Made by a program: the position numbers and the translations under genes | NCBI RefSeq assembly: GCF_000242915.1 | Contig: NZ_AFRZ01000001.1 | Coordinates: 1,426,001-1,490,000 of the forward strand | Origin: Sulfurimonas gotlandica GD1 | GTDB lineage: Bacteria > Campylobacterota > Campylobacteria > Campylobacterales > Sulfurimonadaceae | Direction of reading: 5' to 3' | DNA: 64,000 bases | The notes under the pieces: generated by a model | Databases searched by the model: none | What the model was told of the DNA's origin: nothing | The model's input: the letters and a program-made list of their open reading frames with translations, nothing else | Part shown: positions 1 through 64,000 of the stretch, piece after piece | Layout: every line of letters begins with the position of its first letter | Position numbering within the stretch: position 1 is the stretch's first letter

Positions 1-144
1 ATAGACAATGGTGAAGAGTTTGCAGGTAAAGGCGTTATTCACCAAGACTGCTCATCATGCACTGTTCCACACCATAAAGCCTATGCTCTAAAAAACTTCT
101 CTCTAAATTGGTTAGAGATGATGAAAAATTGTAAACCCAAATAA
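1..144 (+). CDS. C-terminal 47 residues of an unidentified protein
   Basis: The first reading frame is open from the window edge to a TAA at 142-144, so this is the 3' end of a gene that begins outside the window. The visible part contains a Cys-Ser-Ser-Cys pair followed by Thr-Val-Pro-His-His and a further Cys near the C-terminus. The pair is CxxC but is not followed by His, so it is not a standard c-type heme site. A thiol/disulfide or metal role is possible but not shown. The next gene starts 11 bases downstream on the same strand, so the two are probably co-transcribed. Product unknown. Confidence 0.6.
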   Translation: MDNGEEFAGKGVIHQDCSSCTVPHHKAYALKNFSLNWLEMMKNCKPK

Positions 145-155
145 GAAGGATTCTA

Positions 156-860
156 ATGTTTAAGTATATATTATCTCTGTTGTTGTTAATGTCAGTATCA
201 TTATTTGCAGATACTAAAGAAGCTCTTGAAGCTTTTAAGAAAAAAGATTATGAGAAAGCATTTAAGTTATATGAAAAGAGTGCTATAGCTGGTGATACAA
301 CAGCTCAAAACGCTCTTAGTTATTTGTACTTAAACGGTATTGGAGTGCTTAAAGATACAAAAAAAGGTATAAACTGGCTAGAGAAAGCTGCTAATAGTTC
401 AGATGCCAGAGCACAAAATGATTTGGGTATGATGTACTTAACAGGACAGAATGTTGCTCAGGATTCTAAGAATGCATTCAAATGGCTTAAAAAGGCCTCA
501 GATGCAAAGAATCAAAATGCTCAGTATAATTTGGCACTTATGTATTACAGAGGTGATGGGGCAGATCAGAACGTTACGAGAGCATCTGAACTCTTAGAAG
601 ATTCTGCACTTCAAGGCAATGAACAAGCCATTAAAAATATAGGTCTTGTTTATATGCAACTTCTTAAATTTGATAAAGCTGCAGAGTGGTTAGAAAAAAA
701 TGCACAGATGGGTGATGAAAGAGCATATTATTTGTTAGCAGAGATTTATTGTACAAATGAGAATTTTGAAAAAGCAAAAAAATGGGCAAAGAAATCTAAA
801 GACAGTGGAAATAAAGATGCTGAGCTTCTCTGGCTTAAGTATAATCTAGAAAAATATTAA
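156..860 (+). CDS. Secreted Sel1-like repeat protein
   Basis: A 234-residue protein with an N-terminal Sec signal (residues 1-18, hydrophobic stretch ending in Phe-Ala). The rest is tandem Sel1/TPR-like helical repeats of about 36 residues, seen as recurring AQN-L-G-MY patterns from about residue 45 to 200. Sel1 proteins are usually periplasmic or secreted scaffolds for protein-protein contacts; Helicobacter and Campylobacter relatives carry many (the Hcp family). Those often have paired cysteines in each repeat, but this one has only a single Cys near the C-terminus, so it is not a typical disulfide-rich Hcp protein. The ATG has a GAAGGA ribosome site at 146-151. Partner unknown. Confidence 0.8.
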   Translation: MFKYILSLLLLMSVSLFADTKEALEAFKKKDYEKAFKLYEKSAIAGDTTAQNALSYLYLNGIGVLKDTKKGINWLEKAANSSDARAQNDLGMMYLTGQNVAQDSKNAFKWLKKASDAKNQNAQYNLALMYYRGDGADQNVTRASELLEDSALQGNEQAIKNIGLVYMQLLKFDKAAEWLEKNAQMGDERAYYLLAEIYCTNENFEKAKKWAKKSKDSGNKDAELLWLKYNLEKY

Positions 861-888
861 TTATTTGAAGAGATATTATATGTATACT

Positions 889-915
889 AAAATCAGAATT
901 ATAAATTCTGATTTT
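889..915. terminator. Bidirectional AT-rich terminator hairpin
   Basis: A perfect 12-bp inverted repeat (889-900 and 904-915) with a 3-nt loop. It begins with AAAA and ends in TTTT, so it can end transcription in both directions. It lies between the convergent Sel1 gene and the response-regulator gene, which is the end of the nir operon. Confidence 0.75.
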
Positions 916-997
916 GTACAATATGTTTGTGAATCAAGGAGATATTAAAAAGTCTCAACAGTAATTATAATCTAAGACTTTGTCATATTTAGTCAGT

Positions 998-1690
998 TTA
1001 CTTAAGCACTATCTTGTAACCTAAGCCATATTCATTTTGTATTAGGTTCTCTGGTAACTTGGCTCTAAGACGTTTTATAAATGATGTTACAGAGTACTCA
1101 GAGAACTCTTTTTCTCCTTGTTCTCCATAGATATGGTAAAAGATATTTTCAGCTGTAAAGGCATGATTTGTTTTAGAACATAGTAGTTTAAACAGCATCA
1201 GTTCTTTTTCTTTTAAAGATATTTGTTTTTCAGAATTCCACAGAGTAGAAGACGCTTTATCCCAAAAAATTTCATGACTTAGGTAAATTCTTTTTTTAGA
1301 ACTTCTTAGTTTATCAACAAGAGATATTAAAACATCTTTTAACTTTTGTGAGTTAATAGGCTTTATGAGATAAGTAACAAGTTTAAGCTCTATTGCCTGA
1401 AGAAGTTTCTCTTGTTCAGAGTGTGCACTCATAATGATTATATCAGTTTCACTGTCACGCTCTCTGATGCGTTTAATCATAGATAGCCCATCTAAATTTG
1501 GCATATTTATATCGCTTAGAATAATGTCAGGTCTTTTTTCTAAGTACTGTATGTATCCCTCATGTCCACATTTTGCGACGTATACTTTTTTAAAAAATAA
1601 CTGTAAATATTCTTGAAGATATTCTCTAAGTTCTGATTCGTCTTCGGTTATGAGAATTGAAATATCTTCAATTAATTCATTACTTTTCAT
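998..1690 (-). CDS. OmpR/PhoB-type response regulator, partner of the diiron-domain kinase
   Basis: A 230-residue response regulator. The receiver domain (about 9-125) has an acidic pair at E16/D17, the phospho-acceptor D60 in the LSDINMP motif and K110 in the LIKP motif. A winged-helix DNA-binding domain follows (about 140-230), ending with the YGLGYKI wing typical of OmpR/PhoB proteins. The gene overlaps the end of the upstream sensor kinase gene by 11 bases, so the pair is translationally coupled. It is the last gene of the minus-strand nir operon. I infer that it receives phosphate from the neighbouring kinase. Its target promoters cannot be read from the sequence; denitrification genes are the obvious candidates. 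Confidence 0.88.
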   Translation of the reverse strand: MKSNELIEDISILITEDESELREYLQEYLQLFFKKVYVAKCGHEGYIQYLEKRPDIILSDINMPNLDGLSMIKRIRERDSETDIIIMSAHSEQEKLLQAIELKLVTYLIKPINSQKLKDVLISLVDKLRSSKKRIYLSHEIFWDKASSTLWNSEKQISLKEKELMLFKLLCSKTNHAFTAENIFYHIYGEQGEKEFSEYSVTSFIKRLRAKLPENLIQNEYGLGYKIVLK

Positions 1691-3191
1691 TCTTCATCCT
1701 TATTGTAAATGTTGCACCATATTCGTTGTTATAAGCGCTAAGTAAGCCACCCATATTGTCTTCAATAATCATTTTTGCAATGTGTAGACCTAGCCCTGTT
1801 CCAATTGATTGATGTTTAGTTGTGAAGTATGGATTAAAAATCTTTGGCAGAATATCTACATCTATTCCACCGGCATTATCGCTAATAGATAAAATAGAAT
1901 CATCTTCATCTCTTTGCATGGAAATATCTATTTTTATATCAGGAATAGCTCTAATTTCTCTAATATCATATATATTAGATAAAATGGAAACTATTACTTG
2001 AACAAATTCGTTTAATAGTCCATAGATGTTTATCTCTTTATCTCCGCTAATATTTATATCTATCTTTTGACTCTCGTTTGTATAGTTAGTGATCTCTAGA
2101 GCTTTGCTTAGTGCAGTGTATATACTAAAGAGTGATTTGTCTTTGTTTGGTTTGTAGTAGTTCATAAAGTCTTCTATCGTATCTGACATATAAACAACTC
2201 TTTTCTCCATTGTGTCTATCTTTGTAGAAATCTCATCTTTATCTAGCATGTCTGCACTATTTTTCTCTTTTAGTATTGCTAAGATAGTATTGACAATAGC
2301 TAATGGTTGGCGCCATTGATGTGCAATATTGCCTATCATCTCACCCATTTCAGCTCTTTTTGACTGCTCAAATAGTTGCCTGTCTCTCTCTTGGATTGTT
2401 TTTTCTTTTTCTTGAAGTTCATTAATTGTATCTAATAGTTCTCGATTATATTTTTCTTCTATGTAGAGTCCACAATCTAGATTTTTCATATCATTTATGA
2501 GGTTTTTTATATATCTTTTTTGTATTACCGAACCATGCTGTGGAGCAATAAGCTCGATATCTAGTTTTTCAATCTTACTAAGCGCATAATTAAATATGTC
2601 TTTGCTTGGCATATACTCTTGGTGAAATTGCTTTGCTTTGTCAAAGTATGTTTCATCTGCATAAAACTCCCATGACTCTTCAATGCCTCCAAAAATATCT
2701 CCGGAAAAGAGAGTTTTACTGCTAGGCTCATAACTTACAAATGCACCCGGAGAGTGACAATAAGGAGTAGTTAGAAATTCTAGTTTGAAGCCACTTGAAG
2801 TAACAAGCTGATTTTCATTTTTATCTATCTCATAATAGTCTGAGCTCACAAGGTAGTGTTTGATTAATAGAGACATCCTAGAATGAGTTACTATAAGCAG
2901 ATCATCTCTGTCTATTAGTTTTTCTATCTCGGGTACTGCCGCCGCTAAATCAGGATCTTGGTGATGTAGTATGATGTATTTGATAGATTTAATATCCGCT
3001 ATACTTTTCACTTTACGTACAGTCTCATTAAATTCAAGCATCGAGCCTGGGTCAATTAATATAGATTCATTACCATTTTCTATGAAGTAAGGGTGACATT
3101 GGAAGGGGTCATTTTCTAAGTACATGCCAACCCAGTAGATGCTCTTAGCAATCTCGATTGGCTGTTTGAAATCGTGCTGCGACTTAGGCAT
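1680..3191 (-). CDS. Sensor histidine kinase with N-terminal flavodiiron/ODP-like diiron domain
   Basis: A 503-residue soluble protein. Residues about 12-240 form a metallo-beta-lactamase-fold domain of the flavodiiron/ODP type. Numbered from this start, the metal positions are H77-x-D79-x-D81, H146, D165 and H219. The seventh flavodiiron ligand, the His after the second acid, is Leu82. A coiled coil (about 245-285) leads to a kinase core with the H box at H291 (AHQWRQP), an N box, and the G boxes SDNAGG and GTGLGL. No membrane segment, flavodoxin domain or PAS domain is seen. The ATG at 3191 has a GAGGG site and overlaps the nirE stop by 8 bases; a TTG nine bases upstream is less likely. Family knowledge: ODP from Treponema binds O2 at a diiron site for chemotaxis, and flavodiiron proteins reduce O2 or NO. 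Inference: a cytosolic O2 or NO sensor for the denitrification genes in the same operon. Confidence 0.85.
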   Translation of the reverse strand: MPKSQHDFKQPIEIAKSIYWVGMYLENDPFQCHPYFIENGNESILIDPGSMLEFNETVRKVKSIADIKSIKYIILHHQDPDLAAAVPEIEKLIDRDDLLIVTHSRMSLLIKHYLVSSDYYEIDKNENQLVTSSGFKLEFLTTPYCHSPGAFVSYEPSSKTLFSGDIFGGIEESWEFYADETYFDKAKQFHQEYMPSKDIFNYALSKIEKLDIELIAPQHGSVIQKRYIKNLINDMKNLDCGLYIEEKYNRELLDTINELQEKEKTIQERDRQLFEQSKRAEMGEMIGNIAHQWRQPLAIVNTILAILKEKNSADMLDKDEISTKIDTMEKRVVYMSDTIEDFMNYYKPNKDKSLFSIYTALSKALEITNYTNESQKIDINISGDKEINIYGLLNEFVQVIVSILSNIYDIREIRAIPDIKIDISMQRDEDDSILSISDNAGGIDVDILPKIFNPYFTTKHQSIGTGLGLHIAKMIIEDNMGGLLSAYNNEYGATFTIRMKNEK

Positions 3192-3924
3192 TTCCCTCAA
3201 ACCATTTTAGTTGTTCTCTAAGTTCAACTACCTTTCCTACAACTATAAGTGCAGGAGTAGGTACATCTTTAGCTTTTTCAACTATATTTTCTAGAGTCCC
3301 GACAACAACACTTTGATCTTTTGTTGTTCCTTTTGAGATAACGGCTACTGGATAGTCAGCTGCTTTTCCAATTTCGATAAGTTTTTTACTGATTTTTGGG
3401 AGATTATGAAGACCCATTAAAAATATAATTGTGTCATCTGTTTTAAATGTTTCCCATGGAATCTGAGATACTTTTTTATTTGGTGATTCATGCCCAGTAA
3501 CAACTCTAAAGCTTACTGCAACTCCGCGATGAGTAACTGGAATACCGGCATACGCAGGAGCAGAAATTGCAGAAGTAATACCTGGAATTATTTCAAACTT
3601 TACATTTCTCTCTAATAGATATAGAGCTTCTTCTCCACCACGACCAAATACAAAAGGATCACCACCTTTAAGACGGACTACACTCTTGTGTTTTAGTGCA
3701 TTTTGATAGATAACTTCATTTATGTCATCTTGAGGCATGATATGACGGCCATCTTCTTTGCCTACATAAACGAACTCGCAGCCATTTTTGGCTTCTTTTA
3801 ACAACTCTGGGTTAGCAAGACGATCGTAAATAATTACATCAGCTTCTCTGATAACTCTAAGTGCTTTTACTGTTAATAACTCAACGTCCCCAGGTCCAGC
3901 ACCCGTTAAATAAACTCTGCCCAT
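3184..3924 (-). CDS. nirE: Uroporphyrinogen-III C-methyltransferase (NirE/CobA type)
   Basis: A 246-residue SAM-dependent methyltransferase that converts uroporphyrinogen III to precorrin-2, the first committed step to siroheme and heme d1. The family motifs are clear: the N-terminal GAGPGD glycine loop, the YDRLANPELL segment, the GRHIMPQ region and LKGGDPFVFGRGGEE. Length matches stand-alone SUMT enzymes. It follows nirF with overlapping stop and start codons and precedes the sensor kinase. Its place in the nir operon argues for a dedicated heme d1 role (NirE) rather than general siroheme supply. The precorrin-2 dehydrogenase that would act next is at 25285-25854. Confidence 0.92.
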   Translation of the reverse strand: MGRVYLTGAGPGDVELLTVKALRVIREADVIIYDRLANPELLKEAKNGCEFVYVGKEDGRHIMPQDDINEVIYQNALKHKSVVRLKGGDPFVFGRGGEEALYLLERNVKFEIIPGITSAISAPAYAGIPVTHRGVAVSFRVVTGHESPNKKVSQIPWETFKTDDTIIFLMGLHNLPKISKKLIEIGKAADYPVAVISKGTTKDQSVVVGTLENIVEKAKDVPTPALIVVGKVVELREQLKWFEGNA

Positions 3925-5060
3925 TATTCTTTTTCCTCATAAATAAATATACCTGATGGTTTTTTAACTTGAAATATCTCTCTACTTAAATACCACTCTT
4001 TTGTGTTTAGAACTGCAATCTTGTTTGTATCATTTACAGATACATAAAGGTTTTCTCTTACATTTGACCATCTTACATGTAGTACTTTGCCATCAAATTC
4101 AAATCTTTTAATTACTTCTAGAGTTTTAGTGTCTATGATTTGAATTACCGGAAATTTCTTTCCACTAAATGTGACAGCTAAATATTTTTTATCAGGAGAT
4201 AGAGCTGTAAATACTGGCAAGCCTTCAGTTTCTATGTTTTTAACAAATTCAAAATCAGGTGTGTAAACTAAAACTTTGTTGTTTCCAACAGCAGGAATAA
4301 ATACATATCCGCCGCCAATACTCCAAAAACCGAAGTGCGGAACTTTTAGTACAGGTTTTCTGTCTTCAAGCAGTATTTGTATTTTTTTGTATTTCATTGT
4401 ATCTAAATCTACAACACCAAAAAAGTCACTCTTGAAAAATCCAGTGATAAAGTTATTATCTTTTATCATTGCATCAAATGGCATAACTCCAACATCTTCA
4501 AACTCTTTGTATATCTCAAAGTTTGGAAGACCTTTGCCACCGTTTTTATCTTTTAAAACAGTGATTTTGTCATTATCCATTTGTGAAAAGATAAGATAGT
4601 CTTTATAGATTTTAATACCAACATTTTTAGAACCAGTCTCAAATGATTGAAGAGGGTTAAGATCTCTATCTAGAATATCTACACTTTTTTTAGCGTAGTT
4701 AGCAACTGCAAGGTAGTTTTTGCTTATTGTAAAACCAATAGCACTATCACTAGTCTTTTGCTCTTTTATGATGACTTCTTTTTCAGGGTCAAATTTTATT
4801 ACAAATCCGTCACGGCTGATTACGTAACCATCTTTGCCATCAAACTTGACAACACCGTGATTCATATTGTGCATACCCTCAATATGACCCTTAGTCATTC
4901 CTTTTTCAATAACGCATAAAGAGTTACTTTCTCTCTCTACAACAAAAACTTTTTCATTTGTATTTAGCATTCTAAGAACAGGGTTTACACCTTTTGCCTC
5001 AGCACTTACAAATAGAGATGCTATTAGCGTTGCACTAAGTAGTAGTTTATTTATTTTCAT
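3924..5060 (-). CDS. nirF: NirF-like heme d1 biosynthesis protein
   Basis: A 378-residue protein with a Sec signal (about residues 1-22, ending in AEA). The mature part looks like an eight-bladed beta-propeller related to the d1 domain of cytochrome cd1, with repeated DG-Y-V-I and D-L-L strand patterns. NirF is a periplasmic protein of late heme d1 synthesis that acts on the precursor made by NirJ. The gene sits directly between nirJ and nirE with stop/start overlaps on both sides. NirN is a related propeller with an extra cytochrome domain; no CxxCH is present here, so NirF is the better call. Confidence 0.88.
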   Translation of the reverse strand: MKINKLLLSATLIASLFVSAEAKGVNPVLRMLNTNEKVFVVERESNSLCVIEKGMTKGHIEGMHNMNHGVVKFDGKDGYVISRDGFVIKFDPEKEVIIKEQKTSDSAIGFTISKNYLAVANYAKKSVDILDRDLNPLQSFETGSKNVGIKIYKDYLIFSQMDNDKITVLKDKNGGKGLPNFEIYKEFEDVGVMPFDAMIKDNNFITGFFKSDFFGVVDLDTMKYKKIQILLEDRKPVLKVPHFGFWSIGGGYVFIPAVGNNKVLVYTPDFEFVKNIETEGLPVFTALSPDKKYLAVTFSGKKFPVIQIIDTKTLEVIKRFEFDGKVLHVRWSNVRENLYVSVNDTNKIAVLNTKEWYLSREIFQVKKPSGIFIYEEKE

Positions 5061-6181
5061 TAATGTTTCCTTCTTTCTTCTTCAGTTAGATAACATGATG
5101 GATCTTCACTCCATAAATCACCTGTAATTGCATAAGCACGAGCCCGTGAGCCACCGTTACATATATCAATCTGTTCGCAGTCTGCACAGATTCCACCTAT
5201 CTGATGTCTAGGATGAATACGTAATTGGTCTAGAAGCTCACCACTCTGCCAGATAGAGCCAAAATCTTCTTTAATAATATTTCCTACAGTAAGTGGAAAG
5301 AATGGATCTGGTCTAACATCACCCTCGCTGTTGATATTTAGAAGTTTTCTACCAGCTGAGTTTCCACCCCAAGTAACAAGTCTATCTCTCATAGCCTCTT
5401 TTAGATCTGGGTATTCTTGTGCAAATTTATCTAGTAGTAAAATCGCATCTTGCTCCATGTTTCCTGTTACTATCTCTATATCTCTACCTGTGTTGTAGTA
5501 CTCAAATGCTTTGTTTATAATAAACTCAACACTTTTTCTTCTCTGCTCTTTAGTTAAATCCATTTTTAGGTTATCTAAGCCACGGCCAGAATATACCAGA
5601 TGCGAGATGTAGATTTTAGGGATATTCTCTTTTTCTGCTAAATCAAAGATATACTCTAGAGAATCTATAGTCTCTTTAGTTATAGTAAATCGTATACCAA
5701 CTTTTGCACCTGTAGAATTTGCAAGTTGAACAGCTTTTAGGGTCTCTCTAAATGCACCCTTTAGACCACGAAAGTGGTCGTGTGTTGGCTCATCACCATC
5801 AATACTTACTCCGACATAGTTAAATGTGTCTACAATACGCTTTATATTTCCTTTTGTAAAGTATAGACCATTACTAGATAGGTAAGTAATAATGCCGTTA
5901 TCTTTACAAAAATCAGCTATCTCAAAAAGATCTTTTCTTGTCAGTGGCTCTCCACCAGAAAAAATGATGAACTTAACACCATTTTCTTTCATCTCTAAAA
6001 TAGTTTTTTTAATTTGTTCAGTAGTCAGAGTGTCAACTTCATCTAGAGTTGATTTTGAATAGCAGTGCATGCATGATAGGTTGCAACGGTTTGTAAAGTT
6101 CCATATAGCTATAGAGCCATTTAAAATTCTTTCTTTTTTGTCTTCAACAACTGAGGATATTAGGTTTGATAGTCTAAACAT
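5060..6181 (-). CDS. nirJ: NirJ radical SAM enzyme of heme d1 synthesis
   Basis: A 373-residue radical SAM protein. The 4Fe-4S cluster motif CxxxCxxC is at C33, C37 and C40 (CNLSCMHC), followed by the FSGGEPL motif and a TIM-barrel core. The C-terminus has a SPASM-like cysteine cluster (CADCEQIDIC plus a later DPSCY), as in NirJ and other peptide- or porphyrin-modifying members. NirJ replaces two propionate side chains by oxo groups on the way to heme d1. The gene overlaps both neighbours and is flanked by a small cytochrome c and nirF, which fixes the assignment within the radical SAM superfamily. Confidence 0.93.
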   Translation of the reverse strand: MFRLSNLISSVVEDKKERILNGSIAIWNFTNRCNLSCMHCYSKSTLDEVDTLTTEQIKKTILEMKENGVKFIIFSGGEPLTRKDLFEIADFCKDNGIITYLSSNGLYFTKGNIKRIVDTFNYVGVSIDGDEPTHDHFRGLKGAFRETLKAVQLANSTGAKVGIRFTITKETIDSLEYIFDLAEKENIPKIYISHLVYSGRGLDNLKMDLTKEQRRKSVEFIINKAFEYYNTGRDIEIVTGNMEQDAILLLDKFAQEYPDLKEAMRDRLVTWGGNSAGRKLLNINSEGDVRPDPFFPLTVGNIIKEDFGSIWQSGELLDQLRIHPRHQIGGICADCEQIDICNGGSRARAYAITGDLWSEDPSCYLTEEERRKH

Positions 6182-6486
6182 TATTTACCTTTATATGAGA
6201 GTATGTATTTAGCCACAGCTTTTCTCTCTTTGTCATTTAATTTTAATTCGGTCATAACTGTTCTTTTATAACCAAAAGCTTTATACATTGCTTTGGGATC
6301 TATAATATAAGCTTCTATTTCATCAAGGGTTCGTTTAGAAGCTATCTCTGTAAATGGAGGACCAAAAGCTACAGCTGATTGGTGATGACAGCCCCAACAG
6401 TAGGTCTCAAAGACTTTTTTGCCCTCGAAATCCTGAGAATATAAAAGAGAGGACAAAGTAAGTGTTAAGAGTATATGTTTTTTCAT
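6181..6486 (-). CDS. Small monoheme cytochrome c, NirC-like
   Basis: A 101-residue protein with a signal peptide (about 1-17) and one heme-binding CWGCH motif (C30 to H34). A downstream Met (TVMTELKL region) could be the sixth heme ligand. The size fits class I c-type cytochromes such as NirC or NirM, which pass electrons to NirS or serve NirF during heme d1 maturation. It is the first gene downstream of the nirS hairpin and overlaps nirJ, so it probably heads the nirJFE-kinase-regulator transcript from its own FNR-type promoter. I do not assign a symbol because NirC and NirM cannot be told apart by sequence alone. Confidence 0.85.
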   Translation of the reverse strand: MKKHILLTLTLSSLLYSQDFEGKKVFETYCWGCHHQSAVAFGPPFTEIASKRTLDEIEAYIIDPKAMYKAFGYKRTVMTELKLNDKERKAVAKYILSYKGK

Positions 6487-6608
6487 ATTTATTCTTTCAT
6501 TTGATACATTATTCTATCAAAAAGAAGCTTGAATAAAAGCTTATAAGATTTAGAATATTGTCATTTTTTTTTATAGTTAAAGAATAGCTTTTTATTATCT
6601 ATTTGTCG

Positions 6609-6622
6609 TTGATATTAGTCAA
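6609..6622 (-). promoter_or_regulatory. FNR/DNR-type box upstream of the cytochrome-nirJFE operon
   Basis: TTGATATTAGTCAA matches the FNR/DNR consensus TTGAT-N4-ATCAA at 9 of 10 defined bases. On the minus strand a -10-like TATTCT is at 6586-6581, which puts the box centre about 41.5 bases from the implied start, the class II position. The resulting leader would be about 90 bases long. Confidence 0.55.
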
Positions 6623-6683
6623 TTTTGTCATAATTTATAAAAGTTTGAAGTAGTTTAGAGAAGTTTGAAGTGTTATAGAAGGT

Positions 6684-6703
6684 TTCTCTCCCGAAGGAGA
6701 GAA
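6684..6703 (-). terminator. UUCG-tetraloop hairpin after nirS
   Basis: A perfect 8-bp stem closed by a TTCG loop as read on the minus strand, 22 bases past the nirS stop. C(UUCG)G loops are exceptionally stable. No strong T-run follows, so it may act as a partial terminator or as a barrier to 3' exonucleases that stabilises nirS mRNA. A matching hairpin lies just upstream of nirS at 8395-8412. Confidence 0.6.
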
Positions 6704-6724
6704 GTTATACCATAGTGCTAGAAA

Positions 6725-8365
6725 TTATGCACCTGGAATAGTTTGTCTGTGCTCGATTGAATAAGTAAAAGTAGGAGTTGTTAAACCTGTGATATATTTA
6801 ACAAATTTACCTGTTTTAGCTTCATAAATACCGATTCTTCCACAATTCCACTCAGAAATCATAGTCCAATAACCGTGATTAGCTGGCTCAGCGTGTAAGA
6901 TACGTGGAGTAATTGCTTTACCATCTTTATCTTTAACAGTAGGAACATCCCATGTGTAAAGAGTTTTGTGAGTTACAGGATCTATAACAGTACCTTTAGC
7001 TGTACCAACAGTAATGATTCTATCTACTTCTAAAGTTTGCTTATTAATTAAGTGAACTTTATTCCAGTTAGATTCACCACCAAGTACATTATCTGCCCAA
7101 AGAAAAGGAGTATGCTCAGAAGTACCGATGAATAGACCACCACCACCGATTGGAATCTGACGAATAACATCGAAGTTATCATCCCAAATAGTTACTTGAC
7201 CAAGATTCATGTTAACTGTAGCACCAAGTTGTTGACCTAGTTGCTCATTGTACCAAGAAGAACCTTGACCTGGGTGTGGCTTAGCTGAAGGACCTGTATA
7301 GATTTTAGTAACTAAAGATTTAGTTTTGAAATCCACAACACCAACAACGTCAGAACCTTGAGATGCGATAAATAAGTATCTACCAATCTCTTTACCTTCA
7401 TTTAAGAAACCATCGTGAAGAATATCACCAATATTTGGAATATCACCAACGATTGGGAAATTAGGCTTAGAGTAATCTACGATATAAACGTGACCACCAT
7501 CTTTAAGTGCGAATGCAATATATGGACCATATGGAGTATCAAAGATACCTGCAACACGAGATGAACCGATGTCACCATTTGGCTTAATTACAGACGAAGT
7601 TGGGTAAACTTTTAATGGCTCAAGAGTCATTGCATCCATAAGGATTGCTCCACCTGGAACGTAGTTACCAGCCATTAGGTATTTACCATCTGGAGAAACT
7701 GCTAGACCACGAGAATCAGAACCAACTTGAGTTTGAGCAATTTTTTGCTGACCCGGAGTGTTAAGGTCGAACATTGTTACTAGACCTGAACGAGAGATAG
7801 AGTAAGCATAACGAGGCATACGCTTGTTAGTAACTGTTACGTGAACAGCAAAACCAGCAGGGTGCTTAGATAAAACTTTACCTGAAGTACCATCAACAAA
7901 TGCAACACGCTCAGCATCTCTTTCAGTTACGAAACAGATATCAGTATTTTTCTTAACATCTACAGCATGTGGATATTTTTTGAAAAATGCCATTCTGTCA
8001 TTTAAAGGTTTCCAGCCAGCTTTAACACTATCAAGTGTTAATACAGCCATTTTTTTACCTTTAAAATGTTGAATATAATCAACCATTTTATCAGCGTCAT
8101 CTTTAGTGAATTTAGCTTTAAATTCTGGCATTGCAGTACCTGCACGACCATTAAGAACTACTTCTGATAGCATATATGCATTTTTCTTTGCAGTTACAGC
8201 TGGACGTAAATCCGAACCAACACCACCTTCAAGATTAGGACCGTGACAACCTTGACACTCTTTCTCAAATACTTTTTCAACATCCATATTTGACTCACCA
8301 GCAAATAGACCTGAACTAACCACTGCTAATGCAGCAACTGACATAACTAATTTATTTAATCTCAT
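6725..8365 (-). CDS. nirS: Cytochrome cd1 nitrite reductase NirS
   Basis: A 546-residue periplasmic enzyme that reduces nitrite to nitric oxide. A signal peptide (about 1-22, ending FAG) is followed by a small cytochrome c domain with CQGCH (37-41) and then an eight-bladed d1-heme propeller filling the rest of the chain. Characteristic strings include AVHVTVT, SDSRGLAVSPDGKY, GAILMDAMTLEPLK and the PGQGSSW segment. Full length for the family and no breaks. The start has a strong AGGAGG site. It lies between the norCB block and the heme d1 genes and is bracketed by two hairpins, suggesting separate control of its mRNA level. Confidence 0.97.
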   Translation of the reverse strand: MRLNKLVMSVAALAVVSSGLFAGESNMDVEKVFEKECQGCHGPNLEGGVGSDLRPAVTAKKNAYMLSEVVLNGRAGTAMPEFKAKFTKDDADKMVDYIQHFKGKKMAVLTLDSVKAGWKPLNDRMAFFKKYPHAVDVKKNTDICFVTERDAERVAFVDGTSGKVLSKHPAGFAVHVTVTNKRMPRYAYSISRSGLVTMFDLNTPGQQKIAQTQVGSDSRGLAVSPDGKYLMAGNYVPGGAILMDAMTLEPLKVYPTSSVIKPNGDIGSSRVAGIFDTPYGPYIAFALKDGGHVYIVDYSKPNFPIVGDIPNIGDILHDGFLNEGKEIGRYLFIASQGSDVVGVVDFKTKSLVTKIYTGPSAKPHPGQGSSWYNEQLGQQLGATVNMNLGQVTIWDDNFDVIRQIPIGGGGLFIGTSEHTPFLWADNVLGGESNWNKVHLINKQTLEVDRIITVGTAKGTVIDPVTHKTLYTWDVPTVKDKDGKAITPRILHAEPANHGYWTMISEWNCGRIGIYEAKTGKFVKYITGLTTPTFTYSIEHRQTIPGA

Positions 8366-8394
8366 TTTATTCTTCCTCCTAAAATTTCGATAAA

Positions 8395-8412
8395 GCAGGC
8401 CCGAAGGCCCGC
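8395..8412 (-). terminator. UUCG-tetraloop hairpin just before nirS
   Basis: On the minus strand a GC-rich 7-bp stem with one G-U pair is closed by TTCG and followed by TTTA. It sits 15 bases after the 50-aa gene and 30 bases before the nirS start codon. It could partly terminate the norCB transcript or protect the 5' end of a processed nirS message. Confidence 0.6.
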
Positions 8413-8427
8413 CGACAAACTTACTTA

Positions 8428-8580
8428 TTAACTTTCTTTCTCTAAACGAGCTTTCTCTTGTTTATAAATCCAAATCATTGGAAGTATAATAACAGTATGA
8501 AGAAAGATAGTAAGAGTTAATGGACCCTGATTTAACCAACCAAAAAAGCTTGGTACAATATCTGTGAACGGTTCAAACAT
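8428..8580 (-). CDS. 50-residue single-span membrane protein between norB and nirS
   Basis: A short complete gene: ATG at 8580, stop at 8428-8430, 50 residues. It begins MFEPFTDIV, has one hydrophobic span (about residues 20-39) and ends in a charged tail (KQEKARLEKES). The start is preceded by a strong AAGGAG site that overlaps the norB stop codon, so it is translated from the norCB message. It resembles small accessory subunits that sit beside heme-copper and NO reductases, but I do not recognise a named family. Function is inferred only from context: assembly or stability of NorB, or of the NirS-NorCB pair. Confidence 0.75.
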   Translation of the reverse strand: MFEPFTDIVPSFFGWLNQGPLTLTIFLHTVIILPMIWIYKQEKARLEKES

Positions 8581-8591
8581 AATATTTCTCC

Positions 8592-10025
8592 TTATCTTTC
8601 GTGTACTGGGTTTTTACCAGTAGAAAGTAAATCTTTTACTAAGAATAAGAAACCTAGGAACGTAATCGCACCCATAAATAGTCTCCAATCCATAGCTTGT
8701 GCAAACCACATACCGCTTTGTCCATCAAAGTAACCAGCCCAAGTAGCACCCATTTGTGCACGAGAAACAAGAACTTGAACGTAACCAGCGATTGTTAATG
8801 CTATAGTCATACCCATAACACCACCAACTATTAAACTAACAGCCCATAGAGAAGCTCTAGTGTTTTTCATGATTTTAATGCCGTTTGTACCTTGAACCGC
8901 AATATACATCATACCGATAAGGATAGTTGCATAAGCACCAAAGAACGCTAAGTGACCGTGTGCCGAAGTAAACTGTGTACCGTGAGTATAAAGATTTACT
9001 TGTGGTAATGTGTGGAAGAATCCCCAAATACCAGCACCTAAAAAGTTACCAAATGCATTAAGAACAAACCATGTAAATGCAGGCTTATTGTTAATAACTG
9101 AAACTTCTTGTCCAGTCGCATCTTGAGCACCTTGAGTTTTACCCCAGTCGTATAGTACGTGAATAAACATAGCAACAAGTGGTAATGGCTCTAGTGCACT
9201 AAATAATGCTCCAATTTCCCACCAGTACTCAGGTGTACCAATCCAGAAATAGTGGTGACCGATACCTAAGATACCTGAACCAAATAGCATAGCTACTTCA
9301 ATCCATAACCACATTTCAACAACTTTACGGTGTGCACCAATCATAGTTATAAGACCATAAGCAGCAATCGCACCAACGAAAACTTCCCAAGTAGCTTCAA
9401 CCCATAAGTGAATTACCCACCACCACCAGTACTGATCAACTGTAATGTTGTCTGTAAAGAACATACCAGCTAGATAAAGACCAGCGAAAGCGATCATATC
9501 TGCCATAAGTACTGTAACTATTCCAGAGTTCTTACCTTTAAATCCTGTTAACCAAAGGTTAGCAACAAATCCAAGAGCAACAACAACGATACCAAAGTCA
9601 GCCCATCTTGGAGCTTCAATATACTCACGACCTTCATGAATAAACCAGATAGATGTTTCATCTGCCGGTCCAACTTGAATGAATAGATATACTAGTATAA
9701 CAACAACGATTGCTGCTACAAATACCCAGTATAATAATTTACCAATTTTAATACCAATAGTCTCAATTCCAGTTTCATCTGGTAATAACCAATAAACTGA
9801 ACCGAACATTGCAAAAACCATCCATACAACTAGTGCATTAATGTGTAACATTCTAGCAACCGAGAAATCTAATAATTCAAATAAGAAGCCTGGCATAACG
9901 TACTGAATTGCTGCAACTAAACCAAATAGTAATTGTGCACCAAAAATAATAGCAGCAAAAGTGAAATACCATGTTGCTAATTGTTTTGATTCACTTCCAA
10001 TACCTGTTAAGTGATTACTTGCCAT
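8592..10025 (-). CDS. norB: Nitric oxide reductase large subunit NorB
   Basis: A 477-residue integral membrane protein of the heme-copper oxidase superfamily with about 12 helices. It is the catalytic subunit of the cytochrome c-dependent NO reductase, which makes nitrous oxide from two NO. Visible hallmarks are the heme-ligand helix RMLHINALVVW, the WWWWVIHLWVEATWEVF segment with acidic residues near the FeB site, the HHYFWIGTPEYWWEIG segment with its histidine pair, and HGHLAFFGAY for the heme ligands near the C-terminus. It lacks the long N-terminal extension of quinol-dependent qNOR and overlaps norC by 11 bases, so it is the cNOR type. Confidence 0.96.
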   Translation of the reverse strand: MASNHLTGIGSESKQLATWYFTFAAIIFGAQLLFGLVAAIQYVMPGFLFELLDFSVARMLHINALVVWMVFAMFGSVYWLLPDETGIETIGIKIGKLLYWVFVAAIVVVILVYLFIQVGPADETSIWFIHEGREYIEAPRWADFGIVVVALGFVANLWLTGFKGKNSGIVTVLMADMIAFAGLYLAGMFFTDNITVDQYWWWWVIHLWVEATWEVFVGAIAAYGLITMIGAHRKVVEMWLWIEVAMLFGSGILGIGHHYFWIGTPEYWWEIGALFSALEPLPLVAMFIHVLYDWGKTQGAQDATGQEVSVINNKPAFTWFVLNAFGNFLGAGIWGFFHTLPQVNLYTHGTQFTSAHGHLAFFGAYATILIGMMYIAVQGTNGIKIMKNTRASLWAVSLIVGGVMGMTIALTIAGYVQVLVSRAQMGATWAGYFDGQSGMWFAQAMDWRLFMGAITFLGFLFLVKDLLSTGKNPVHER

Positions 10026-10668
10026 TTACTGCTCCTTGTATTTTTCCAAAGTTTCTTGGGAAACCATTTGTATCAATTGATGACATATGTTTCAAGAAAG
10101 CAACTAAACCTTTAGCCTCTTCAGCAGTAATACCAAGATCTGGCATCATACGAGCATGAGTTGGGTAAGTTGATGGATGTTGTAAGAATTCAGCCATTGC
10201 TTCTTCTTTCGTACTTTTACCTGTCATTGCTTGCATTGTTCCATCATTTTGCCATGCTGGATCTAACCAAGCTTTAGTTAAATCTGGTGCATAATATGCT
10301 CCATTACCAAGAAGTGTATGACAATTCATACAATTTTTAGTTTGAGATCCTAGTTTACCTAGGTGAAGTAAGGCACCAGCCTCTTCTTCAGACCAGTCAT
10401 CTCTTCCAAAAAACTTTTCTTTTTCCCCTATCACTGGAACTTCGTGACCACGTTTAGTGCTCATTTCGTAAGTGATTTTGTAGTTAATAACTGTAGGTCC
10501 TGGAACCCTTTTAGTCACCTTGTTTTGTAAGTCTGCGTCAGTACCCATTGAAATTTGACCTGCTGTGTCAAATGTTAACCAAATTAGTAATACTGCTGCA
10601 AACCCTGTGATCCATGCTGCTGAACGTTGCCAGAAACGGTTGTCACTCCATACGGATGTTTTAGCCAC
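10015..10668 (-). CDS. norC: Nitric oxide reductase cytochrome c subunit NorC
   Basis: A 217-residue membrane-anchored monoheme cytochrome c that feeds electrons to NorB. One N-terminal membrane helix (about 16-34) precedes a periplasmic domain with CMNCH at 113-117 and the MMPDLGI methionine-ligand region. It is longer than the roughly 150-residue proteobacterial NorC; the extra length lies between the anchor and the heme motif (about 40-105). The start codon is GTG with an AGGAGG site. It follows the 108-aa membrane protein gene by about 40 bases and overlaps norB. Confidence 0.94.
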   Translation of the reverse strand: MAKTSVWSDNRFWQRSAAWITGFAAVLLIWLTFDTAGQISMGTDADLQNKVTKRVPGPTVINYKITYEMSTKRGHEVPVIGEKEKFFGRDDWSEEEAGALLHLGKLGSQTKNCMNCHTLLGNGAYYAPDLTKAWLDPAWQNDGTMQAMTGKSTKEEAMAEFLQHPSTYPTHARMMPDLGITAEEAKGLVAFLKHMSSIDTNGFPRNFGKIQGAVNGK

Positions 10669-10709
10669 TGTGCCCTCCTATAAATTACTGTTGACATATA
10701 TACAGTATA

Positions 10710-11036
10710 TCAATGTTCATTCTCTTCGTGAACTCGATGCTGCATAAAATAGACTGCGTGTGGAAGTAATAATAATCCAATTGCAGCAACTACTAAAGCC
10801 TTAGCTGTAAATTCACCTACGTGCATTAAACTTCCCATTAAATACAAACAATAGGCAGTTAACATCCAAAACATGTATGCCAAAGGCATAGTCCATTTTT
10901 TCAGTAGATTAACTTTTACAGCTGTATATATACCAACATAGAATCCTCCAAATACCATAACAAGCGCAGATGAAACAAAAATAGTTAAGAAGTCATCTAG
11001 AGGTATATCTTGTCTCATTATTACTTCTTCAATCAT
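10710..11036 (-). CDS. Three-span membrane protein at the head of the nor operon
   Basis: A 108-residue protein starting MIEEVIMRQD. I choose the ATG at 11036 because an AAAGGAG site lies just before it; the frame is open further upstream, but a longer start would place that site inside the gene. Three hydrophobic spans are seen (about 15-38, 45-65 and 72-92), followed by a His-rich C-terminus (HAVYFMQHRVHEENEH). It is co-directional with norC and probably shares its FNR-type promoter. I do not recognise the family; it is not NorD, NorE or NorQ by size or sequence. A role in NOR assembly or metal/heme supply is inference from position. Confidence 0.75.
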   Translation of the reverse strand: MIEEVIMRQDIPLDDFLTIFVSSALVMVFGGFYVGIYTAVKVNLLKKWTMPLAYMFWMLTAYCLYLMGSLMHVGEFTAKALVVAAIGLLLLPHAVYFMQHRVHEENEH

Positions 11037-11079
11037 TGTATCTCCTTTCGTATTGTTATAATTTTTCAGAATCAATTGT

Positions 11080-11121
11080 AGTTTATTCCTATTTGGATGA
11101 AAAAGAATTGACATAAATCAA
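11080..11121 (-). promoter_or_regulatory. FNR/DNR-type promoter of the norCB-nirS operon
   Basis: The box TTGACATAAATCAA (11108-11121) matches TTGAT-N4-ATCAA with one difference. A -10-like TAAACT (11085-11080, minus) gives the class II spacing of about 41.5 from the box centre; an alternative TACAAT lies five bases further. It drives the 108-aa gene and then norC, norB, the 50-aa gene and nirS. Confidence 0.6.
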
Positions 11122-11211
11122 TTTATTAGATTAATTTAAAATTTAAGGAAAGTTTTATATTCTATGTAACTTTATGAAACAAGAGAGAAAAATAGATTAG
11201 TATATATTATA

Positions 11212-11403
11212 TTACAAATAGTATAACAATGAAGACAAAGTTACAGTAAATACTATAGTTGTAATAATCATTACTTTTCTTTTCATGCTTTCATCAATAT
11301 CGTACTTACGCTCAAGAAACTCGCCTAGTTTAAGGCCTGGATAGACACCAAAGAGTATCATGGGAACTGCCATTGCTAGTATTATTACGATGTCTTGAGT
11401 CAT
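11212..11403 (-). CDS. 63-residue two-span membrane protein
   Basis: A short protein with two hydrophobic spans (about 4-22 and 44-62) joined by a charged loop (LERKYDIDESMKRK). The start has an AAGAAGG site. It lies upstream of the nor operon on the same strand, 175 bases from the next gene. A perfect FNR-type box lies 33 bases upstream of its start codon, but that box is better placed for the divergent lipoprotein gene. Composition and hydropathy look like a real small membrane protein. No family recognised; a link to NO or nitrite respiration is inferred from neighbours only. Confidence 0.6.
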   Translation of the reverse strand: MTQDIVIILAMAVPMILFGVYPGLKLGEFLERKYDIDESMKRKVMIITTIVFTVTLSSLLYYL

Positions 11404-11435
11404 TATTTACCTTCTTTGAATAGTCGCTTATTATC

Positions 11436-11477
11436 TTGATATACATCAATTTTTTTTTCGAATTCTTATTATATCAT
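11436..11477 (+). promoter_or_regulatory. Perfect FNR/DNR-type box with class II promoter
   Basis: TTGATATACATCAA (11436-11449) is a perfect TTGAT-N4-ATCAA site. On the plus strand a -10 TATCAT lies at 11472-11477, which implies a start near 11484 and a box centre at -41.5, giving a 58-base leader for the lipoprotein at 11542. For the minus-strand 63-aa gene the same geometry would start transcription inside its start codon, so the plus-strand gene is the likelier target. Confidence 0.65.
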
Positions 11478-11541
11478 TGATTAATTAAATTTCTTTGTAA
11501 AGTTTATATTTTATTAAGAAAGTTAAAAAAAAGGACTTGGA

Positions 11542-11908
11542 ATGAATAAAATCTTATCGATAACTTTAATCTCTGCAATTACTCTTGTTTTATCAACTGG
11601 ATGTGGCGGAACATCACCATCACCAGAATCTCATGATGCAAAAGTATCTGAAGATGCTTTGTATGTACAGACTCATGACAAATAAAAAAATTGCGCATGC
11701 AATAGAAAAGGCCGGTGAAAAAACAGGCTGGAAAATTACTGAGTTTAAAAGCAATGAAGTAATTGCTGAAAAAGTAGATGGTGAAAATACTATCTCATCA
11801 ACAGTTGAATTTTCTGAAGGGCATATAGAATTTTCAAACAATTCTGCAACTTCAGATCTTCGTGATGCAATTGAAGATGAACTAAGCAAAGAAGCTTCTG
11901 CTCACTAG
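11542..11908 (+). pseudogene. Small lipoprotein gene split by a one-base frameshift
   Basis: The first part (11542-11685) encodes a 47-residue peptide with a lipoprotein signal whose lipobox Cys is residue 21 (STGCGG). It runs into TAA right at an A-rich tract (GACAAATAAAAAAATT, about 11676-11691). The next frame continues without a stop to 11908 and reads KKIAHAIEKAGEKTGW followed by ITEFKSNEVIAEK, which looks like the C-terminal domain of a small Sulfurimonas-type lipoprotein. Removing one T from the tract joins the two parts into one protein of about 120 residues. Either the gene is broken, the base is a sequencing error in a homopolymer, or the second part starts separately at the ATG inside the overlap (MTNKK). 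A perfect FNR-type box lies upstream. Function unknown. Confidence 0.6.
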
Positions 11909-11909
11909 A

Positions 11910-12299
11910 CTATTTACACTTCTCCAAATAACTATTTAGTTTATTTGGAGTAACTTCTCCCCTTATAGGTTTACACACAAAGAGTTCTCTATTGTCTAAA
12001 AAAAAGAGTGATGGATATGTCAATGTATATAGCATCTCAATAGGATAACTGCTCTTTTGATCTTTAATAACTAACACCGAAATAAATTCACGATTTATCT
12101 TGTCTATATAGGGCTGATTCATAAAAGTTTTAGTTAGAGCTTCTGTAGACTCAGGAGAATCTTTTTTTATAAGCAGAACCATAAGTTTTTTTTTCTCTTT
12201 AAGTGCTTGCTGATGGGCTTTGTCGAAGTCTCCTTGCCAACTAACATGGTTGGCGCAGAGCGTTGATAAAAGTAGTGTAAAAAGTAGTATAAAACGCAT
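11910..12299 (-). CDS. Periplasmic thioredoxin-fold protein lacking active-site cysteines
   Basis: A 129-residue protein with a signal peptide (1-16). It has the thioredoxin-fold pattern of the DUF255/thioredoxin-7 type: W at about 21, a KKLMVLLIKKD strand and turn, and the cis-Pro segment TYPSLFFLD. The place where CxxC would stand reads DSPES, so redox catalysis by a dithiol is not possible. Two Cys near the C-terminus (FVCKP and EKCK) might pair with each other. It is the last gene of a minus-strand operon with a pentaheme cytochrome and a peroxidase, where it might act as a chaperone for apo-cytochromes. That role is inference. Confidence 0.7.
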   Translation of the reverse strand: MRFILLFTLLLSTLCANHVSWQGDFDKAHQQALKEKKKLMVLLIKKDSPESTEALTKTFMNQPYIDKINREFISVLVIKDQKSSYPIEMLYTLTYPSLFFLDNRELFVCKPIRGEVTPNKLNSYLEKCK

Positions 12300-12314
12300 T
12301 TGTTAACCTCTATA

Positions 12315-14132
12315 TTAAAAGTCTTTTTGAATTTCTTTTAGCATTACAACAGGTGGATTTGGAAGTTGTGGAAATGCTCTTTGCACTGCATTAGTTACCC
12401 ATTGAGGATAGATTCTAAAGTTTAGTTTTACAACTACTTTTAGAGGATATTTCAAACTTGCAGCATCTGTGATATCGTATGATTCTACTCGTCTCTCTCC
12501 AGCTGGAATTCTAGTGTCGCTAATAAGTTTTTTGTATCTCCAAAAGAGAAGTCCTACCGGTTTTAAGTTCTCATCTCCAAATACTTTCATAAAAGGCCTT
12601 GCATCTGTGTCAAGGTTTCCATCGCTCTTGAGTTTACCACTGCTAAAGACAACTTTTGAGTCTTTGTCAGTTACAGTTATGTCAAGCCAAAGCTCTCTAA
12701 AGTCAGAGACTCCAGTCGGGAGGTGATGTCCTGCTCCAACATTTTTAACGCCGACTAAGACTTTGCCATTTTTTATATCTACATCTATATCTGCAGAAGT
12801 GCGAAGCAGTTGTATAGACTGATCTTCATGCTCTTTACTTTTTAAACCTGATAGGAAGTGGTTTGAACCAGAGAAGTAGTGAACTTTAATATTCTCTTTA
12901 ACAGTTCCACCAGTAGTAGACTGACCTTTAAGAGGTGCTAATTTTCCATCTTTAAGATAAGTCATATGACAATCGATGCAACTCTTATGTTTGCTAGGGT
13001 CTTTAGGATTGTTAAAAGGTGATTTTTCCCACTCTTTAAAAGTAGAAACTACTGATCTTTTTGAATCATCCGGCAAGAACTCATCATGACAAGATGCACA
13101 GTAAGCACTTTCTTTATAAAGTTTATTTGAATAACTCTCTTTGTGGACTACTGGATTAGAGTTTATAAACTTTTCACTAAGCCACTTTTCTACTTTTGAG
13201 TTGCTATCTTCAAAAACATACTTTTTTCTATTTGTAATATCAAGAGTATAAGAGCTGTTTCCTTTAGAATCTGCTTTTTTAATCCTGTGACAAGTCACAC
13301 AAGAAACACCTTGCTCTAGTCTTGAATTACCGTGAGACTTTAACTCATCTATAAGACTTTGTGAGCCTTTTTCAAAAAGAGAACTTGGCATAGAGTTCAT
13401 ATCCATTCTGTGTGTAGATCTCTTTTGTTTGGTAGTAACTGCACTAGGGTTGTGGCATCCCATACACCACTGTCTAAACTCATCTCCCATATCTGCTCCG
13501 GCTAAGTTCTCCATAACCATATAGTATGGGTTGCTGCCGGTTATATGCCTGTGGTTTGAGTCTGCCCACTGGTTGAAGATATCTTCATGACAAGACTTAC
13601 ACTTAGCAGAGTTAGTCCAGTCTTCATTATGATATCTGCTTGCACCATCTTCAAGTTGTATGTTAGTAAGTTTCTCGGAACTGTAAGAGATACTTGGATA
13701 TGAGATACCAATTAATAGAGCGACTACAACAAATGGTTTGGCGTTAAAGTCAATTTTCTTTCTTGCATGTAAAAAGAGAAAATATAGTAAAACAAATGAT
13801 CCAAATAGATGAATATAGTATGAAACAAGTCCTATGGCATCTCCTCCAGGATTTCCCACAAAGAAAAGGTAAAATCCACTAGCTACTATGAAAAAAAGCA
13901 GAATTCCAAGTATCACACCGCTAGTACTTTTTGCACGTCTAACTATCATGTACTCATAGGTATGCAGGTTTACATATGGCAAAAGAAGAAAGATAGCTAT
14001 AAAGGCAGAACTTAAAACATGCACTGCTTGAATTATTCTAAAATATTCCCAGCTCAAGTTGAAGATGCTAAGTTGAAATATTCCGCTAAAGAACATCAAT
14101 ATTATAAGTATTTTCATATATACATTTTTCAT
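12315..14132 (-). CDS. Membrane-anchored pentaheme cytochrome c
   Basis: A 605-residue protein. Residues 1-145 hold four membrane spans, with two histidines (H38, H109) that could bind a b-type heme. The periplasmic part carries five CxxCH motifs starting at C178, C223, C278, C345 and C385, then a heme-free beta-rich domain (about 430-600) with a GAGHHLPTG segment. The arrangement resembles cytochrome c554-like multiheme proteins fused to a cytochrome b-like membrane anchor, which would move electrons between the quinone pool and the periplasm. It overlaps the triheme peroxidase gene by four bases, so it may supply that enzyme with electrons. Exact family not identified. Confidence 0.8.
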   Translation of the reverse strand: MKNVYMKILIILMFFSGIFQLSIFNLSWEYFRIIQAVHVLSSAFIAIFLLLPYVNLHTYEYMIVRRAKSTSGVILGILLFFIVASGFYLFFVGNPGGDAIGLVSYYIHLFGSFVLLYFLFLHARKKIDFNAKPFVVVALLIGISYPSISYSSEKLTNIQLEDGASRYHNEDWTNSAKCKSCHEDIFNQWADSNHRHITGSNPYYMVMENLAGADMGDEFRQWCMGCHNPSAVTTKQKRSTHRMDMNSMPSSLFEKGSQSLIDELKSHGNSRLEQGVSCVTCHRIKKADSKGNSSYTLDITNRKKYVFEDSNSKVEKWLSEKFINSNPVVHKESYSNKLYKESAYCASCHDEFLPDDSKRSVVSTFKEWEKSPFNNPKDPSKHKSCIDCHMTYLKDGKLAPLKGQSTTGGTVKENIKVHYFSGSNHFLSGLKSKEHEDQSIQLLRTSADIDVDIKNGKVLVGVKNVGAGHHLPTGVSDFRELWLDITVTDKDSKVVFSSGKLKSDGNLDTDARPFMKVFGDENLKPVGLLFWRYKKLISDTRIPAGERRVESYDITDAASLKYPLKVVVKLNFRIYPQWVTNAVQRAFPQLPNPPVVMLKEIQKDF

Positions 14133-15340
14133 AGTGCGCCCTTATTTGTAACTTTATAATCTACTACATCGCCCTCTAGAGCTTTTAAAAATTCTACTAT
14201 CTCATCAATCTGATCATCAGTAAGATGCATACCAAGTTGGTGTTTGCCCATAAGAAATACAGCTTCTCTTAGCTTCGCTATTGCACCGTTATGAAAGTAT
14301 GGTGAAGTCTTTGTAACATTTCGAAGCATCGGGACTCTGAAAAGTCTCTCACCCTCTTTACCCATAAATCCACCCTTGTTTTCAAATGGAAATGGATGAT
14401 ACATCTTAAGATTGAAGTCAAAGTCACTGACTTCCCTACCTTTAGCAGTTTCGTTAAAAGAGTTAGTAACGTCTACTATACTGTTATAGTCCCTAAGAGG
14501 AAATTTCTGTATGCTCTGTCCGCCGACAGTTACACCTGTGTGACACCCTTTGCAGCCGAAGTTTAAAAAATGAGCTAAACCTTTTTTGGCTTTTTGGTTC
14601 ATAGCATCGTTGTCTCCGTCTAAAAATCTATCGTAACCACTGCGAGTTACAAGTGTCTTAAGATATGCAGCGATTGCTTTTTGAGTGTTTTCAAAACTCA
14701 CCTTGTCAAAGGAGAGTGCAAACTTTTTTACATACTGGGCATCTGAGAGAAGTCTTCTTTCAACTTCTTCTTTTGAGAGGTTCATCTGAGTTGGATCTTG
14801 TATAGAGAGTCCGACTTGCTCTTCTATAGTTTTAATGTGACCATCCCAAGTTTGAAATTTTGCAAGAGCAGCATTTAGAGTTGTAAGCGTATTTAAGTGG
14901 AATGGATTTTCTGCTCCTCCATGTCCAACTGCCGTCTCAAATCTGTCAGTTCCACTTTGGTCAGAGAGATGACAAACAACACAGTCAGTCTTGTCATTTG
15001 TTTTAGAAGTAAGAGCTTTGAGATAGATGTTTTTGTCTTTTAAATCTTTACTCAAAACGTGACAAGTTGCACAACTTATATCTTTGTCTTTAGAGAGCAT
15101 CTTTTCATGGTAAAGGTCACGACCGAGATCAATCTTCTCTTTACTCAATCTATTTTTGGGAGTATCAACTAACTTTAAAAGATCTTCATAAGTAGCAGGT
15201 GTACTAGACATATTTCGTGATAACGCAGCTGTTCTTAAGCTCTCATCGCTGAACTGCCGTTTTTCTTTTGTCGGCAAAAGAAAAGATACAGTAGTTAAAA
15301 GTAGTATTATAAATATAAATACATAAACAAAAAATTTCAT
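14129..15340 (-). CDS. Triheme MauG/cytochrome c peroxidase-family protein
   Basis: A 403-residue periplasmic protein with an uncleaved-looking N-terminal anchor (about 1-22). The usual bacterial diheme peroxidase motifs are present: SCATCH (C90-H94) for the peroxidatic heme and GCKGCH (C263-H267) for the electron-transfer heme, plus the conserved FRVPMLRNV and SPYFHNGA segments. A third site, CVVCH (C120-H124), sits 26 residues after the first and is absent from standard two-heme enzymes. E. coli YhjA-type peroxidases also have three hemes, but their extra heme is in an N-terminal domain, so the layout here differs. It is first in an operon with the pentaheme cytochrome and has an AraC-type promoter. 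Confidence 0.85.
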   Translation of the reverse strand: MKFFVYVFIFIILLLTTVSFLLPTKEKRQFSDESLRTAALSRNMSSTPATYEDLLKLVDTPKNRLSKEKIDLGRDLYHEKMLSKDKDISCATCHVLSKDLKDKNIYLKALTSKTNDKTDCVVCHLSDQSGTDRFETAVGHGGAENPFHLNTLTTLNAALAKFQTWDGHIKTIEEQVGLSIQDPTQMNLSKEEVERRLLSDAQYVKKFALSFDKVSFENTQKAIAAYLKTLVTRSGYDRFLDGDNDAMNQKAKKGLAHFLNFGCKGCHTGVTVGGQSIQKFPLRDYNSIVDVTNSFNETAKGREVSDFDFNLKMYHPFPFENKGGFMGKEGERLFRVPMLRNVTKTSPYFHNGAIAKLREAVFLMGKHQLGMHLTDDQIDEIVEFLKALEGDVVDYKVTNKGAL

Positions 15341-15369
15341 AATAATTCCCTATTATTTTATTCTTGTAT

Positions 15370-15447
15370 AGTATAGGATAAATGAAAAAAGATAGCAATG
15401 ACTTTTTAGCAACAGAAGGATTTTGTTTTAGCACAAAAGGAATTATT
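15370..15447 (-). promoter_or_regulatory. AraC-type direct-repeat promoter of the peroxidase operon
   Basis: Minus-strand promoter: -10 TATACT (15375-15370), 17-bp spacer, -35 TTGCTA (15398-15393). Immediately upstream are two direct repeats with cores TTTTAGCA at 15404-15411 and 15426-15433 (plus-strand notation), 22 bp apart. Repeats two helical turns apart beside the -35 are typical of AraC-family activators. A 52-bp segment here (15396-15447) matches 45 of 52 bases of 20399-20450. Confidence 0.7.
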
Positions 15448-15597
15448 GGAAGACTAATATACATTTTGTACTTATAAGCTTAGAGGGCCTGAGATATCGC
15501 TAAAAAGCCTTAAAATTAGGGGTTTAAAAATTTTATTGAAACCGCTTTTAGTAGCAAAATTGTGACAATATATTTATTAAATTCAATCTTAGCTAAA

Positions 15598-15987
15598 TCA
15601 TTCCTCAAAATGTGCAAAAGCACCTTCAACACTTAGTACATTTTTATAACGTGTATTTGTAATTCTTACATTCTTAGTCTCTAAATCACATACAGCTATC
15701 CTAAAATTTGATCCCATATATGGCTCGATTATACAAATAATCTTCTGATTAATTTGGCGTGTTGCATAGATATTACCTTGTAAATTATGAAAAAAATATT
15801 TTGGATAGCTCAATGGTGTAATCTCAACAATATTTATGCTTGTTCTATGTTCTAAGCTCTGAGCGATAAGACTAGCATCTTCATAGTTGTCAAACTGTAC
15901 ACACCAATCATCAAATATTTTATTGAATCGGTTTAATTCTTCGTCTAAAAAACCGCCTGCTGGTGATTGCAAAGCAAAAATACTCAT
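15598..15987 (-). CDS. Uncharacterised soluble protein
   Basis: A 129-residue protein with no signal peptide or membrane segment. It has a mixed alpha/beta look, with an N-terminal acidic helix (DEELNRFNKIFDDWC) and several beta-strand-like stretches later. I do not recognise a domain. It stands alone between the peroxidase promoter and the PhnD-like gene, separated from the latter by about 140 bases, and uses the same strand as its neighbours. Codon use matches the surroundings, so it is probably a real gene. Confidence 0.65.
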   Translation of the reverse strand: MSIFALQSPAGGFLDEELNRFNKIFDDWCVQFDNYEDASLIAQSLEHRTSINIVEITPLSYPKYFFHNLQGNIYATRQINQKIICIIEPYMGSNFRIAVCDLETKNVRITNTRYKNVLSVEGAFAHFEE

Positions 15988-16131
15988 TATATTAACCTTA
16001 AATAGCCACTGAATTTGAAATGAAATTTTATCATATTCTTGGTAATTACAGGATATCTTTCTAAATCATCTGAGTACAATGGAACTCTAAAAGGTTTCAA
16101 AATTAAAGCAAGTTTTTGGTCAGATTTTTAT

Positions 16132-16962
16132 TTAGATTTTATTTTCTAACAAATTCTGATCTTGCATAGCTTCATATAAAGCGTCATAGCCTTTTAGCTC
16201 TTCTGGAGTGATTTTAACCCATTTGTTAAGACCTTCCATAATCATCATCTTTTTGATGATAGGCTCACGCGGGTCTTGCGATAAAATCATATTGGTAAAC
16301 TCTTCACACATCTGTGCATCTGCATCTGGCATAACTGTAAAGTTACAGTGACAATATCCGTCAGTTTGGTAAAAAGATTCTATTTCACCCTCTGGAAAAA
16401 GACCTTCTTCAATGATTCTTATCCATGTCGTACTTCCTATAGCACCTGCATCTATATCACCGTTCATAATTGCATTTAATACATCAAATTCACTTCTTCC
16501 AGTGTCTCCATGTTTTCCTAAGTCTGAGTTAAATCGAACCAACTCCAAATCTGTTTGCGGGTTCAATCCCTCTTTTTGTAAAAATGCATAAGGAATGATT
16601 GAAGCTTGTGCAGAATCTGAACTACCAAGTCCAAATTTCTTCCCTTTTAAATCTTCAATTGAATTAATATTTTTACTACTCTTTGCAACAAAAATTGATT
16701 TAAAATCAATATCAGTATCTCTCATAATTAAAGCTTTAGCCTTGTTTTGTGTAGCATGTGAGGTTCGAATCCATGCTACATTTGTATTCCAGGCCACATC
16801 TATCATCCCTTTTTGTAAAGCTTCGATTTGTGCTTCATAGTTTGAAAACAGAACATAGTCCAATCTTACTCCATACTCATTTGAATAGTCTCTTATAATA
16901 TCCCATATAGGAACCACTTTCGCATCGTAAGCAACTGCCCCTAGCATTATTGTTTTTTTCAT
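16132..16962 (-). CDS. Cytosolic PhnD-like substrate-binding protein
   Basis: A 276-residue protein of the PhnD / phosphate-phosphonate periplasmic-binding fold: VAYDAKVVPIWD, the YEAQIEALQKGMIDVAW segment, the hinge DLKGKKFGLGSSDSAQAS and a second lobe ending IMNGDIDAGAIGST. I start at the internal Met (MKKTIML) with an AAGGAT site; a start 45 bases further upstream would overlap the preceding gene and place that site inside. No signal peptide is present with either start and no ABC permease or ATPase is nearby, so it is unlikely to serve a transporter. It may bind the substrate or product of the two oxidative enzymes upstream in the operon. An unusual CHCNF segment occurs in the second lobe. 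Ligand unknown. Confidence 0.8.
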   Translation of the reverse strand: MKKTIMLGAVAYDAKVVPIWDIIRDYSNEYGVRLDYVLFSNYEAQIEALQKGMIDVAWNTNVAWIRTSHATQNKAKALIMRDTDIDFKSIFVAKSSKNINSIEDLKGKKFGLGSSDSAQASIIPYAFLQKEGLNPQTDLELVRFNSDLGKHGDTGRSEFDVLNAIMNGDIDAGAIGSTTWIRIIEEGLFPEGEIESFYQTDGYCHCNFTVMPDADAQMCEEFTNMILSQDPREPIIKKMMIMEGLNKWVKITPEELKGYDALYEAMQDQNLLENKI

Positions 16963-16972
16963 TTTCTTATCC

Positions 16973-18100
16973 TTAAGGAATTTGTTGATTAGTAATTGCT
17001 TTTCCAAGCCAAATAGATAAAACGTCTACACCTGGTGCCATTATCTGCGAAGCCAAAGAGTCTCTGAGCAATCTTTCTATTGGTAGTCTTTTTGCATAAG
17101 CTGTTCCTCCGCCAATTTTCATAGCTATAGTACACACTTCTATCGCTAGTTCAGATGCATTGATTCTTGCCGCTATTATTTGAGTCAGGGCATCTGCTTT
17201 AGCAGAAGCTCCTGAATTTGCAGCAGCCATTGTAAAATGTTTTGCACTTTGTGCTTTTAAATATATTTTTGCTAAATCATTTTGAACAGTTGGAAGAAGG
17301 CTCAAACTATCTCCGTTTGTATATTTTCTTTGCATCGCGTGGTTTGTTACAACTTCACAAGCATTTAGTGAAATACCTGCAGAAACAGAAGCTAAACCTG
17401 TTATAAAAAATGGAGCAACAACACTGAATACTTGTTCCAATCCACTTCCCTCAACACCGATTCTGCTATCTTCACCTAAACGAACATCATTTAAATTCAT
17501 CGGCATAGAAACATTTCCACGCATTCCTAGTCCATCCCAACCATTCTCTTCAAAGCTCACACCTTCGTTGGTATGTGGAACTAACCAGTTATCTAATCCA
17601 TCTTTGTTAAGTGTTGATGATAACACAAGGTAATAGTTCACAAATCCAGCGGCTGTTACAAAGCTTTTTCTGCCGTTTAAGATGTACGAATCGCCACTCT
17701 TACTTAACTCAATCTCTGGCTGGTAAAAATGTGTTCCTGTGCCTGTTTCGCTATAAGCTAAGGCAAGAGTAATCTCTCCCTTTGCAATTTTAGGAAGAAT
17801 TTCTTCTTTGAGTTCTTTTGAACCATGCAGAACAATACACATCGTTGCAACATTATGCATCATATAAGAAAGAGCGGTCGTTGCGCAACTCTCTGCTATG
17901 GCTTGTATAACTTCCACATGCTCAACCAGACCTAATCCTTGACCAGAAAACTCTTTTGGTACAAGAAGACCCATATAACCATTGTGTTTTAAAGCATCAT
18001 AGCTTTTGCTTGGAAACTCTGCTTTTAAATCAGCTTCTAATGTATGTATTGCAATATTCTCTTTTGCAAATTCTATTGTTGTTTCATATATATTTTTCAT
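16973..18100 (-). CDS. Acyl-CoA dehydrogenase-fold flavoprotein without the catalytic Glu
   Basis: A 375-residue protein with the three ACAD domains: N-terminal helices (1-110), the beta domain with LALAYSETGTGTHF and a DGLGMRG segment (about 111-215), and the C-terminal helix bundle. The loop that holds the catalytic Glu in medium- and short-chain enzymes (IYEGT type) reads IMAPGV, with Ala355 in the Glu place. The alternative position used by isovaleryl-CoA and long-chain enzymes is a Phe by my alignment. It therefore probably does not dehydrogenate acyl-CoA. ACAD-fold flavin monooxygenases such as DszC and SfnC also lack this base, so an oxygenase or oxidase role is possible. Eight bases separate it from the TusA/diiron gene. 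Confidence 0.82.
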   Translation of the reverse strand: MKNIYETTIEFAKENIAIHTLEADLKAEFPSKSYDALKHNGYMGLLVPKEFSGQGLGLVEHVEVIQAIAESCATTALSYMMHNVATMCIVLHGSKELKEEILPKIAKGEITLALAYSETGTGTHFYQPEIELSKSGDSYILNGRKSFVTAAGFVNYYLVLSSTLNKDGLDNWLVPHTNEGVSFEENGWDGLGMRGNVSMPMNLNDVRLGEDSRIGVEGSGLEQVFSVVAPFFITGLASVSAGISLNACEVVTNHAMQRKYTNGDSLSLLPTVQNDLAKIYLKAQSAKHFTMAAANSGASAKADALTQIIAARINASELAIEVCTIAMKIGGGTAYAKRLPIERLLRDSLASQIMAPGVDVLSIWLGKAITNQQIP

Positions 18101-18108
18101 AGTAATCC

Positions 18109-19368
18109 TTACATAAAATTTGGTGTATGCACTTTTGAAATATCGTGCGCCAAATCTTCATCTATTCCAATATCAACCAAGCGTTTAACACGATTAATAT
18201 CCATTCTTTTTTTCAACTCTGTTACAGCTTCATAGCCTTTTTTGTAACTTGCTATAGAGTCGTCTCCTCCAACAAGGGTAGACATTGCTTCAAGCAGTAG
18301 CGTTGATTCTCCATTTAACTCATCCATAAACTCTTTTCTTTTAAATGCTGCCTCTTTGAGAGCATTTATCTTTTTAGGGTTTTGTTCTAATACAGATTTT
18401 AAATGTGCCATTCCATAAGCCACATGTCTTGACTCATCACGTCTTACATATTGCAGTATTTTCTTTGTTGTAGCATCTGGCATATACTCTTCAAGAAACT
18501 TCAGTAAATCTATAAAAGTACCTTCTCCCATTACATGTAGTAAAAATGATGATTTAACATAATCGTCTTCGTTAAAAAGTGAATAAAGAGATCTTTGTGT
18601 TACGCTAGATGAGTATTGCATACCACCGCCATTAGCATGTACTCGTTTTGTAAAAACTTCTATATGCCTTGCTTCATCATTCATTAAAGAACCTAGAAAC
18701 AGTGGAATCTCCGTATAGTACGGATTCATCTGTGAAATGAATTTACCAGGAATATAAAGAGCAGAAAATTCATTTTCAATAAGATAGGTCATAATTTGAC
18801 AAATCGCCTGCTCAAATTTTGGGTCATAATCTGGTATTTCATTCCAAGCAATATCCGAAGTCGCATTCCATTGGGCATTTTTTGCTTCTTCATAGAGTTT
18901 TGATACAGGCTCCGCCCAGAGTTGTTCTTTATGATTTATGCCAAAATCATACTCTATGCTTCCATTTTCTATGATAGTGCCACGCCCCATTAAGCCATGA
19001 TTTGGGGGAGCTTTAGGCAATATAGAGTCATTACCATGAGGATTCCAATCGGACATCTTTGGAGAATTTGTATCTATACCCTTCATTGTGAATCCAGACA
19101 TTGAGTGTTGGTTAAAATGAGAAGCTTTTGTGTTTAATACTTTGTAGCAGTATTGATCTTTGAGGAGTTTTTTCTCTAGAAGCTTATACCCTTTGAGATT
19201 ACACCAGCCTTGCAGTTCCAACTCAATTTTCGGGTTTGTTGAGACGATTTCTATTGTTTCGTTTTCTTTAACAAATAAAAAAGCATTTTCTAACTTGAGA
19301 AATAGTGCTTTACCTATTGGTAAATTTCCAACAAAAATGACGCCTGAGTGGTTGTTTAAATTGTTCAT
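18109..19368 (-). CDS. TusA-like domain fused to a ferritin-like diiron protein
   Basis: A 419-residue two-domain protein. Residues about 9-80 follow the TusA/SirA sulfur-carrier pattern (VGNLP, ENETIEIVS, GWCNLKGYKLLE) but lack the Cys of the usual CPxP motif, reading LPIGKA instead. Residues about 150-350 are a ferritin-like four-helix bundle with diiron ligands visible as E198 or E200, E232 with H235 (DEARH), E282 and E312 with H315 (DESRH). Such centres occur in oxygenases, desaturases and oxidases. No signal peptide, so cytosolic. It heads a three-gene operon with the ACAD-fold and PhnD-like proteins. The fusion suggests chemistry on a sulfur-bearing or carrier-bound substrate, but this is inference and no function is known to me. 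Confidence 0.8.
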   Translation of the reverse strand: MNNLNNHSGVIFVGNLPIGKALFLKLENAFLFVKENETIEIVSTNPKIELELQGWCNLKGYKLLEKKLLKDQYCYKVLNTKASHFNQHSMSGFTMKGIDTNSPKMSDWNPHGNDSILPKAPPNHGLMGRGTIIENGSIEYDFGINHKEQLWAEPVSKLYEEAKNAQWNATSDIAWNEIPDYDPKFEQAICQIMTYLIENEFSALYIPGKFISQMNPYYTEIPLFLGSLMNDEARHIEVFTKRVHANGGGMQYSSSVTQRSLYSLFNEDDYVKSSFLLHVMGEGTFIDLLKFLEEYMPDATTKKILQYVRRDESRHVAYGMAHLKSVLEQNPKKINALKEAAFKRKEFMDELNGESTLLLEAMSTLVGGDDSIASYKKGYEAVTELKKRMDINRVKRLVDIGIDEDLAHDISKVHTPNFM

Positions 19369-19487
19369 GTCGTGTATCCAAAATAGTTTGAAATAACACC
19401 ATTTAAATCGGTAACAACTTAAGATGTTTATCTGACACGCAGATCTTTTATGAGAAAAAGTTTAACTGAAATAATATTAACATAAAC

Positions 19488-19517
19488 TGAAATGGTAAAA
19501 TTAATTTTACCATTTCA
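19488..19517 (-). terminator. Perfect 30-bp palindrome after the SDR gene
   Basis: A 15+15 perfect palindrome rich in A and T, located 15 bases past the end of the SDR gene at 19532 and 120 bases before the start of the TusA/diiron gene. As RNA it folds into a stem of about 13 bp with an AATT loop. It has no long T-run, so an operator role is also possible. A smaller inverted repeat (ATCTG-N5-CAGAT, 19430-19444) lies nearer the downstream gene. Confidence 0.5.
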
Positions 19518-19531
19518 ATTGTGTTATGAGC

Positions 19532-20344
19532 TTAGAGTCCAAAAGTCTCTTTAACCTTAAGCTCAAATGCTTCATCACTTAACTCTTTTCTCATAGGAAC
19601 AAAAGTTTCAGCTTCTCCACCTACAGGTATGAAAATATTAGAGTTTTCATCTTCGATGATTTTTTTAACTGCGTCTGCTATTGGTTGAGGACTTGGTCCT
19701 TCGTTAATAGCTTTTGCAACGATAGGCACAAAGTGAGAAACAAGTTCTTTGTATGGAGAGTCTTCAGCAGTCGTCTGTGCATTTGCAACAAGCCCATTTT
19801 TAACAAAGTTTGTACCGAAAAGTCCTGATTGAATAGAGTGAACTCTGATGTTAAATGGAAGAGTCTCAAATCTTAAAGAGTCAACTATGCCTTCTACAGC
19901 ATACTTTGAAGCATTATAGTGTGCTAAAAGAGGAAGACCCATCTTTCCTAAGAAAGAAGATATGTTTATGATTACTCCGCTTTTTGCCTTTCTCATGTGT
20001 GGAAGAACGGCGCGAGTAACTTTTAGCAGACCAAATACATTTACATCAAACTGGTTAAACATCTCTTCATCAGTTCCATCTTCAACTGTTGCTAAAAGAC
20101 CGTAACCTGCATTATTTACAAGAACATCGATCTTGCCTTCTTTATGCATAATCATCTCTACAGCGTGGTCAATACTGGCACTCTTTGTTACGTCTATATA
20201 AATACTTTTGAGTGAAGAGTCAAAGTTAATTGCATCTGCATCTCTTGTTCCTGCATATACTGTATAACCGTTATCAGACAAAAATTCTGCAGTTAGTTTT
20301 CCCATTCCTGAGCTTGCACCTGTTATTAAAACTACTTTTGACAT
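19532..20344 (-). CDS. Short-chain dehydrogenase/reductase (SDR), copy 1
   Basis: A 270-residue classical SDR oxidoreductase. The NAD(P)-binding loop TGASSGMG is near the N-terminus, NNAGYG follows, and the catalytic Ser, Tyr and Lys are in NISSFLG and the HYNASKYAVEG segment. The substrate is unknown. A paralog with the same C-terminal motif (PMRKELSDE) lies at 21376-22194, and the AraC regulator gene lies between them. Its promoter (20373-20450) carries the direct-repeat operator that also precedes the peroxidase operon, so it is probably induced by the AraC protein. Confidence 0.88.
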   Translation of the reverse strand: MSKVVLITGASSGMGKLTAEFLSDNGYTVYAGTRDADAINFDSSLKSIYIDVTKSASIDHAVEMIMHKEGKIDVLVNNAGYGLLATVEDGTDEEMFNQFDVNVFGLLKVTRAVLPHMRKAKSGVIINISSFLGKMGLPLLAHYNASKYAVEGIVDSLRFETLPFNIRVHSIQSGLFGTNFVKNGLVANAQTTAEDSPYKELVSHFVPIVAKAINEGPSPQPIADAVKKIIEDENSNIFIPVGGEAETFVPMRKELSDEAFELKVKETFGL

Positions 20345-20372
20345 ATTGAACTCCTATAATTAATTTACATCA

Positions 20373-20450
20373 AGTATATAGAAATCAAATGTTACCTTCA
20401 ATGACTTTTTAGCAGTAGAAGAATTTTATTTTAGCACTGGAGGAATTATT
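20373..20450 (-). promoter_or_regulatory. AraC-type direct-repeat promoter of SDR copy 1
   Basis: Minus-strand -10 TATACT (20378-20373), 17-bp spacer, -35 TTGAAG (20401-20396). Direct-repeat cores TTTTAGCA lie at 20407-20414 and 20429-20436, again 22 bp apart and again starting five bases beyond the -35. The geometry is identical to that at 15370-15447. The distal end touches the stop codon of the AraC regulator gene. Confidence 0.7.
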
Positions 20451-21366
20451 TTTTAAGCAGGTCTTTTGGATAGACACCATAGTGCTCGTAAAAGAGTTTG
20501 GAAAAGTGTCCTTGATGTTTGTAGCCTACTTCTTTGGCAATCTCACCGATGTTAAGTAGTTGTTCTTTTAGAAGCAGGTTGGCTTTTTCAAGGCGTAGTT
20601 TTTGGACATAACCATAAATGGTAGTTTTGTACACTTTTTTAAAAATCTTTTTCAGACTTGTCTCGTTTGTAGCACATAGATGCGCTAGTATTTCGATGGT
20701 CGGGGGAGAAGCAAAACTACGCAGTAAAATGGCTTTTGAAGACCTTGAAATGCAGATTTCATCATCACTTAGTTCATCGTCTATCATATCAAGCAGATCA
20801 AACCTGTGAATCATAAATTCCAAGACATTATGCTCGCATCTAATGCTGTTCATGTGTGTATCTGACTTAGTATTTATTATCTTATCTATTATGTAAAGGC
20901 TGAGTGCATCTATGGGTTGAGTGTCGATGAGTTCACATGAGACTTCTTCTTGGACATTGTTGTACAAGAAGTTTATGACTTCACTTTGGCTCGAACTGAG
21001 GTAGCGTTTAAAAATAAAGTCGGCTATAAAAAGTACAAATATTTCCGTCTCTTTTGTCTCATTTATAGTAAGGGTTATATCTTGTCTTGATGAGGTGAAG
21101 ATGCTGATGCTGTCATTTTTTACATCAAAGCATTTCTTTCCTATGTGGTCTTCTATCTTAAAGCTTCCCTTTTTAGTAACTGGGATAGCTACCATTCTGT
21201 CTAGGTTTTTTACATGAATGCTTTGCTCTTTTTGCGAGTTTAGATATATGTCAAAAAAGACTATGCCATTTGAGATATCAACTCTGGTTATATGCTCTTC
21301 TTTGTTCTCGTAACTCTTGGTTATTTTGTAGCTTGTATCGGTTATGTTAAAGAAAAAGCTATCCAT
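20446..21366 (-). CDS. AraC-family transcriptional regulator
   Basis: A 306-residue regulator. The C-terminal third (about 205-306) has the two helix-turn-helix units of the AraC/XylS family, including SPPTIEILAHLCATNETSL and the signature IGEIAKEVGYKHQGHFSKLF with the PKDL ending. The N-terminal part is a beta-rich ligand domain similar to AraC regulators that sense small organic molecules; the ligand is unknown. It lies between two SDR genes on the same strand. The nearby 22-bp-spaced direct repeats at two promoters fit the way AraC proteins bind, making this the most likely regulator of both. Confidence 0.88.
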   Translation of the reverse strand: MDSFFFNITDTSYKITKSYENKEEHITRVDISNGIVFFDIYLNSQKEQSIHVKNLDRMVAIPVTKKGSFKIEDHIGKKCFDVKNDSISIFTSSRQDITLTINETKETEIFVLFIADFIFKRYLSSSQSEVINFLYNNVQEEVSCELIDTQPIDALSLYIIDKIINTKSDTHMNSIRCEHNVLEFMIHRFDLLDMIDDELSDDEICISRSSKAILLRSFASPPTIEILAHLCATNETSLKKIFKKVYKTTIYGYVQKLRLEKANLLLKEQLLNIGEIAKEVGYKHQGHFSKLFYEHYGVYPKDLLKK

Positions 21367-21375
21367 GATTTGCCA

Positions 21376-22194
21376 TTATAAGTTGTAGTGTTCTCTGACT
21401 CTTCGCTCAAAATCTTCATCACTTAACTCTTTTCGCATCGGGATGAATTTTTTAGCTTTATCGCCAATGGTCGCACGAGCAGGAAACTTGTCGTTTTCTA
21501 TAATCTCTAAAATCATCTCGCCGATTTCTGAGGGAGCGTTTCCGTTGTTTATCTGATCTACTATGACAGGAGCGAGTTTAGATACAAGAGCCGAGTAAGG
21601 CGATTCTTTAGAAAAAGTATCTTGGTTTGTAACAAGGTTATCTCTAGCAAAGTTTGTGTCAAAAAAACCGGGCATAATGGAATGAACTCTTATGTTGAAG
21701 TCTTTTAACTCATAACGAAGAGAGTCTGTGATGCCTTCAACCGCGTACTTGCTTGAGTTGTACATAGTAAGAAGCGGAAGACCTATCTTGCCTAAAAATG
21801 AGCTAATATTTATAATAATCCCGCTTCTGTTTTTTCTCATAAGAGGGATGATAGCCTTAGAGACTCTAAGCGTTCCAAATACGTTTATGTTGAATTGTGC
21901 GAGCATCTCATCTTCTGTAACATCTTCAACTGTAGAGACTAAACCGTACCCTGCATTATTTACAAGAATGTCGATACGTTTATGCTCTGAGTAGATAAAA
22001 TCAACTGCTTTTTGGATGTTGTCTTGGTTGGTGATATCTAACTCTAAAGGGATGATATTTTTTTGCTTTAAATCTTGGAGTTTAGATGCATCTCTACTAC
22101 CGGCATAAACAATAAAATCACCCTTTGCCAAATACTCAGCAGTAGCTCTGCCCATACCGGATCTAGAGCCTGTAATAAGAACAATCTTTTTGAT
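21376..22194 (-). CDS. Short-chain dehydrogenase, copy 2, with apparent ATC start
   Basis: An SDR of 272 residues if translation starts at 22194. The first ATG in frame (22155) falls inside the cofactor loop and would remove the first strand and TGSRSG, making an inactive protein. Upstream the frame reads KKIVLITGSRSGMG, matching the paralog at 19532 (SKVVLITGASSGMG). An ideal AGGAG site lies five bases before an ATC codon at the exact place where ATG is expected; no in-frame ATG, GTG or TTG exists between there and the next stop. The catalytic NISSFLG and MYNSSKYAVEG segments are intact. Possible causes are a true ATC start, a start-codon mutation or a base-call error. Confidence 0.75.
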   Translation of the reverse strand: MKKIVLITGSRSGMGRATAEYLAKGDFIVYAGSRDASKLQDLKQKNIIPLELDITNQDNIQKAVDFIYSEHKRIDILVNNAGYGLVSTVEDVTEDEMLAQFNINVFGTLRVSKAIIPLMRKNRSGIIINISSFLGKIGLPLLTMYNSSKYAVEGITDSLRYELKDFNIRVHSIMPGFFDTNFARDNLVTNQDTFSKESPYSALVSKLAPVIVDQINNGNAPSEIGEMILEIIENDKFPARATIGDKAKKFIPMRKELSDEDFERRVREHYNL

Positions 22195-22274
22195 GCTTTC
22201 TCCTAATTCAAACTTAAGTATAAGAGTATATCATATCACTCAATAAAAAAAATAGATTTATATCAAGGATTAAT

Positions 22275-23168
22275 ATGGATTTTTTCAAGTATATTCATGC
22301 TGTGGGAACGGGACCAAAAGGTAATAGAGATTTAACATTAGAAGAGTCAAAAGACATGATGGACCAGATTTTAAATCAGAGCATCCCTAGTGAACAATCG
22401 GCTGCATTTCTTTTAGGTTGGAGACTAAAACCTGAGACTACTACAGAGTTTCGTGGAGCTATAGAAGCTTGTGATGCATATATAGAAAAAACTACTATAG
22501 CTAACTCTTTAGAGCTTGGTTATCCATTTGACGGAAAAGCAAAAAATCCTTACATCTTTCCTCTAGTAGGTAAGGTTCTTGAAGAGTCGGGACTTAACTT
22601 AGTTCTAATAGGTGATGAATTGACTCCGGCAAAAAATGGAATCACTATCAAAGACATCTGTACTAAGATAGAACTAAATAAAAATACTCACTACTTTGAC
22701 CGTGCAGACTTTTTTCCTAAGATGAGTGACCTGACTGAGCTTCGTATGAAACTAGGTCTTCGCAGTGGTTTTAACACTATAGAAAAACTTCCTCGTGTTG
22801 CAAACAGTGAGTACGCTATCACAGGTGTGTTTCACAAACCGTATGTAAAAAAATATGTAGAGATATTCTCTGACAGATATAAAAGATTTGCACTTATCCA
22901 AGGAAACGAAGGAACACCTGAGCTATTTAGTAAAGGAAGACTTTGGATTTCAAATGGTGGTGATGTAGATGAGATAATAGTTGACCCTGCAAACTACGGA
23001 ATCAACTACACAAAATCATGGGATGCTATAACTTTAGAAGATTCTCTAAATCAGCTAAACAATCCATCTGATGAGTACATGAAGCTCGCAAAACTAAACG
23101 CAGCTGTTTATCTTTTTGTAACTGAAAATGCTGCTAGTATTGATGAGGCTTGGGAAAAACTGAATTAA
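22275..23168 (+). CDS. TrpD2/YbiB-like glycosyltransferase-family-3 protein
   Basis: A 297-residue protein related to anthranilate phosphoribosyltransferase. The N-terminal helical domain contains LTLEESKDMMDQIL and the SEQSAAFLLGWRLKPET segment typical of the YbiB/TrpD2 group. It lacks the GTGGD phosphoribosyl-diphosphate loop of true TrpD; the matching region reads GYPFDGKAKNPY. YbiB proteins bind nucleic acid and are linked to stress responses rather than tryptophan synthesis. The start has an AAGGAT site and the gene stands alone, divergent from the SDR gene. Confidence 0.78.
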   Translation: MDFFKYIHAVGTGPKGNRDLTLEESKDMMDQILNQSIPSEQSAAFLLGWRLKPETTTEFRGAIEACDAYIEKTTIANSLELGYPFDGKAKNPYIFPLVGKVLEESGLNLVLIGDELTPAKNGITIKDICTKIELNKNTHYFDRADFFPKMSDLTELRMKLGLRSGFNTIEKLPRVANSEYAITGVFHKPYVKKYVEIFSDRYKRFALIQGNEGTPELFSKGRLWISNGGDVDEIIVDPANYGINYTKSWDAITLEDSLNQLNNPSDEYMKLAKLNAAVYLFVTENAASIDEAWEKLN

Positions 23169-23176
23169 GGTTCTCT

Positions 23177-23261
23177 CTCGTTCCCAAGCTCCCGCTTGGG
23201 AACGCATACTTCAGTTGATTTGATTTTAATATGCGTTCCCATCGAGGACGATGGGAACGAG
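23177..23261. repeat. REP-like pair of hairpins in inverted arrangement (BIME-like)
   Basis: Two perfect 11-bp stems with 4-nt loops: 23179-23204 (arm CGTTCCCAAGC) and 23234-23259 (arm CGTTCCCATCG), 29 bases apart. The outer flanks are themselves inverted (CTCGTTCCCA on the left, TGGGAACGAG on the right) and the inner flanks are GCATA and TATGC. The GC content stands out from the AT-rich surroundings. This is the layout of REP/BIME elements mobilised by RAYT transposases; no RAYT gene is in the window. It lies between convergent genes and may also end transcription. Confidence 0.8.
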
Positions 23262-23281
23262 GATTTTAAAGTTTTGTTGGC

Positions 23282-23530
23282 TTAATAGAATTTTGAACAA
23301 CTAATAGAAGTAAGATTACCAGAGCTTGTAGCACTTCTTTCACATACTTTAACTTCACCTGTAGTTGTATCTACTACCCAAGCTCTATGATAATTTTTAT
23401 TTACAGGAGTAGTAATTTCAACTATTTGGTACCTTCCAACAGAATCTATTTTATTACTATTTTTAGAAGTATCTGCAAAAACCACAATTGGTAATATAGC
23501 AAATATTAATATACTGCATACTTTCTTCAT
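23282..23530 (-). CDS. Small secreted protein with a Cys pair
   Basis: An 82-residue protein with a signal peptide (1-19, ending FAD). The mature part is about 63 residues, beta-rich, with a TTTGEVKVC segment and two cysteines (VKVCE and ISCSK) that could form one disulfide. The pattern Y-Q-I-V-E followed by W-V-V-D-T-T-T-G resembles small periplasmic proteins common in proteobacteria whose function is unknown. The ATG has a GGAGAG site. It is a single gene between the REP pair and the MFS gene. Confidence 0.65.
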   Translation of the reverse strand: MKKVCSILIFAILPIVVFADTSKNSNKIDSVGRYQIVEITTPVNKNYHRAWVVDTTTGEVKVCERSATSSGNLTSISCSKFY

Positions 23531-23698
23531 CTTCTCTCCTTTTAATTTAGTTACTTAATATTAAAGCTAACTATTTAATCAAGTGCATTTTATATAAAAT
23601 AACCTTAATTAATAAAATTTATTAATGCAAAAGTAGTATGTATGATAGTTTGGTAAACTTTCCACTATAATTACAAAAAACATATTTAAAGGCCAGAA

Positions 23699-24904
23699 AT
23701 GGATAAGACTTCCAACCATATTAGAAACATACTGCATGGCTTTTTTCTCACTATCGGTACTACGATAGCTGAGCCTTCTACTATCTTGCCTCTTATAGTT
23801 AACTACTTTGGTGGTAGCTCGATGCTGGTTGGTTTTTTTGCAGCTCTGCTTCGTGGTGGTGCTATCGTGGTTCAACTATTTGCAGCGTTTCAGGCACAGA
23901 GTTACTCTCTTATGTTGCCTTACCTTAGACGTGTATTTATAGCTAGGTTTTTTGCATGGTTTTTTATCGGTGTGGCTATCATACTCTTTGGAGAGAACTC
24001 TCCGAACTTGACACTTTTCTCCATCGGTATCGGTCTTTTCATCTTCTCTTTTAGTGCAGGATTCGGGGCGATTTATTTTAAAGATATTATAGGCAAGATA
24101 TTTTCTCATAAGTTCCGTGGAAAGACTATGGCTTATAGACAGTTTTTCAGTGGGGCAGGTGGACTTCTTAGTGGAGCTTTGGCTGGTTGGATTATTCATA
24201 CTTTTGAAGCACCATACAGTTATGGATATCTCTTTATCATCAGTTCATTTATCATGGGCTTTGGCTATCTATCTTTTGGAACTATCGATGAGCCTGTAAA
24301 AGAAGAAGTAGCTAAGAGAGAGAACTCTTTTAAAAAGTTTCTTCATAACTCTTGGATAACTCTTCAAGGTGACAAAGCCTTGCAAATACAGCTAAAGACT
24401 TTTCTTTTAGCCTATGCTTATCTTATTGCGCTTCCTTTTATCATCCTAGATGCACAGACTAAAATAGAGCTTGATGGTGTTGCTATCGGTAGTCTTATCA
24501 CTACACAGATGGTAGGTGCTATGCTTAGTAACTTTTTGTGGGGAAGACTTAGCGGACGTGGGTTAAACAAACTGACTGCAAACATCTCTATATCTTTGCA
24601 GATTATCGCTATCTTGGTAGCGTTTAATGCGTCTTCACTTTATGAGTATATGGCAGTCTTTTTTATGGTCGGTGCAGCTCTTGATGGAAACCGCATCGCA
24701 TCTGGAAACCTTATACTCTCTATTGCACCTGCCCAAATGAGACCTGTTTATGTAGCTCTTCATATCAATGTTGTTTCGTTTGGATTGTTTTTCTCTATAG
24801 TAGGGGGAGTAATTTTACACTTTTTTAGTTACACAGTACTCTATAGCACTGCATCTGCAATGCTACTTTTGTCGTTATACTATTCTTTTAAGCTAAAAGA
24901 TTAG
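23699..24904 (+). CDS. Major facilitator superfamily transporter
   Basis: A 401-residue integral membrane protein with about 12 spans and a central basic loop (about 195-220, KEEVAKRENSFKK). The loop between spans 2 and 3 lacks a textbook GxxxDRxGRR motif, so the substrate class cannot be named. Conserved-looking charged and polar patches include SHKFRGKTMAYRQF and GRLSGRGLNK. It is a single gene; its stop is followed by the small hairpin at 24904-24918 and a convergent gene. Substrate unknown. Confidence 0.8.
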   Translation: MDKTSNHIRNILHGFFLTIGTTIAEPSTILPLIVNYFGGSSMLVGFFAALLRGGAIVVQLFAAFQAQSYSLMLPYLRRVFIARFFAWFFIGVAIILFGENSPNLTLFSIGIGLFIFSFSAGFGAIYFKDIIGKIFSHKFRGKTMAYRQFFSGAGGLLSGALAGWIIHTFEAPYSYGYLFIISSFIMGFGYLSFGTIDEPVKEEVAKRENSFKKFLHNSWITLQGDKALQIQLKTFLLAYAYLIALPFIILDAQTKIELDGVAIGSLITTQMVGAMLSNFLWGRLSGRGLNKLTANISISLQIIAILVAFNASSLYEYMAVFFMVGAALDGNRIASGNLILSIAPAQMRPVYVALHINVVSFGLFFSIVGGVILHFFSYTVLYSTASAMLLLSLYYSFKLKD

Positions 24905-24910
24905 CATCTA

Positions 24911-25288
24911 CTAGATGCCGTAAAAGTTTTTAAGAAAAGTTCTTTCTTTCTCTGTTTCGATAAATATTTTTACAACAGTCTGGTTGTTATCACCTAGAAT
25001 GATTGCATCATTATCTTTTATTACTATGTGATTTTTCCCCCACTCTTTGTTAAGCTCGTCTAAACGGTGAAGAACTTCAGCCGCACTTGGTTTTTCTTTT
25101 ATACCAGTTTGAGAGTTTATGATAGTAAGTCCACCGATTCTCTTTTCCAGTTTGTATGGACTATATACTTTAATAGCTTTGTATATTCTCTCTTCTTTAT
25201 CTTGTGGCATTGCTCTTTGCATTGACAGTATTCCTAATACTAAAAATCCAAAAAGTAGTCCAAATATTAACCCTTTTTTAACGCTCAT
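24911..25288 (-). CDS. Uncharacterised membrane-anchored protein next to the precorrin-2 dehydrogenase gene
   Basis: A 125-residue protein with one N-terminal membrane segment (about 7-23) and a soluble domain rich in charged residues, with an ADEVLHRL-like helix (AAEVLHRLDELNKEW) and a beta-rich C-terminus. It overlaps the end of the precorrin-2 dehydrogenase gene by four bases and so is translationally coupled to it. I do not recognise a domain. A link to siroheme or heme d1 metabolism is inferred only from the operon. Confidence 0.65.
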   Translation of the reverse strand: MSVKKGLIFGLLFGFLVLGILSMQRAMPQDKEERIYKAIKVYSPYKLEKRIGGLTIINSQTGIKEKPSAAEVLHRLDELNKEWGKNHIVIKDNDAIILGDNNQTVVKIFIETEKERTFLKNFYGI

Positions 25289-25854
25289 CTATTGCTCCAT
25301 GATTTAATATAATCTTCTGCTTTTTTATCAAGCATCTTCATTCTCTCTTTTCCCTTAGGAAGTGTGCGACGTAGGTCTTTCATCTCTTTTAAAAACTCGC
25401 TTATTCCAGTTGGAATAAGGTTTTGTAGATATATTCTTAGGTGCTTAGCCATCGCAGGAGAAGCACCAGATGTTGATATGGCGATTGTAAGGTCATCTTT
25501 TTTTACATAAGATGGAAAAATAAAGTCGCAGTAGTCCACAGAGTCAACAGAGTTACAAAGACAGTTATACTGTTTTGACTCAGCAAATATTTCTGCTTGA
25601 AGAGGAATATCATCAACTGCTACTATAACAACTGCATACTCTTTTATATCGCCGACTTTATAAGCTCTTTGCTCAAAACTTAAGTTGTTGTTTTTTATAC
25701 CTTTTGCCATGTCGTCTGAAAGATCAAGTGCAATAACTGAGATGTCTTTAGTAAAATCTAAAAGATGGTCTAGTTTTTCGTAAGCTATATAGCCACCACC
25801 GACTATAAGAATTTTTTTATTGTCTAGTTTTAAAAAAGCTGGAAAATAAGCCAT
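25285..25854 (-). CDS. Precorrin-2 dehydrogenase / sirohydrochlorin ferrochelatase (CysG N-domain, Met8 type)
   Basis: A 189-residue protein that oxidises precorrin-2 to sirohydrochlorin and may insert iron to give siroheme. The Rossmann motif ILIVGGGYIAYEK and the ISTSGASPAMAKHLR segment are those of the Met8/CysG-N family. I start at the Met of MAYFPAFLKL (25854) and not at 25881: this is where homologues begin, and the FNR-type promoter at 25909-25922 would start transcription near 25874, after the upstream ATG. Siroheme is the precursor of heme d1, so with the divergent siroheme decarboxylase this gene links nirE to nirJ. Confidence 0.88.
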   Translation of the reverse strand: MAYFPAFLKLDNKKILIVGGGYIAYEKLDHLLDFTKDISVIALDLSDDMAKGIKNNNLSFEQRAYKVGDIKEYAVVIVAVDDIPLQAEIFAESKQYNCLCNSVDSVDYCDFIFPSYVKKDDLTIAISTSGASPAMAKHLRIYLQNLIPTGISEFLKEMKDLRRTLPKGKERMKMLDKKAEDYIKSWSNR

Positions 25855-25879
25855 GTGTCTCTTTCGTATTTTTGTTGAC

Positions 25880-25950
25880 ATAATAGCATAATCTCGAAAA
25901 TGACAAACTTGATGTACATCAACAGATATTAATTTAAATTAGATTACAAT
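25880..25950. promoter_or_regulatory. Divergent FNR/DNR-type promoter pair
   Basis: TTGATGTACATCAA (25909-25922) is a perfect symmetric site. On the plus strand TACAAT at 25945-25950 is a -10 at class II distance, and on the minus strand TATTAT (25885-25880) is a -10 at the same distance. One bound dimer could therefore activate both the precorrin-2 dehydrogenase gene and nirDL. Confidence 0.7.
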
Positions 25951-25983
25951 CTTCAAACAAAATAATCCATAAAGAATGTAAAT

Positions 25984-26991
25984 ATGAAAGATGAAATACT
26001 ATCTAGAATACAGAAGAAGTTCCCTTTAGTTGCAAAACCTTTTCAAGTTATTGCTGATGAGTTAGGTATGAGTGAAGATGAAGTTTTAGAAATTCTTCAA
26101 GAGCAGAAAAAAGGCAATATCATTCGCCAGACATCTGCCATATTTGATACAAAAAGATTGGGTTATAAATCTTCTTTAGTAGCGTTTAAAGTCGCTCCAG
26201 AGAAGATAAGCGCCGCGGTTAAGATCATTAACTCGCATCCTGGAATCTCTCATAACTATGAGAGAAACCACGATTTTAACATCTGGTTTACTCTTGGTGT
26301 TGCACCTGACTCTAAACTAGGACTTGACAGAACAGTTGAGATACTTGCAGAGCTTACAGAGGCAGATGACTACATTATGCTTCCAACTCTTAAACTTTTC
26401 AAAATTAATGTTAAGTTAAACACTACTGGAAAAGATGATAAAAAAGAGGAAGTTAAAAAAGTTGTTCACACTGAGATAGAGATGACACCTCTTCATCATG
26501 CAATTGTTCGTACTGCTCAGTATGATATAGACATGGTAAGCGAGCCTTTCAAAAAGATTATTGATGAACTGAATATTGATTATGATAAATTTTTCTCAAT
26601 ACTTCAAGAGCTTCAAGAAGCTGGAATCATGAGAAGATTTGCATCTATACTTAATCATAGAAAAGCCGGCTTTAATGCTAACGCTATGGTTGTTTGGGAT
26701 GTAGATGAGACAAATGGTGAAGACATTGGGGCAACTGCTGCTGCATTTAGTGCTGTAAGTCACTGTTACTTACGTCCTAAATATGCAAACTGGCCTTACA
26801 ACCTTTTTACAATGGTTCATGGAAAAACTAAAGAAGAGACAAACAGCATCATCGCTGAGATGGCTACTGAGATAGAAGCTAAATCACATATGCCTCTTTA
26901 CAGTTCTAGAGAGTTTAAAAAGATACGAATTGAGTACTTTACACCGGCTATTGAAGCTTGGGAATCAGAGTACGGGAGACTAGAAGCATAA
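25984..26991 (+). CDS. nirDL: Fused siroheme decarboxylase NirDL (two Lrp/AsnC-like halves)
   Basis: A 335-residue protein made of two related halves (about 1-150 and 165-335). Each has an AsnC-like winged helix followed by an RAM-like domain. The first half carries ISHNYERNHDFNIWFTL, the second SHCYLRPKYANWPYNLFTMVHG; these correspond to the heme-precursor-binding and catalytic segments of NirD/NirG- and NirL/NirH-type subunits. The complex decarboxylates siroheme to didecarboxysiroheme, the substrate of NirJ. In many denitrifiers the subunits are separate genes; here they are fused. Despite the HTH-like fold it is an enzyme, not a regulator. It has its own FNR-type promoter. Confidence 0.9.
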   Translation: MKDEILSRIQKKFPLVAKPFQVIADELGMSEDEVLEILQEQKKGNIIRQTSAIFDTKRLGYKSSLVAFKVAPEKISAAVKIINSHPGISHNYERNHDFNIWFTLGVAPDSKLGLDRTVEILAELTEADDYIMLPTLKLFKINVKLNTTGKDDKKEEVKKVVHTEIEMTPLHHAIVRTAQYDIDMVSEPFKKIIDELNIDYDKFFSILQELQEAGIMRRFASILNHRKAGFNANAMVVWDVDETNGEDIGATAAAFSAVSHCYLRPKYANWPYNLFTMVHGKTKEETNSIIAEMATEIEAKSHMPLYSSREFKKIRIEYFTPAIEAWESEYGRLEA

Positions 26992-27374
26992 TGGAACTTT
27001 TTTTTGAACTAGAAATAGTATATATAATTATAGGAATTTTTATACTTGCTGTTACAGCTGTTGTAACAACAAGAGAGTTTATGCCTAAAGTTGCTTTTAT
27101 GCGCGGGATGATAAGTGTAGTTATGCTTCTTGCTACTATGATTTCAGTACACTACTTCATGACTACTTCTCGTATGGCAGGGGTAAAAGAGATCTTTAAC
27201 AATGGCGAAACTATCATCTGTGAAAATAAGATGCGTAGAACAATCTCAAGGTCAGTTCTTCTTTCTAAGGAATTAGGTTGGAGACTTGATGGTGATAAAT
27301 TTAAAAATGACGATTATGAAAGAGACTTCCATTCTTCAAGATGTATAGAATTTGACGGGATAGTACCTAAGTAG
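26991..27374 (+). CDS. Membrane protein coupled to nirDL
   Basis: A 127-residue protein whose ATG overlaps the nirDL stop (TAATG), so it is translationally coupled. Two membrane spans are seen (about 9-29 and 42-60), followed by a soluble domain of about 65 residues with two cysteines (IICENK and SSRCIEF) that might pair in the periplasm. I do not recognise a family. Its position suggests a role in heme d1 or nitrite respiration, but this is inference. Confidence 0.7.
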   Translation: MELFFELEIVYIIIGIFILAVTAVVTTREFMPKVAFMRGMISVVMLLATMISVHYFMTTSRMAGVKEIFNNGETIICENKMRRTISRSVLLSKELGWRLDGDKFKNDDYERDFHSSRCIEFDGIVPK

Positions 27375-27545
27375 ATGCTAGCTATATTAAAACGTTACTC
27401 TTTAGCACTTCTGTTTCTTCTTATTGTTGTAGTTTTAATGCTCGCTGGAACTATGGGTGTTATGAGTTTTGGAGATAAGATGCTTAAAGATTCAGGTGTT
27501 GAGATGGAACCGATGAAACCAAGAGGAGAAGATTTAACCAGATGA
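27375..27545 (+). CDS. 56-residue single-span membrane protein
   Basis: A short complete gene: ATG right after the preceding TAG, TGA at 27543-27545. The product begins MLAILKRYSL, has one strongly hydrophobic span (about residues 9-31) and a short soluble tail with several Met and charged residues (MLKDSGVEMEPMKPRGEDL). Its stop overlaps the start of the next gene (ATGA), so the small genes here form one tightly coupled set. No family recognised. It is too short for most gene finders. Confidence 0.7.
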   Translation: MLAILKRYSLALLFLLIVVVLMLAGTMGVMSFGDKMLKDSGVEMEPMKPRGEDLTR

Positions 27546-27835
27546 GTTTGAGTATTATACTAACTGTTGGAATAATTTTAAGTATTGCTTTTCATTTTGT
27601 AGGTGTTTATGCAGAGGCAAAAAAGACTGTTTGGATTATGATAGTTCTTATGTGGGCAGGATCAATAAATATTGCTATGAGTGAGATAAAACCTGTTGGA
27701 TATGAAGATATCAAAAAGATGAAGGGTCAGTTTGCTGACACGGATCAGTTAATAGAAGAAGCTGGTGATGAAGTCTCTGTATATGAGATGCTGGGCATCA
27801 AAAAAAGTTATCAGATAAATAATCCTAAAAAATGA
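27542..27835 (+). CDS. 97-residue membrane protein
   Basis: Two hydrophobic spans (about 4-22 and 29-45) precede a 50-residue soluble acidic tail (DADTDQLIEEAGDE-like composition). It overlaps both neighbours by four bases (ATGA junctions). It is the fourth gene in the nirDL operon. I do not recognise a domain. The tail ends with a basic stretch, NNPKK. Confidence 0.68.
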   Translation: MSLSIILTVGIILSIAFHFVGVYAEAKKTVWIMIVLMWAGSINIAMSEIKPVGYEDIKKMKGQFADTDQLIEEAGDEVSVYEMLGIKKSYQINNPKK

Positions 27836-28527
27836 TAGACAAAAAGAGTGTCGGGATTGTAGGCTGTGGCTGGCTTGGTAAACCACTAGCCGAGACTCTC
27901 TCTGACGCTTTTAATGTAGAGTGTTTCTCAAGAGAGACAACTAGTGATGACTCTTCATTTTGGCATCGTGATACCATCATCGTTGCCATAAATACAAAAG
28001 ACAACTACCTTGCTACACTTCAAAAAATTGCAACACTTGCATCTGCGTCTTCAAATATCATACTAATGAGTTCTATCTCTGTATATAGAGAGTTTGACAC
28101 AGAGGTAGATGAGAGTGCAGTTATAACACAAATAGGACGACAGAAAGAAGCTGAAGAGCTGATGCAAAAGCTACGTGAGAAGTTAGTCATTCTACGTCTT
28201 GGCGGTCTCATGGGTGAAGACAGGATTTCTGGAAAGTGGAAGAGTGTATCTGCTTTTACTGATGGTGAGGTAAACTACATACGTCGTGATGATGTTATAG
28301 ACATTACTAAAAAGATTTTAGAATATGATGTTAAAAATGGTATTTTCAATCTCGTAGCACCACTGCATCCGCTCCGCTCAGAAGTACACAAAAAAAACTC
28401 TAAGACTTTTGGTCTTGAACTTGGAACTTTTCAAGGCAAAACTTCTAGAGTTGTTTCCTCGGATGCAATAGTCAAAAAGCTCAACTATACTTTTTTGCAT
28501 CCAGACCCTTTAGAGTTTTGGAACTAG
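27832..28527 (+). CDS. NAD(P)-binding Rossmann-fold protein, epimerase-like
   Basis: A 231-residue protein with a GCGWLGKPLAETL dinucleotide-binding motif at residues 11-23, like the YeeZ group of NAD-dependent epimerase/dehydratase-like proteins. MSSISVYREF and a later LRLGGLMG segment match the extended SDR pattern in shortened form; the canonical YxxxK is not evident. The reaction is unknown. It overlaps the 97-aa gene by four bases and is the last gene of the nirDL transcript, but it may be an unrelated passenger. Confidence 0.75.
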   Translation: MIDKKSVGIVGCGWLGKPLAETLSDAFNVECFSRETTSDDSSFWHRDTIIVAINTKDNYLATLQKIATLASASSNIILMSSISVYREFDTEVDESAVITQIGRQKEAEELMQKLREKLVILRLGGLMGEDRISGKWKSVSAFTDGEVNYIRRDDVIDITKKILEYDVKNGIFNLVAPLHPLRSEVHKKNSKTFGLELGTFQGKTSRVVSSDAIVKKLNYTFLHPDPLEFWN

Positions 28528-28549
28528 TATTTCCCTAATTTATTTCTCT

Positions 28550-29257
28550 TTAGAGTGGTACTTCAAATAACATAAGATGTGCGTCAGCCAATGCTTTTAT
28601 CGTGTAAGACTTTTTGTCTGTGATTTGAATTTCATCTCTTTTATTAAGCTCATTACCAGCTATCTCTATACTTCCATCAACTACAAAAAGTAATCGACCT
28701 TTTCCATCACTTGGAGTTGATAACTCTATAGTTACTCCAGACTTAAGTTTAGTAGTAGAGATCAAAGCATCTTGTCTCATCTTAATAGAATGTTCTCTTG
28801 CATCTCCAGATGCCAATACTACCCAGTGATTTGTCTGTTCAATAGTATTAAAATCACGTTGGTCATATAAAGGTTCTCCGCCTTTTTGATTAGGATGTAT
28901 CCATATTTGAAACAACTCTGTAGTTTCACTTTGAGATGGATTGTATTCGGAATGGCGAACTCCTGAACCAGCACTCATATACTGTATTTCTCCCTCATTT
29001 ATAACTCCATGATTACCTTGTGAATCACTATGCTCCAAAGAACCTTTAGTTACAACAGAGATAATCTCCATCTCTTTATGTGGATGCATTGGAAAACCTT
29101 TTCCTGCTTCTATTATGTCATCATTTATGACTCTAAGTGCTCCAAACCCCATACGCTCGGGATGGTAATACTCCGCAAATGAAAAACTAAAACGACTGTG
29201 TAGCCAGCCATGTTCAGCGATACCTCTTTGAGTGGCTCTATGAATAGTAGGAAGCAT
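28550..29257 (-). CDS. Pirin-family bicupin
   Basis: A 235-residue pirin. The N-terminal cupin has the metal-binding HPHKEMEIIS motif and a later SGVRHSEYN, giving the His/His/His/Glu iron site of the family; the C-terminal cupin is degenerate, as usual. Bacterial pirins act as quercetinases or redox sensors in different species, so the role here is open. The ATG has a GGAGAT site. The gene lies 24 bases downstream of the MerR-like regulator on the same strand, so the two probably share a transcript. Confidence 0.88.
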   Translation of the reverse strand: MLPTIHRATQRGIAEHGWLHSRFSFSFAEYYHPERMGFGALRVINDDIIEAGKGFPMHPHKEMEIISVVTKGSLEHSDSQGNHGVINEGEIQYMSAGSGVRHSEYNPSQSETTELFQIWIHPNQKGGEPLYDQRDFNTIEQTNHWVVLASGDAREHSIKMRQDALISTTKLKSGVTIELSTPSDGKGRLLFVVDGSIEIAGNELNKRDEIQITDKKSYTIKALADAHLMLFEVPL

Positions 29258-29281
29258 ATTATCTCCTTTTACTTTATAAGG

Positions 29282-29620
29282 CTAAAAATCAATCTCTTCA
29301 ACATCTTGACTTGAGATGGAGGCCATCTTCGTTTCAAGTATTTCTAAAAATTCATTTTTGTGTGAATCATCCATATTTTTATGAAACATATCCAGTATAT
29401 ATAAAATTCCATTAGCATTGATTTTTTTTACACTTGCTAAATAATGTGTAAATGCAATCAGCTTTATATCGTTAATAGAATATTGTTTTTTGGCAGATTC
29501 TTTCTTGGGAAGTAAGCCTTTTTCTTCGTATATTTTCAGTGTTCTAACCTTAGCACTTAGTAATTCAGCTATGCTGCTAAGTGGTAGAATATCTATATTA
29601 TTGTCTAAAAGTGCCATCAT
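29282..29620 (-). CDS. MerR-like transcriptional regulator
   Basis: A 112-residue protein with a MerR-type winged helix at about residues 14-60: the LPLSSIAELLSAKVRTLKIYEEKGLLP segment and the YSINDIKLIAFTHYL segment follow the family pattern. The usual long dimerisation helix is shortened and no effector-binding cysteine cluster is present, so it is closer to HspR-like members than to metal sensors. It is divergent from proB-putA-putP with two inverted repeats between them, so it probably controls that operon. Start could be the first or second of two adjacent Met codons. Confidence 0.75.
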   Translation of the reverse strand: MMALLDNNIDILPLSSIAELLSAKVRTLKIYEEKGLLPKKESAKKQYSINDIKLIAFTHYLASVKKINANGILYILDMFHKNMDDSHKNEFLEILETKMASISSQDVEEIDF

Positions 29621-29640
29621 TTCTCTTTATATTTTTTATA

Positions 29641-29695
29641 TTATGTGATAATATTATACATAAATAATGTTTATATTTTACATGTATAATGTAAA
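29641..29695. promoter_or_regulatory. Two inverted repeats between the MerR-like gene and proB
   Basis: TTATGT-N11-ACATAA at 29641-29663 and TTTACAT-N5-ATGTAAA at 29677-29695. Both share the ATGT/ACAT core and lie in the 131-base divergent promoter region. They are candidate operators for the MerR-like protein encoded at 29282-29620. Confidence 0.5.
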
Positions 29696-29751
29696 TCAAA
29701 GGAGTTTTTAGATAAATTGAATTAACTAAAATTTAGGAAAAATAATTATTT

Positions 29752-30543
29752 ATGAGTATAGAAAACAATAAACAAAGAATTGTAATAAAAGTTGGAAGTG
29801 CAGTATTAACTGAGAATAATCAAATAGCAAAAGAGCGTATGAGGAACCTTGTACAGTTTATAGCTGAATTGAGTAATCTTTATGATGTTGTCTTAGTAAC
29901 ATCAGGAGCTGTAGCTGCTGGATACTCTGCTTTAAAACTAGATAAGCGTAAACAAATTGGTAAAAAAGCTCTCGCAGCAGCAGGACAGCCAATATTAATG
30001 ACTAGTTACAAAAAGAAATTTGATGTTTATAAAATTGATACAGCTCAAATACTGCTTACTGAAGATGATTTTGACTCTAGAAAACGCACACATATGTTTC
30101 AGGAGATTATTAATGCCCATCTGGAAAATGACATATTACCTATAGTAAACGAAAATGATATAACTTCGACTCCTGAACAGCTTTTTGGTGATAATGACCA
30201 ACTCTCAGCAAGTGTGGCAATTGCTATAGGCGCAGATATTTTAGTTATTTTAAGTGATATCAATGGATATTATGATTCAAATCCTAAAAAAAAGTATGAT
30301 GCAAAACTTAGAAAAATCGTAAATAAACTTACAGCAGAAGAGTTAGAAGATGCCTCAACTCCAAACAATGAGTTTGCAACAGGCGGCATCGTCACAAAAC
30401 TACTAGCAGCTAACCTTATGATGAAAAAAGGAAGAGAGATGCTTTTATGTAATGGATTTGATCTTTCAGCAGCAAGTGACTATCTAATAAAAGGTGAGCA
30501 TACTGAATGTACACTCTTTACTACAAAAGTCCCAGAGATTTAA
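29752..30543 (+). CDS. proB: Glutamate 5-kinase, short form
   Basis: A 263-residue kinase of the amino-acid kinase fold: IVIKVGSAVLT at the N-terminus, LVTSGAVAAGYSAL, the NENDITSTPEQLFGDNDQLSA active-site segment and GTGGI-like FATGGIVTKLLAA. It phosphorylates glutamate in the first step of proline synthesis. The C-terminal PUA domain of the E. coli enzyme is absent, as in other short forms. It is odd that a biosynthetic kinase leads an operon with PutA and PutP, which break down and import proline. Confidence 0.85.
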   Translation: MSIENNKQRIVIKVGSAVLTENNQIAKERMRNLVQFIAELSNLYDVVLVTSGAVAAGYSALKLDKRKQIGKKALAAAGQPILMTSYKKKFDVYKIDTAQILLTEDDFDSRKRTHMFQEIINAHLENDILPIVNENDITSTPEQLFGDNDQLSASVAIAIGADILVILSDINGYYDSNPKKKYDAKLRKIVNKLTAEELEDASTPNNEFATGGIVTKLLAANLMMKKGREMLLCNGFDLSAASDYLIKGEHTECTLFTTKVPEI

Positions 30544-30550
30544 GTTAAGT

Positions 30551-33500
30551 ATGAGCATAAGCAATAAGCAATATTCAGATGCAAAAGATATAGCAAAAGA
30601 GTGGCAGAAGCAGATATCTAAAACTAGAGTAAAGTCTGAGAAAAAGTTTCATGAGACTATGGCTCGAATGCTAAAAGATCCTTTAAATAAAATATTTTTA
30701 ATTGAACTGCTAGATCAGAGTTTTCGCTCAAATAATCCACATCGCATCGCAAATCAGCTTGAATACATCTTTGAGAAATATGCTAATACTTCATTTTTTA
30801 GCGATTTTGAAGAAGCACTTGTTTGGTTATTTAGACATGCTGGTATATATATGCCTAGTGTTTCTGTACCACTTTTTATACTCTACTTAAGAAATGATAT
30901 CAGTTCTGTAGTTATCAAGGGTGAAGACAAGTATCTGATGGGGCATCTAAAAAAAAGAAAAGCAGAAGGTACTAGAGTAAATATCAATATCATAGGTGAG
31001 ATGGTTCTTGGTGAAAAAGAGGCTAACGAGCGTATTGAAAAATATAAAACTGCACTTCGTAATCCGGAGATTGATTACATATCTATAAAAATATCTACAA
31101 TTTTTTCACAAATAAATCCTTTGGCTCATAAGTGGAGTGTTAAAGAACTCTCAAGTCGATTAGAACTTATATATGATGAAGCAATGCAAAACACTTTCAC
31201 TGACAGAGACGGCAAGATCTCGCAAAAGTTTGTAAACTTGGATATGGAAGAGTATAAAGATGTGCATCTGACTATAGATGTTTTTAAAGAGACTCTCTCT
31301 AAAGAAAAATATTTCTCACTATATGCAGGTATTGTCATTCAGACATATATACCAGATGCACTGGAACTTGTAAAAGAACTCTCTCTTTGGGCAAAGTTAA
31401 GAGTAAAAAAAGGCGGGGCTCCTATTAAGATAAGAGTAGTTAAAGGTGCAAACCAAGAGATGGAGATGACTGAGGCTAGTCTGAGAGGATGGCATTGCGT
31501 AACTTACGATGAAAAGGCACAAAGTGATGCTAATTATAAGATAGTTCTTGACTATCTTCTCTCTCCTGATATAGCTCCATCTGTTCATACCGGTTTAGCA
31601 TCTCATAACCTTTTTGACCAAGCTCTTGGAATGTTACTCGCTCGCGAGAGATTACTTGAAGAGTACTATAGTGCAGAGATGCTCGAAGGTATGAGTGAAA
31701 CAGCCTATAGAATGTTAAAAAATGAAGGTCTTAATGTAGTTTTATATGCACCTACAGCAACTACAAAAACTTTTACAAATGCCATAGCCTACCTTGTTCG
31801 TCGTTTTGATGAGAACACGGCAGAGCAAAATTTTCTGCGTCATAGTTTTGGACTTGAAGTCGATACTCCTGAGTGGGAAAGACTTGTAGGAAGTTATAAA
31901 AAGTCCATCGAGATGCTAGATGATATAGAACTTATTCCTCATCGTACTCAAGACAGAAATAGCGAAGAGTTTATAAATGCTATAGGTGATGAGGTTTATG
32001 AGTTTAAAAATGAGCCTGATACAGATTTTGCACTTGCCAGTAATATTAGATGGGCTGAGAAAATCAGAGATAAATGGAAAAACATAGGAGCAAATGGCGG
32101 TTATCACGCAAGCTCTGTGATAGGCGGAAAAACTCTAGAGCATGGAGATGCTATAGAAGTTATTGATAAATCACAATACCATGAAAATGTAGTGCTCGGG
32201 AGTTATAAAAAAGCAGCTATACAGGATCTTGAAGATGCTGTAGAAATTGCAAAAGATGATCCTGATGGATGGAGAAAAACAAGCATAAACTACAGAGAAA
32301 AAATATTGATGAGTGTGGCAAATGAGTTTAAAAAAGACAGAGCTGACCTGATCGGTATAGCGGCTGCAGAAGTTGGAAAGGTATTTTCAGAGACTGATGT
32401 TGAGATTTCTGAGGCCATAGACTTTTTAAACTTTTATCCATACAGTGTGCAAAAAATCTCAAAACTTGAAGGTGTCAAACTATCAGCTAAAGGAGTAGGG
32501 CTGGTAGTTAGTCCATGGAACTTTCCTATTGCTATTGCTGTTGGTGGAATTGCTGCTGCACTCGCTAGTGGTAATACGGTGATACTAAAACCTGCATCTG
32601 TGTCTGTACTATGTGCACACCGTTTATGTGAGTGTTTCTGGAGGGCAGGTATTAGTAAAAACACTCTTCAATTAGTCATAACTGATGGAGAAAGAGCCGG
32701 AGAGCATCTGATACCAAACCCTGATATTGATTTTGTAATATTTACAGGTGGAGAGTCAACTGCATATGAGATGCTGAAAAAATGTCCAAGTCTGCATCTA
32801 AGTGCTGAGACCGGAGGGAAAAATGCAACTATAGTCACATCTCTTGCAGATAGAGATCAGGCTGTAAAAAATGTGATTCAGTCTGCATTTAACAACTCAG
32901 GACAAAAGTGTTCTGCAACATCTCTGCTAATTCTTGAAAAAGAACTATATGTTGATAAAAAATTTAGGGCGATGCTCCTAGATGCAGCAGAGTCACTTGA
33001 AGTGGGCTCGGTTTGGGATTTTAAAAATAAAATAGGAACACTTAGTTCTAAAGTAAGCGGAAATCTAGCTAAGTCATTAGAGTTTCTTAGTGAGGATGAA
33101 GAGTGGTTACTAAAACCTTCGTATGCAGATGAGAATAATCCATATCTTTTAAAGCCTTCCATCAGATGGGGCACACACCCTGGAGGATTCACGCATCTAA
33201 ATGAGCTTTTTGGACCTGTTCTGAGTGTAATGAGTGCCGATGATATTTATGAGGCTATTGAGATTGTAAATGAAACGGGATATGGACTCACATCCGGGAT
33301 AGAGAGTCTTGATGAGAGAGAACAGAAAATTTGGCGAGAGAAGATAAAAGCAGGAAATCTTTACATAAACCGAATGACAACAGGGGCTATTGTAACTCGT
33401 CAGCCTTTTGGCGGAATGGGTAAGTCAGCTATAGGAAGTGGTAAAAAAGCAGGCGGATTCAACTATGTGGCTCAATTTATGGATATAGCTCATGACATTA

Positions 33501-34126
33501 CGCCACTCACTCAAAAAAGCAATCATCCATATTTGCAAAGACTTGAACAACTAATACAAAAAGAAGAGCAGTATAAGATGACTCTTGAGAGTGTATATGA
33601 GACAGCTAAAGGATTTGCTTACTGGATAGAGAATGAATTTAGCAAAGAGCATGATTATACTAATATTCGTGGTGAGAGTAATATCATAAGGTATTTAAGT
33701 GTTGAGAATATTATTCTTAGATTTGAAAACAGTGACTCTCTTTATGAGATGCTCTCATCTATCTGCGCAGTTAAGATGAGTGGTGCAAAGTTGCAGCTTT
33801 CAATTGCTGAAAATATACGAGTAGAAGCATCTGATTGGATTAAAAAGTATGTTGATACTTTAATTGATGATAATGATATTGTAAGCTTTGAAGATCAAGA
33901 AAAGCTTATAGCTCATATTAAAACTACCAAACGAGTTAGATTTCTAAAACCTAGCTCAGTGCAAGATACAATATATGAAAAGATTGTTGATGAAGCACTT
34001 CATATTGCATCTGAACCTTTTGTATCACACGGAAGAATAGAGCTTATGCACTACTATGTTGAGCAAAGCATATCAAATAGTTATCATCGTTATGGAAATT
34101 TAGGTTTTATAGGTTTGCCAAAGTAA
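30551..34126 (+). CDS. putA: Bifunctional proline dehydrogenase / P5C dehydrogenase PutA
   Basis: A 1191-residue enzyme that oxidises proline to glutamate in two steps. The FAD-dependent proline dehydrogenase barrel covers about residues 60-440 (IKISTIFSQINP, IRVVKGANQEMEM, ASHNLFDQA and the RRFDENTAEQNF segment). The aldehyde dehydrogenase domain is at about 480-980, with SPWNFPIAI, FTGGEST, ETGGKN and the catalytic Cys in NNSGQKCSATS. A C-terminal domain of about 190 residues follows. There is no N-terminal DNA-binding ribbon-helix-helix, so it is not a self-regulating PutA. I use the ATG at 30551, 8 bases after proB, and not an upstream start that overlaps proB. Confidence 0.95.
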   Translation: MSISNKQYSDAKDIAKEWQKQISKTRVKSEKKFHETMARMLKDPLNKIFLIELLDQSFRSNNPHRIANQLEYIFEKYANTSFFSDFEEALVWLFRHAGIYMPSVSVPLFILYLRNDISSVVIKGEDKYLMGHLKKRKAEGTRVNINIIGEMVLGEKEANERIEKYKTALRNPEIDYISIKISTIFSQINPLAHKWSVKELSSRLELIYDEAMQNTFTDRDGKISQKFVNLDMEEYKDVHLTIDVFKETLSKEKYFSLYAGIVIQTYIPDALELVKELSLWAKLRVKKGGAPIKIRVVKGANQEMEMTEASLRGWHCVTYDEKAQSDANYKIVLDYLLSPDIAPSVHTGLASHNLFDQALGMLLARERLLEEYYSAEMLEGMSETAYRMLKNEGLNVVLYAPTATTKTFTNAIAYLVRRFDENTAEQNFLRHSFGLEVDTPEWERLVGSYKKSIEMLDDIELIPHRTQDRNSEEFINAIGDEVYEFKNEPDTDFALASNIRWAEKIRDKWKNIGANGGYHASSVIGGKTLEHGDAIEVIDKSQYHENVVLGSYKKAAIQDLEDAVEIAKDDPDGWRKTSINYREKILMSVANEFKKDRADLIGIAAAEVGKVFSETDVEISEAIDFLNFYPYSVQKISKLEGVKLSAKGVGLVVSPWNFPIAIAVGGIAAALASGNTVILKPASVSVLCAHRLCECFWRAGISKNTLQLVITDGERAGEHLIPNPDIDFVIFTGGESTAYEMLKKCPSLHLSAETGGKNATIVTSLADRDQAVKNVIQSAFNNSGQKCSATSLLILEKELYVDKKFRAMLLDAAESLEVGSVWDFKNKIGTLSSKVSGNLAKSLEFLSEDEEWLLKPSYADENNPYLLKPSIRWGTHPGGFTHLNELFGPVLSVMSADDIYEAIEIVNETGYGLTSGIESLDEREQKIWREKIKAGNLYINRMTTGAIVTRQPFGGMGKSAIGSGKKAGGFNYVAQFMDIAHDITPLTQKSNHPYLQRLEQLIQKEEQYKMTLESVYETAKGFAYWIENEFSKEHDYTNIRGESNIIRYLSVENIILRFENSDSLYEMLSSICAVKMSGAKLQLSIAENIRVEASDWIKKYVDTLIDDNDIVSFEDQEKLIAHIKTTKRVRFLKPSSVQDTIYEKIVDEALHIASEPFVSHGRIELMHYYVEQSISNSYHRYGNLGFIGLPK

Positions 34127-34138
34127 AAAAGGAAAATA

Positions 34139-35608
34139 ATGGAAATACCCGTACTAGTATCTTTTGTAGGATATATGCTTGTCATGGTTGGAATTGGTCT
34201 TTACTTCTTTTTTAAAACTTCTGACCTTAGTGATTACATACTGGGTGGTCGTGGCTTGGGACCTGGAGTAACTGCTCTGAGTGCAGGAGCATCAGATATG
34301 AGCGGATGGTTGCTTTTAGGACTGCCAGGGATGATGTACAGTGATGGAATTGTCGGGAGTTGGATAGCTGTAGGATTGGTAATTGGCGCTTATTTAAATT
34401 GGCACTATGTCGCAAAACCTCTACGTGTATATACTCATCACTTAAATGATGCTATTACGATCCCGGATTATTTTTCATCTCGTTTTAAAGATGATGCAAA
34501 CACTCTGCGTATAGTTACAGCAGTTGTGATTTTACTATTTTACACTCTCTATACATCTTCTGGTTTAGTTGGTGGTGCAAAACTTTTTGAGGCCACATTT
34601 CATCTTGATTATTCTATGGCATTGCTTGTTGGGAGTTTTATTATAGTCTCATACACATTTCTGGGAGGTTATAACGCTGTAAGCTGGACAGACTTTATTC
34701 AAGGTATCTTGATGATGTTAGCTTTAGTTGTAACTCCTATTGTTGTCATATATGAAATCGGTGGAGTTAGTGAAGCATTAAGTTTAATAGAACAGGCTAA
34801 TCCGAGTCATCTTGATATAATAAGCGGAACTTCATTTATAAGCATACTATCACTCTTGGCATGGGGACTTGGATATTTTGGGCAACCACATATTTTGGTG
34901 CGCTTTATGTCAATTCGACATGAAGATGAGATGGAAAAAGCAAAGCTTATAGGTATGAGTTGGATGGGTATCTCTATAATTGGTTCGCTCTCAGTTGGTT
35001 TTTTCGGTTATGCTTATGTTTTGGCAAGTGGAATAGAGATTCAAGATAGTGAAAAGATATTTATCACTCTTTCTCAACTGCTGTTTAATCCATGGATTGC
35101 AGGTTTTTTACTTGCCGCGATATTGGCAGCGATTATGAGTACGGTAGATTCTCAGCTGTTAGTTTCATCTTCTGTGCTTACAAGAGATATTTACCATGCA
35201 GTGATTAGAAAAAATGCTTCAGACAAAGAGTTGGTCTGGGTTGGACGTGGGACGGTTATTGTTATTGCAATAATAGCCTGGTATTTATCTAGCGATAGAA
35301 ATTCAAGTGTTTTACAGTTAGTCTCCTACGCTTGGGCTGGATTTGGTGCAGCTTTTGGTCCACTGATACTCTTTAGTCTTTATAGCAGTACGATTACAAG
35401 AACAGGGGCTATAGCCGGGATGCTAACTGGTACCATAAGTGTAATAGTATGGAAACAGTTAGAAGGCGGTATATTTGATCTTTATGAATTGCTTCCGAGT
35501 TTTATCTTTGCATCTATAGCAATCGTAGTATTTAGCAAAAAAAGCATCAGCTGTCCTGAGTATGTTAGAAAAGCATTTAAAGAGGTACATGAGCGACTTA
35601 AAAAATAA
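34139..35608 (+). CDS. putP: Sodium/proline symporter PutP
   Basis: A 489-residue solute:sodium symporter with about 13 membrane spans. The family signature is visible: DYILGGRGLGPGVTALSAGASDMSGWLLLG, the WHYVAKPLR segment, FLGGYNAVSWTDFIQG and the AAIMSTVDSQLLVSSS Na-site helix. It imports proline with sodium. It follows putA by 12 bases and has an AAGGAA site, so uptake and breakdown are co-expressed. Other SSS-family substrates cannot be excluded, but the putA link makes proline by far the most likely. Confidence 0.93.
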   Translation: MEIPVLVSFVGYMLVMVGIGLYFFFKTSDLSDYILGGRGLGPGVTALSAGASDMSGWLLLGLPGMMYSDGIVGSWIAVGLVIGAYLNWHYVAKPLRVYTHHLNDAITIPDYFSSRFKDDANTLRIVTAVVILLFYTLYTSSGLVGGAKLFEATFHLDYSMALLVGSFIIVSYTFLGGYNAVSWTDFIQGILMMLALVVTPIVVIYEIGGVSEALSLIEQANPSHLDIISGTSFISILSLLAWGLGYFGQPHILVRFMSIRHEDEMEKAKLIGMSWMGISIIGSLSVGFFGYAYVLASGIEIQDSEKIFITLSQLLFNPWIAGFLLAAILAAIMSTVDSQLLVSSSVLTRDIYHAVIRKNASDKELVWVGRGTVIVIAIIAWYLSSDRNSSVLQLVSYAWAGFGAAFGPLILFSLYSSTITRTGAIAGMLTGTISVIVWKQLEGGIFDLYELLPSFIFASIAIVVFSKKSISCPEYVRKAFKEVHERLKK

Positions 35609-35615
35609 TGTTTAT

Positions 35616-35963
35616 TTAAGAGATGAAATCATAACCTTTTTTAGTAAGTACCAGAGTTACACCATCTTCTTGTACTTCTATAAAACCATAATCTTTTAGT
35701 TCTTTCATCGCTTCTGCTAAAGCACTGTCTTGTTTAGAGTCTAGTTTTTTTATAATATTTGTAACTACATCTCCTTTTGTCATAATTTGACCAATACTTC
35801 TGTTCTTTTTAAACCAAGCCATAAACATATCTTTTACTTCATTTTTAGGAGCTACGTCTATTTTTTTCTCTTTAGGAGAAGATTTTCTTCTGCTATTGTT
35901 GTTATTACTATTTTTTGGAAAAGGTTTTGCATTATTGTAGTTTTTTTTAGGAGAGGGGTTCAT
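35616..35963 (-). CDS. Asn/Lys-rich protein with a small C-terminal winged-helix-like domain
   Basis: A 115-residue protein. The first 40 residues are low-complexity and basic (Asn, Lys, Ser, Pro). Residues about 45-115 form a compact domain with the pattern of a winged helix (MTKGDVVTNIIKKL, LKDYGFIEVQEDG, LVLTKKGYDFI). It may bind DNA or RNA. It is convergent with putP and probably monocistronic. No specific family recognised. Confidence 0.65.
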   Translation of the reverse strand: MNPSPKKNYNNAKPFPKNSNNNNSRRKSSPKEKKIDVAPKNEVKDMFMAWFKKNRSIGQIMTKGDVVTNIIKKLDSKQDSALAEAMKELKDYGFIEVQEDGVTLVLTKKGYDFIS

Positions 35964-36032
35964 ACTTTGGCCTTATGATTGTGTGATTTTTTAATTTCGG
36001 CATTGTCACATAATATTGCTAAATAAATAGAA

Positions 36033-36227
36033 TTAGTTACTTCTTGCAAGGGCTGCAAAGTCAATTGTTTGGGATTTTTCTTCCTTAGCTTTTTTGTCTT
36101 CTTCAAAACTTCCTGTGCTAAAGATGTACTCACTGCTTTTTAGAGTACATCCTTTCATCCCAGGTACGCAAGGTTTTTTTACAAGTTTGCATTCGCCTTT
36201 ATAATCATGCTGACAAGTCCAACCCAT
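36033..36227 (-). CDS. Small Cys-containing protein
   Basis: A 64-residue soluble protein with four cysteines in the first 27 residues (TCQHDYKGECKLVKKPC and a later GCTLKS), which could bind a metal ion or an Fe-S cluster. The rest is a charged linker with a Lys/Glu-rich stretch. The start is preceded only by a weak AAGG site. It is a single gene between two other minus-strand genes; family not recognised, though similar short four-Cys proteins are common in Campylobacterota. Confidence 0.6.
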   Translation of the reverse strand: MGWTCQHDYKGECKLVKKPCVPGMKGCTLKSSEYIFSTGSFEEDKKAKEEKSQTIDFAALARSN

Positions 36228-36276
36228 AGTGCGCCTTTAAAATTTATTATTTTAAAATTATAGCAAATTTTATTTC

Positions 36277-37659
36277 TTAGTTGATATTTCCGTTGTTATC
36301 AACTTTAAGTAGGTATAGATCTTTGCTGTTGTTATCTTTAGATGTTATATAGCCAGTCACTACAAAACCATCTTTGACTTTTGCCAAGGCATGTCCTTTA
36401 TCGTCTCTATCTCCACCATAATTTCTAGTCCAAACTACATTTCCGACTTTGTCTATTTTTAGCAGATAAACATCACTGTTATAGCTATGAGTTTCATTTG
36501 TATAGCCTACGATTACATAACCATCATCTACTTCAACTATGCCATTACCCTCTTCATGTTCTTTTGAACCGTAGTGGTATTGCCAAACTTTGTTTCCGTC
36601 TTTGTCTATCTTTACAACATAGATGTCTTTTTGGTTTCTGTGGTCACTGTCTGTTGTGCCTACTATTATATAGCCGCCATCTTTAGTCTGAATTATTTGG
36701 TTTGCAACTTCATCATAACGAAATCCAAAAGCATTGTGCCAGATTCTGTCTCCATCTTTATTTAGCTTTATAACATAAGAGTCTTTTCCGCCATTACCCC
36801 AAGTATCAGTTTCTCCTGCAAGAACATAACCGTCACTGACAGATATAATAGAGTTGGCTTTTTCTACCTTGTTTCCGCCATATCGTTTGATACCATTTCT
36901 TTGTCCATCTGTGTTAATCGCATTGAGGTAAAAGTTGATTTCTGAGTCGAAGAATTTCACATGATCTTCATACCCTGCTATTAGCAGATTATTATCACTT
37001 ATCTTTATCATGTCATTACCGATATAGTAATCATCTTTGTCAGAGTAGTAACCTTTTTGCCATCTTAGGTTGCCATCTTTAGATATCTTGGCAAGATATA
37101 AACTTTGGATTCTGTTTCCAAAACTGCGAGTAGTCCCGCCAAGTATAAAACCATCATCTACTTCAACTACCGCTTTAGCTGAGTCAACTCCACCACCGCC
37201 ATAAGCTCCACTCCAAATCTTGTTGCCGAAGTTGTCTACTTTAACAACATAGGCATCATCTTGTCCCTTACCAAAACTCTCAGTCTTTCCAACAAGTAAA
37301 AATCCATCGCTTAATGGCAAGATAGCATTTCCTTCCTCACTATATCTTCCTCCATAGCTTTTCTCAAACGTAGATTTTGTGTTGGCTCTTTGAGCAATAG
37401 CATCTAAAGATTTTTTATCTGAAAAACCATTGATATTTACACCGTTTTGAGTATATACAATTTTGCACCACTGGGCATCATCGTGAGTGTTAAAACAGTG
37501 TTGTGTCTCAACCTTGCCTTTGTCTAGAGAGACGGTTGCTACGATGTTTGATTGAGGATTCTTCTCAGAAAATATTTGAAGAAAGACTCCCTCATTTGTC
37601 TCAATAACTGCTGATAACAATGCAGATGCAAATACCAATACCAATATGACTAATTTCAT
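36277..37659 (-). CDS. Secreted repeat (propeller-like) protein with N-terminal SH3-like domain
   Basis: A 460-residue protein with a signal peptide (1-17). Residues about 20-85 look like a bacterial SH3-type domain, with two Cys (HCFN and WCKI) that may pair. From about residue 95 there are six or seven repeats of about 50 residues with the consensus YGG-x(3)-D-x-A-x(4)-DGF-L-x-G-x-T-x-S-x-G and V-K-x-D-x-x-G-N-x-x-W. Such repeats form beta-propellers in delta-60-repeat and related surface proteins. Probably periplasmic or outer-surface. It stands alone. Partner unknown. Confidence 0.75.
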   Translation of the reverse strand: MKLVILVLVFASALLSAVIETNEGVFLQIFSEKNPQSNIVATVSLDKGKVETQHCFNTHDDAQWCKIVYTQNGVNINGFSDKKSLDAIAQRANTKSTFEKSYGGRYSEEGNAILPLSDGFLLVGKTESFGKGQDDAYVVKVDNFGNKIWSGAYGGGGVDSAKAVVEVDDGFILGGTTRSFGNRIQSLYLAKISKDGNLRWQKGYYSDKDDYYIGNDMIKISDNNLLIAGYEDHVKFFDSEINFYLNAINTDGQRNGIKRYGGNKVEKANSIISVSDGYVLAGETDTWGNGGKDSYVIKLNKDGDRIWHNAFGFRYDEVANQIIQTKDGGYIIVGTTDSDHRNQKDIYVVKIDKDGNKVWQYHYGSKEHEEGNGIVEVDDGYVIVGYTNETHSYNSDVYLLKIDKVGNVVWTRNYGGDRDDKGHALAKVKDGFVVTGYITSKDNNSKDLYLLKVDNNGNIN

Positions 37660-37864
37660 GCTAAACTCCAGAGTTAAAATAATAATATATTATATGATAC
37701 TCAAATATTCTATAAAAATATGTGATAATTAATGTTAAATGATATTTCTTTTGTGATATGTTTAGATTCTACAAAACTAGCGGTTGAATATACTATGCTA
37801 TGCTTTTGGAATGAAAAAAAAATTAATGATTATTTTATTACTTTTACAATTATCAAGGAACTAA

Positions 37865-38635
37865 ATGAAAATATTTTTTCTACTTATTGCATCTCTGTTT
37901 TTTAGTGCTGTTGCTTATGCACATGGCATCTCAGAAGCAGATAAGCAGGCGATGATAGATGGCGGAAACCTTCGCTACATCTGGCTTGGCGCCACACATA
38001 TGTTGAGTGGATATGATCACTTGCTATTTCTATTTGGAGTTGTCTTTTTTCTGACAACTACAAAGGATATTATTAAGTTTGTGACCATATTTACAATCGG
38101 ACACAGTATTACGCTAATATTTGCTACCTTTATGGGTATTAATGCAAATTACTATCTTATAGATGCAGTTATTGCGATTAGTGTTATTTATAAAGCATTT
38201 GACAACAACAAAGGCTTTGGAAACTATCTTGGGGTTAAGTCTCCAAACTTACTGGTTATGGTTCTTTTATTTGGACTTATACATGGTTTTGGACTATCGA
38301 CAAGACTGCAACAGTTGCCATTAGGTGAGCAAAACTGGGATATGTTACTAAGAATTATCTCATTTAACGTAGGTGTTGAGCTGGGACAGATTATTGCTCT
38401 GATCTTTATGCTGGTAGTACTTACACAGTGGAGAAAGAGAAAATCTTTCCTTAGACTTAGTAAAGTTACAAACCATGCTCTAATGTTTGCAGGTTTTATG
38501 CTTTTACTTATGCAACTACACGGTTACCTTCATACAACAAATGAAGAGGAATTTGGATTTAACAAGGATGCTCACCAGCATATTCATATGGATATGGAAG
38601 CTAAACAAAAAGAGTATATTTACGACTCACTATAA
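37865..38635 (+). CDS. HupE/UreJ-family membrane protein
   Basis: A 256-residue protein with a signal-like first segment and six or seven spans. The HupE/UreJ_2 motifs are clear: the HMLSGYDHLLFL segment after the first span, FTIGHSITL and GLIHGFGL, plus NVGVELGQ. Family members are proposed to import nickel or other metals, or to help hydrogenase and urease maturation. The C-terminal tail is His-rich (KDAHQHIHMDMEAK). It is followed at 10 bases by a His-rich periplasmic protein, which suggests a shared metal function. Confidence 0.82.
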   Translation: MKIFFLLIASLFFSAVAYAHGISEADKQAMIDGGNLRYIWLGATHMLSGYDHLLFLFGVVFFLTTTKDIIKFVTIFTIGHSITLIFATFMGINANYYLIDAVIAISVIYKAFDNNKGFGNYLGVKSPNLLVMVLLFGLIHGFGLSTRLQQLPLGEQNWDMLLRIISFNVGVELGQIIALIFMLVVLTQWRKRKSFLRLSKVTNHALMFAGFMLLLMQLHGYLHTTNEEEFGFNKDAHQHIHMDMEAKQKEYIYDSL

Positions 38636-38645
38636 AAGGATAAAA

Positions 38646-39011
38646 ATGAAAAGATTAATAAAAACAGCATTAGTTACAGCATTTGTAGCATCTACATCAC
38701 TATTTGCAGGTTCAGGACACTCACATGGCGAGCATGGACATTCTCACGCACATGAGCAAGCAGCAGTTAGTGAAGCTGATATAAAAGATATTGCAAAACA
38801 AAAAGTAAACACTCTGGTAAAACAAAAAAAAATAGCTAAAAGTTGGGTAAATAGTCCTGTAGATAAGATGGAACTGGCTAAAGTCAACTACAAAAAAGAT
38901 TGGGTAGTTAGTTTTAAAAACACTAAGATAGCAAAGGAAAATAGACAGACACTATATGTGTTTGTAAATAGAAATGGTATGGTAAAAGGTGCTAACTACA
39001 CAGGTAAATAA
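38646..39011 (+). CDS. His-rich periplasmic protein (DUF6488-like), HupE partner
   Basis: A 121-residue protein with a signal peptide (1-21, ending FAG), then a His-rich stretch (HSHGEHGHSHAHEQ) and a small alpha/beta domain of about 85 residues ending VFVNRNGMVKGANYTGK. I use the ATG at 38646 with an AAAAGGAT site; a longer frame that overlaps the upstream gene is not supported. The His cluster suggests metal binding, and the coupling to the HupE-like gene suggests metal delivery or sensing. The domain matches my memory of DUF6488, a family often found next to HupE. Confidence 0.78.
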   Translation: MKRLIKTALVTAFVASTSLFAGSGHSHGEHGHSHAHEQAAVSEADIKDIAKQKVNTLVKQKKIAKSWVNSPVDKMELAKVNYKKDWVVSFKNTKIAKENRQTLYVFVNRNGMVKGANYTGK

Positions 39012-39018
39012 ATACAAA

Positions 39019-39045
39019 AGCAGTCTACAGCCCTTGTAGGCTGTT
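39019..39045 (+). terminator. Rho-independent-like terminator after the HupE operon
   Basis: A 9-bp stem with one G-T pair (39021-39029 with 39035-39043) and a GCCCT loop, followed by TTCTCTCTT. It lies 9 bases past the stop of the His-rich gene. Confidence 0.65.
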
Positions 39046-39099
39046 CTCTCTTGCGCTATACTCTCACAACTAATAAGTATAACTACCTCAAGGAAGATT

Positions 39100-39636
39100 A
39101 TGGCTGCAAATGCAACTATCTACAAAGCCTCACTTAATATCGCTAATATGGATTGTCATTACTACGGTGAGCACAACCTTACTCTAGCTCAACATCCTTC
39201 TGAAAATGATTTTCGTTTGATGATTCGCTTGGTAGCTTTTGCTCTTAATGCTGATGAACATTTGGTTTTTTGTAAAGGAATTGCTCAAGATGATGAACCT
39301 GATTTGTGGAAAAAGGCTTTAGATGGAGAGATTAAACTCTGGATTGATTTAGGTCAGCCTGATGAGAAACGGATTAAAAAAGCTTGTGGTCGTTCTGAGA
39401 AAGTAATCATCTATACTTATCAGGAAGGAAGTGCATCTGCATGGTGGAAACAGTCTCAGAAACTTCTAAATCGTTTTAAAAACCTCTCTGTAGTTTATCT
39501 AAACATTGATGGTGACATAGAGATGTTAACAAAAAGAGCAATGACTCTCTCATGCAATATGAGTGATGAAGAACTTACTGTTCTTGACGATGAAAACAGT
39601 GTAATAATTACACAAGAGAGATGGAAAGAGGCATAG
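39100..39636 (+). CDS. yaeQ: YaeQ family protein
   Basis: A 178-residue cytosolic protein of the YaeQ family, which has a PD-(D/E)XK nuclease-like fold. Matching segments include ATIYKASLNIANMDCHYYGEHNLTLAQHPSENDFRLM, where the histidine and acidic positions resemble the nuclease core, and LWIDLGQPDEKRIKKAC. E. coli YaeQ was linked to haemolysin expression, but its biochemical role is unclear. The ATG has a CAAGGA site and the gene is single. Confidence 0.88.
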   Translation: MAANATIYKASLNIANMDCHYYGEHNLTLAQHPSENDFRLMIRLVAFALNADEHLVFCKGIAQDDEPDLWKKALDGEIKLWIDLGQPDEKRIKKACGRSEKVIIYTYQEGSASAWWKQSQKLLNRFKNLSVVYLNIDGDIEMLTKRAMTLSCNMSDEELTVLDDENSVIITQERWKEA

Positions 39637-39699
39637 AAAAGTTTTAAGATAGATGTAAAACAATTTAATTATTATGTGAGTGTGCTATAATAATTTATT

Positions 39700-41646
39700 A
39701 TGAAAAAAACAATCACTTTTTTAGCAAACCTTGGCTTCTGGCCGTTTGTAATCGGATTTACTGTTTTAGCTATTATTTTTTCAGAAATAATGGCGATTAT
39801 TCAAAGTTATTGGCTGACGGGTGAGTTTTTTGATACAAATCTTTTAACGATAAGTTTTATAACTCCTGCGATTGTTGGATTTATTATTTTCGTTTTGATG
39901 GCTTATTTAATATCCCATCTTAAGAATTTAGAAGATTCAAAAGATGAAATTCTATTTCTTCAAAAAGAGACTAAGGATAAACTTCACATTGAAAAAGAAC
40001 GTGCACGTCAGTACCTTGATATTACCGGGACAATGATTGTAGCACTAGATAGAGATGCTAATGTTGTTTTAGCAAACAAAGAAACATGTAAAGCGCTTGG
40101 ATATAAATCAGAAAATGATTTACTAGGGAAAAACTGGTTTAAGGAATCTCTACCGGATTCAGTATATGAAACAGTTAAGGAACTTTTTCAAGATATTATT
40201 GGTGGAAACATCATGCCTTATAAAACATACGAAAATGAACTTCTTTTTATTGATGGAAAAAGCAGGCTAATAGAGTGGAATAATGAGCATATCAAAGACA
40301 TAAATGGAAATATAATAGGTGTACTCTCTTCAGGAAGGGATATCACAGAGTCTAGAAAAGATGAAGAGAAACTTAAAAAAAGTGAAAGTTATCAACGCGC
40401 ACTCTTGGATAGCTTCCCTTTTCTTGTCTGGTTAAAAGATACTCAGAGTAATTTTTTAGCTGTAAACAAATCTTTCGCCAAAGCAGCCGGACTTGATGAC
40501 TCATCAAAGCTTATCGGTAAAAATGATCTAGATTTTTTCCCAAAAGATTTGGCAGATGCTTATCGTGCTGATGATAAAGCAGTTATGGGTACATTGAAAA
40601 AGAAAGAGCTAGAGGAACTCATCGAATATGATGGTGAGAGAAAATGGTTTGAAACATATAAAGCTCCTATTTTGAATAAAGAGGGACATCTCTTTGGCAC
40701 GGTAGGCTTTGCACGAGATACTACTGAATATAAGCAGAACAAAGACAGACTGAAACTATCCGCAAGTGTATTTACATACTCACATGAAGGAATTGTTATC
40801 ACAGATGTTGATAATAATATCGTTGATGTAAATGAAGCATTTATGTCAATAACAGGATACTCTAAAGTTGAAGTGCTTGGTAAGAATCCAAAAATCTTTC
40901 AATCCGGGCGTAATGATGATGACTTCTATAAAAAAATGTGGAAGTGCCTTATGCAAGATGGTTCTTGGCAAGGTGAATTGTGGAATAAAAATAAAGCCGG
41001 AGAAGAGTATGCTGAGCACTTGACGATTAGTGCTGTTTATGATGATAATCAAAAAGTTCAAAACTATGTTGCCATTTTTACGGATATTACAGAGCAAAAA
41101 GCTCAGCAGGAACGACTCGAACATATGGCTCATTATGATATGTTAACAAATCTGCCAAACCGTGTTTTATTTTCTGACAGAATGCATCAAGCGATAGCAC
41201 AAACTGCTAGAAGAGAACAAAAAATAGCTGTTGCATATATCGACCTTGATGGCTTTAAAGAGGTAAATGATAGATATGGACATGATGTTGGAGACAAACT
41301 ACTTATACTCTTAGCGGAGCGTATGAGTAATCTGCTTCGTGAAGGTGATAGCATCTCTCGTGTCGGTGGAGATGAGTTTGTTGCTCTTTTGATTGATATT
41401 TCAGATAAAGAATCTGTTATATCCTTTTTGAAACGTCTGCTTGAAGTCACATCACAAGCAGTTGAGATTGATGATTTATCTCTGAATGTTTCAGCGAGTA
41501 TAGGAGTTACATTTTACCCACAAAAAGAACTCTTAGATGTTGACCAAATCATAAGACAAGCGGACCAGGCTATGTACAGAGCAAAGCTCTCTGGTAAAAA
41601 TTGCTATAATATTTTTGATTTACAAGATTATTTTATAGATGCGTAA
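39700..41646 (+). CDS. Membrane-bound multi-PAS diguanylate cyclase
   Basis: A 648-residue protein that makes c-di-GMP. Two membrane spans (about 12-32 and 48-68) are followed by three PAS domains (about 100-225, 230-345 and 350-465) and a GGDEF domain (about 485-645). The active-site motif is intact (RVGGDEF) and the RxxD inhibitory I-site (REGD) precedes it. There is no EAL domain. PAS ligands cannot be read from the sequence. It is 12 bases upstream of a GAF-histidine kinase gene, so the two are probably co-expressed. Confidence 0.9.
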   Translation: MKKTITFLANLGFWPFVIGFTVLAIIFSEIMAIIQSYWLTGEFFDTNLLTISFITPAIVGFIIFVLMAYLISHLKNLEDSKDEILFLQKETKDKLHIEKERARQYLDITGTMIVALDRDANVVLANKETCKALGYKSENDLLGKNWFKESLPDSVYETVKELFQDIIGGNIMPYKTYENELLFIDGKSRLIEWNNEHIKDINGNIIGVLSSGRDITESRKDEEKLKKSESYQRALLDSFPFLVWLKDTQSNFLAVNKSFAKAAGLDDSSKLIGKNDLDFFPKDLADAYRADDKAVMGTLKKKELEELIEYDGERKWFETYKAPILNKEGHLFGTVGFARDTTEYKQNKDRLKLSASVFTYSHEGIVITDVDNNIVDVNEAFMSITGYSKVEVLGKNPKIFQSGRNDDDFYKKMWKCLMQDGSWQGELWNKNKAGEEYAEHLTISAVYDDNQKVQNYVAIFTDITEQKAQQERLEHMAHYDMLTNLPNRVLFSDRMHQAIAQTARREQKIAVAYIDLDGFKEVNDRYGHDVGDKLLILLAERMSNLLREGDSISRVGGDEFVALLIDISDKESVISFLKRLLEVTSQAVEIDDLSLNVSASIGVTFYPQKELLDVDQIIRQADQAMYRAKLSGKNCYNIFDLQDYFIDA

Positions 41647-41658
41647 AGGAAAAATATA

Positions 41659-42879
41659 ATGCAATATCCAAAGTTTGTAAGTAATAGTAACTTTTACCAT
41701 ATGGACAATTCTAAGAGTGATTTGCAACAGCTAGTGGCTATAGCTGAGAACTTAAAAGCTGTGCATCTCCTTACCGCAAAACATTATGATAGTTTTGAAC
41801 AGCTCATAGCTGACTATCTAAAAAGCGGCATCGAGATATTTCAGATGCAAACAGGAATAGTAAGCCATATCTCTGAAGATAAAAAATATACTGTCAAAGA
41901 TGTTGTAACTGATCTTGAGGTTATACACCCAGGTGATGAGTATGAACTTGAAGGTACTTACTGTCGTGAAGTTTATCAAACAGGTGAGACTATTGGTTTT
42001 CCTCGTGTGGCAGATATAAAAGAGTTAAAAGATCATCCTGTATATGTAAATCTAAAGCTTGAGGCATATCTCTCGGCTCCAATATTTGTAAATGATGAAC
42101 TATATGGAACTTTGAATTTTACATCTTTGATTCCTAGAGAACACGGCTTTTCAGAACATGAAAATGATCTTATATCTATGATGGCTGCATCTATCGGTAA
42201 CTTCATACTTTTACAAGAAAAAGAAGAGAAACTAAAGAAGAAAAATATACGCATTAGTGAGCTTATAGGTTATGTTTCTCATGACTTGAGAAATCCTCTT
42301 GGAAGTATCAATGGGCTCTCAAAGATTGCATTATCAAGAGAGTTAAGTCAAGAAAAAATAAAATCTTTTTTTGAGAGTATTGAGAATACGAGTGCTAGAG
42401 GCTTAGAACTTGTAAACACTATTTTAAATCAGGCCGCTTTGAGTTCCGGAAAAATAACTCTTGAGAAAAGTAACTTTAACCTTTTGAATTTTATCAATGA
42501 TATTTTAGATGCTTTTTCTCTGTTGATTAAAGAGAGGAAATTAAACATTGTTTTAGAGATAGATAGCGACTTAATAGTTTACTCCGATAAAGCAAGAATA
42601 TCTCAAGTCTTTCATAACTTACTAATTAATGCCTTTAAATACTCTGCATCTGACAGTGAGATAAAAGTCAATTGTTATAAAGAAGATAGCCATATCAGAT
42701 GCTATATTTCAAACATCAAAAGCAGTGATGGAGTCGATAGTTTGGATGATGGTATTTATAAATCTATAGGATATGGACTACATATTGTAGAAGATATTTT
42801 ACAGCTTCATGGCACAGAGTTAAAAATAAGTCAAGATGAGAAAAATTATAGTGTATCTTTTGATTTAGAACCTTCTTAA
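41659..42879 (+). CDS. Cytosolic GAF-domain histidine kinase
   Basis: A 406-residue soluble kinase. The GAF domain spans about 20-180 and contains EGTYCREVYQTGE and the FTSLIPREHGFSEHENDLI segment near its end. The H box is SHDLRNPLGS (phospho-His about 209) and the N box is NLLINAFKY. The G boxes are shortened: SSDGVDS and YGLHIVEDIL. No response regulator is adjacent, so the partner is unknown. It is cotranscribed with the PAS-GGDEF cyclase and overlaps the end of the convergent GGDEF gene by 4 bases. Confidence 0.85.
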   Translation: MQYPKFVSNSNFYHMDNSKSDLQQLVAIAENLKAVHLLTAKHYDSFEQLIADYLKSGIEIFQMQTGIVSHISEDKKYTVKDVVTDLEVIHPGDEYELEGTYCREVYQTGETIGFPRVADIKELKDHPVYVNLKLEAYLSAPIFVNDELYGTLNFTSLIPREHGFSEHENDLISMMAASIGNFILLQEKEEKLKKKNIRISELIGYVSHDLRNPLGSINGLSKIALSRELSQEKIKSFFESIENTSARGLELVNTILNQAALSSGKITLEKSNFNLLNFINDILDAFSLLIKERKLNIVLEIDSDLIVYSDKARISQVFHNLLINAFKYSASDSEIKVNCYKEDSHIRCYISNIKSSDGVDSLDDGIYKSIGYGLHIVEDILQLHGTELKISQDEKNYSVSFDLEPS

Positions 42880-43985
42880 TCCAAAAAGTTGCTTCTATTG
42901 CGTCCGGAATTTTTGGATTTGTATAATGCTTGATCGGCTCTTTGAACAATAGAATTAATATCATCATTATCTTTGTTTAGTGTAACACCAATACTTACAG
43001 TTTTTGTGCCAACAGTTTTAAAGTTGTGTCCTTCTACTTTTTTGCGTATATGTTCAGCCAAAGTCATTAAACCATCTTTATCTACTTCCAAAGAGATGAT
43101 GATAAACTCTTCTCCACCCCATCTAATAAGTGTGTCAGTTGAGCGTGTATACTTTTTTAAGATATTTGTAAACTCTACTAAAACATCATCTCCTACCAAG
43201 TGACCATATGTATCGTTGACATTTTTAAAATAGTCTATATCAAGCATCATTAATCCAAAAGAGTGCCCGTATCTCTTAGATTTTTCTAACTCATCTTTAA
43301 CAACTTTATCAGACATTGTACGATTGTAAAGACCTGTAAGCTTATCGGTTATCGCAATTTTTTCAAGTTCTTCTTTTTTTAAAAAGATTGTTTTTTGTGA
43401 TGATTCTAAAAGGTATCCACTTAAAATACCAAAAGAAAGAGCAGCTATCATCCAAAAACTATGCAATACAAAGGCTTCTGTATTCATTGGATAGATCAGA
43501 TAAGCGCTAAGTGTTGCACTGATATATATAAGTAATCCGCTAAGAAGTGCATGAATAAATTTTAAGCCAGAGACAGTAAAAACCCAAAATATTATGAGGT
43601 AAAGCTCAGTCTGATAAGTTGTATATCCTTCAAATTCCGAGACTATTAGCATATTGCCAATAGCCGCTACTATTGGGGCTATTATTAGTAAAAAAGTCAT
43701 TAAGAAGTAACGTATTTTAAAATATGCTAGTAGAGCTATGAGAATTAGTATAGATGGAACTAAGTAAACATGGACTAGTGTTGCCAAAGGTAAAATATCA
43801 GCAGGAATAAAAGACCTTGTTATATATGCAAAGATTAAATACAAAGATGCTGTTAAGATGCTAATTGCTGATATATGTTTTAACCTCGATGGTCTTCTCC
43901 ACTCATTGAAACGTTCTTGAGTCTGTGAGTCCTTAAAGGCAAAAAGATTATAGGAACAAAATATGTATCTGTAGTTTATAGACAT
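42876..43985 (-). CDS. Six-span membrane diguanylate cyclase
   Basis: A 369-residue protein with six membrane spans (about 35-195, MASE-like sensory region), a short linker and a GGDEF domain (about 205-365). The active site is RWGGEEF and the I-site RSTD lies just upstream, so it should be a feedback-inhibited, active cyclase. It is divergent from the tandem HD-GYP gene, with an 18-bp inverted repeat between them, so synthesis and breakdown of c-di-GMP may be set by one switch. Confidence 0.88.
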   Translation of the reverse strand: MSINYRYIFCSYNLFAFKDSQTQERFNEWRRPSRLKHISAISILTASLYLIFAYITRSFIPADILPLATLVHVYLVPSILILIALLAYFKIRYFLMTFLLIIAPIVAAIGNMLIVSEFEGYTTYQTELYLIIFWVFTVSGLKFIHALLSGLLIYISATLSAYLIYPMNTEAFVLHSFWMIAALSFGILSGYLLESSQKTIFLKKEELEKIAITDKLTGLYNRTMSDKVVKDELEKSKRYGHSFGLMMLDIDYFKNVNDTYGHLVGDDVLVEFTNILKKYTRSTDTLIRWGGEEFIIISLEVDKDGLMTLAEHIRKKVEGHNFKTVGTKTVSIGVTLNKDNDDINSIVQRADQALYKSKNSGRNRSNFLD

Positions 43986-44090
43986 TTATTACTTCTTAAT
44001 TATAAATATTTTAAATTATACAGCATTATATATTCCATAGTTATATTATGTTCTTAACTAAATATGTTATAAGAAATATTTATGATTACT

Positions 44091-44108
44091 TGTGATAAAA
44101 TTATCACA
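44091..44108. promoter_or_regulatory. Inverted repeat upstream of the HD-GYP gene
   Basis: TGTGATAA-AA-TTATCACA, a perfect 8-bp inverted repeat with 2-bp spacing, 20 bases upstream of the HD-GYP start and in the divergent region shared with the cyclase gene. It resembles a CRP half-site (TGTGA) but the spacing is 8 and not 6, so the regulator is unknown. Confidence 0.45.
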
Positions 44109-44128
44109 TTAATTTACAAGGACAATAT

Positions 44129-45352
44129 ATGAAGTTTAATCTAAATTCTTTTTTACTGGCTACATCAACTGCATTAGATCACGCGGAAGAAGAGATTATG
44201 CACATAACAACACACCATAGTAAGCGTTGTGCATATATCTCTCTGCGTATCGGTATAGAACTTGGCTTAAGTGAAGAAGAGTGCTTTGACTTATGCTCTC
44301 TTGCTCTGATGCATGATAATGGTGTCACTCAAGCTTTCTATAATCAAAATTGGTTAGAAGCAGGAGAAAAAAAGAGTCTTGAAATCATGGAAAAATTGGT
44401 TGATCATTGTAAAATAGGTGAAAAAAATGTTAGAAATTTTCCATTTTTAACATCGCCAAAAAATGTAATCTTATATCATCATGAGTACTTGAATGGTAGT
44501 GGACTTTATGGTTTAGAAGAAGGTGATATCCCTATCATGTCTCAAGTAATCTGTTTTGCAGATGACATTGATATGAAGTTTGATTTACTGGATTCTAGTA
44601 TTACGGCACTAAATGGGATTAATACATACGCTAAAGAGAACAAAGGTAATCTTTACCATGAAGAGATAGTAGAAGCGTTTTTAAGACTTAGTAGTAAGAT
44701 ATCTTTTTGGCGTGATTTAAATGATGAAAATATTTTAAATTCTGTTGAAAGATATCTTCCTGTTATTGATTCTACGATTGAGCTAAAAGATTTACTAAGC
44801 ATCTCCTCTGTTTTCTCAAATATAATAGATTCTAAATCTAAATTTACAGCACTACACTCAAATGAACTCACGTCAAAAGCTAAAATGGTTACTGAGTACT
44901 TTGGGTGGGATGAGCGCAAGAGTGTATTTTTTCAAGTAGCTGCAAACCTTCATGATATTGGAAAGCTTAGTACACCGAGATCTATTTTAGAAAAGAATGG
45001 TCCATTAAGCAAAAGTGAGTTTGAAATAGTAAAAGAACACGCTTATTTAGCACACATGATTTTAAAAGCTATTGATGGGTTTGAACAGATACATGAGTGG
45101 GCTTCTGCACATCATGAGAGAAATGACGGAAGCGGATACCCTTTTGGCATGAAAGAGGAAGAGCTTAGTTTTGAAGCTAAAATACTTGCCTGTCTTGACA
45201 TGTATCAGGCTCTTGTAGAAACAAGACCATATAGAGCAGCTATGTCACATGAGAATGCTATGATAGTAATATATGAACAAGTTCCTAGGAACTTGTTTGA
45301 AGAAGCGATAGTTGATTTGATAGCTGAGATATTCGCAGCGGAAGCGGCTTAA
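44129..45352 (+). CDS. Tandem HD-GYP-domain protein (putative c-di-GMP phosphodiesterase)
   Basis: A 407-residue soluble protein with two HD-GYP-like halves. The N-terminal half (about 15-180) has MHDNG and HHEYLNGSGLYG, a degenerate version of the active-site HD and HHERxDGxGYP motifs. The C-terminal half (about 240-400) has NLHDIGKLSTP and HHERNDGSGYPFG, fully conserved, so it should cleave c-di-GMP to GMP. No receiver or GAF domain precedes it. It is flanked by a divergent cyclase gene and overlaps the end of the convergent fapA gene by 4 bases. Confidence 0.87.
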   Translation: MKFNLNSFLLATSTALDHAEEEIMHITTHHSKRCAYISLRIGIELGLSEEECFDLCSLALMHDNGVTQAFYNQNWLEAGEKKSLEIMEKLVDHCKIGEKNVRNFPFLTSPKNVILYHHEYLNGSGLYGLEEGDIPIMSQVICFADDIDMKFDLLDSSITALNGINTYAKENKGNLYHEEIVEAFLRLSSKISFWRDLNDENILNSVERYLPVIDSTIELKDLLSISSVFSNIIDSKSKFTALHSNELTSKAKMVTEYFGWDERKSVFFQVAANLHDIGKLSTPRSILEKNGPLSKSEFEIVKEHAYLAHMILKAIDGFEQIHEWASAHHERNDGSGYPFGMKEEELSFEAKILACLDMYQALVETRPYRAAMSHENAMIVIYEQVPRNLFEEAIVDLIAEIFAAEAA

Positions 45353-47202
45353 CTAAGATTGACTATCTTCAAGATGCCGTCTTCATCTTCTTCAAGCTTG
45401 AATACTTTTTTGTTCATACTTTCATTTGTATTTAGCTCTATCTCTCTTTGAGGGTTGCTTAGTCTGTATGTAATATGGTTATAGCCTCGCAGTGATTCAC
45501 TTAGTGTGATTTTTGCATCAAAGATATCAGGACCACGGCTAACTAGCTTCTGTTTTAGTTTGTTGTACTGTTCTTTTTTATATTCAACATTCTCTTTTTG
45601 CTTTTTATAATGAACCTTCATGATTTTACACATCTTAAAGTTTTTAATCAGTGCAGCAGAGATCTCTTCACCTGCATTTTTACTTTTAATAATCGCTGCT
45701 TTTATTTTTTCGCATGGTTCTAAATTATTTTTTAATTTTAGTGTAGTGGCTTTAAATGTTTCTAGCAATTCTTTGAGTTCTTCTTCTATTTTTTTGAAGT
45801 AAGCTTTGTCATCTGCCTTATTGGCATTAAATCCGCTGTCAACTGAAGGATCTAATATAAATTTGTTCTCTTCACCTCTTACTTTTTGTATTTGAATATA
45901 CTCAGATGCTTCCATTGTAACATGTGATCCTAGAGTCTCTATCTGGATAGTTTTTGCTTTAATCTTTCCACGAACTGCATTTTTAATTATTGCAATATCA
46001 GCAATGATCTCACCACCCTCTAAAGTCTCAACTTCGACTTTTCGAGCTATTATTTTACCTCTATGAAGGCTAATATTAGCATTCACACATTTTATGAATG
46101 ATTCATCATGAGTCTGACCGTCAATTAAGACATCCCGTGCTTCTATCTCGGTATTAGGGCCTATACTTCCTTTTACGGATAGTTTTTGTACCTTTACGCG
46201 CATTCCTTCTTCTACAGCATCTTCTAGTGGGTCATCTTTGATTACATTTATGGATATTTCAGAGTTTAAATCAGAGTTAATAGTACCTGTAGTTTTAAAA
46301 GATATCTCATCTACATCGATGCTGTTTGATACATCGTACTGGTTTCCTTTTTTGACAAGGTAACCACTTTTATTGGATAAATATTTTATATTTTCATAAC
46401 TGTCTTGAACTTCAATGCCACCTTCAACTGTGAAGGTTGGTTTTGCATCTAGGTTTACAGTCTCAACTTCGATAATTTTCCCTCTACAAGTTCTACCATG
46501 TTTTCCTTGCTGAGGTTTTATAAATTCAAATAATTCTTCGCCTTCTACACAGCTTAGTAAAAAACCTCTGTTGGAGTAATCAACTCTTCCCTCACTATCT
46601 TCAGCACCGATGTCATTATTTTCTTCAATGGTCATAAAAACTTCTGAGTTTATTGACTCTATAGAATTAACACCTTGAGCAACAAGTATTCTTTTATCTT
46701 CTTTAAATGTTATTGATTTGATCTGTTTGATGACGTCTACAAACTGTCTAATGGTATCTTCATAATCTGCATCAAACAGATAAAGCATGATATTTGATCT
46801 TAGTTTTTGCTCATCAATATAGTCTAAAAATTCATCATATAAGTCATCATAATAGTTTAGTATTGAGCCTTTTTTTATTACGAAATATGCAAGAGAGTCA
46901 TTTTCTTCAAACTCTATTTTAGCAATCATTTTCTCAAATGGGTAACCCTTGTAGTAAGGTTTTACCGTTATATCGTACTGTTGTTCAAACTCTATCGTAT
47001 TGTCCCTTAGTGAAGCTTCTGAAGCGTATTTGCTAAGTTCATGATTCTGTATCTCAACAAGATTCGCGTTAGCATCTTTATAAAAAGTTTCAACACCGTT
47101 TATTTCTATGTAGATTCTAGAGATAGGTATGGAGTTTTGTGCTGCAATTCGCAGTAGTTCTCTTGCAACATTATTTGTAACGACATCAACAGGTTTCTGC
47201 AT
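45349..47202 (-). CDS. fapA: FapA / DUF342-family protein
   Basis: A 617-residue soluble protein. The central region (about 230-460) is a right-handed beta-helix-like stack typical of FapA/DUF342, with the QQGKHGRTCRGKII segment and SVKGSIGPNTEIEARDVLIDG, then KARTVEVETL-type rungs. A C-terminal coiled coil (about 470-570) follows. Family members of Vibrio and Shewanella control polar flagellum or pilus polarity; the specific role here is unknown. It is flanked by c-di-GMP genes, which fits a link to motility control. The ATG has an AAGGG site. Confidence 0.82.
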   Translation of the reverse strand: MQKPVDVVTNNVARELLRIAAQNSIPISRIYIEINGVETFYKDANANLVEIQNHELSKYASEASLRDNTIEFEQQYDITVKPYYKGYPFEKMIAKIEFEENDSLAYFVIKKGSILNYYDDLYDEFLDYIDEQKLRSNIMLYLFDADYEDTIRQFVDVIKQIKSITFKEDKRILVAQGVNSIESINSEVFMTIEENNDIGAEDSEGRVDYSNRGFLLSCVEGEELFEFIKPQQGKHGRTCRGKIIEVETVNLDAKPTFTVEGGIEVQDSYENIKYLSNKSGYLVKKGNQYDVSNSIDVDEISFKTTGTINSDLNSEISINVIKDDPLEDAVEEGMRVKVQKLSVKGSIGPNTEIEARDVLIDGQTHDESFIKCVNANISLHRGKIIARKVEVETLEGGEIIADIAIIKNAVRGKIKAKTIQIETLGSHVTMEASEYIQIQKVRGEENKFILDPSVDSGFNANKADDKAYFKKIEEELKELLETFKATTLKLKNNLEPCEKIKAAIIKSKNAGEEISAALIKNFKMCKIMKVHYKKQKENVEYKKEQYNKLKQKLVSRGPDIFDAKITLSESLRGYNHITYRLSNPQREIELNTNESMNKKVFKLEEDEDGILKIVNLS

Positions 47203-47366
47203 ACCCCAACCCTTTTCTTAAAAAAATTATTGTTTAAAATATAAAAATTAGAATTTATTATACTCTATAATCGACAAAAAGCAAGATTTGTGTAATAATT
47301 GGAGTTTAAATGTCTTATAAATATGATAAGATATAATCATAAAAAATAATATTTTAGAGGTGTGTA

Positions 47367-48260
47367 ATGACTAGTGATGACAGGATAGATATACATAAAG
47401 ATTTGTCTGGGAGTTTAAAATCAAACTTGGATGTACACCTTAAAAAAATAATAGCACTATTTAAAGTTATTGTATGTAACCATAAAATAGATGATTTAGA
47501 AAAAATGATTAAGCTCCATTCATACTCTAACTGCGAAATAACACATATGTTAAATGCAATTTTAGATTCTAAAGTGAAAAACATAGATGATAAAAAAGAG
47601 AAGATTTTAGAGTTTGAAAACCTACATGAACGTTTGCATCAGTTACAAGAGCGCGTACTGGTAGAGTATAAAAACAATGGTTTAGTAAGTGAAAATACAT
47701 ATGAGGACTTTGCAGTTGTCGAGTTTCAGTTTATACAAAAATTAACTGCTTTAGTAATTGAGAGTGAGAATTATGAGAAGAACTTTGATGGTCTGACTAA
47801 TATATTTAACCGTAAATATTTTTTCGAAAAAGTTGAGTATGACTTTTCAAAAGCAAGACGCACAAGAACTGACTTTACTATAGTTATGGCTGATATTGAT
47901 CACTTTAAACAGATTAATGACAAATATGGACATCAGGTAGGTGACGAAGTTTTAGTAGAGATAAGTAAGCTTTTTGTAGAACATATAAGGGCATACGATA
48001 TTGTTGCTAGATATGGAGGAGAAGAGTTTGTTTTCTTCATTTACTCAGATGCCAAAGAGACAATGACGATTTTTAAAAGAATAGAAAAGATGTTACAAGA
48101 TCAGATATTTGAAATTTATAATCATAAAATAGAGCTAAAGTGCTCTTTTGGTATGGCACAAGACAGAGATAAGCTTAGCATATATGAGTTAGTCTCTCTT
48201 GCCGACAAAGCACTTTATGAAGCAAAAAAATTAGGTAGAAATCAGATAGTTATAGTTTAG
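47367..48260 (+). CDS. Soluble diguanylate cyclase with N-terminal helical domain
   Basis: A 297-residue cytosolic protein. The first 130 residues are helical, without a recognised sensor domain. The GGDEF domain (about 140-295) has an intact RYGGEEF site and a RAYD I-site, so it should make c-di-GMP under product control. It is single, with a GAGGTG site before the ATG, and convergent with the MscS gene. Confidence 0.88.
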   Translation: MTSDDRIDIHKDLSGSLKSNLDVHLKKIIALFKVIVCNHKIDDLEKMIKLHSYSNCEITHMLNAILDSKVKNIDDKKEKILEFENLHERLHQLQERVLVEYKNNGLVSENTYEDFAVVEFQFIQKLTALVIESENYEKNFDGLTNIFNRKYFFEKVEYDFSKARRTRTDFTIVMADIDHFKQINDKYGHQVGDEVLVEISKLFVEHIRAYDIVARYGGEEFVFFIYSDAKETMTIFKRIEKMLQDQIFEIYNHKIELKCSFGMAQDRDKLSIYELVSLADKALYEAKKLGRNQIVIV

Positions 48261-48271
48261 TGTGTAGTGAT

Positions 48272-49708
48272 TTATTCTTTTACATAAAACTTAATGTTTT
48301 CTTCTTGAAATCTGCGTACAATTTTCTGGCTTAATTGTGATTTGAATTCCATTATTTGGTGATATGGTGTTACATACCAAATATACAATATAAAGCATGG
48401 TTCTGTTGCATCTGGGACTAAATGTATGCGTGGTCTAAAATCTCTACTGCGCATGTCGTATCGCTTTTTTAAACTAATGAATTGTTTAGATGCAACTTCC
48501 ATGTAGCGCTCAGTATTTTCTAAAGTAATCTCAGAGGCTATCTCCTCAACTTTTTGAGTGTCTGCTGAAAAAGCTATTCTAAATTCTATTAAATCATAAA
48601 TTGTTTTCATCTTGTCATGAGTATAGTTATATACATAGTTGTTTACAAAATAGTTGTTTGGTATAAATATTACTCTTCCGGCTCGCTTTAACTGTAGCGA
48701 TGTAGTGTTGTTAATGCTTTCATAAAGTGTGACCTTAAAAGGTGAAATATCAATTACTTCGCCGATTACTTGCTGATTATTTACACTTATAAGAATCCTG
48801 TCGCCCTGTTTTATAAAATCACCAAAAGAGAGATGAAGCCATGCAACAATACTTTGAAGATATTCTTTCATAGAAATTGTAATTGCTGCGGCAATAAAAC
48901 CTATTAGTGTAGCTGCATAGATAATATTATTTATATTAAATACAATAATCACAAGTAGTAAAATTAGAAAAAAGGTAATATTTAAAATCTTCTTGATTTT
49001 AAAAAGCCGATCTTCATTTTCTATACGTTTTGTGATGAAATATTTTACCACATGAAACAAGATAAATATAAAAAACAGAATCCCTAGATTTAAAACAATT
49101 CTAGGTAAGCGTGTTCTCTCATAGCTTTTTAATTCATGTGCATAAAGTTCTTTCATGTGCTTAATTACTTCAGCTTTGTGATCTAAGAGACCTTCTGCAC
49201 TACTAAAAAAATCTATAGCCATTTTTAATTGATACTCTTTTGCAGTATCTTTTTGTTCTTGTTTATTAATAAGTAACAGTTCATTATTGAGATGCTCAAG
49301 AGCCCTCGTGTAATCTTGTTGTAAAAGAGTTAATTTTTTAGTTTGTATAGCAAAATTACTTTTTTGATTAGTAAATAAATATTCTACGATGTTTATTTCT
49401 TTTGCCTCATTGCCAGTTGTTATTTTTTCAAGCATAGTGTCAAATGACTGTGGCAGTTCATCAAGTATTTTCTTTTTACTTGTTTGAAGCTTTAGGAGTT
49501 GAGTAAGTTCAACCTTGTTTTTGCCGATAGCTTTTTTTACTATATTTTCTAATAATTTTATTTCATCATCGAGTGCCTGTGCTCTAAGTGAATTAGCGTA
49601 AATCTGAAGCCAACTATTATTGTCTTTTTCAAGATAGCTAAAGTCATCTGCAAAAGATATAGCTGTTAGTAAAAAAAAACTAACTACGTAACCAAGTATA
49701 AACTTCAT
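48272..49708 (-). CDS. MscS-family mechanosensitive channel
   Basis: A 478-residue protein with a signal peptide (1-20), a periplasmic coiled-coil domain (about 25-190), four to five membrane spans and an MscS core. The pore helix region reads LIGFIAAAITISMKEYLQSIVAWLHL, followed by the beta domain GDFIKQGDRILISV and the cytosolic cage domain. MscS-type channels release solutes on osmotic downshock. The long periplasmic segment is like YbdG/MscK-related members. The gene is single and divergent from the rim operon. Confidence 0.87.
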   Translation of the reverse strand: MKFILGYVVSFFLLTAISFADDFSYLEKDNNSWLQIYANSLRAQALDDEIKLLENIVKKAIGKNKVELTQLLKLQTSKKKILDELPQSFDTMLEKITTGNEAKEINIVEYLFTNQKSNFAIQTKKLTLLQQDYTRALEHLNNELLLINKQEQKDTAKEYQLKMAIDFFSSAEGLLDHKAEVIKHMKELYAHELKSYERTRLPRIVLNLGILFFIFILFHVVKYFITKRIENEDRLFKIKKILNITFFLILLLVIIVFNINNIIYAATLIGFIAAAITISMKEYLQSIVAWLHLSFGDFIKQGDRILISVNNQQVIGEVIDISPFKVTLYESINNTTSLQLKRAGRVIFIPNNYFVNNYVYNYTHDKMKTIYDLIEFRIAFSADTQKVEEIASEITLENTERYMEVASKQFISLKKRYDMRSRDFRPRIHLVPDATEPCFILYIWYVTPYHQIMEFKSQLSQKIVRRFQEENIKFYVKE

Positions 49709-49833
49709 AATAGCTCCATATAAATAATAATTTATATATTATTATACAATCAATTGATGAAAATATTAACCAATTAGAATGTAAATAATAGTTGTAAACA
49801 ATGATATAATTAGTAATATTAATGGAGTGAATA

Positions 49834-50256
49834 ATGACTGGAAAAAAGGTAGTCGGTAAAAAAGAATTAATTTCAATTATAGACTTAGGGTTGTATGATT
49901 TAGATGCAAAAGTTGATACGGGTGCGGATTCAAATGCTTTGCATTGTGATGACATATTTGTAGATGATGACAATATTGTACACTTTAAACTTTTAGATGA
50001 GGTTCATGAAGCTTACCACGGCAAACATATGCAGGTGCCTCTCTATGAAATGAGAAAAATAAAAAGTTCAAACGGAACACTTCAAAATCGACCATCAATT
50101 AAAGTTAAAGTTGATTTTTTTGGTAAAAAGTATACAACTATTATATCTTTAACTAATCGAGAAAGTATGAAATATCCTATGTTGATTGGAAGAAAATTTT
50201 TATCTGGTAAGTTTTTAGTAGATGTATCAAAAGAGTATTTAAGTAAACAAGTATAA
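49834..50256 (+). CDS. rimB: RimB-like retropepsin-fold protease
   Basis: A 140-residue protein of the RimK-associated aspartyl-protease (DUF785) family. The active-site triad DTGAD is in the segment [13 protein letters not shown], and a second family motif ([14 protein letters not shown]) is at the C-terminus. In Pseudomonas RimB removes glutamate tails that RimK adds. It is the first gene of a four-gene operon. The ATG has an AATGGAG site. Confidence 0.82.
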
Positions 50257-50267
50257 AAAGGAAAACC

Positions 50268-51200
50268 ATGAGAGTTTATGTATTATCAAGAAATAAAGCG
50301 TTGTATTCAACAAAAAGATTAGTAGAAGCTGCTCAACTAAAGGGTTGGGAAGTTAGAGTAATCGATTACCTTAAATGTACTATAGAGATTATGAAGGGTG
50401 AGCTACATGTTAACTATCTAGGTGAGCAATTACCGATTCCAGATGCAATTATCCCTAGAATAGGTGCAAGTAGAACCTTTTATGGTACTGCGATGGTAAG
50501 ACACTTTGAAATGATGGATGTTTTTTCTACGTCTGGAAATTTAGCTATCGCAAGAAGTAGAGATAAATTAAGAAGTTTACAAATTCTTTCTAAACATGAT
50601 GTTGATATGCCAAAAACTGTTTTTGCATCAAACAAGTCAACAGCTAAAGATGTTATCGCTCTAAGTGGTGGAGCACCTTTAGTTTTAAAAATCTTAGAGG
50701 GTACTCAAGGTGTTGGTGTAGTACTAGTAGACACTGAAAAAGCTGCAAAGTCGGTTCTGGATGCATTTTACGGTATGGATGTAAACTTACTTGTTCAAGA
50801 GTTTATAGCAGAAGCTGGCGGAGCTGATATTAGAGTATTTATCGTTGGTGGAGAAGTGGTAGGTGCTATGAAGCGTCAAGGTGCAGCCGGAGAGTTTAGA
50901 TCAAATCTGCATCAAGGCGGAAGCGCAACAGCGCATAAACTTACAAGAAAAGAAAAAGCAACAGCACTCGCAGCTGCTAAAGCTATGGGTCTTGGTGTTT
51001 GTGGAGTTGATATGATACCATCAGAAAGAGGACCACTGGTAATGGAAGTAAACTCTTCACCTGGGCTTGAGGGAATAGAAAAATCAACAAATATAGATAT
51101 AGCTGGGAAAATTATGGAATATATTGAAAAAAATGTGACTCCACGAAGTGAAACTAATCTTAAAAAACGAAAAATCAAAAGAGATAGCATAGGAGCCTAA
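50268..51200 (+). CDS. rimK: RimK-family ATP-grasp glutamate ligase
   Basis: A 310-residue ATP-grasp ligase that adds L-glutamate to the C-terminus of ribosomal protein S6 or makes poly-alpha-glutamate. The family pattern is complete: [34 protein letters not shown], the [19 protein letters not shown] segment, and the metal-binding [10 protein letters not shown] end. It follows rimB by 11 bases and is directly followed by the deacylase gene. Confidence 0.93.
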
Positions 51201-52247
51201 ATGCCTAGTCCAAAATTTATTTTAGGTGGGCAGGAAATACCACGAGGGACTAATGTAACAATTAATCTCGATCTCCCAAAACTTTATAATACTCCGACAC
51301 AATTACCAGTGAGAGTAATTAGAGGAAAGAGAAGCGGACCTGTTGTTTTTATAAGTGCTGCAATTCATGGAGATGAACTTAATGGTATAGAGATTATAAG
51401 GCGATTTAGAAAGTTAAATATTTTAAAAAAGCTTAAGGGGACTGTTATTCTGGTTCCTATTGTAAATGTTTATGGGATTATGACCCTTTCTCGTTATTTA
51501 CCTGACAGAAGAGACTTAAACAGAAGTTTTCCAGGAAGTGTTAAAGGTTCATTGGGAAGTAGGGTCGCAAATATATTTTTTGATGAGATTGTAAAAAAAT
51601 GTGATTTAGGAATAGATTTACATACAGCTTCTATCCATAAATCTAATTTGCCTCAAGTTAGAACTAATATAGATAATGAGTATACATTTAACTTAGCAAA
51701 AGCTTTTCAGGCTCCTGTAGTTTTGCACTCTGAGCTTAGGGATGGTTCACTTCGTGCTGTCGCACAAGATGAAGGAATTCCTATCTTGCTTTATGAAGCA
51801 GGAGAAGCTTTACGCTTTGATGAAAATTGTATAAGGATTGGAGTTAATGGAATCGTAAATGTATTAAGGGCAAATGATATGCTGCCTAAAGTAGTGAGAA
51901 AAACAGCTAGAAAGATTCCAATAATCACAAGAAGCAGCAAATGGATACGTTCAAGTGAAAGTGGAATGCTAAGAACCATAAAAGCACTTGGTGATACTGT
52001 AGAAAAAGATGAAATTATTGCATATATAGATGAGCCTTTGGGTGACGATATTTTTGAGCTTAGGTCGCCTTTTGATGGTGTAATTATCGGTAAATCTGAA
52101 ATTCCACTTGTTCAAGAAGGTGATGCTGTATTTCATATTGCAAAATTTAGCAACCTTGAGATGGCAGAAGATAAGATTGGATATTTTGAAGATGCAATTG
52201 AGATGAGTGAATTTAATGAATTAAATGATGAGGAGAGTATAGAATAA
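51201..52247 (+). CDS. Succinylglutamate desuccinylase/aspartoacylase-family zinc hydrolase
   Basis: A 348-residue zinc hydrolase. Metal-binding motifs are AAIHGDELNGIEIIR (H and E ligands) and the DLHTAS His; the NVYGIMTLSRYLPDRRDLNRSFPGS segment is typical. A C-terminal biotinyl-lipoyl-like beta barrel follows (about 255-330). The substrate is unknown, but relatives occur beside rimK and are thought to act on the glutamyl or acylated product. Its ATG is directly adjacent to the rimK stop. Confidence 0.88.
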   Translation: MPSPKFILGGQEIPRGTNVTINLDLPKLYNTPTQLPVRVIRGKRSGPVVFISAAIHGDELNGIEIIRRFRKLNILKKLKGTVILVPIVNVYGIMTLSRYLPDRRDLNRSFPGSVKGSLGSRVANIFFDEIVKKCDLGIDLHTASIHKSNLPQVRTNIDNEYTFNLAKAFQAPVVLHSELRDGSLRAVAQDEGIPILLYEAGEALRFDENCIRIGVNGIVNVLRANDMLPKVVRKTARKIPIITRSSKWIRSSESGMLRTIKALGDTVEKDEIIAYIDEPLGDDIFELRSPFDGVIIGKSEIPLVQEGDAVFHIAKFSNLEMAEDKIGYFEDAIEMSEFNELNDEESIE

Positions 52248-52249
52248 TT

Positions 52250-53287
52250 ATGGAAGTTTTTTATGATGTTTTAAAACAACTTATTCGCATTCCTAGTGTT
52301 GTTGGAGCTGAGCACTCTTTTTTTATGTTTGTAAAAAGAGAACTTGAAGAGATTGGAATAAAAGTTGAGTATTATGACGGTGTACTAGTAGCAAAAGGTG
52401 ATGAACCACAGAGCGGATATATGTCAGCTCATGCAGATAGACATGGGCTAATCTGTACTGGACACAATGAATTCCAATATGCTGCATTTATTGCAAAAAA
52501 TAGAGCTGACTTGACTGGTGATTCTAACTCAGAACAAATGCTACATAATTTTACATCAAGGTTTGTTGATGAGAAAGTTCAAGCTTATCAGCCTTGGTCT
52601 GGAAATTATTTAGGACTGGGTGTAATCAAAGAAGCTTTTTTATGTCAGAGAAGAAATAATATCATCTTTAAAGTTGAAGGTTTTGATCACCTGTTTCCAG
52701 GTACACCTATTGCATTTGTTGACAAGCTTGAAATTAAAGATAATTTAATCTCTGCACAACTTGATAATGTCGTTTCTGTCGCCATTATGATCTATATGTA
52801 CCATATTGGCTACAAAGGTACAGCTTTTTTTACAGCATCTGAAGAAGCTGGGAAAAGTTGGAGATTTTTACTTGAATGGTTTCGAAGATTTAACATAAGT
52901 ACAGATGAGTTACTTGTTCTAGATACCAGTCCTTATGCGAGTTTGGAAGATATTAATAACCTAGATATAGTACTAAGAAATAGAGATTCAAATGCAGTGT
53001 TTAGGTCACCACTTAAAAACAAAATCAAAAATATAGCGATTGAAGAGAATATAAAATATCATTTTAAAGATGCTTATTTGAAAAATAAAATGTCTCAAAC
53101 TAAAACAACAGGATCTCTTGGTACAACAGAATTAGGAAGATTAATAAAAGCAACAAAGGGCTCTATTCAGGGCAGCACACTTCAGTTGCCTACCATTGGA
53201 TATCACACAGCAAATGAAACAACATCTATTAGAGCTGTTGAAAGTATGATAACTGTTTTAAAAAGATTGTATGTTGATGCAGACTAA
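52250..53287 (+). CDS. M42-like peptidase, fourth gene of the rim operon
   Basis: A 345-residue protein with the order of motifs of M42/M20-type di-metal aminopeptidases: SAHADRHGLIC (first metal His), AQLDNVVSVA (bridging Asp), TASEEAGKSW (catalytic Glu pair), and LDTSPYASLEDI. An iron- or zinc-binding His near the end is in GYHTANETT. M42 enzymes usually carry HxDExG at the first site; the R and H here are a variation. It is two bases after the deacylase gene, so I infer that it trims glutamate or modified peptides. Family membership is moderately sure, substrate unknown. Confidence 0.75.
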   Translation: MEVFYDVLKQLIRIPSVVGAEHSFFMFVKRELEEIGIKVEYYDGVLVAKGDEPQSGYMSAHADRHGLICTGHNEFQYAAFIAKNRADLTGDSNSEQMLHNFTSRFVDEKVQAYQPWSGNYLGLGVIKEAFLCQRRNNIIFKVEGFDHLFPGTPIAFVDKLEIKDNLISAQLDNVVSVAIMIYMYHIGYKGTAFFTASEEAGKSWRFLLEWFRRFNISTDELLVLDTSPYASLEDINNLDIVLRNRDSNAVFRSPLKNKIKNIAIEENIKYHFKDAYLKNKMSQTKTTGSLGTTELGRLIKATKGSIQGSTLQLPTIGYHTANETTSIRAVESMITVLKRLYVDAD

Positions 53288-53307
53288 AATATAAAAGTAA
53301 AAAAAAC

Positions 53308-53331
53308 AAGGTAGAAAGTATCTTCTACCTT
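53308..53331 (+). terminator. Terminator after the rim operon
   Basis: A 9-bp perfect stem (53308-53316 with 53323-53331) with a 6-nt loop, 20 bases past the last rim gene. Confidence 0.7.
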
Positions 53332-53343
53332 TATAAAGTATAT

Positions 53344-53478
53344 CTATCTATTGATAGTTTTAAATATAAACAATTGACAATCAATTTTCTTCTTAAGCTT
53401 TTTAGCTTCTCTTTGTGTAATTTGATTATTCTTTAAAGCTTCATCAATAATTGTTTCTGAAAGATAAATATGTTGCAT
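53344..53478 (-). CDS. Possible 44-residue basic protein
   Basis: A short frame starting ATG at 53478 and ending TAG at 53344-53346. The product is helical and Lys-rich (LKNNQITQREAKKLKKKI). An AAGGGG site lies about 10 bases before the ATG. It has no recognised family; it is supported only by codon-like composition and the ribosome site, so treat it as tentative. Confidence 0.4.
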   Translation of the reverse strand: MQHIYLSETIIDEALKNNQITQREAKKLKKKIDCQLFIFKTINR

Positions 53479-53802
53479 ATTTTTTATTCCCCTTATTTTA
53501 AAATAGATATCTTATTCTATTATATAGTTGAAAAATTTTAATGTAAATTATAAGTTTAGAATAATTAATTAATTTATATTTAAGATGAAGTTATAATTAA
53601 TATAAGAAATGATTTTAAATATGAATATTCGTGAGTATGTATAGCTATATGTTTTTAAGCATTATAAATTGTATGATATTGCAAATGAGAGAAGAAAGTA
53701 TCTTATATAAAAGTGGGAGATTAAAGCTCTGAAGTGTAGTTTGATAGTATAAACAGTGATTTTGACATATAATATACTTTATATTAAATATAGGAATATT
53801 AT
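53479..53802 (+). promoter_or_regulatory. Gene-free AT-rich stretch with the focA promoter
   Basis: 324 bases without a supportable gene. A perfect -10 hexamer TATAAT is at 53768-53773, implying a start near 53780 and a 23-base leader; AGGA at 53792-53795 is the likely ribosome site. No clear -35 is present, as usual for Campylobacterota housekeeping promoters. Nothing else recognised. Confidence 0.5.
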
Positions 53803-54615
53803 ATGTCTTATTTACCACCTAGTGAATTTGTTACTCAAATGGTTGACTCAGGTGAGTCTAAAGTTTATATGTCAACCAAAGACACTGTCATACGTGCTTT
53901 TATGGCAGGTGCTATACTTGGGCTGGCTGCAGCCTTTGCCATTACAGTCTCTATACAAACAGGCTCACCGCTAGCTGGTGCGATGCTGTTTCCTGTCGGG
54001 TTTATCATGCTCTATCTTATGGGTTTTGACCTGCTTACAGGAGTATTTGTTCTAGTTCCTTTAGCACTGCTTGATAAGAGACCTGGAGTTACTCTGAATC
54101 AAGTTCTTAGAAACTGGGGTCTAGTTTTTGTAGGTAACTTTGCCGGTGCACTTATTGTTGCATTTATGATTTCATTTGTGCTTACTTACGGCTACTCTAT
54201 AGAACCAGGTATTGTCGGAGATAAGATAGCATCTATAGGTGAAGCCAGAACTCTAGGTTATAAAGAACATGGTATAGCGGGCTGGATGACTATATTTATC
54301 CGTGGTATGTTATGTAACTGGATGGTTTCTATGGGTGTAGTTGGTGCTATGGTCTCTACTTCTGTAAGTGGTAAAGCTATCGCTATGTGGATGCCGATAA
54401 TGCTATTCTTTTATATGGGTTTTGAGCACTCTATTGTAAATATGTTTTTATTTCCTTTTTCTATGATTCTAGGTGGTGATTTTACAATTGTGGATTATCT
54501 AGTTTGGAATGAAATCCCTACAGTGCTTGGAAACTTAATAGGCGGACTTACATTTACTGGACTAACTCTCTATTCAACACATGTAAAAACGGGACCAAAA
54601 AGAAATTTAAAATAG
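53803..54615 (+). CDS. Formate/nitrite transporter family channel
   Basis: A 270-residue integral membrane protein with six spans of the FocA/NirC family. Typical motifs are AGAMLFPVGFIMLYLMGFDLLTG, the central LCNWMVSM segment with its conserved Asn, and FEHSIVNMF, which holds the central pore His. It can carry formate, nitrite or hydrosulfide. With the nir genes in the same window, nitrite is attractive, but the two are 45 kb apart and no FNR-type box is seen here, so substrate is open. Confidence 0.9.
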   Translation: MSYLPPSEFVTQMVDSGESKVYMSTKDTVIRAFMAGAILGLAAAFAITVSIQTGSPLAGAMLFPVGFIMLYLMGFDLLTGVFVLVPLALLDKRPGVTLNQVLRNWGLVFVGNFAGALIVAFMISFVLTYGYSIEPGIVGDKIASIGEARTLGYKEHGIAGWMTIFIRGMLCNWMVSMGVVGAMVSTSVSGKAIAMWMPIMLFFYMGFEHSIVNMFLFPFSMILGGDFTIVDYLVWNEIPTVLGNLIGGLTFTGLTLYSTHVKTGPKRNLK

Positions 54616-54625
54616 GTAATAAATA

Positions 54626-55180
54626 ATGTTTGAAGTTTTTCTACTCTCTTTCGCTCTTAGTATGGATGCCTTTGCTGTGTCAATTGGTCTTGGTGTTAAA
54701 AATAAAGTTTTTGATAAAACTTTAGCGCTTAAAGTTGCTCTGTTCTTTGGTCTGTTTCAAGGTCTGATGCCACTCTTTGGTTATCTCGCAAGCCTTGGTC
54801 TTGGAAGCATTATAGAATCTATTGATCACTGGGTTGCATTTGTTTTACTGAGTATTATAGGCGGAAAAATGCTTTATGAAAGTTTTGGTGAAAATGTAGA
54901 AGATGAAATTTCAATCATTACAAATAAAGTACTGTTAATTTTGGCTATAGCTACAAGTATAGATGCCATGGCAGCAGGTTTCACATTGAATTTATTGCTG
55001 CTTGATCCATATATATCCATGATAATTATTGGTATAGTTACTTTTATATTTAGCTACTTCGGAGTTTTTGTCGGCTCAAGAGGTGGCGGATATTTAGAAG
55101 ATAAGGCTGAGAAATTAGGCGGGATAGTTTTAATTGGGATTGGTCTAAAAATCCTGATAGAACATACATTACTAAGCTAA
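54626..55180 (+). CDS. mntP: Manganese efflux pump MntP
   Basis: A 184-residue protein with six membrane spans in two repeats. The MntP/DUF204 motifs are present: FALSMDAFAVSIGLG in the first repeat and ATSIDAMAAGFTL in the second, both with the conserved Asp, plus FGLFQGLMPLFGY. It exports Mn2+. It follows the FocA-family gene by 10 bases. No yybP-ykoY-type riboswitch is apparent upstream. Confidence 0.93.
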   Translation: MFEVFLLSFALSMDAFAVSIGLGVKNKVFDKTLALKVALFFGLFQGLMPLFGYLASLGLGSIIESIDHWVAFVLLSIIGGKMLYESFGENVEDEISIITNKVLLILAIATSIDAMAAGFTLNLLLLDPYISMIIIGIVTFIFSYFGVFVGSRGGGYLEDKAEKLGGIVLIGIGLKILIEHTLLS

Positions 55181-55263
55181 TCATCTTTATTATCTGCATC
55201 TAATACTTGCCTTCTATTTTAATTATAAATTCTTATTTATCTTTAATTAAGTATTCTAGCATA

Positions 55264-55304
55264 TAATTTCAAAACGTTAACCTCTACTTGACGTTTTGAA
55301 ATTA
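55264..55304 (+). promoter_or_regulatory. Long leader hairpin/operator of the YeeE pair
   Basis: A perfect 14-bp inverted repeat (55264-55277 with 55291-55304) with a 13-nt loop. Its right arm ends directly next to the AAAGGAT ribosome site of the first YeeE gene (start 55315). As RNA it could limit ribosome access; as DNA it could be an operator. Confidence 0.6.
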
Positions 55305-55314
55305 AAGGATAAAT

Positions 55315-55821
55315 ATGCCTCGTTCAATACCTTGGTGGCTCGGTGGAATCTCTATGAGCCTGCTTTTTTACTTCACATTTTCTGTCTGGGGTGCCGATCG
55401 TCCCATTGGTGCATCTACCGGTATGTCTTACATAGCTAACATGATTTTTGGTCTTGATCCGGAGAACTATGAATATGCAGCGATTGTTGAGCAATCAGGT
55501 GCATGGGAAGGTGTAATGCTAGTCGGTGCTTTTTTTGGAGGGCTTTTTATGTCAGTGTTTGTTACAAAAACATTTCACATCAGCTTCATCCCAACACTAT
55601 GGAAAGAGAGAAAAAACAAATCTATAAAGTCTCGTATGATATGGAGTTTTATTGCTGGATTTCTTCTAGTATTTGGCGCTCGTTTAGCCGGTGGATGTAA
55701 TGCCGGACATATACTCTCAGGTGGAAGCCAGCTTGCCGTGAGCGGGATGATATTTGCCGTTGTAGCATTAGGCACAGGAATGATTACAGGTAGATTTTTT
55801 TACAAAAGAAAAGGAGAGTAG
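55315..55821 (+). CDS. YeeE/YedE-family half transporter 1
   Basis: A 168-residue membrane protein with four spans. It has the family segment ARLAGGCNAGHILSGGSQLA, whose conserved Cys is part of the thiosulfate path in TsuA. It is half the length of TsuA; the other half is the next gene, 3 bases away. Sulfur-oxidising bacteria often have such split pairs, likely for thiosulfate or other sulfur-compound transport. Substrate not proven. Confidence 0.82.
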   Translation: MPRSIPWWLGGISMSLLFYFTFSVWGADRPIGASTGMSYIANMIFGLDPENYEYAAIVEQSGAWEGVMLVGAFFGGLFMSVFVTKTFHISFIPTLWKERKNKSIKSRMIWSFIAGFLLVFGARLAGGCNAGHILSGGSQLAVSGMIFAVVALGTGMITGRFFYKRKGE

Positions 55822-55824
55822 AAG

Positions 55825-56415
55825 ATGCTAGATAGAATCGCAAATATGTTTGACATAGTAGCTAAGGGAGGACATGGCTCTATTTGGCTTGTCCTTTTTA
55901 TAGGCTTTGTTTTTGGTGCTATTATCCTGTACTCTCGTCTTAATAAATTTGAAAAAATGGCTGGTTTCATGATCTTTGAAGATACATTGGTGCCAAGAAT
56001 GGCAATGACAACAGTTGCTCTTTCTAGTATTGGTTTTTACTTTTTAGTGCAATCAGGCTATGCAACATTTGATGTAAAACCAACAATATTAGGTGGACTT
56101 ATTGTCGGAGCTATTCTTTTTGGTATAGGTTTAGTTATACTTGGAAAGTGCCCATCGGCATTCTTTGTCTCAGTATCTGAGGGACGAGTAGATGCACTTG
56201 TTGGAGTGGTAGGAGGAATGTTCGGTGGACTCTTCTTTACGCTGGGATATCCTTGGATAAAAGAGCTACTAGGAACAAATCTGGGAAAGATAAGAATCAC
56301 AGATTATTTTGATGGTTATGGTTTGATAATAACACTTGCTTTAAGTGCAACTCTTTTAATTACAGCATATCTACTTCCTACTATAGACTACAAAGATCCT
56401 GCTGATGATAGATAA
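55825..56415 (+). CDS. YeeE/YedE-family half transporter 2
   Basis: A 196-residue membrane protein with five spans. It holds the second family motif, LVILGKCPSAFFVSVSEGRVDAL, with the conserved Cys; the other half has GGCNAGH. The pair probably forms one heterodimeric channel similar to full-length TsuA. It is the second gene of the operon with the leader hairpin. The AGGAGA site overlaps the stop of the first gene. Confidence 0.82.
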   Translation: MLDRIANMFDIVAKGGHGSIWLVLFIGFVFGAIILYSRLNKFEKMAGFMIFEDTLVPRMAMTTVALSSIGFYFLVQSGYATFDVKPTILGGLIVGAILFGIGLVILGKCPSAFFVSVSEGRVDALVGVVGGMFGGLFFTLGYPWIKELLGTNLGKIRITDYFDGYGLIITLALSATLLITAYLLPTIDYKDPADDR

Positions 56416-56505
56416 AAGTTGAAATAACTTTTTGAGAATAATCAACTGATAGATAATATAATTATATTATAATTATTAACTTGAATTATTCAATAGGAAT
56501 GTTAT

Positions 56506-56905
56506 ATGAAAAATAGAATTTTAATACTGATACTTATCCTGAACACATTTTTGCTAGCTTCAAATGTGAAAAAAGAGACAAAGACAGATATAGAGATAAA
56601 AAAACAGATGGAAAGAGAAAAAAAGTATGCAAAAGAGCAAACTTTTTATCAAGGTAGTGAGTATGATCTGAAAAGTTTTGAAGTAAATCCCGATGCTTTA
56701 AAATCAATGCCTGAAATGGATATTGATTACTCAGACGATGGTGATGTTATAGAAATGGATTAAGCTATCTGTAGACAAAGTAAAAGCCACTCAATATAAA
56801 CCTAAAACAAATAGAATAATCAAAGAGCAAGACTCAGGAGTCAATGACTCCAGTGGGAAGTATATTAGCCCGCTTGCTTATAAACAAAGGCTGAAGAAGA
56901 AGTAA
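56506..56905 (+). pseudogene. Small exported protein gene with a probable one-base frameshift
   Basis: The first frame (56506-56763) encodes 85 residues: a signal-like start (ILILNTFLLA), a Lys/Glu-rich helix and an acidic end, DVIEMD then TAA. The next frame is open from 56753 to a TAA at 56903-56905 and reads KLSVDKVKATQYKPKTNRII and then KEQDSGVNDSSGKYISPLAY, which looks like coding sequence. Removing one T from GGATTAAG (about 56757-56764) joins them into one protein of about 132 residues. Either the gene is frameshifted, a base was miscalled, or the upstream 85-aa protein is the real product and the tail is a remnant. Function unknown. Confidence 0.6.
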
Positions 56906-56922
56906 TACAGATTACACAGTGA

Positions 56923-57126
56923 CTAAACTAACAAATTTATTTGGTGTAGCGTTTCTTTAAAACCTTCTGTAGTACCTTTTTCGGCTGCTCGCTGAGTGTC
57001 TTGAATTTCTTTTTGCATCTCAGAACCATTTGATAAAGACTTTTGAGAATCGATATTTTTCATAGAATAACCTGGTTGGTCCATAATACTATAGATATTG
57101 CTTAAGCTAGTGCTAATAGTAGACAT
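56923..57126 (-). CDS. Small uncharacterised soluble protein
   Basis: A 67-residue protein with no signal peptide or membrane span, rich in Ser, Gln and Glu, with a likely helix (MQKEIQDTQRAAEKGTTEGF). An AGGAG site lies 11 bases before the ATG. I do not recognise a family. It is a single gene between the frameshifted gene and the hemerythrin gene. Confidence 0.55.
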   Translation of the reverse strand: MSTISTSLSNIYSIMDQPGYSMKNIDSQKSLSNGSEMQKEIQDTQRAAEKGTTEGFKETLHQINLLV

Positions 57127-57231
57127 AAAAAATTCACTCCTAAAATGTTTTATTTGTGAATTGTAATGTAAAATTTATAATAATTACCTAAGATTAAATC
57201 ATAAATATATTATTTATTGAAACAAAGTTCC

Positions 57232-57669
57232 TTAGTGAACCAGACTTCTCATACGTGAGATGATATGGTCTGCATCATCACCAAGGTGTTGCTGAATCAT
57301 TGTATATAGCATCTGCTCTTCTTTCATGTTGTGTTGTTGCATAAGTATCATTAGTGTCTCAGATAGACTGAAAAATTTGTCATTCTCCTTTGACTCAGCA
57401 GCATCTTGCATCTTAGATAGAAGCTCTCTCATCTGCTCATGCTCCATCACCATAACTTGTGTCGGACCCTTACTCATACCCGTTTTTTGCTCAAACATCG
57501 GAAAAAGTACCATTTCTTCCATCTTAAAGTGATTTGTCAAAGCATCTTGAAATGATTCAAATTTTAATAAAGTCTCATCGCTCTTAGAAGCAACAGCATC
57601 TTCCATTTGTACAAAAATCTCATCGCAGTCTCTGTGCTCTTGAGTCATAAAATCTTTAATATCTGACAT
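57232..57669 (-). CDS. Hemerythrin-like HHE-domain protein
   Basis: A 145-residue soluble four-helix protein of the hemerythrin HHE family. Diiron ligands are suggested by EHRDCDEIF, NHFKMEEMVLFP, MEHEQMRELL and QHNMKEEQMLY. I start at the ATG with an AGGATAT site (57669); a longer frame upstream has no such support. HHE proteins bind O2 or NO or help repair iron-sulfur clusters damaged by NO. The presence of a denitrification cluster in the genome makes an NO role attractive but unproved. Confidence 0.82.
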   Translation of the reverse strand: MSDIKDFMTQEHRDCDEIFVQMEDAVASKSDETLLKFESFQDALTNHFKMEEMVLFPMFEQKTGMSKGPTQVMVMEHEQMRELLSKMQDAAESKENDKFFSLSETLMILMQQHNMKEEQMLYTMIQQHLGDDADHIISRMRSLVH

Positions 57670-57849
57670 CTTATATCCTGATGATTTTTGATGAAATAAT
57701 AACCTCTTTGAAAAAAAAGCGTATTGATAATCATCAATACATATGCTAATCGACTGCTTATCAACAAAGATGGAGAAAGAAGTAGAGCACTTTTTAGATA
57801 AAATCACACATGCAAAACATACAACAAATAAAACTTACAGAATATAGTC

Positions 57850-58917
57850 ATGTTTAGCAATGATTTTAAATCTATTGTTTTAAATTCTACACGGCTTATC
57901 GATGTTCGCGCTCCTATAGAGTTTGAAAAAGGCTCATTTCCTTATGCTATAAATTTACCACTTATAAATGATAAAGAGAGACATGAGATAGGAATTTGTT
58001 ACAAAAAATATGGCAATAATGAAGCTGTAAAACTTGGACATAGATTAGTTAGCGGTGCAGTAAAAGAAGAGCGTGTTAAAGCATGGTCAGAATTTATAAA
58101 AATAAATTCAGATGCTAAGCTATTTTGCTTTAGAGGTGGTCAACGCTCTAAGATATCACAGGAGTGGCTTAGCCAATCAGGATATGATATTACCCGCTTT
58201 AGGGGTGGTTATAAAGCCTTTAGAAATTACCTTATAAATGAAATAGAAAAGTCGTGCACTCATTTTAAACCAATTATACTTGGTGGTCGTACCGGTTCTG
58301 GTAAAACTATTTTACTTAATAATTTAGATAATTCAATTGACTTTGAGGGACTGGCAAATCACAGAGGTTCTTCTTTTGGCAGAAAGATTACTCCGCAACC
58401 TTCGCAGATAAATTTTGAAAATGCTCTGGCTTATGATCTCATTCAAAAACTTGATAAGGGTTTGAAGTACCTAGTTTTTGAAGATGAAGGAAATCGTATT
58501 GGAAGCGTATTTATCCCGAAAATTTTCGCAGATTACCTCTTAGTTGCTCCTCTTATTATACTTGAAACACATATAGTAGAGAGAATAGGAATAACATTTA
58601 ATGAGTATGTTTTTGAAGCACAAAAAATGTATGGCAACAATCTTGTAGAGTGGAGGGATGAAATATTAGGTGCTATGAGTAGAATAAAGAAAAGGCTTGG
58701 TTCTCAGCGGTACCAAAAGGTCTGTGATATATTTGAGAATGCCTTCGATGAGCAGATGCAAAGAGGCTCACAAGAAGCCTATAAAGAGTGGATAGAGTAT
58801 CTTTTAAGAGAATATTACGACCCAATGTATGACTACCAGATTCAAAAACGTTCAAAACAAGTAGAGTTTAGAGGCTCAAGTGAAGAGGTAGTTGAATATT
58901 TATCACAACTGCCTTAA
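57850..58917 (+). CDS. mnmH: tRNA 2-selenouridine synthase
   Basis: A 355-residue enzyme that exchanges sulfur for selenium in the wobble 2-thiouridine of tRNAs, using selenophosphate. The N-terminal rhodanese domain has the catalytic Cys in [10 protein letters not shown] and the C-terminal part has the P-loop GGRTGSGKT at about residue 145. The pattern matches MnmH (SelU/YbbB) end to end. It implies a selenophosphate synthetase elsewhere in the genome. It is a single gene. Confidence 0.92.
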
Positions 58918-59051
58918 GTCCACGCCAAAGAGTGCAGCTATAGCAAGAAATATACTAACATCACTCTTCATTTTATATTACTTTCAATAAGACACTTTTA
59001 ATACAAGTAGTTATAGAATAGTTGTAGACTATTGTAATGTTAGGAAGATAA

Positions 59052-59378
59052 ATGGACAGATCTAAAGAGTTGTTAAGATTATGCAGTTATACGCAAAACT
59101 CTAGTTCACTTCATAGAGTAGAACAGATTAAGAAAAATTACTCTGAATTTGACAAGGTTGTAGAAGCACTGCTTGATCTTGAGCCTTATTTGCAACACAG
59201 TGATTTTTATATATCATTAAAAGATGATTTTGATCTAATAGAGATTAGGAATGATTTGTGTAATGAAGATGAGTTGCTTATGTTAGATGTGGAGATTGTT
59301 GTTTGGGCAAATCAACACAATATTGAATTTTTGGAAAATCTTGATAATGTATCTATTTTAGGATTCAAACATAGATAA
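59052..59378 (+). CDS. Uncharacterised soluble protein
   Basis: A 108-residue protein with no signal peptide or membrane span, rich in Leu, Glu and Asp, probably helical. The start has a GGAAG site. It is followed at 23 bases by another uncharacterised gene on the same strand. No domain recognised. Confidence 0.6.
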   Translation: MDRSKELLRLCSYTQNSSSLHRVEQIKKNYSEFDKVVEALLDLEPYLQHSDFYISLKDDFDLIEIRNDLCNEDELLMLDVEIVVWANQHNIEFLENLDNVSILGFKHR

Positions 59379-59401
59379 TAAGAATATGGAAAAGGGAATG
59401 T

Positions 59402-59818
59402 ATGAATGAAATAAAACTCTCAGTAGAAGATAAAAATTTGGAAACGGTATTGACTGTATTAAATAGTTTTAATAGTGGGCTAATCAGTAAGATAGAGATT
59501 GCACCTAAAGAAGCTGTTCGTGCATGTGATGTACCAAACAATACAAAAGTGACTGAAAATTATTATACGCCTGCCTCTACTTTAGATCGGATAGATGTTG
59601 AAGAAAAAAGAAAGAAACTTTTTTCATTTGCATTTATTACGTTGATTTTATTATCTATAACCGCTGTATATTTTGAAGTTTACGATCAAACTCATGTACC
59701 GCCTTTTTTAAGAGTTATTTTAGCCGCTTATTGGTCGTATTCATTAGTTGGGATCATAGTGTCAAAGCGTGGAAGTGATTATTGGGTATCTAAACTATAT
59801 TTTAATGTTTCAAAGTAA
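59402..59818 (+). CDS. Uncharacterised membrane protein
   Basis: A 138-residue protein with a soluble N-terminal part of about 75 residues and two membrane spans near the end (about 79-97 and 104-124). The start has an AAGGGAAT site. It overlaps the end of the convergent DUF4105-like gene by 17 bases. No family recognised. Confidence 0.6.
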   Translation: MNEIKLSVEDKNLETVLTVLNSFNSGLISKIEIAPKEAVRACDVPNNTKVTENYYTPASTLDRIDVEEKRKKLFSFAFITLILLSITAVYFEVYDQTHVPPFLRVILAAYWSYSLVGIIVSKRGSDYWVSKLYFNVSK

Positions 59819-60809
59819 GATTTGCTTCACGAATAAGTCTAGAAAAGTCAATACTGTGACCTGCTTTATGTGCCCGTTCATTTATATATGATTTTTTCTG
59901 TAACTCTTCAAACGAAAGTCCGTATGTCTCTAAAGTTTTATTATCATATATATATTGTGGTAGATATCCACTAAGTAGAATTTTCCAGTTAAATGGTAAA
60001 TGGTCCGGAATGACAAGAGAATTGAACCATATATCTATGGTGCAGTTACTTGTCAGGGTATTATAAAATTTTGCTTCTCGATAAAGAGAGTTCATTTGAT
60101 GTATATATTCTACAAATAGTAAACGACCATTTTCTAATGGAGCTTTTAGATGGTAAAGATAGACATCTTCAGGTGGATTTTTACGATAATTTGTACGCAA
60201 ACGTATTACGTCTCTTTCGTCTGCTACTACATAGTAAAGCTCGTATTGACGAAAAAAACCTTTAATCGTTGAATATTCTTCATTTTTTTCTTTTCGTGTT
60301 TCTATAGAGATAGCGAGGTTCTTTCCATCTTTAAAAACAAAACTTAGAAAAATATGTGCAATCTTAGGACCCATCCAATAAGAGGCAATTAGATCAACAC
60401 CTTCCAGTGCTTGTATATCGAATGTTTTATCGTAATACCTAGCTTCATAATCATTTTCACTGTGATAATCAAAATTTCGAATATTATGGACAGTGATTAA
60501 ATTGCCTTTTATAGTTGCATGTGCCAATACTGATACATCTGTCTGCCACTCTCTTTCATTTGAAGGATTAATTAAGAAGAACCAAAATAATGTAATCAAA
60601 AAAGTGATGAAATGTAATAAGATAGGACGTAATGGTCTTGATTTTAATGAAATTAATGCAAATAAAGCGATAGATATAAAAATACCAATTAAGCCAAAGC
60701 GAAGTATATCACTTTCTTCAACGCGATAATATATAGCTAATATTGACCATCCGCTTGTTGTGAGAATAAACAAACTCATAAATGATAGAAAAATAATTCT
60801 TCTCAACAT
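59802..60809 (-). CDS. DUF4105-like membrane protein
   Basis: A 335-residue protein with three N-terminal membrane spans (about 5-28, 34-54 and 62-80) and a periplasmic domain. It matches DUF4105 (Lnb N-terminal-like): FDYHSENDYEARYYDKTFD near the start of the domain and a YNTLTSNCTIDIWF segment with a Cys near its end, as in the Lnb-type lipoprotein acyltransferases, where this Cys is catalytic. By analogy it may be a papain-like acyl- or peptide-processing enzyme, but this is inference. Its stop overlaps the convergent gene. Confidence 0.75.
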   Translation of the reverse strand: MLRRIIFLSFMSLFILTTSGWSILAIYYRVEESDILRFGLIGIFISIALFALISLKSRPLRPILLHFITFLITLFWFFLINPSNEREWQTDVSVLAHATIKGNLITVHNIRNFDYHSENDYEARYYDKTFDIQALEGVDLIASYWMGPKIAHIFLSFVFKDGKNLAISIETRKEKNEEYSTIKGFFRQYELYYVVADERDVIRLRTNYRKNPPEDVYLYHLKAPLENGRLLFVEYIHQMNSLYREAKFYNTLTSNCTIDIWFNSLVIPDHLPFNWKILLSGYLPQYIYDNKTLETYGLSFEELQKKSYINERAHKAGHSIDFSRLIREANLTLKH

Positions 60810-61052
60810 ATTTACCTTATATTTGCGTATTTCAGCATCTCATCAACTTAATCATCTTATAGTTTATCGAAAAAAAGAAAAAACAACTCTGTCAGCATCG
60901 TAATAAATTTGTAATTTATAATCGGTGTGTAGCAGATGTTAATCTTCAAATCAAAAATCTTTTTTTAGAAATTTAAATCACTTTTATCTAGTGAGAATTT
61001 TATAAAATTAATGTAGAATACATCAAGAATTATTACTTAGCAAAGGTAAAAG

Positions 61053-61469
61053 ATGATAGAGAGTATTTTTAACAGAATTAATGTAGAGATTAAAAGAACA
61101 TACTATACACATGAAAGATATAACTCTAAATCAACTTTTGCTCTTATTTATCATGAAAAAGCACTAACTCCAGAGGAACTTGCAGTTTTTGTTAGGATAT
61201 CAGATAAATTTGTAATAATTGATGAAAATCACTGTTTTATAAATTTCACATTTACTACACAAGAAGATGCTTTTAAAGCTTCTCAAAATCTTTTAATGTA
61301 TCTAGATAATCACTTTAATTCTAGAACAACTTGTATAGCAATTGATACTTTTAATGTTTTAAATTCGGCTAAAGAAGTTATGAACAGATTGACACAGATT
61401 TTAAAAGAAACAAGAAGAAATTCTTATACTAGAATTGAAGATGAAGATATATTAAACGGTGTTTTATAG
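61053..61469 (+). CDS. Uncharacterised soluble protein
   Basis: A 138-residue soluble protein with an alpha/beta pattern: KSTFALIYHEKALTPEELAVF, VIIDENHCFINFTF, and a helix with TRRNSYTRIEDEDI at the end. The start has a GCAAAGG site. I do not recognise a family. It is single, convergent with the cyclic-nucleotide-binding gene. Confidence 0.6.
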   Translation: MIESIFNRINVEIKRTYYTHERYNSKSTFALIYHEKALTPEELAVFVRISDKFVIIDENHCFINFTFTTQEDAFKASQNLLMYLDNHFNSRTTCIAIDTFNVLNSAKEVMNRLTQILKETRRNSYTRIEDEDILNGVL

Positions 61470-61508
61470 TTGAAGAATTTCAATAGAAGTACGACCAATT
61501 TCTACAAA

Positions 61509-61922
61509 TTAACTATTACTTTGCCTGATTCTTTGACATAAAATTTTTATAATACCTCTGGCTACATCACCATACTCTGCAATGAGGTTGTACATAACAA
61601 TACTTTCCAATCTAAATAGCAGACTATTTTTTGTCGTTTTAATCGTAGCACTTCTGGGCTCAGGATCCAAAGCTGCAAGCTCTCCAAAAATATTTTTTTC
61701 TCCTAAAATTGAAATCACTTGTTCATTGATAATTACTTCAACTTCGCCTCTAACTATTATATACAGAGATGTTCCCAAGTCGCCTTGATTAAAGACCACA
61801 CTGTTTTCATCATATTCAAGTTCTTGAAGTTGCATAGCAACTGCCAACAAATCATTTTCAGATATTTCTGAGAATAGATTAATAGATTTTAAAATAATTA
61901 CTTTTTCAATGGTTAATAGCAT
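61509..61922 (-). CDS. Stand-alone cyclic-nucleotide-binding domain protein
   Basis: A 137-residue protein that is a single CNB domain: FSEISENDLLAVA, QGDLGTSLYIIVRGEVEV, the phosphate-binding cassette IFGELAALDPEPRSATIKTT and a C-terminal helix. No DNA-binding domain follows, so it is not a CRP/FNR regulator. It is the next gene after an NTT/HEAT-type protein, 3 bases apart. NTT-family proteins fused to CNB domains are known, so a separate CNB partner fits. Confidence 0.85.
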   Translation of the reverse strand: MLLTIEKVIILKSINLFSEISENDLLAVAMQLQELEYDENSVVFNQGDLGTSLYIIVRGEVEVIINEQVISILGEKNIFGELAALDPEPRSATIKTTKNSLLFRLESIVMYNLIAEYGDVARGIIKILCQRIRQSNS

Positions 61923-61925
61923 GTT

Positions 61926-64000
61926 TTACCTCTGCTTTAATTGGCTTAATGTCCATAAGGCCGTCTCTTGGATTGTGATATTTTTATCTTGAGAAAGATT
62001 TTGTATTAAATGAAAATAATCACTACACCTGTTTTTACCCATCTCATATAAAATGGAAATTTTTAAAATTGGATAACTCATATCATCTTCGAGTGTGTTT
62101 TTGAAAAAGTCTGTATCTTCAATCATTTTTTCTACAAACTCGCTAGGGTAACTGAGGATTTTTTTACTCAACGATAGGTCATCGAGCATAGGTAGAACTA
62201 TTTTTTTTATCTCTGTAGATACAATATTGTCAAGCATCTCTACAGCATAAGCTTTTCTATCTTTTGATTGGCTATTGTAGTTGTATTTACATTGTAAAAG
62301 TATCTCCTTAGGATAGGCATAGGCCATTATTAAAAATAGATTTGAGATTTTTTTTGTGCTAAGTTCTTCTAATACTTGGTAACTGTTTGGATAATTTATC
62401 TTATCAAATACGTCTAAAATAATTAAGTTTTCCAGTATCTCTCTTACATTGTTTGTAAGCAAAAACTTGATTAGTTTCTGATTACTTGATATAAAATTCG
62501 TTTCAAAAAGTTTTTCCAAGATAATGTCATGTAGCAAAGGTTCATTGATTTTTTCTAATAAAAATTCATTAGATTGTTCAGTTTTATAAGAAGAAATTAC
62601 TTTAATAAGACCAAACTTGGTATTTAAGTTTTCTGATGCATTAAAGTACTCGATTAGCAACTTCAAAATTGAATCTCCAAATTTAATCAATGCTTTTATG
62701 CTTTCATTCCTGTACTCGTCTGTACCCAGAGTTTTAAAGAGATTTGGCAGAAATTTTTCAATTTTTAAATTACCTACAACTGTTATTGAGATAGTTTTAA
62801 TATCTAGCTCAGTACTTTGCAAAGACTCTTCTATCGCTTTATAAAAACTAGGAACTTTCATTTGTTTTAAAATATTTAAAGCGATTATCCTATCTTCTTT
62901 TTTATCAGATTCAAAAAGATTATTTAAAGCAGACCCTGCGATTAAGATTCCATCTACACCAGTATGTTCGAGCATACCAACTATTGCGCCTTCTTTTATT
63001 ATTACATTATTATTGTCAATAAATTTTGAAACCCTCTCTATAGATTTATATGTTGCCAACTGACAGTATGTTCTCAATAATTTATTGATAATCGCAGGAT
63101 TATTCTCTATTTCAATTCTATCTTCCAATACAGTGACAAAATCTTTAAGTTCTTTTTGTCCAATATACTCTATTACTCTAAGCCTGATTACATCACTTTT
63201 ATGTGTAGATAATTTACTGAGTATTTCATTGATTTGTTCATAATTCATTGTTACCAGAGCATTTAAGCAGTAAAGAATTTCTACATCATTTTCACTCTCT
63301 AGTCCATTTAAAATGAAATTTTCATCAAGCTCACTTAAGAGTAAATCATCGGAAAAAACTTCTCTTTTCATAAGTAATTTTTCTAATGATTTCACATACT
63401 CTTCTTTTAGACGTTTACCCAAAATCAACCAAATGACAGCCATAAAAATAATGAGATAATAGACAATACTGAGATCTCCAAATTTTGCCAAAACAAGTAA
63501 AAATACTCCGGCTACTCCCATACTAATCGGTTCGATAATTGTTTCTCTAAAAGCCAAAACTTTCGTTCGCTGATGACTCGCTATTGCTTGATTTAAAAGT
63601 TTGAAACTTGGATTTAAAATCGTGATATCCAGTACTTCATTTAAAAGTTTTAAAACCAATAGAACTACAAAACCAACTCCCAAAGAAAGCATGGCAGTGA
63701 TGACAAGCGATGATGTCCCAACAAGTGCCAATATCGGAATCGCCAATAATCCAAAAGCAACACCAAAACGACTCAGCATCGCCCCGGAAATGAATAAACT
63801 TGAAAATAAGTTGACAATATTTAAGAGAGCAAAAAACATCCCAAAAAAGCTTGCCAGCTCTTTTTCATTAGTGAACTTTTCCTCCACTTTGAAATAAAAA
63901 ACATAGTCGATAAAATAAAATATAAAAAATGCTAAAACAGAAATAGTAAAAAAAAGGATGAAATACCTGTTTTTAAGCAGAGTGGAATAGGAAATATCAT
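61926..64000 (-). CDS. NTT-like transporter with C-terminal HEAT repeats, partial
   Basis: The frame is open from the right edge of the window, so the N-terminus lies outside. At least five membrane spans are visible in the first 200 residues (start of the visible part, LLKNRYFILFFTISVLAFFI; later FGVAFGLLAIPILALVG and MGVAGVFLLVLAKF), resembling the NTT nucleotide-transporter family within the MFS. The TRV-like conserved charge in LAFRETIIEPI is typical. The rest, about 400 residues, consists of repeated HEAT helices (for example VIRLRVIEYIGQKELKDFV and EDRIIALNILKQM). NTT-HEAT fusions are known in bacteria. Substrate is unknown; nucleotides are not assured. Confidence 0.8.
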   Translation of the reverse strand, partial: DISYSTLLKNRYFILFFTISVLAFFIFYFIDYVFYFKVEEKFTNEKELASFFGMFFALLNIVNLFSSLFISGAMLSRFGVAFGLLAIPILALVGTSSLVITAMLSLGVGFVVLLVLKLLNEVLDITILNPSFKLLNQAIASHQRTKVLAFRETIIEPISMGVAGVFLLVLAKFGDLSIVYYLIIFMAVIWLILGKRLKEEYVKSLEKLLMKREVFSDDLLLSELDENFILNGLESENDVEILYCLNALVTMNYEQINEILSKLSTHKSDVIRLRVIEYIGQKELKDFVTVLEDRIEIENNPAIINKLLRTYCQLATYKSIERVSKFIDNNNVIIKEGAIVGMLEHTGVDGILIAGSALNNLFESDKKEDRIIALNILKQMKVPSFYKAIEESLQSTELDIKTISITVVGNLKIEKFLPNLFKTLGTDEYRNESIKALIKFGDSILKLLIEYFNASENLNTKFGLIKVISSYKTEQSNEFLLEKINEPLLHDIILEKLFETNFISSNQKLIKFLLTNNVREILENLIILDVFDKINYPNSYQVLEELSTKKISNLFLIMAYAYPKEILLQCKYNYNSQSKDRKAYAVEMLDNIVSTEIKKIVLPMLDDLSLSKKILSYPSEFVEKMIEDTDFFKNTLEDDMSYPILKISILYEMGKNRCSDYFHLIQNLSQDKNITIQETALWTLSQLKQR

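Follow-up and report, generated by a model that had tools for sequence, protein, structure and literature searches.

What task could unite a cytosolic PhnD-like binding protein, a flavoprotein of the acyl-CoA dehydrogenase (ACAD) fold that lacks its catalytic base, and a diiron protein carrying a TusA-like domain? We examined an operon with this composition in Sulfurimonas gotlandica GD1, using the 64,000-nucleotide stretch of contig NZ_AFRZ01000001.1 referred to here as the window, together with related loci from other genomes. The link of this module to selenium is well supported, and from it and from the proteins themselves we infer the chemistry, that is, the substrate and the reactions. 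On balance, we consider it probable that the operon serves O2-dependent selenium salvage, dealkylating an organoselenium compound to feed SelD.

Organization of the operon

A check of the open reading frames in the window sequence verified three genes, all on the minus strand, between positions 16132 and 19368. The features of the locus are:

18109..19368, minus strand: TusA-diiron protein gene (419 aa; Cys-less TusA-like N-terminal domain, ferritin-like diiron domain and C-terminal tail)
19123..19368, minus strand: TusA-like domain of the diiron protein (approximately residues 1-82), without the CPxP cysteine
16973..18100, minus strand: ACAD-fold flavoprotein gene (375 aa)
16132..16962, minus strand: PhnD-like binding protein (SBP) gene (276 aa, cytosolic)
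19488..19517, no strand: perfect palindrome of 30 bp, separating the operon from the SDR gene upstream of it

The diiron and ACAD genes are separated by 8 bp. For the PhnD-like gene the ATG at 16962 is the most likely start, rather than the TTG at 17007, because its homologues begin there; with this start the gap between the ACAD and SBP genes is about 10 bp, whereas the TTG start would overlap the ACAD gene. The palindrome may be a terminator or an operator, and it was not conserved in the related loci with which it was compared.

The gene set is a mobile module with an exchangeable part

The preliminary description of this locus had proposed a three-gene operon, and comparison across genomes bore this out. 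The order diiron-ACAD-SBP on one strand, with mostly short gaps, was found in each of the 20 diiron-bearing loci that we examined (the window, 17 fetched loci of its phylum and two Brachyspira contigs), so the possibility that the genes are not neighbours elsewhere can be set aside. This recurrence is far beyond chance. The genes flanking the module loci are mostly unrelated, and the constant order amid such neighbours identifies the operon as a mobile module. In a phylum-wide sample the SBP was present in 40/298 genomes and the diiron protein in 35/296, and every genome with the diiron protein also had the SBP. Further Spirochaete loci carry the module, and in the distant genome G455 the diiron and ACAD genes lie around the SBP gene. 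The diiron protein of the window is 63-65% identical to those of another family and 49% identical to that of G179, a genome of the window's own family; this higher identity outside the family than within it suggests lateral transfer of the module. A scan of viral contigs gave no relative of the SBP.

Loci without the diiron gene carry other partners. In three of them (L043-L045) the ACAD-SBP pair is followed by genes for core-MetE-like and OsmC-like proteins, and in G187 core-MetE adjoins the SBP gene; in G300 the SBP frame is interrupted by a stop, and core-MetE was not detected. Alignment with full MetE showed that the core-MetE proteins keep the positions of the Zn ligands and of the homocysteine site (sites as given in PMC7857596). 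In Actinobacteria the ACAD-SBP pair is flanked on one side by an Rv1678-like membrane protein and on the other by a radical-SAM protein of the Rv1681 family. On a Paracoccus plasmid, a TusA-like domain, again without the CPxP Cys, is fused to a core-MetE related to that of the variant operons; the fusion stands in a row with TusA and DsrE and has selA directly downstream. Because the variant operons swap the diiron protein, ACAD and SBP are the constant core of the module and the third part is exchangeable (diiron protein, core-MetE with OsmC, or radical-SAM enzyme).

The core-MetE variant raises the alternative of folate-independent methionine synthesis like that of MesD/MesX, with the flavoprotein providing methyl groups. 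A core-MetE with conserved active-site positions adjoins ACAD and SBP in four genomes that lack the diiron gene, and MesD/MesX likewise pairs a core-MetE with a partner that requires O2 and, probably, flavin (PMC7857596). That partner is DUF1852, however, not ACAD or SBP, and the commonest version of the module, which has the diiron protein and is the version in the window, contains no MetE or other methyltransferase. Most module genomes also carry full MetE, which we used as a comparison trait and which showed no significant association with the module (p=0.06 against the remaining genomes). Methionine synthesis was rejected on these grounds, and we regard it as highly improbable.

Properties of the three proteins

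The ligands of the diiron protein were predicted from its sequence as E198/E200, E232-H235, E282 and E312-H315. The pattern E, ExxH, E, ExxH is kept in all 20 homologues aligned, as expected of a ferritin-like diiron protein, and the C-terminal tail HTPNFM is near-invariant (HTxNFM in all 20). The best model match was R2lox (2.9e-11, 43 bits against a cut-off of 194 bits); in Pfam, DUF455 matched at 7e-7, under the curated cut-off, and AurF gave a sub-threshold match (Pfam/NCBIfam). The protein thus shares its ligand pattern with R2-like ligand-binding oxidases, AurF and DUF455 but lies far under their cut-offs, and it has in addition the TusA domain and the conserved tail. Residues 23-72 match TusA at 1e-4, also under the Pfam cut-off. 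The CPxP Cys is absent both in this match and in the homologue alignment, which confirms the earlier observation of a TusA-like domain without its Cys and sets it apart from TusA sulfurtransferases. YedF/FdhU provides an example of a TusA-like domain in selenium metabolism, although YedF has the CPXP motif and a DsrE domain whereas the window protein is Cys-less and fused to a diiron domain. An AlphaFold2 model of the diiron protein, built from a 3-sequence alignment, had a pLDDT of 39. Matches on plasmids of Burkholderia, Xenorhabdus and Streptomyces were all remote; that of Streptomyces is AurF-like and lies amid acyl-carrier and AMP-ligase genes.

The flavoprotein has a clear ACAD fold (Acyl-CoA_dh N, M and C domains in Pfam, 6e-22 to 1e-14). 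The position of the catalytic Glu of the YEG motif is taken by Ala355, within an invariant MAP motif, and this Glu is replaced in all 25 ACADs aligned. The position used by isovaleryl-CoA dehydrogenases holds Phe, as judged from an alignment by eye. Both known Glu positions are therefore empty, as first noted from the window alone, and the protein lacks the hallmark of an acyl-CoA dehydrogenase. In this absence it resembles oxygenases of the DszC/SfnC type, and by this analogy it is a candidate monooxygenase. It matched SfnB at 6.5e-23 (81 bits against a cut-off of 431) and DszC at 9e-16 (58 bits against 850), scores which place it outside both curated families. It is also a distant relative of the Rv1679 FadE16 family (NF049984; 271 bits, under the cut-off of 600).

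The fold of the binding protein is equally clear (Phosphonate-bd, 1.9e-30 in Pfam). The export sequence of about 25-35 residues seen in a close periplasmic relative is missing, the protein opening directly with the first strand of its fold, and no transporter was conserved beside the gene in the fetched loci that we examined. The SBP thus lacks the export signal and ABC partner that mark PhnD-type phosphonate-binding proteins, in agreement with its previous description as a cytosolic protein without a transporter. Outside its own group the best model was the putative selenate SBP TIGR04553 (1.2e-28), which was also the best-scoring TIGRFAM, and the profile search showed similarity to PhnD/SsuA as well. 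In Sphaerotilus, the gene for a TIGR04553 member has selD and mnmH as neighbours. The module SBPs share Y42, D55, W58, R81, D84, S117 and H151 with the selenate SBP. The TIGR04553 proteins, however, are exported, are encoded with ABC transporter genes and have an intact STSG loop, whereas the window SBP is cytosolic, has no transporter, and carries DSxQA in place of this oxyanion-binding loop. The residues invariant in the module family are Y42, N59, R81, D84, D116-S117, H151-G152-D153, E158 and H205-C206, and N59, D116, D153, E158, H205 and C206 among them take the place of the lost loop. Phosphonate or selenate binding was rejected as the oxyanion loop is lost; this loss, together with the other invariant residues found instead, suggests that the ligand is probably not an oxyanion. 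The protein is a distant relative of the Rv1680 family NF049985, which it matched over its full length (310.7 bits, under the cut-off of 400).

In two phyla sampled, the module is confined to selenium-using genomes

The first hints of selenium had been selA on the Paracoccus plasmid, selB-selA-selD near the ACAD-SBP pair of Miltoncostaea, and the similarity to the selenate SBP. In the phylum of the window, intact SelA was present in 40/40 module genomes and in 163/256 others (Fisher p=1.4e-7), with SelA above the cut-off in 203/296 genomes overall. The sampled species are phylogenetically structured; a test at genus level, a partial correction for this, put all module genera (15/15) among the 36 of 58 genera that have SelA (p=2e-4). 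Only three genomes of the window's family gave a SelA match (G000, G297 and G179), and two of these, G000 and G179, were the family's sole carriers of the module. The first two Brachyspira module genomes also have intact SelA. Among Spirochaetes, SelA was present in 6/7 module genomes compared with 15/73 others (p=0.001) and SelD in 7/7 compared with 21/69 (p=5e-4); the one module genome without SelA, G455, has SelD. In both phyla sampled, the module was thus restricted to genomes with SelD or SelA. Many Sec users do not carry the module, which is therefore an accessory.

In a few genomes the module, or its ACAD-SBP pair, also lies near selenium genes. In G179, selD (TIGR00476, 1e-103) lies directly upstream of diiron-ACAD-SBP on the same strand, and the same contig carries selA, selB, tRNA-Sec and a formate dehydrogenase split by UGA. 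In Miltoncostaea the ACAD-SBP pair is about 7 kb from selD-selA-selB. The genome of the window contains selD, selA, selB and tRNA-Sec, with YedE/FdhT beside the sel genes. Such linkage, clearest in the selD operon of G179 and beside yqeC in Brachyspira G458, is absent from most loci, which had no selenium gene within the approximately 8 kb examined.

The Brachyspira loci point to an alternative, in which the module would help to mature the labile selenium cofactor carried by selenium-dependent molybdenum hydroxylases. The module of G458 follows closely downstream of yqeC (TIGR03172), with a xanthine-dehydrogenase-like operon in the vicinity; G399 likewise has such an operon near its module. 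YqeC, however, was present in 0/40 module genomes of the window's phylum and in only 3/47 overall, which means that the carriers are not united by the selenium cofactor. This largely refutes cofactor maturation, which we consider extremely improbable. The common factor is selenium activation by SelD.

These results also bear on the original proposal that the operon is a cytosolic oxidative pathway for an organosulfur or organophosphorus compound. The cytosolic operon with its own binding protein and base-less flavoprotein stands, and the pathway is probably oxidative. Degradation of such a substrate could draw on the similarity of the ACAD-fold protein to SfnB and DszC and of the SBP to PhnD/SsuA, and on the overlap of sulfur and selenium chemistry. 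Against it, no sulfur or phosphonate gene was conserved beside the operon in the fetched loci, the STSG loop is lost, there is no transporter, and both the tight restriction to selenium users and the gene neighbourhood point to selenium. We regard this substrate assignment as distinctly unlikely; it is probably wrong, and the element is probably selenium.

A proposed route of selenium salvage

How bacteria acquire selenium for selenoproteins is an open question; according to a 2022 review, no high-affinity system for selenium transport was then known (PMC9312934). In the salvage route that we propose, a horizontally spread module would supply SelD with selenium from within the cytosol of bacteria that use or tolerate oxygen. 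The PhnD-like protein would capture a trace, non-oxyanionic selenium compound, most likely methylated or otherwise alkylated, and the base-less flavoprotein would use reduced flavin and O2 to oxygenate this compound in the manner of DszC-type enzymes. The diiron protein would then take off the alkyl group oxidatively, with the TusA-like domain serving as a putative module for docking or hand-over. In the variant operons, C-Se cleavage might instead be carried out by the zinc core-MetE methyltransferase with homocysteine or by the radical-SAM enzyme; cleavage of the C-Se bond of an alkylated selenium compound would be the simplest task shared by the diiron, core-MetE and radical-SAM versions. 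Selenide can be methylated by S-adenosylmethionine without an enzyme (PMC10418091), which would give an internal source of methylated selenium compounds.

A different role in selenium handling would be to make or protect a low-molecular-weight selenium carrier, or to detoxify methylated or oxidised selenium leaked from the Sec pathway. The co-occurrence and the selD operon fit this role equally, and selenium proteins with a TusA-like domain are known, YedF among them (PMC5322559). A required carrier is difficult to reconcile with the absence of the module from many Sec users, though, and a dedicated cytosolic binding protein with two probable oxygenases is more in keeping with scavenging a compound in short supply than with detoxification. 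We consider this role rather unlikely, and favour salvage.

Salvage has a precedent in type I mlp clusters, in which organoselenium demethylation would feed Sec synthesis (PMC10418091), and in the use of dimethylselenide by Methanococcus (SdmA-C; Niess & Klein 2004, as cited in PMC10418091). These are, like the module, accessory clusters enriched in Sec users (87% of carriers of the corrinoid mlp/Sdm clusters have Sec machinery; PMC10418091), in which methyl stripping is proposed to release selenide, and they share a zinc methyltransferase with its MetE variant. They differ in being corrinoid-dependent (Mlp methyltransferases, corrinoid protein, activase) and in belonging to anoxic environments, and the paper describing them does not mention ACAD, SBP or diiron proteins (PMC10418091). 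Neither an Mlp methyltransferase nor a corrinoid protein was found in the operon or its shared neighbours. The module could thus be an oxygen-dependent counterpart of corrinoid organoselenium demethylation, in which a binding protein, a flavin oxygenase and an interchangeable C-Se-cleaving module free selenium for SelD by an undescribed route of aerobic or microaerobic bacteria; we hold this fuller reading to be a real possibility, somewhat short of an even chance. If true, a compact mobile operon restricted to selenium users, Brachyspira included, would be an oxygen-dependent route of selenium salvage. Diiron proteins, ACAD-fold proteins and cytosolic binding proteins, whose genes currently bear fatty-acid or phosphonate annotations, would gain a function.

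The literature searched, a partial coverage outside which closed journals fall, did not describe this enzyme set, and the module genes were not among the candidates named in selenium comparative-genomics papers. The earlier view that no described system has this set holds for the diiron protein, for which NCBIfam has no model, but not entirely for the other two, whose relatives Rv1679 and Rv1680 have NCBIfam families.

The actinobacterial relatives

The Rv1678-Rv1681 set (NF049986, NF049984, NF049985 and NF049973) contains a homologous ACAD and cytosolic SBP, adjacent and in the same order, with the radical-SAM enzyme Rv1681 and the membrane protein Rv1678 in place of the TusA-diiron protein. 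The window proteins fall under the curated cut-offs of the Rv1679 and Rv1680 families, which are families of unknown function, and a literature search gave no function for Rv1679, Rv1680 or Rv1681. SelD was absent from two of the three actinobacterial plasmids searched, those of M. vanbaalenii and R. opacus that carry the relatives (plasmid sequences only). M. tuberculosis carries Rv1678-Rv1681 and is not known to use Sec. Given these two observations, the actinobacterial branch (Rv1679-Rv1680) may do something else; the module nevertheless offers a testable lead for these M. tuberculosis relatives.

Genes flanking the operon

Upstream of the operon, a group of SDR and regulator genes was found on the same (-) strand throughout, and related genes of both kinds also occur together at another locus (L031). 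The palindrome lies immediately past the SDR gene, with roughly 120 bp separating it from the start of the diiron gene, and it had no counterpart upstream of related operons. The ORF directly downstream of the operon returned no matches in Pfam or NCBIfam. A cytochrome-like/peroxidase-like pair, also downstream, shares the strand of the operon.

19532-22155, - strand: two similar short-chain dehydrogenases (SDR) with an AraC-type regulator between them
20446-21366, - strand: the AraC-type regulator, with an SDR gene on either side
19488-19517: perfect 30-bp palindrome, TGAAATGGTAAAATTAATTTTACCATTTCA
15598-15987: 129-aa ORF
12315-15340, - strand: a cytochrome-like protein of the multihaem kind, bearing CxxCH motifs, plus a di-haem peroxidase-like protein

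Plasmid gene rows and SelA-like matches

SelD was not found on the searched M. vanbaalenii plasmid (L052), where the deiodinase-like protein has Cys instead of Sec. The Paracoccus plasmid row (L063) is possibly a separate sulfur/selenium system.

L052:4336-11814: carboxymuconolactone decarboxylase and deiodinase-like proteins, glutaredoxin, MFS transporter, Rv1678-Rv1681-like set
L063:4881-10627: TusA, DsrE, two hypothetical proteins, TusA-core-MetE fusion, selA

In one genus of the window's phylum, several sampled genomes (among them G071, G073 and G086) gave SelA-like matches that were low-scoring and lacked the N-terminal part, which would fit a decaying Sec pathway.
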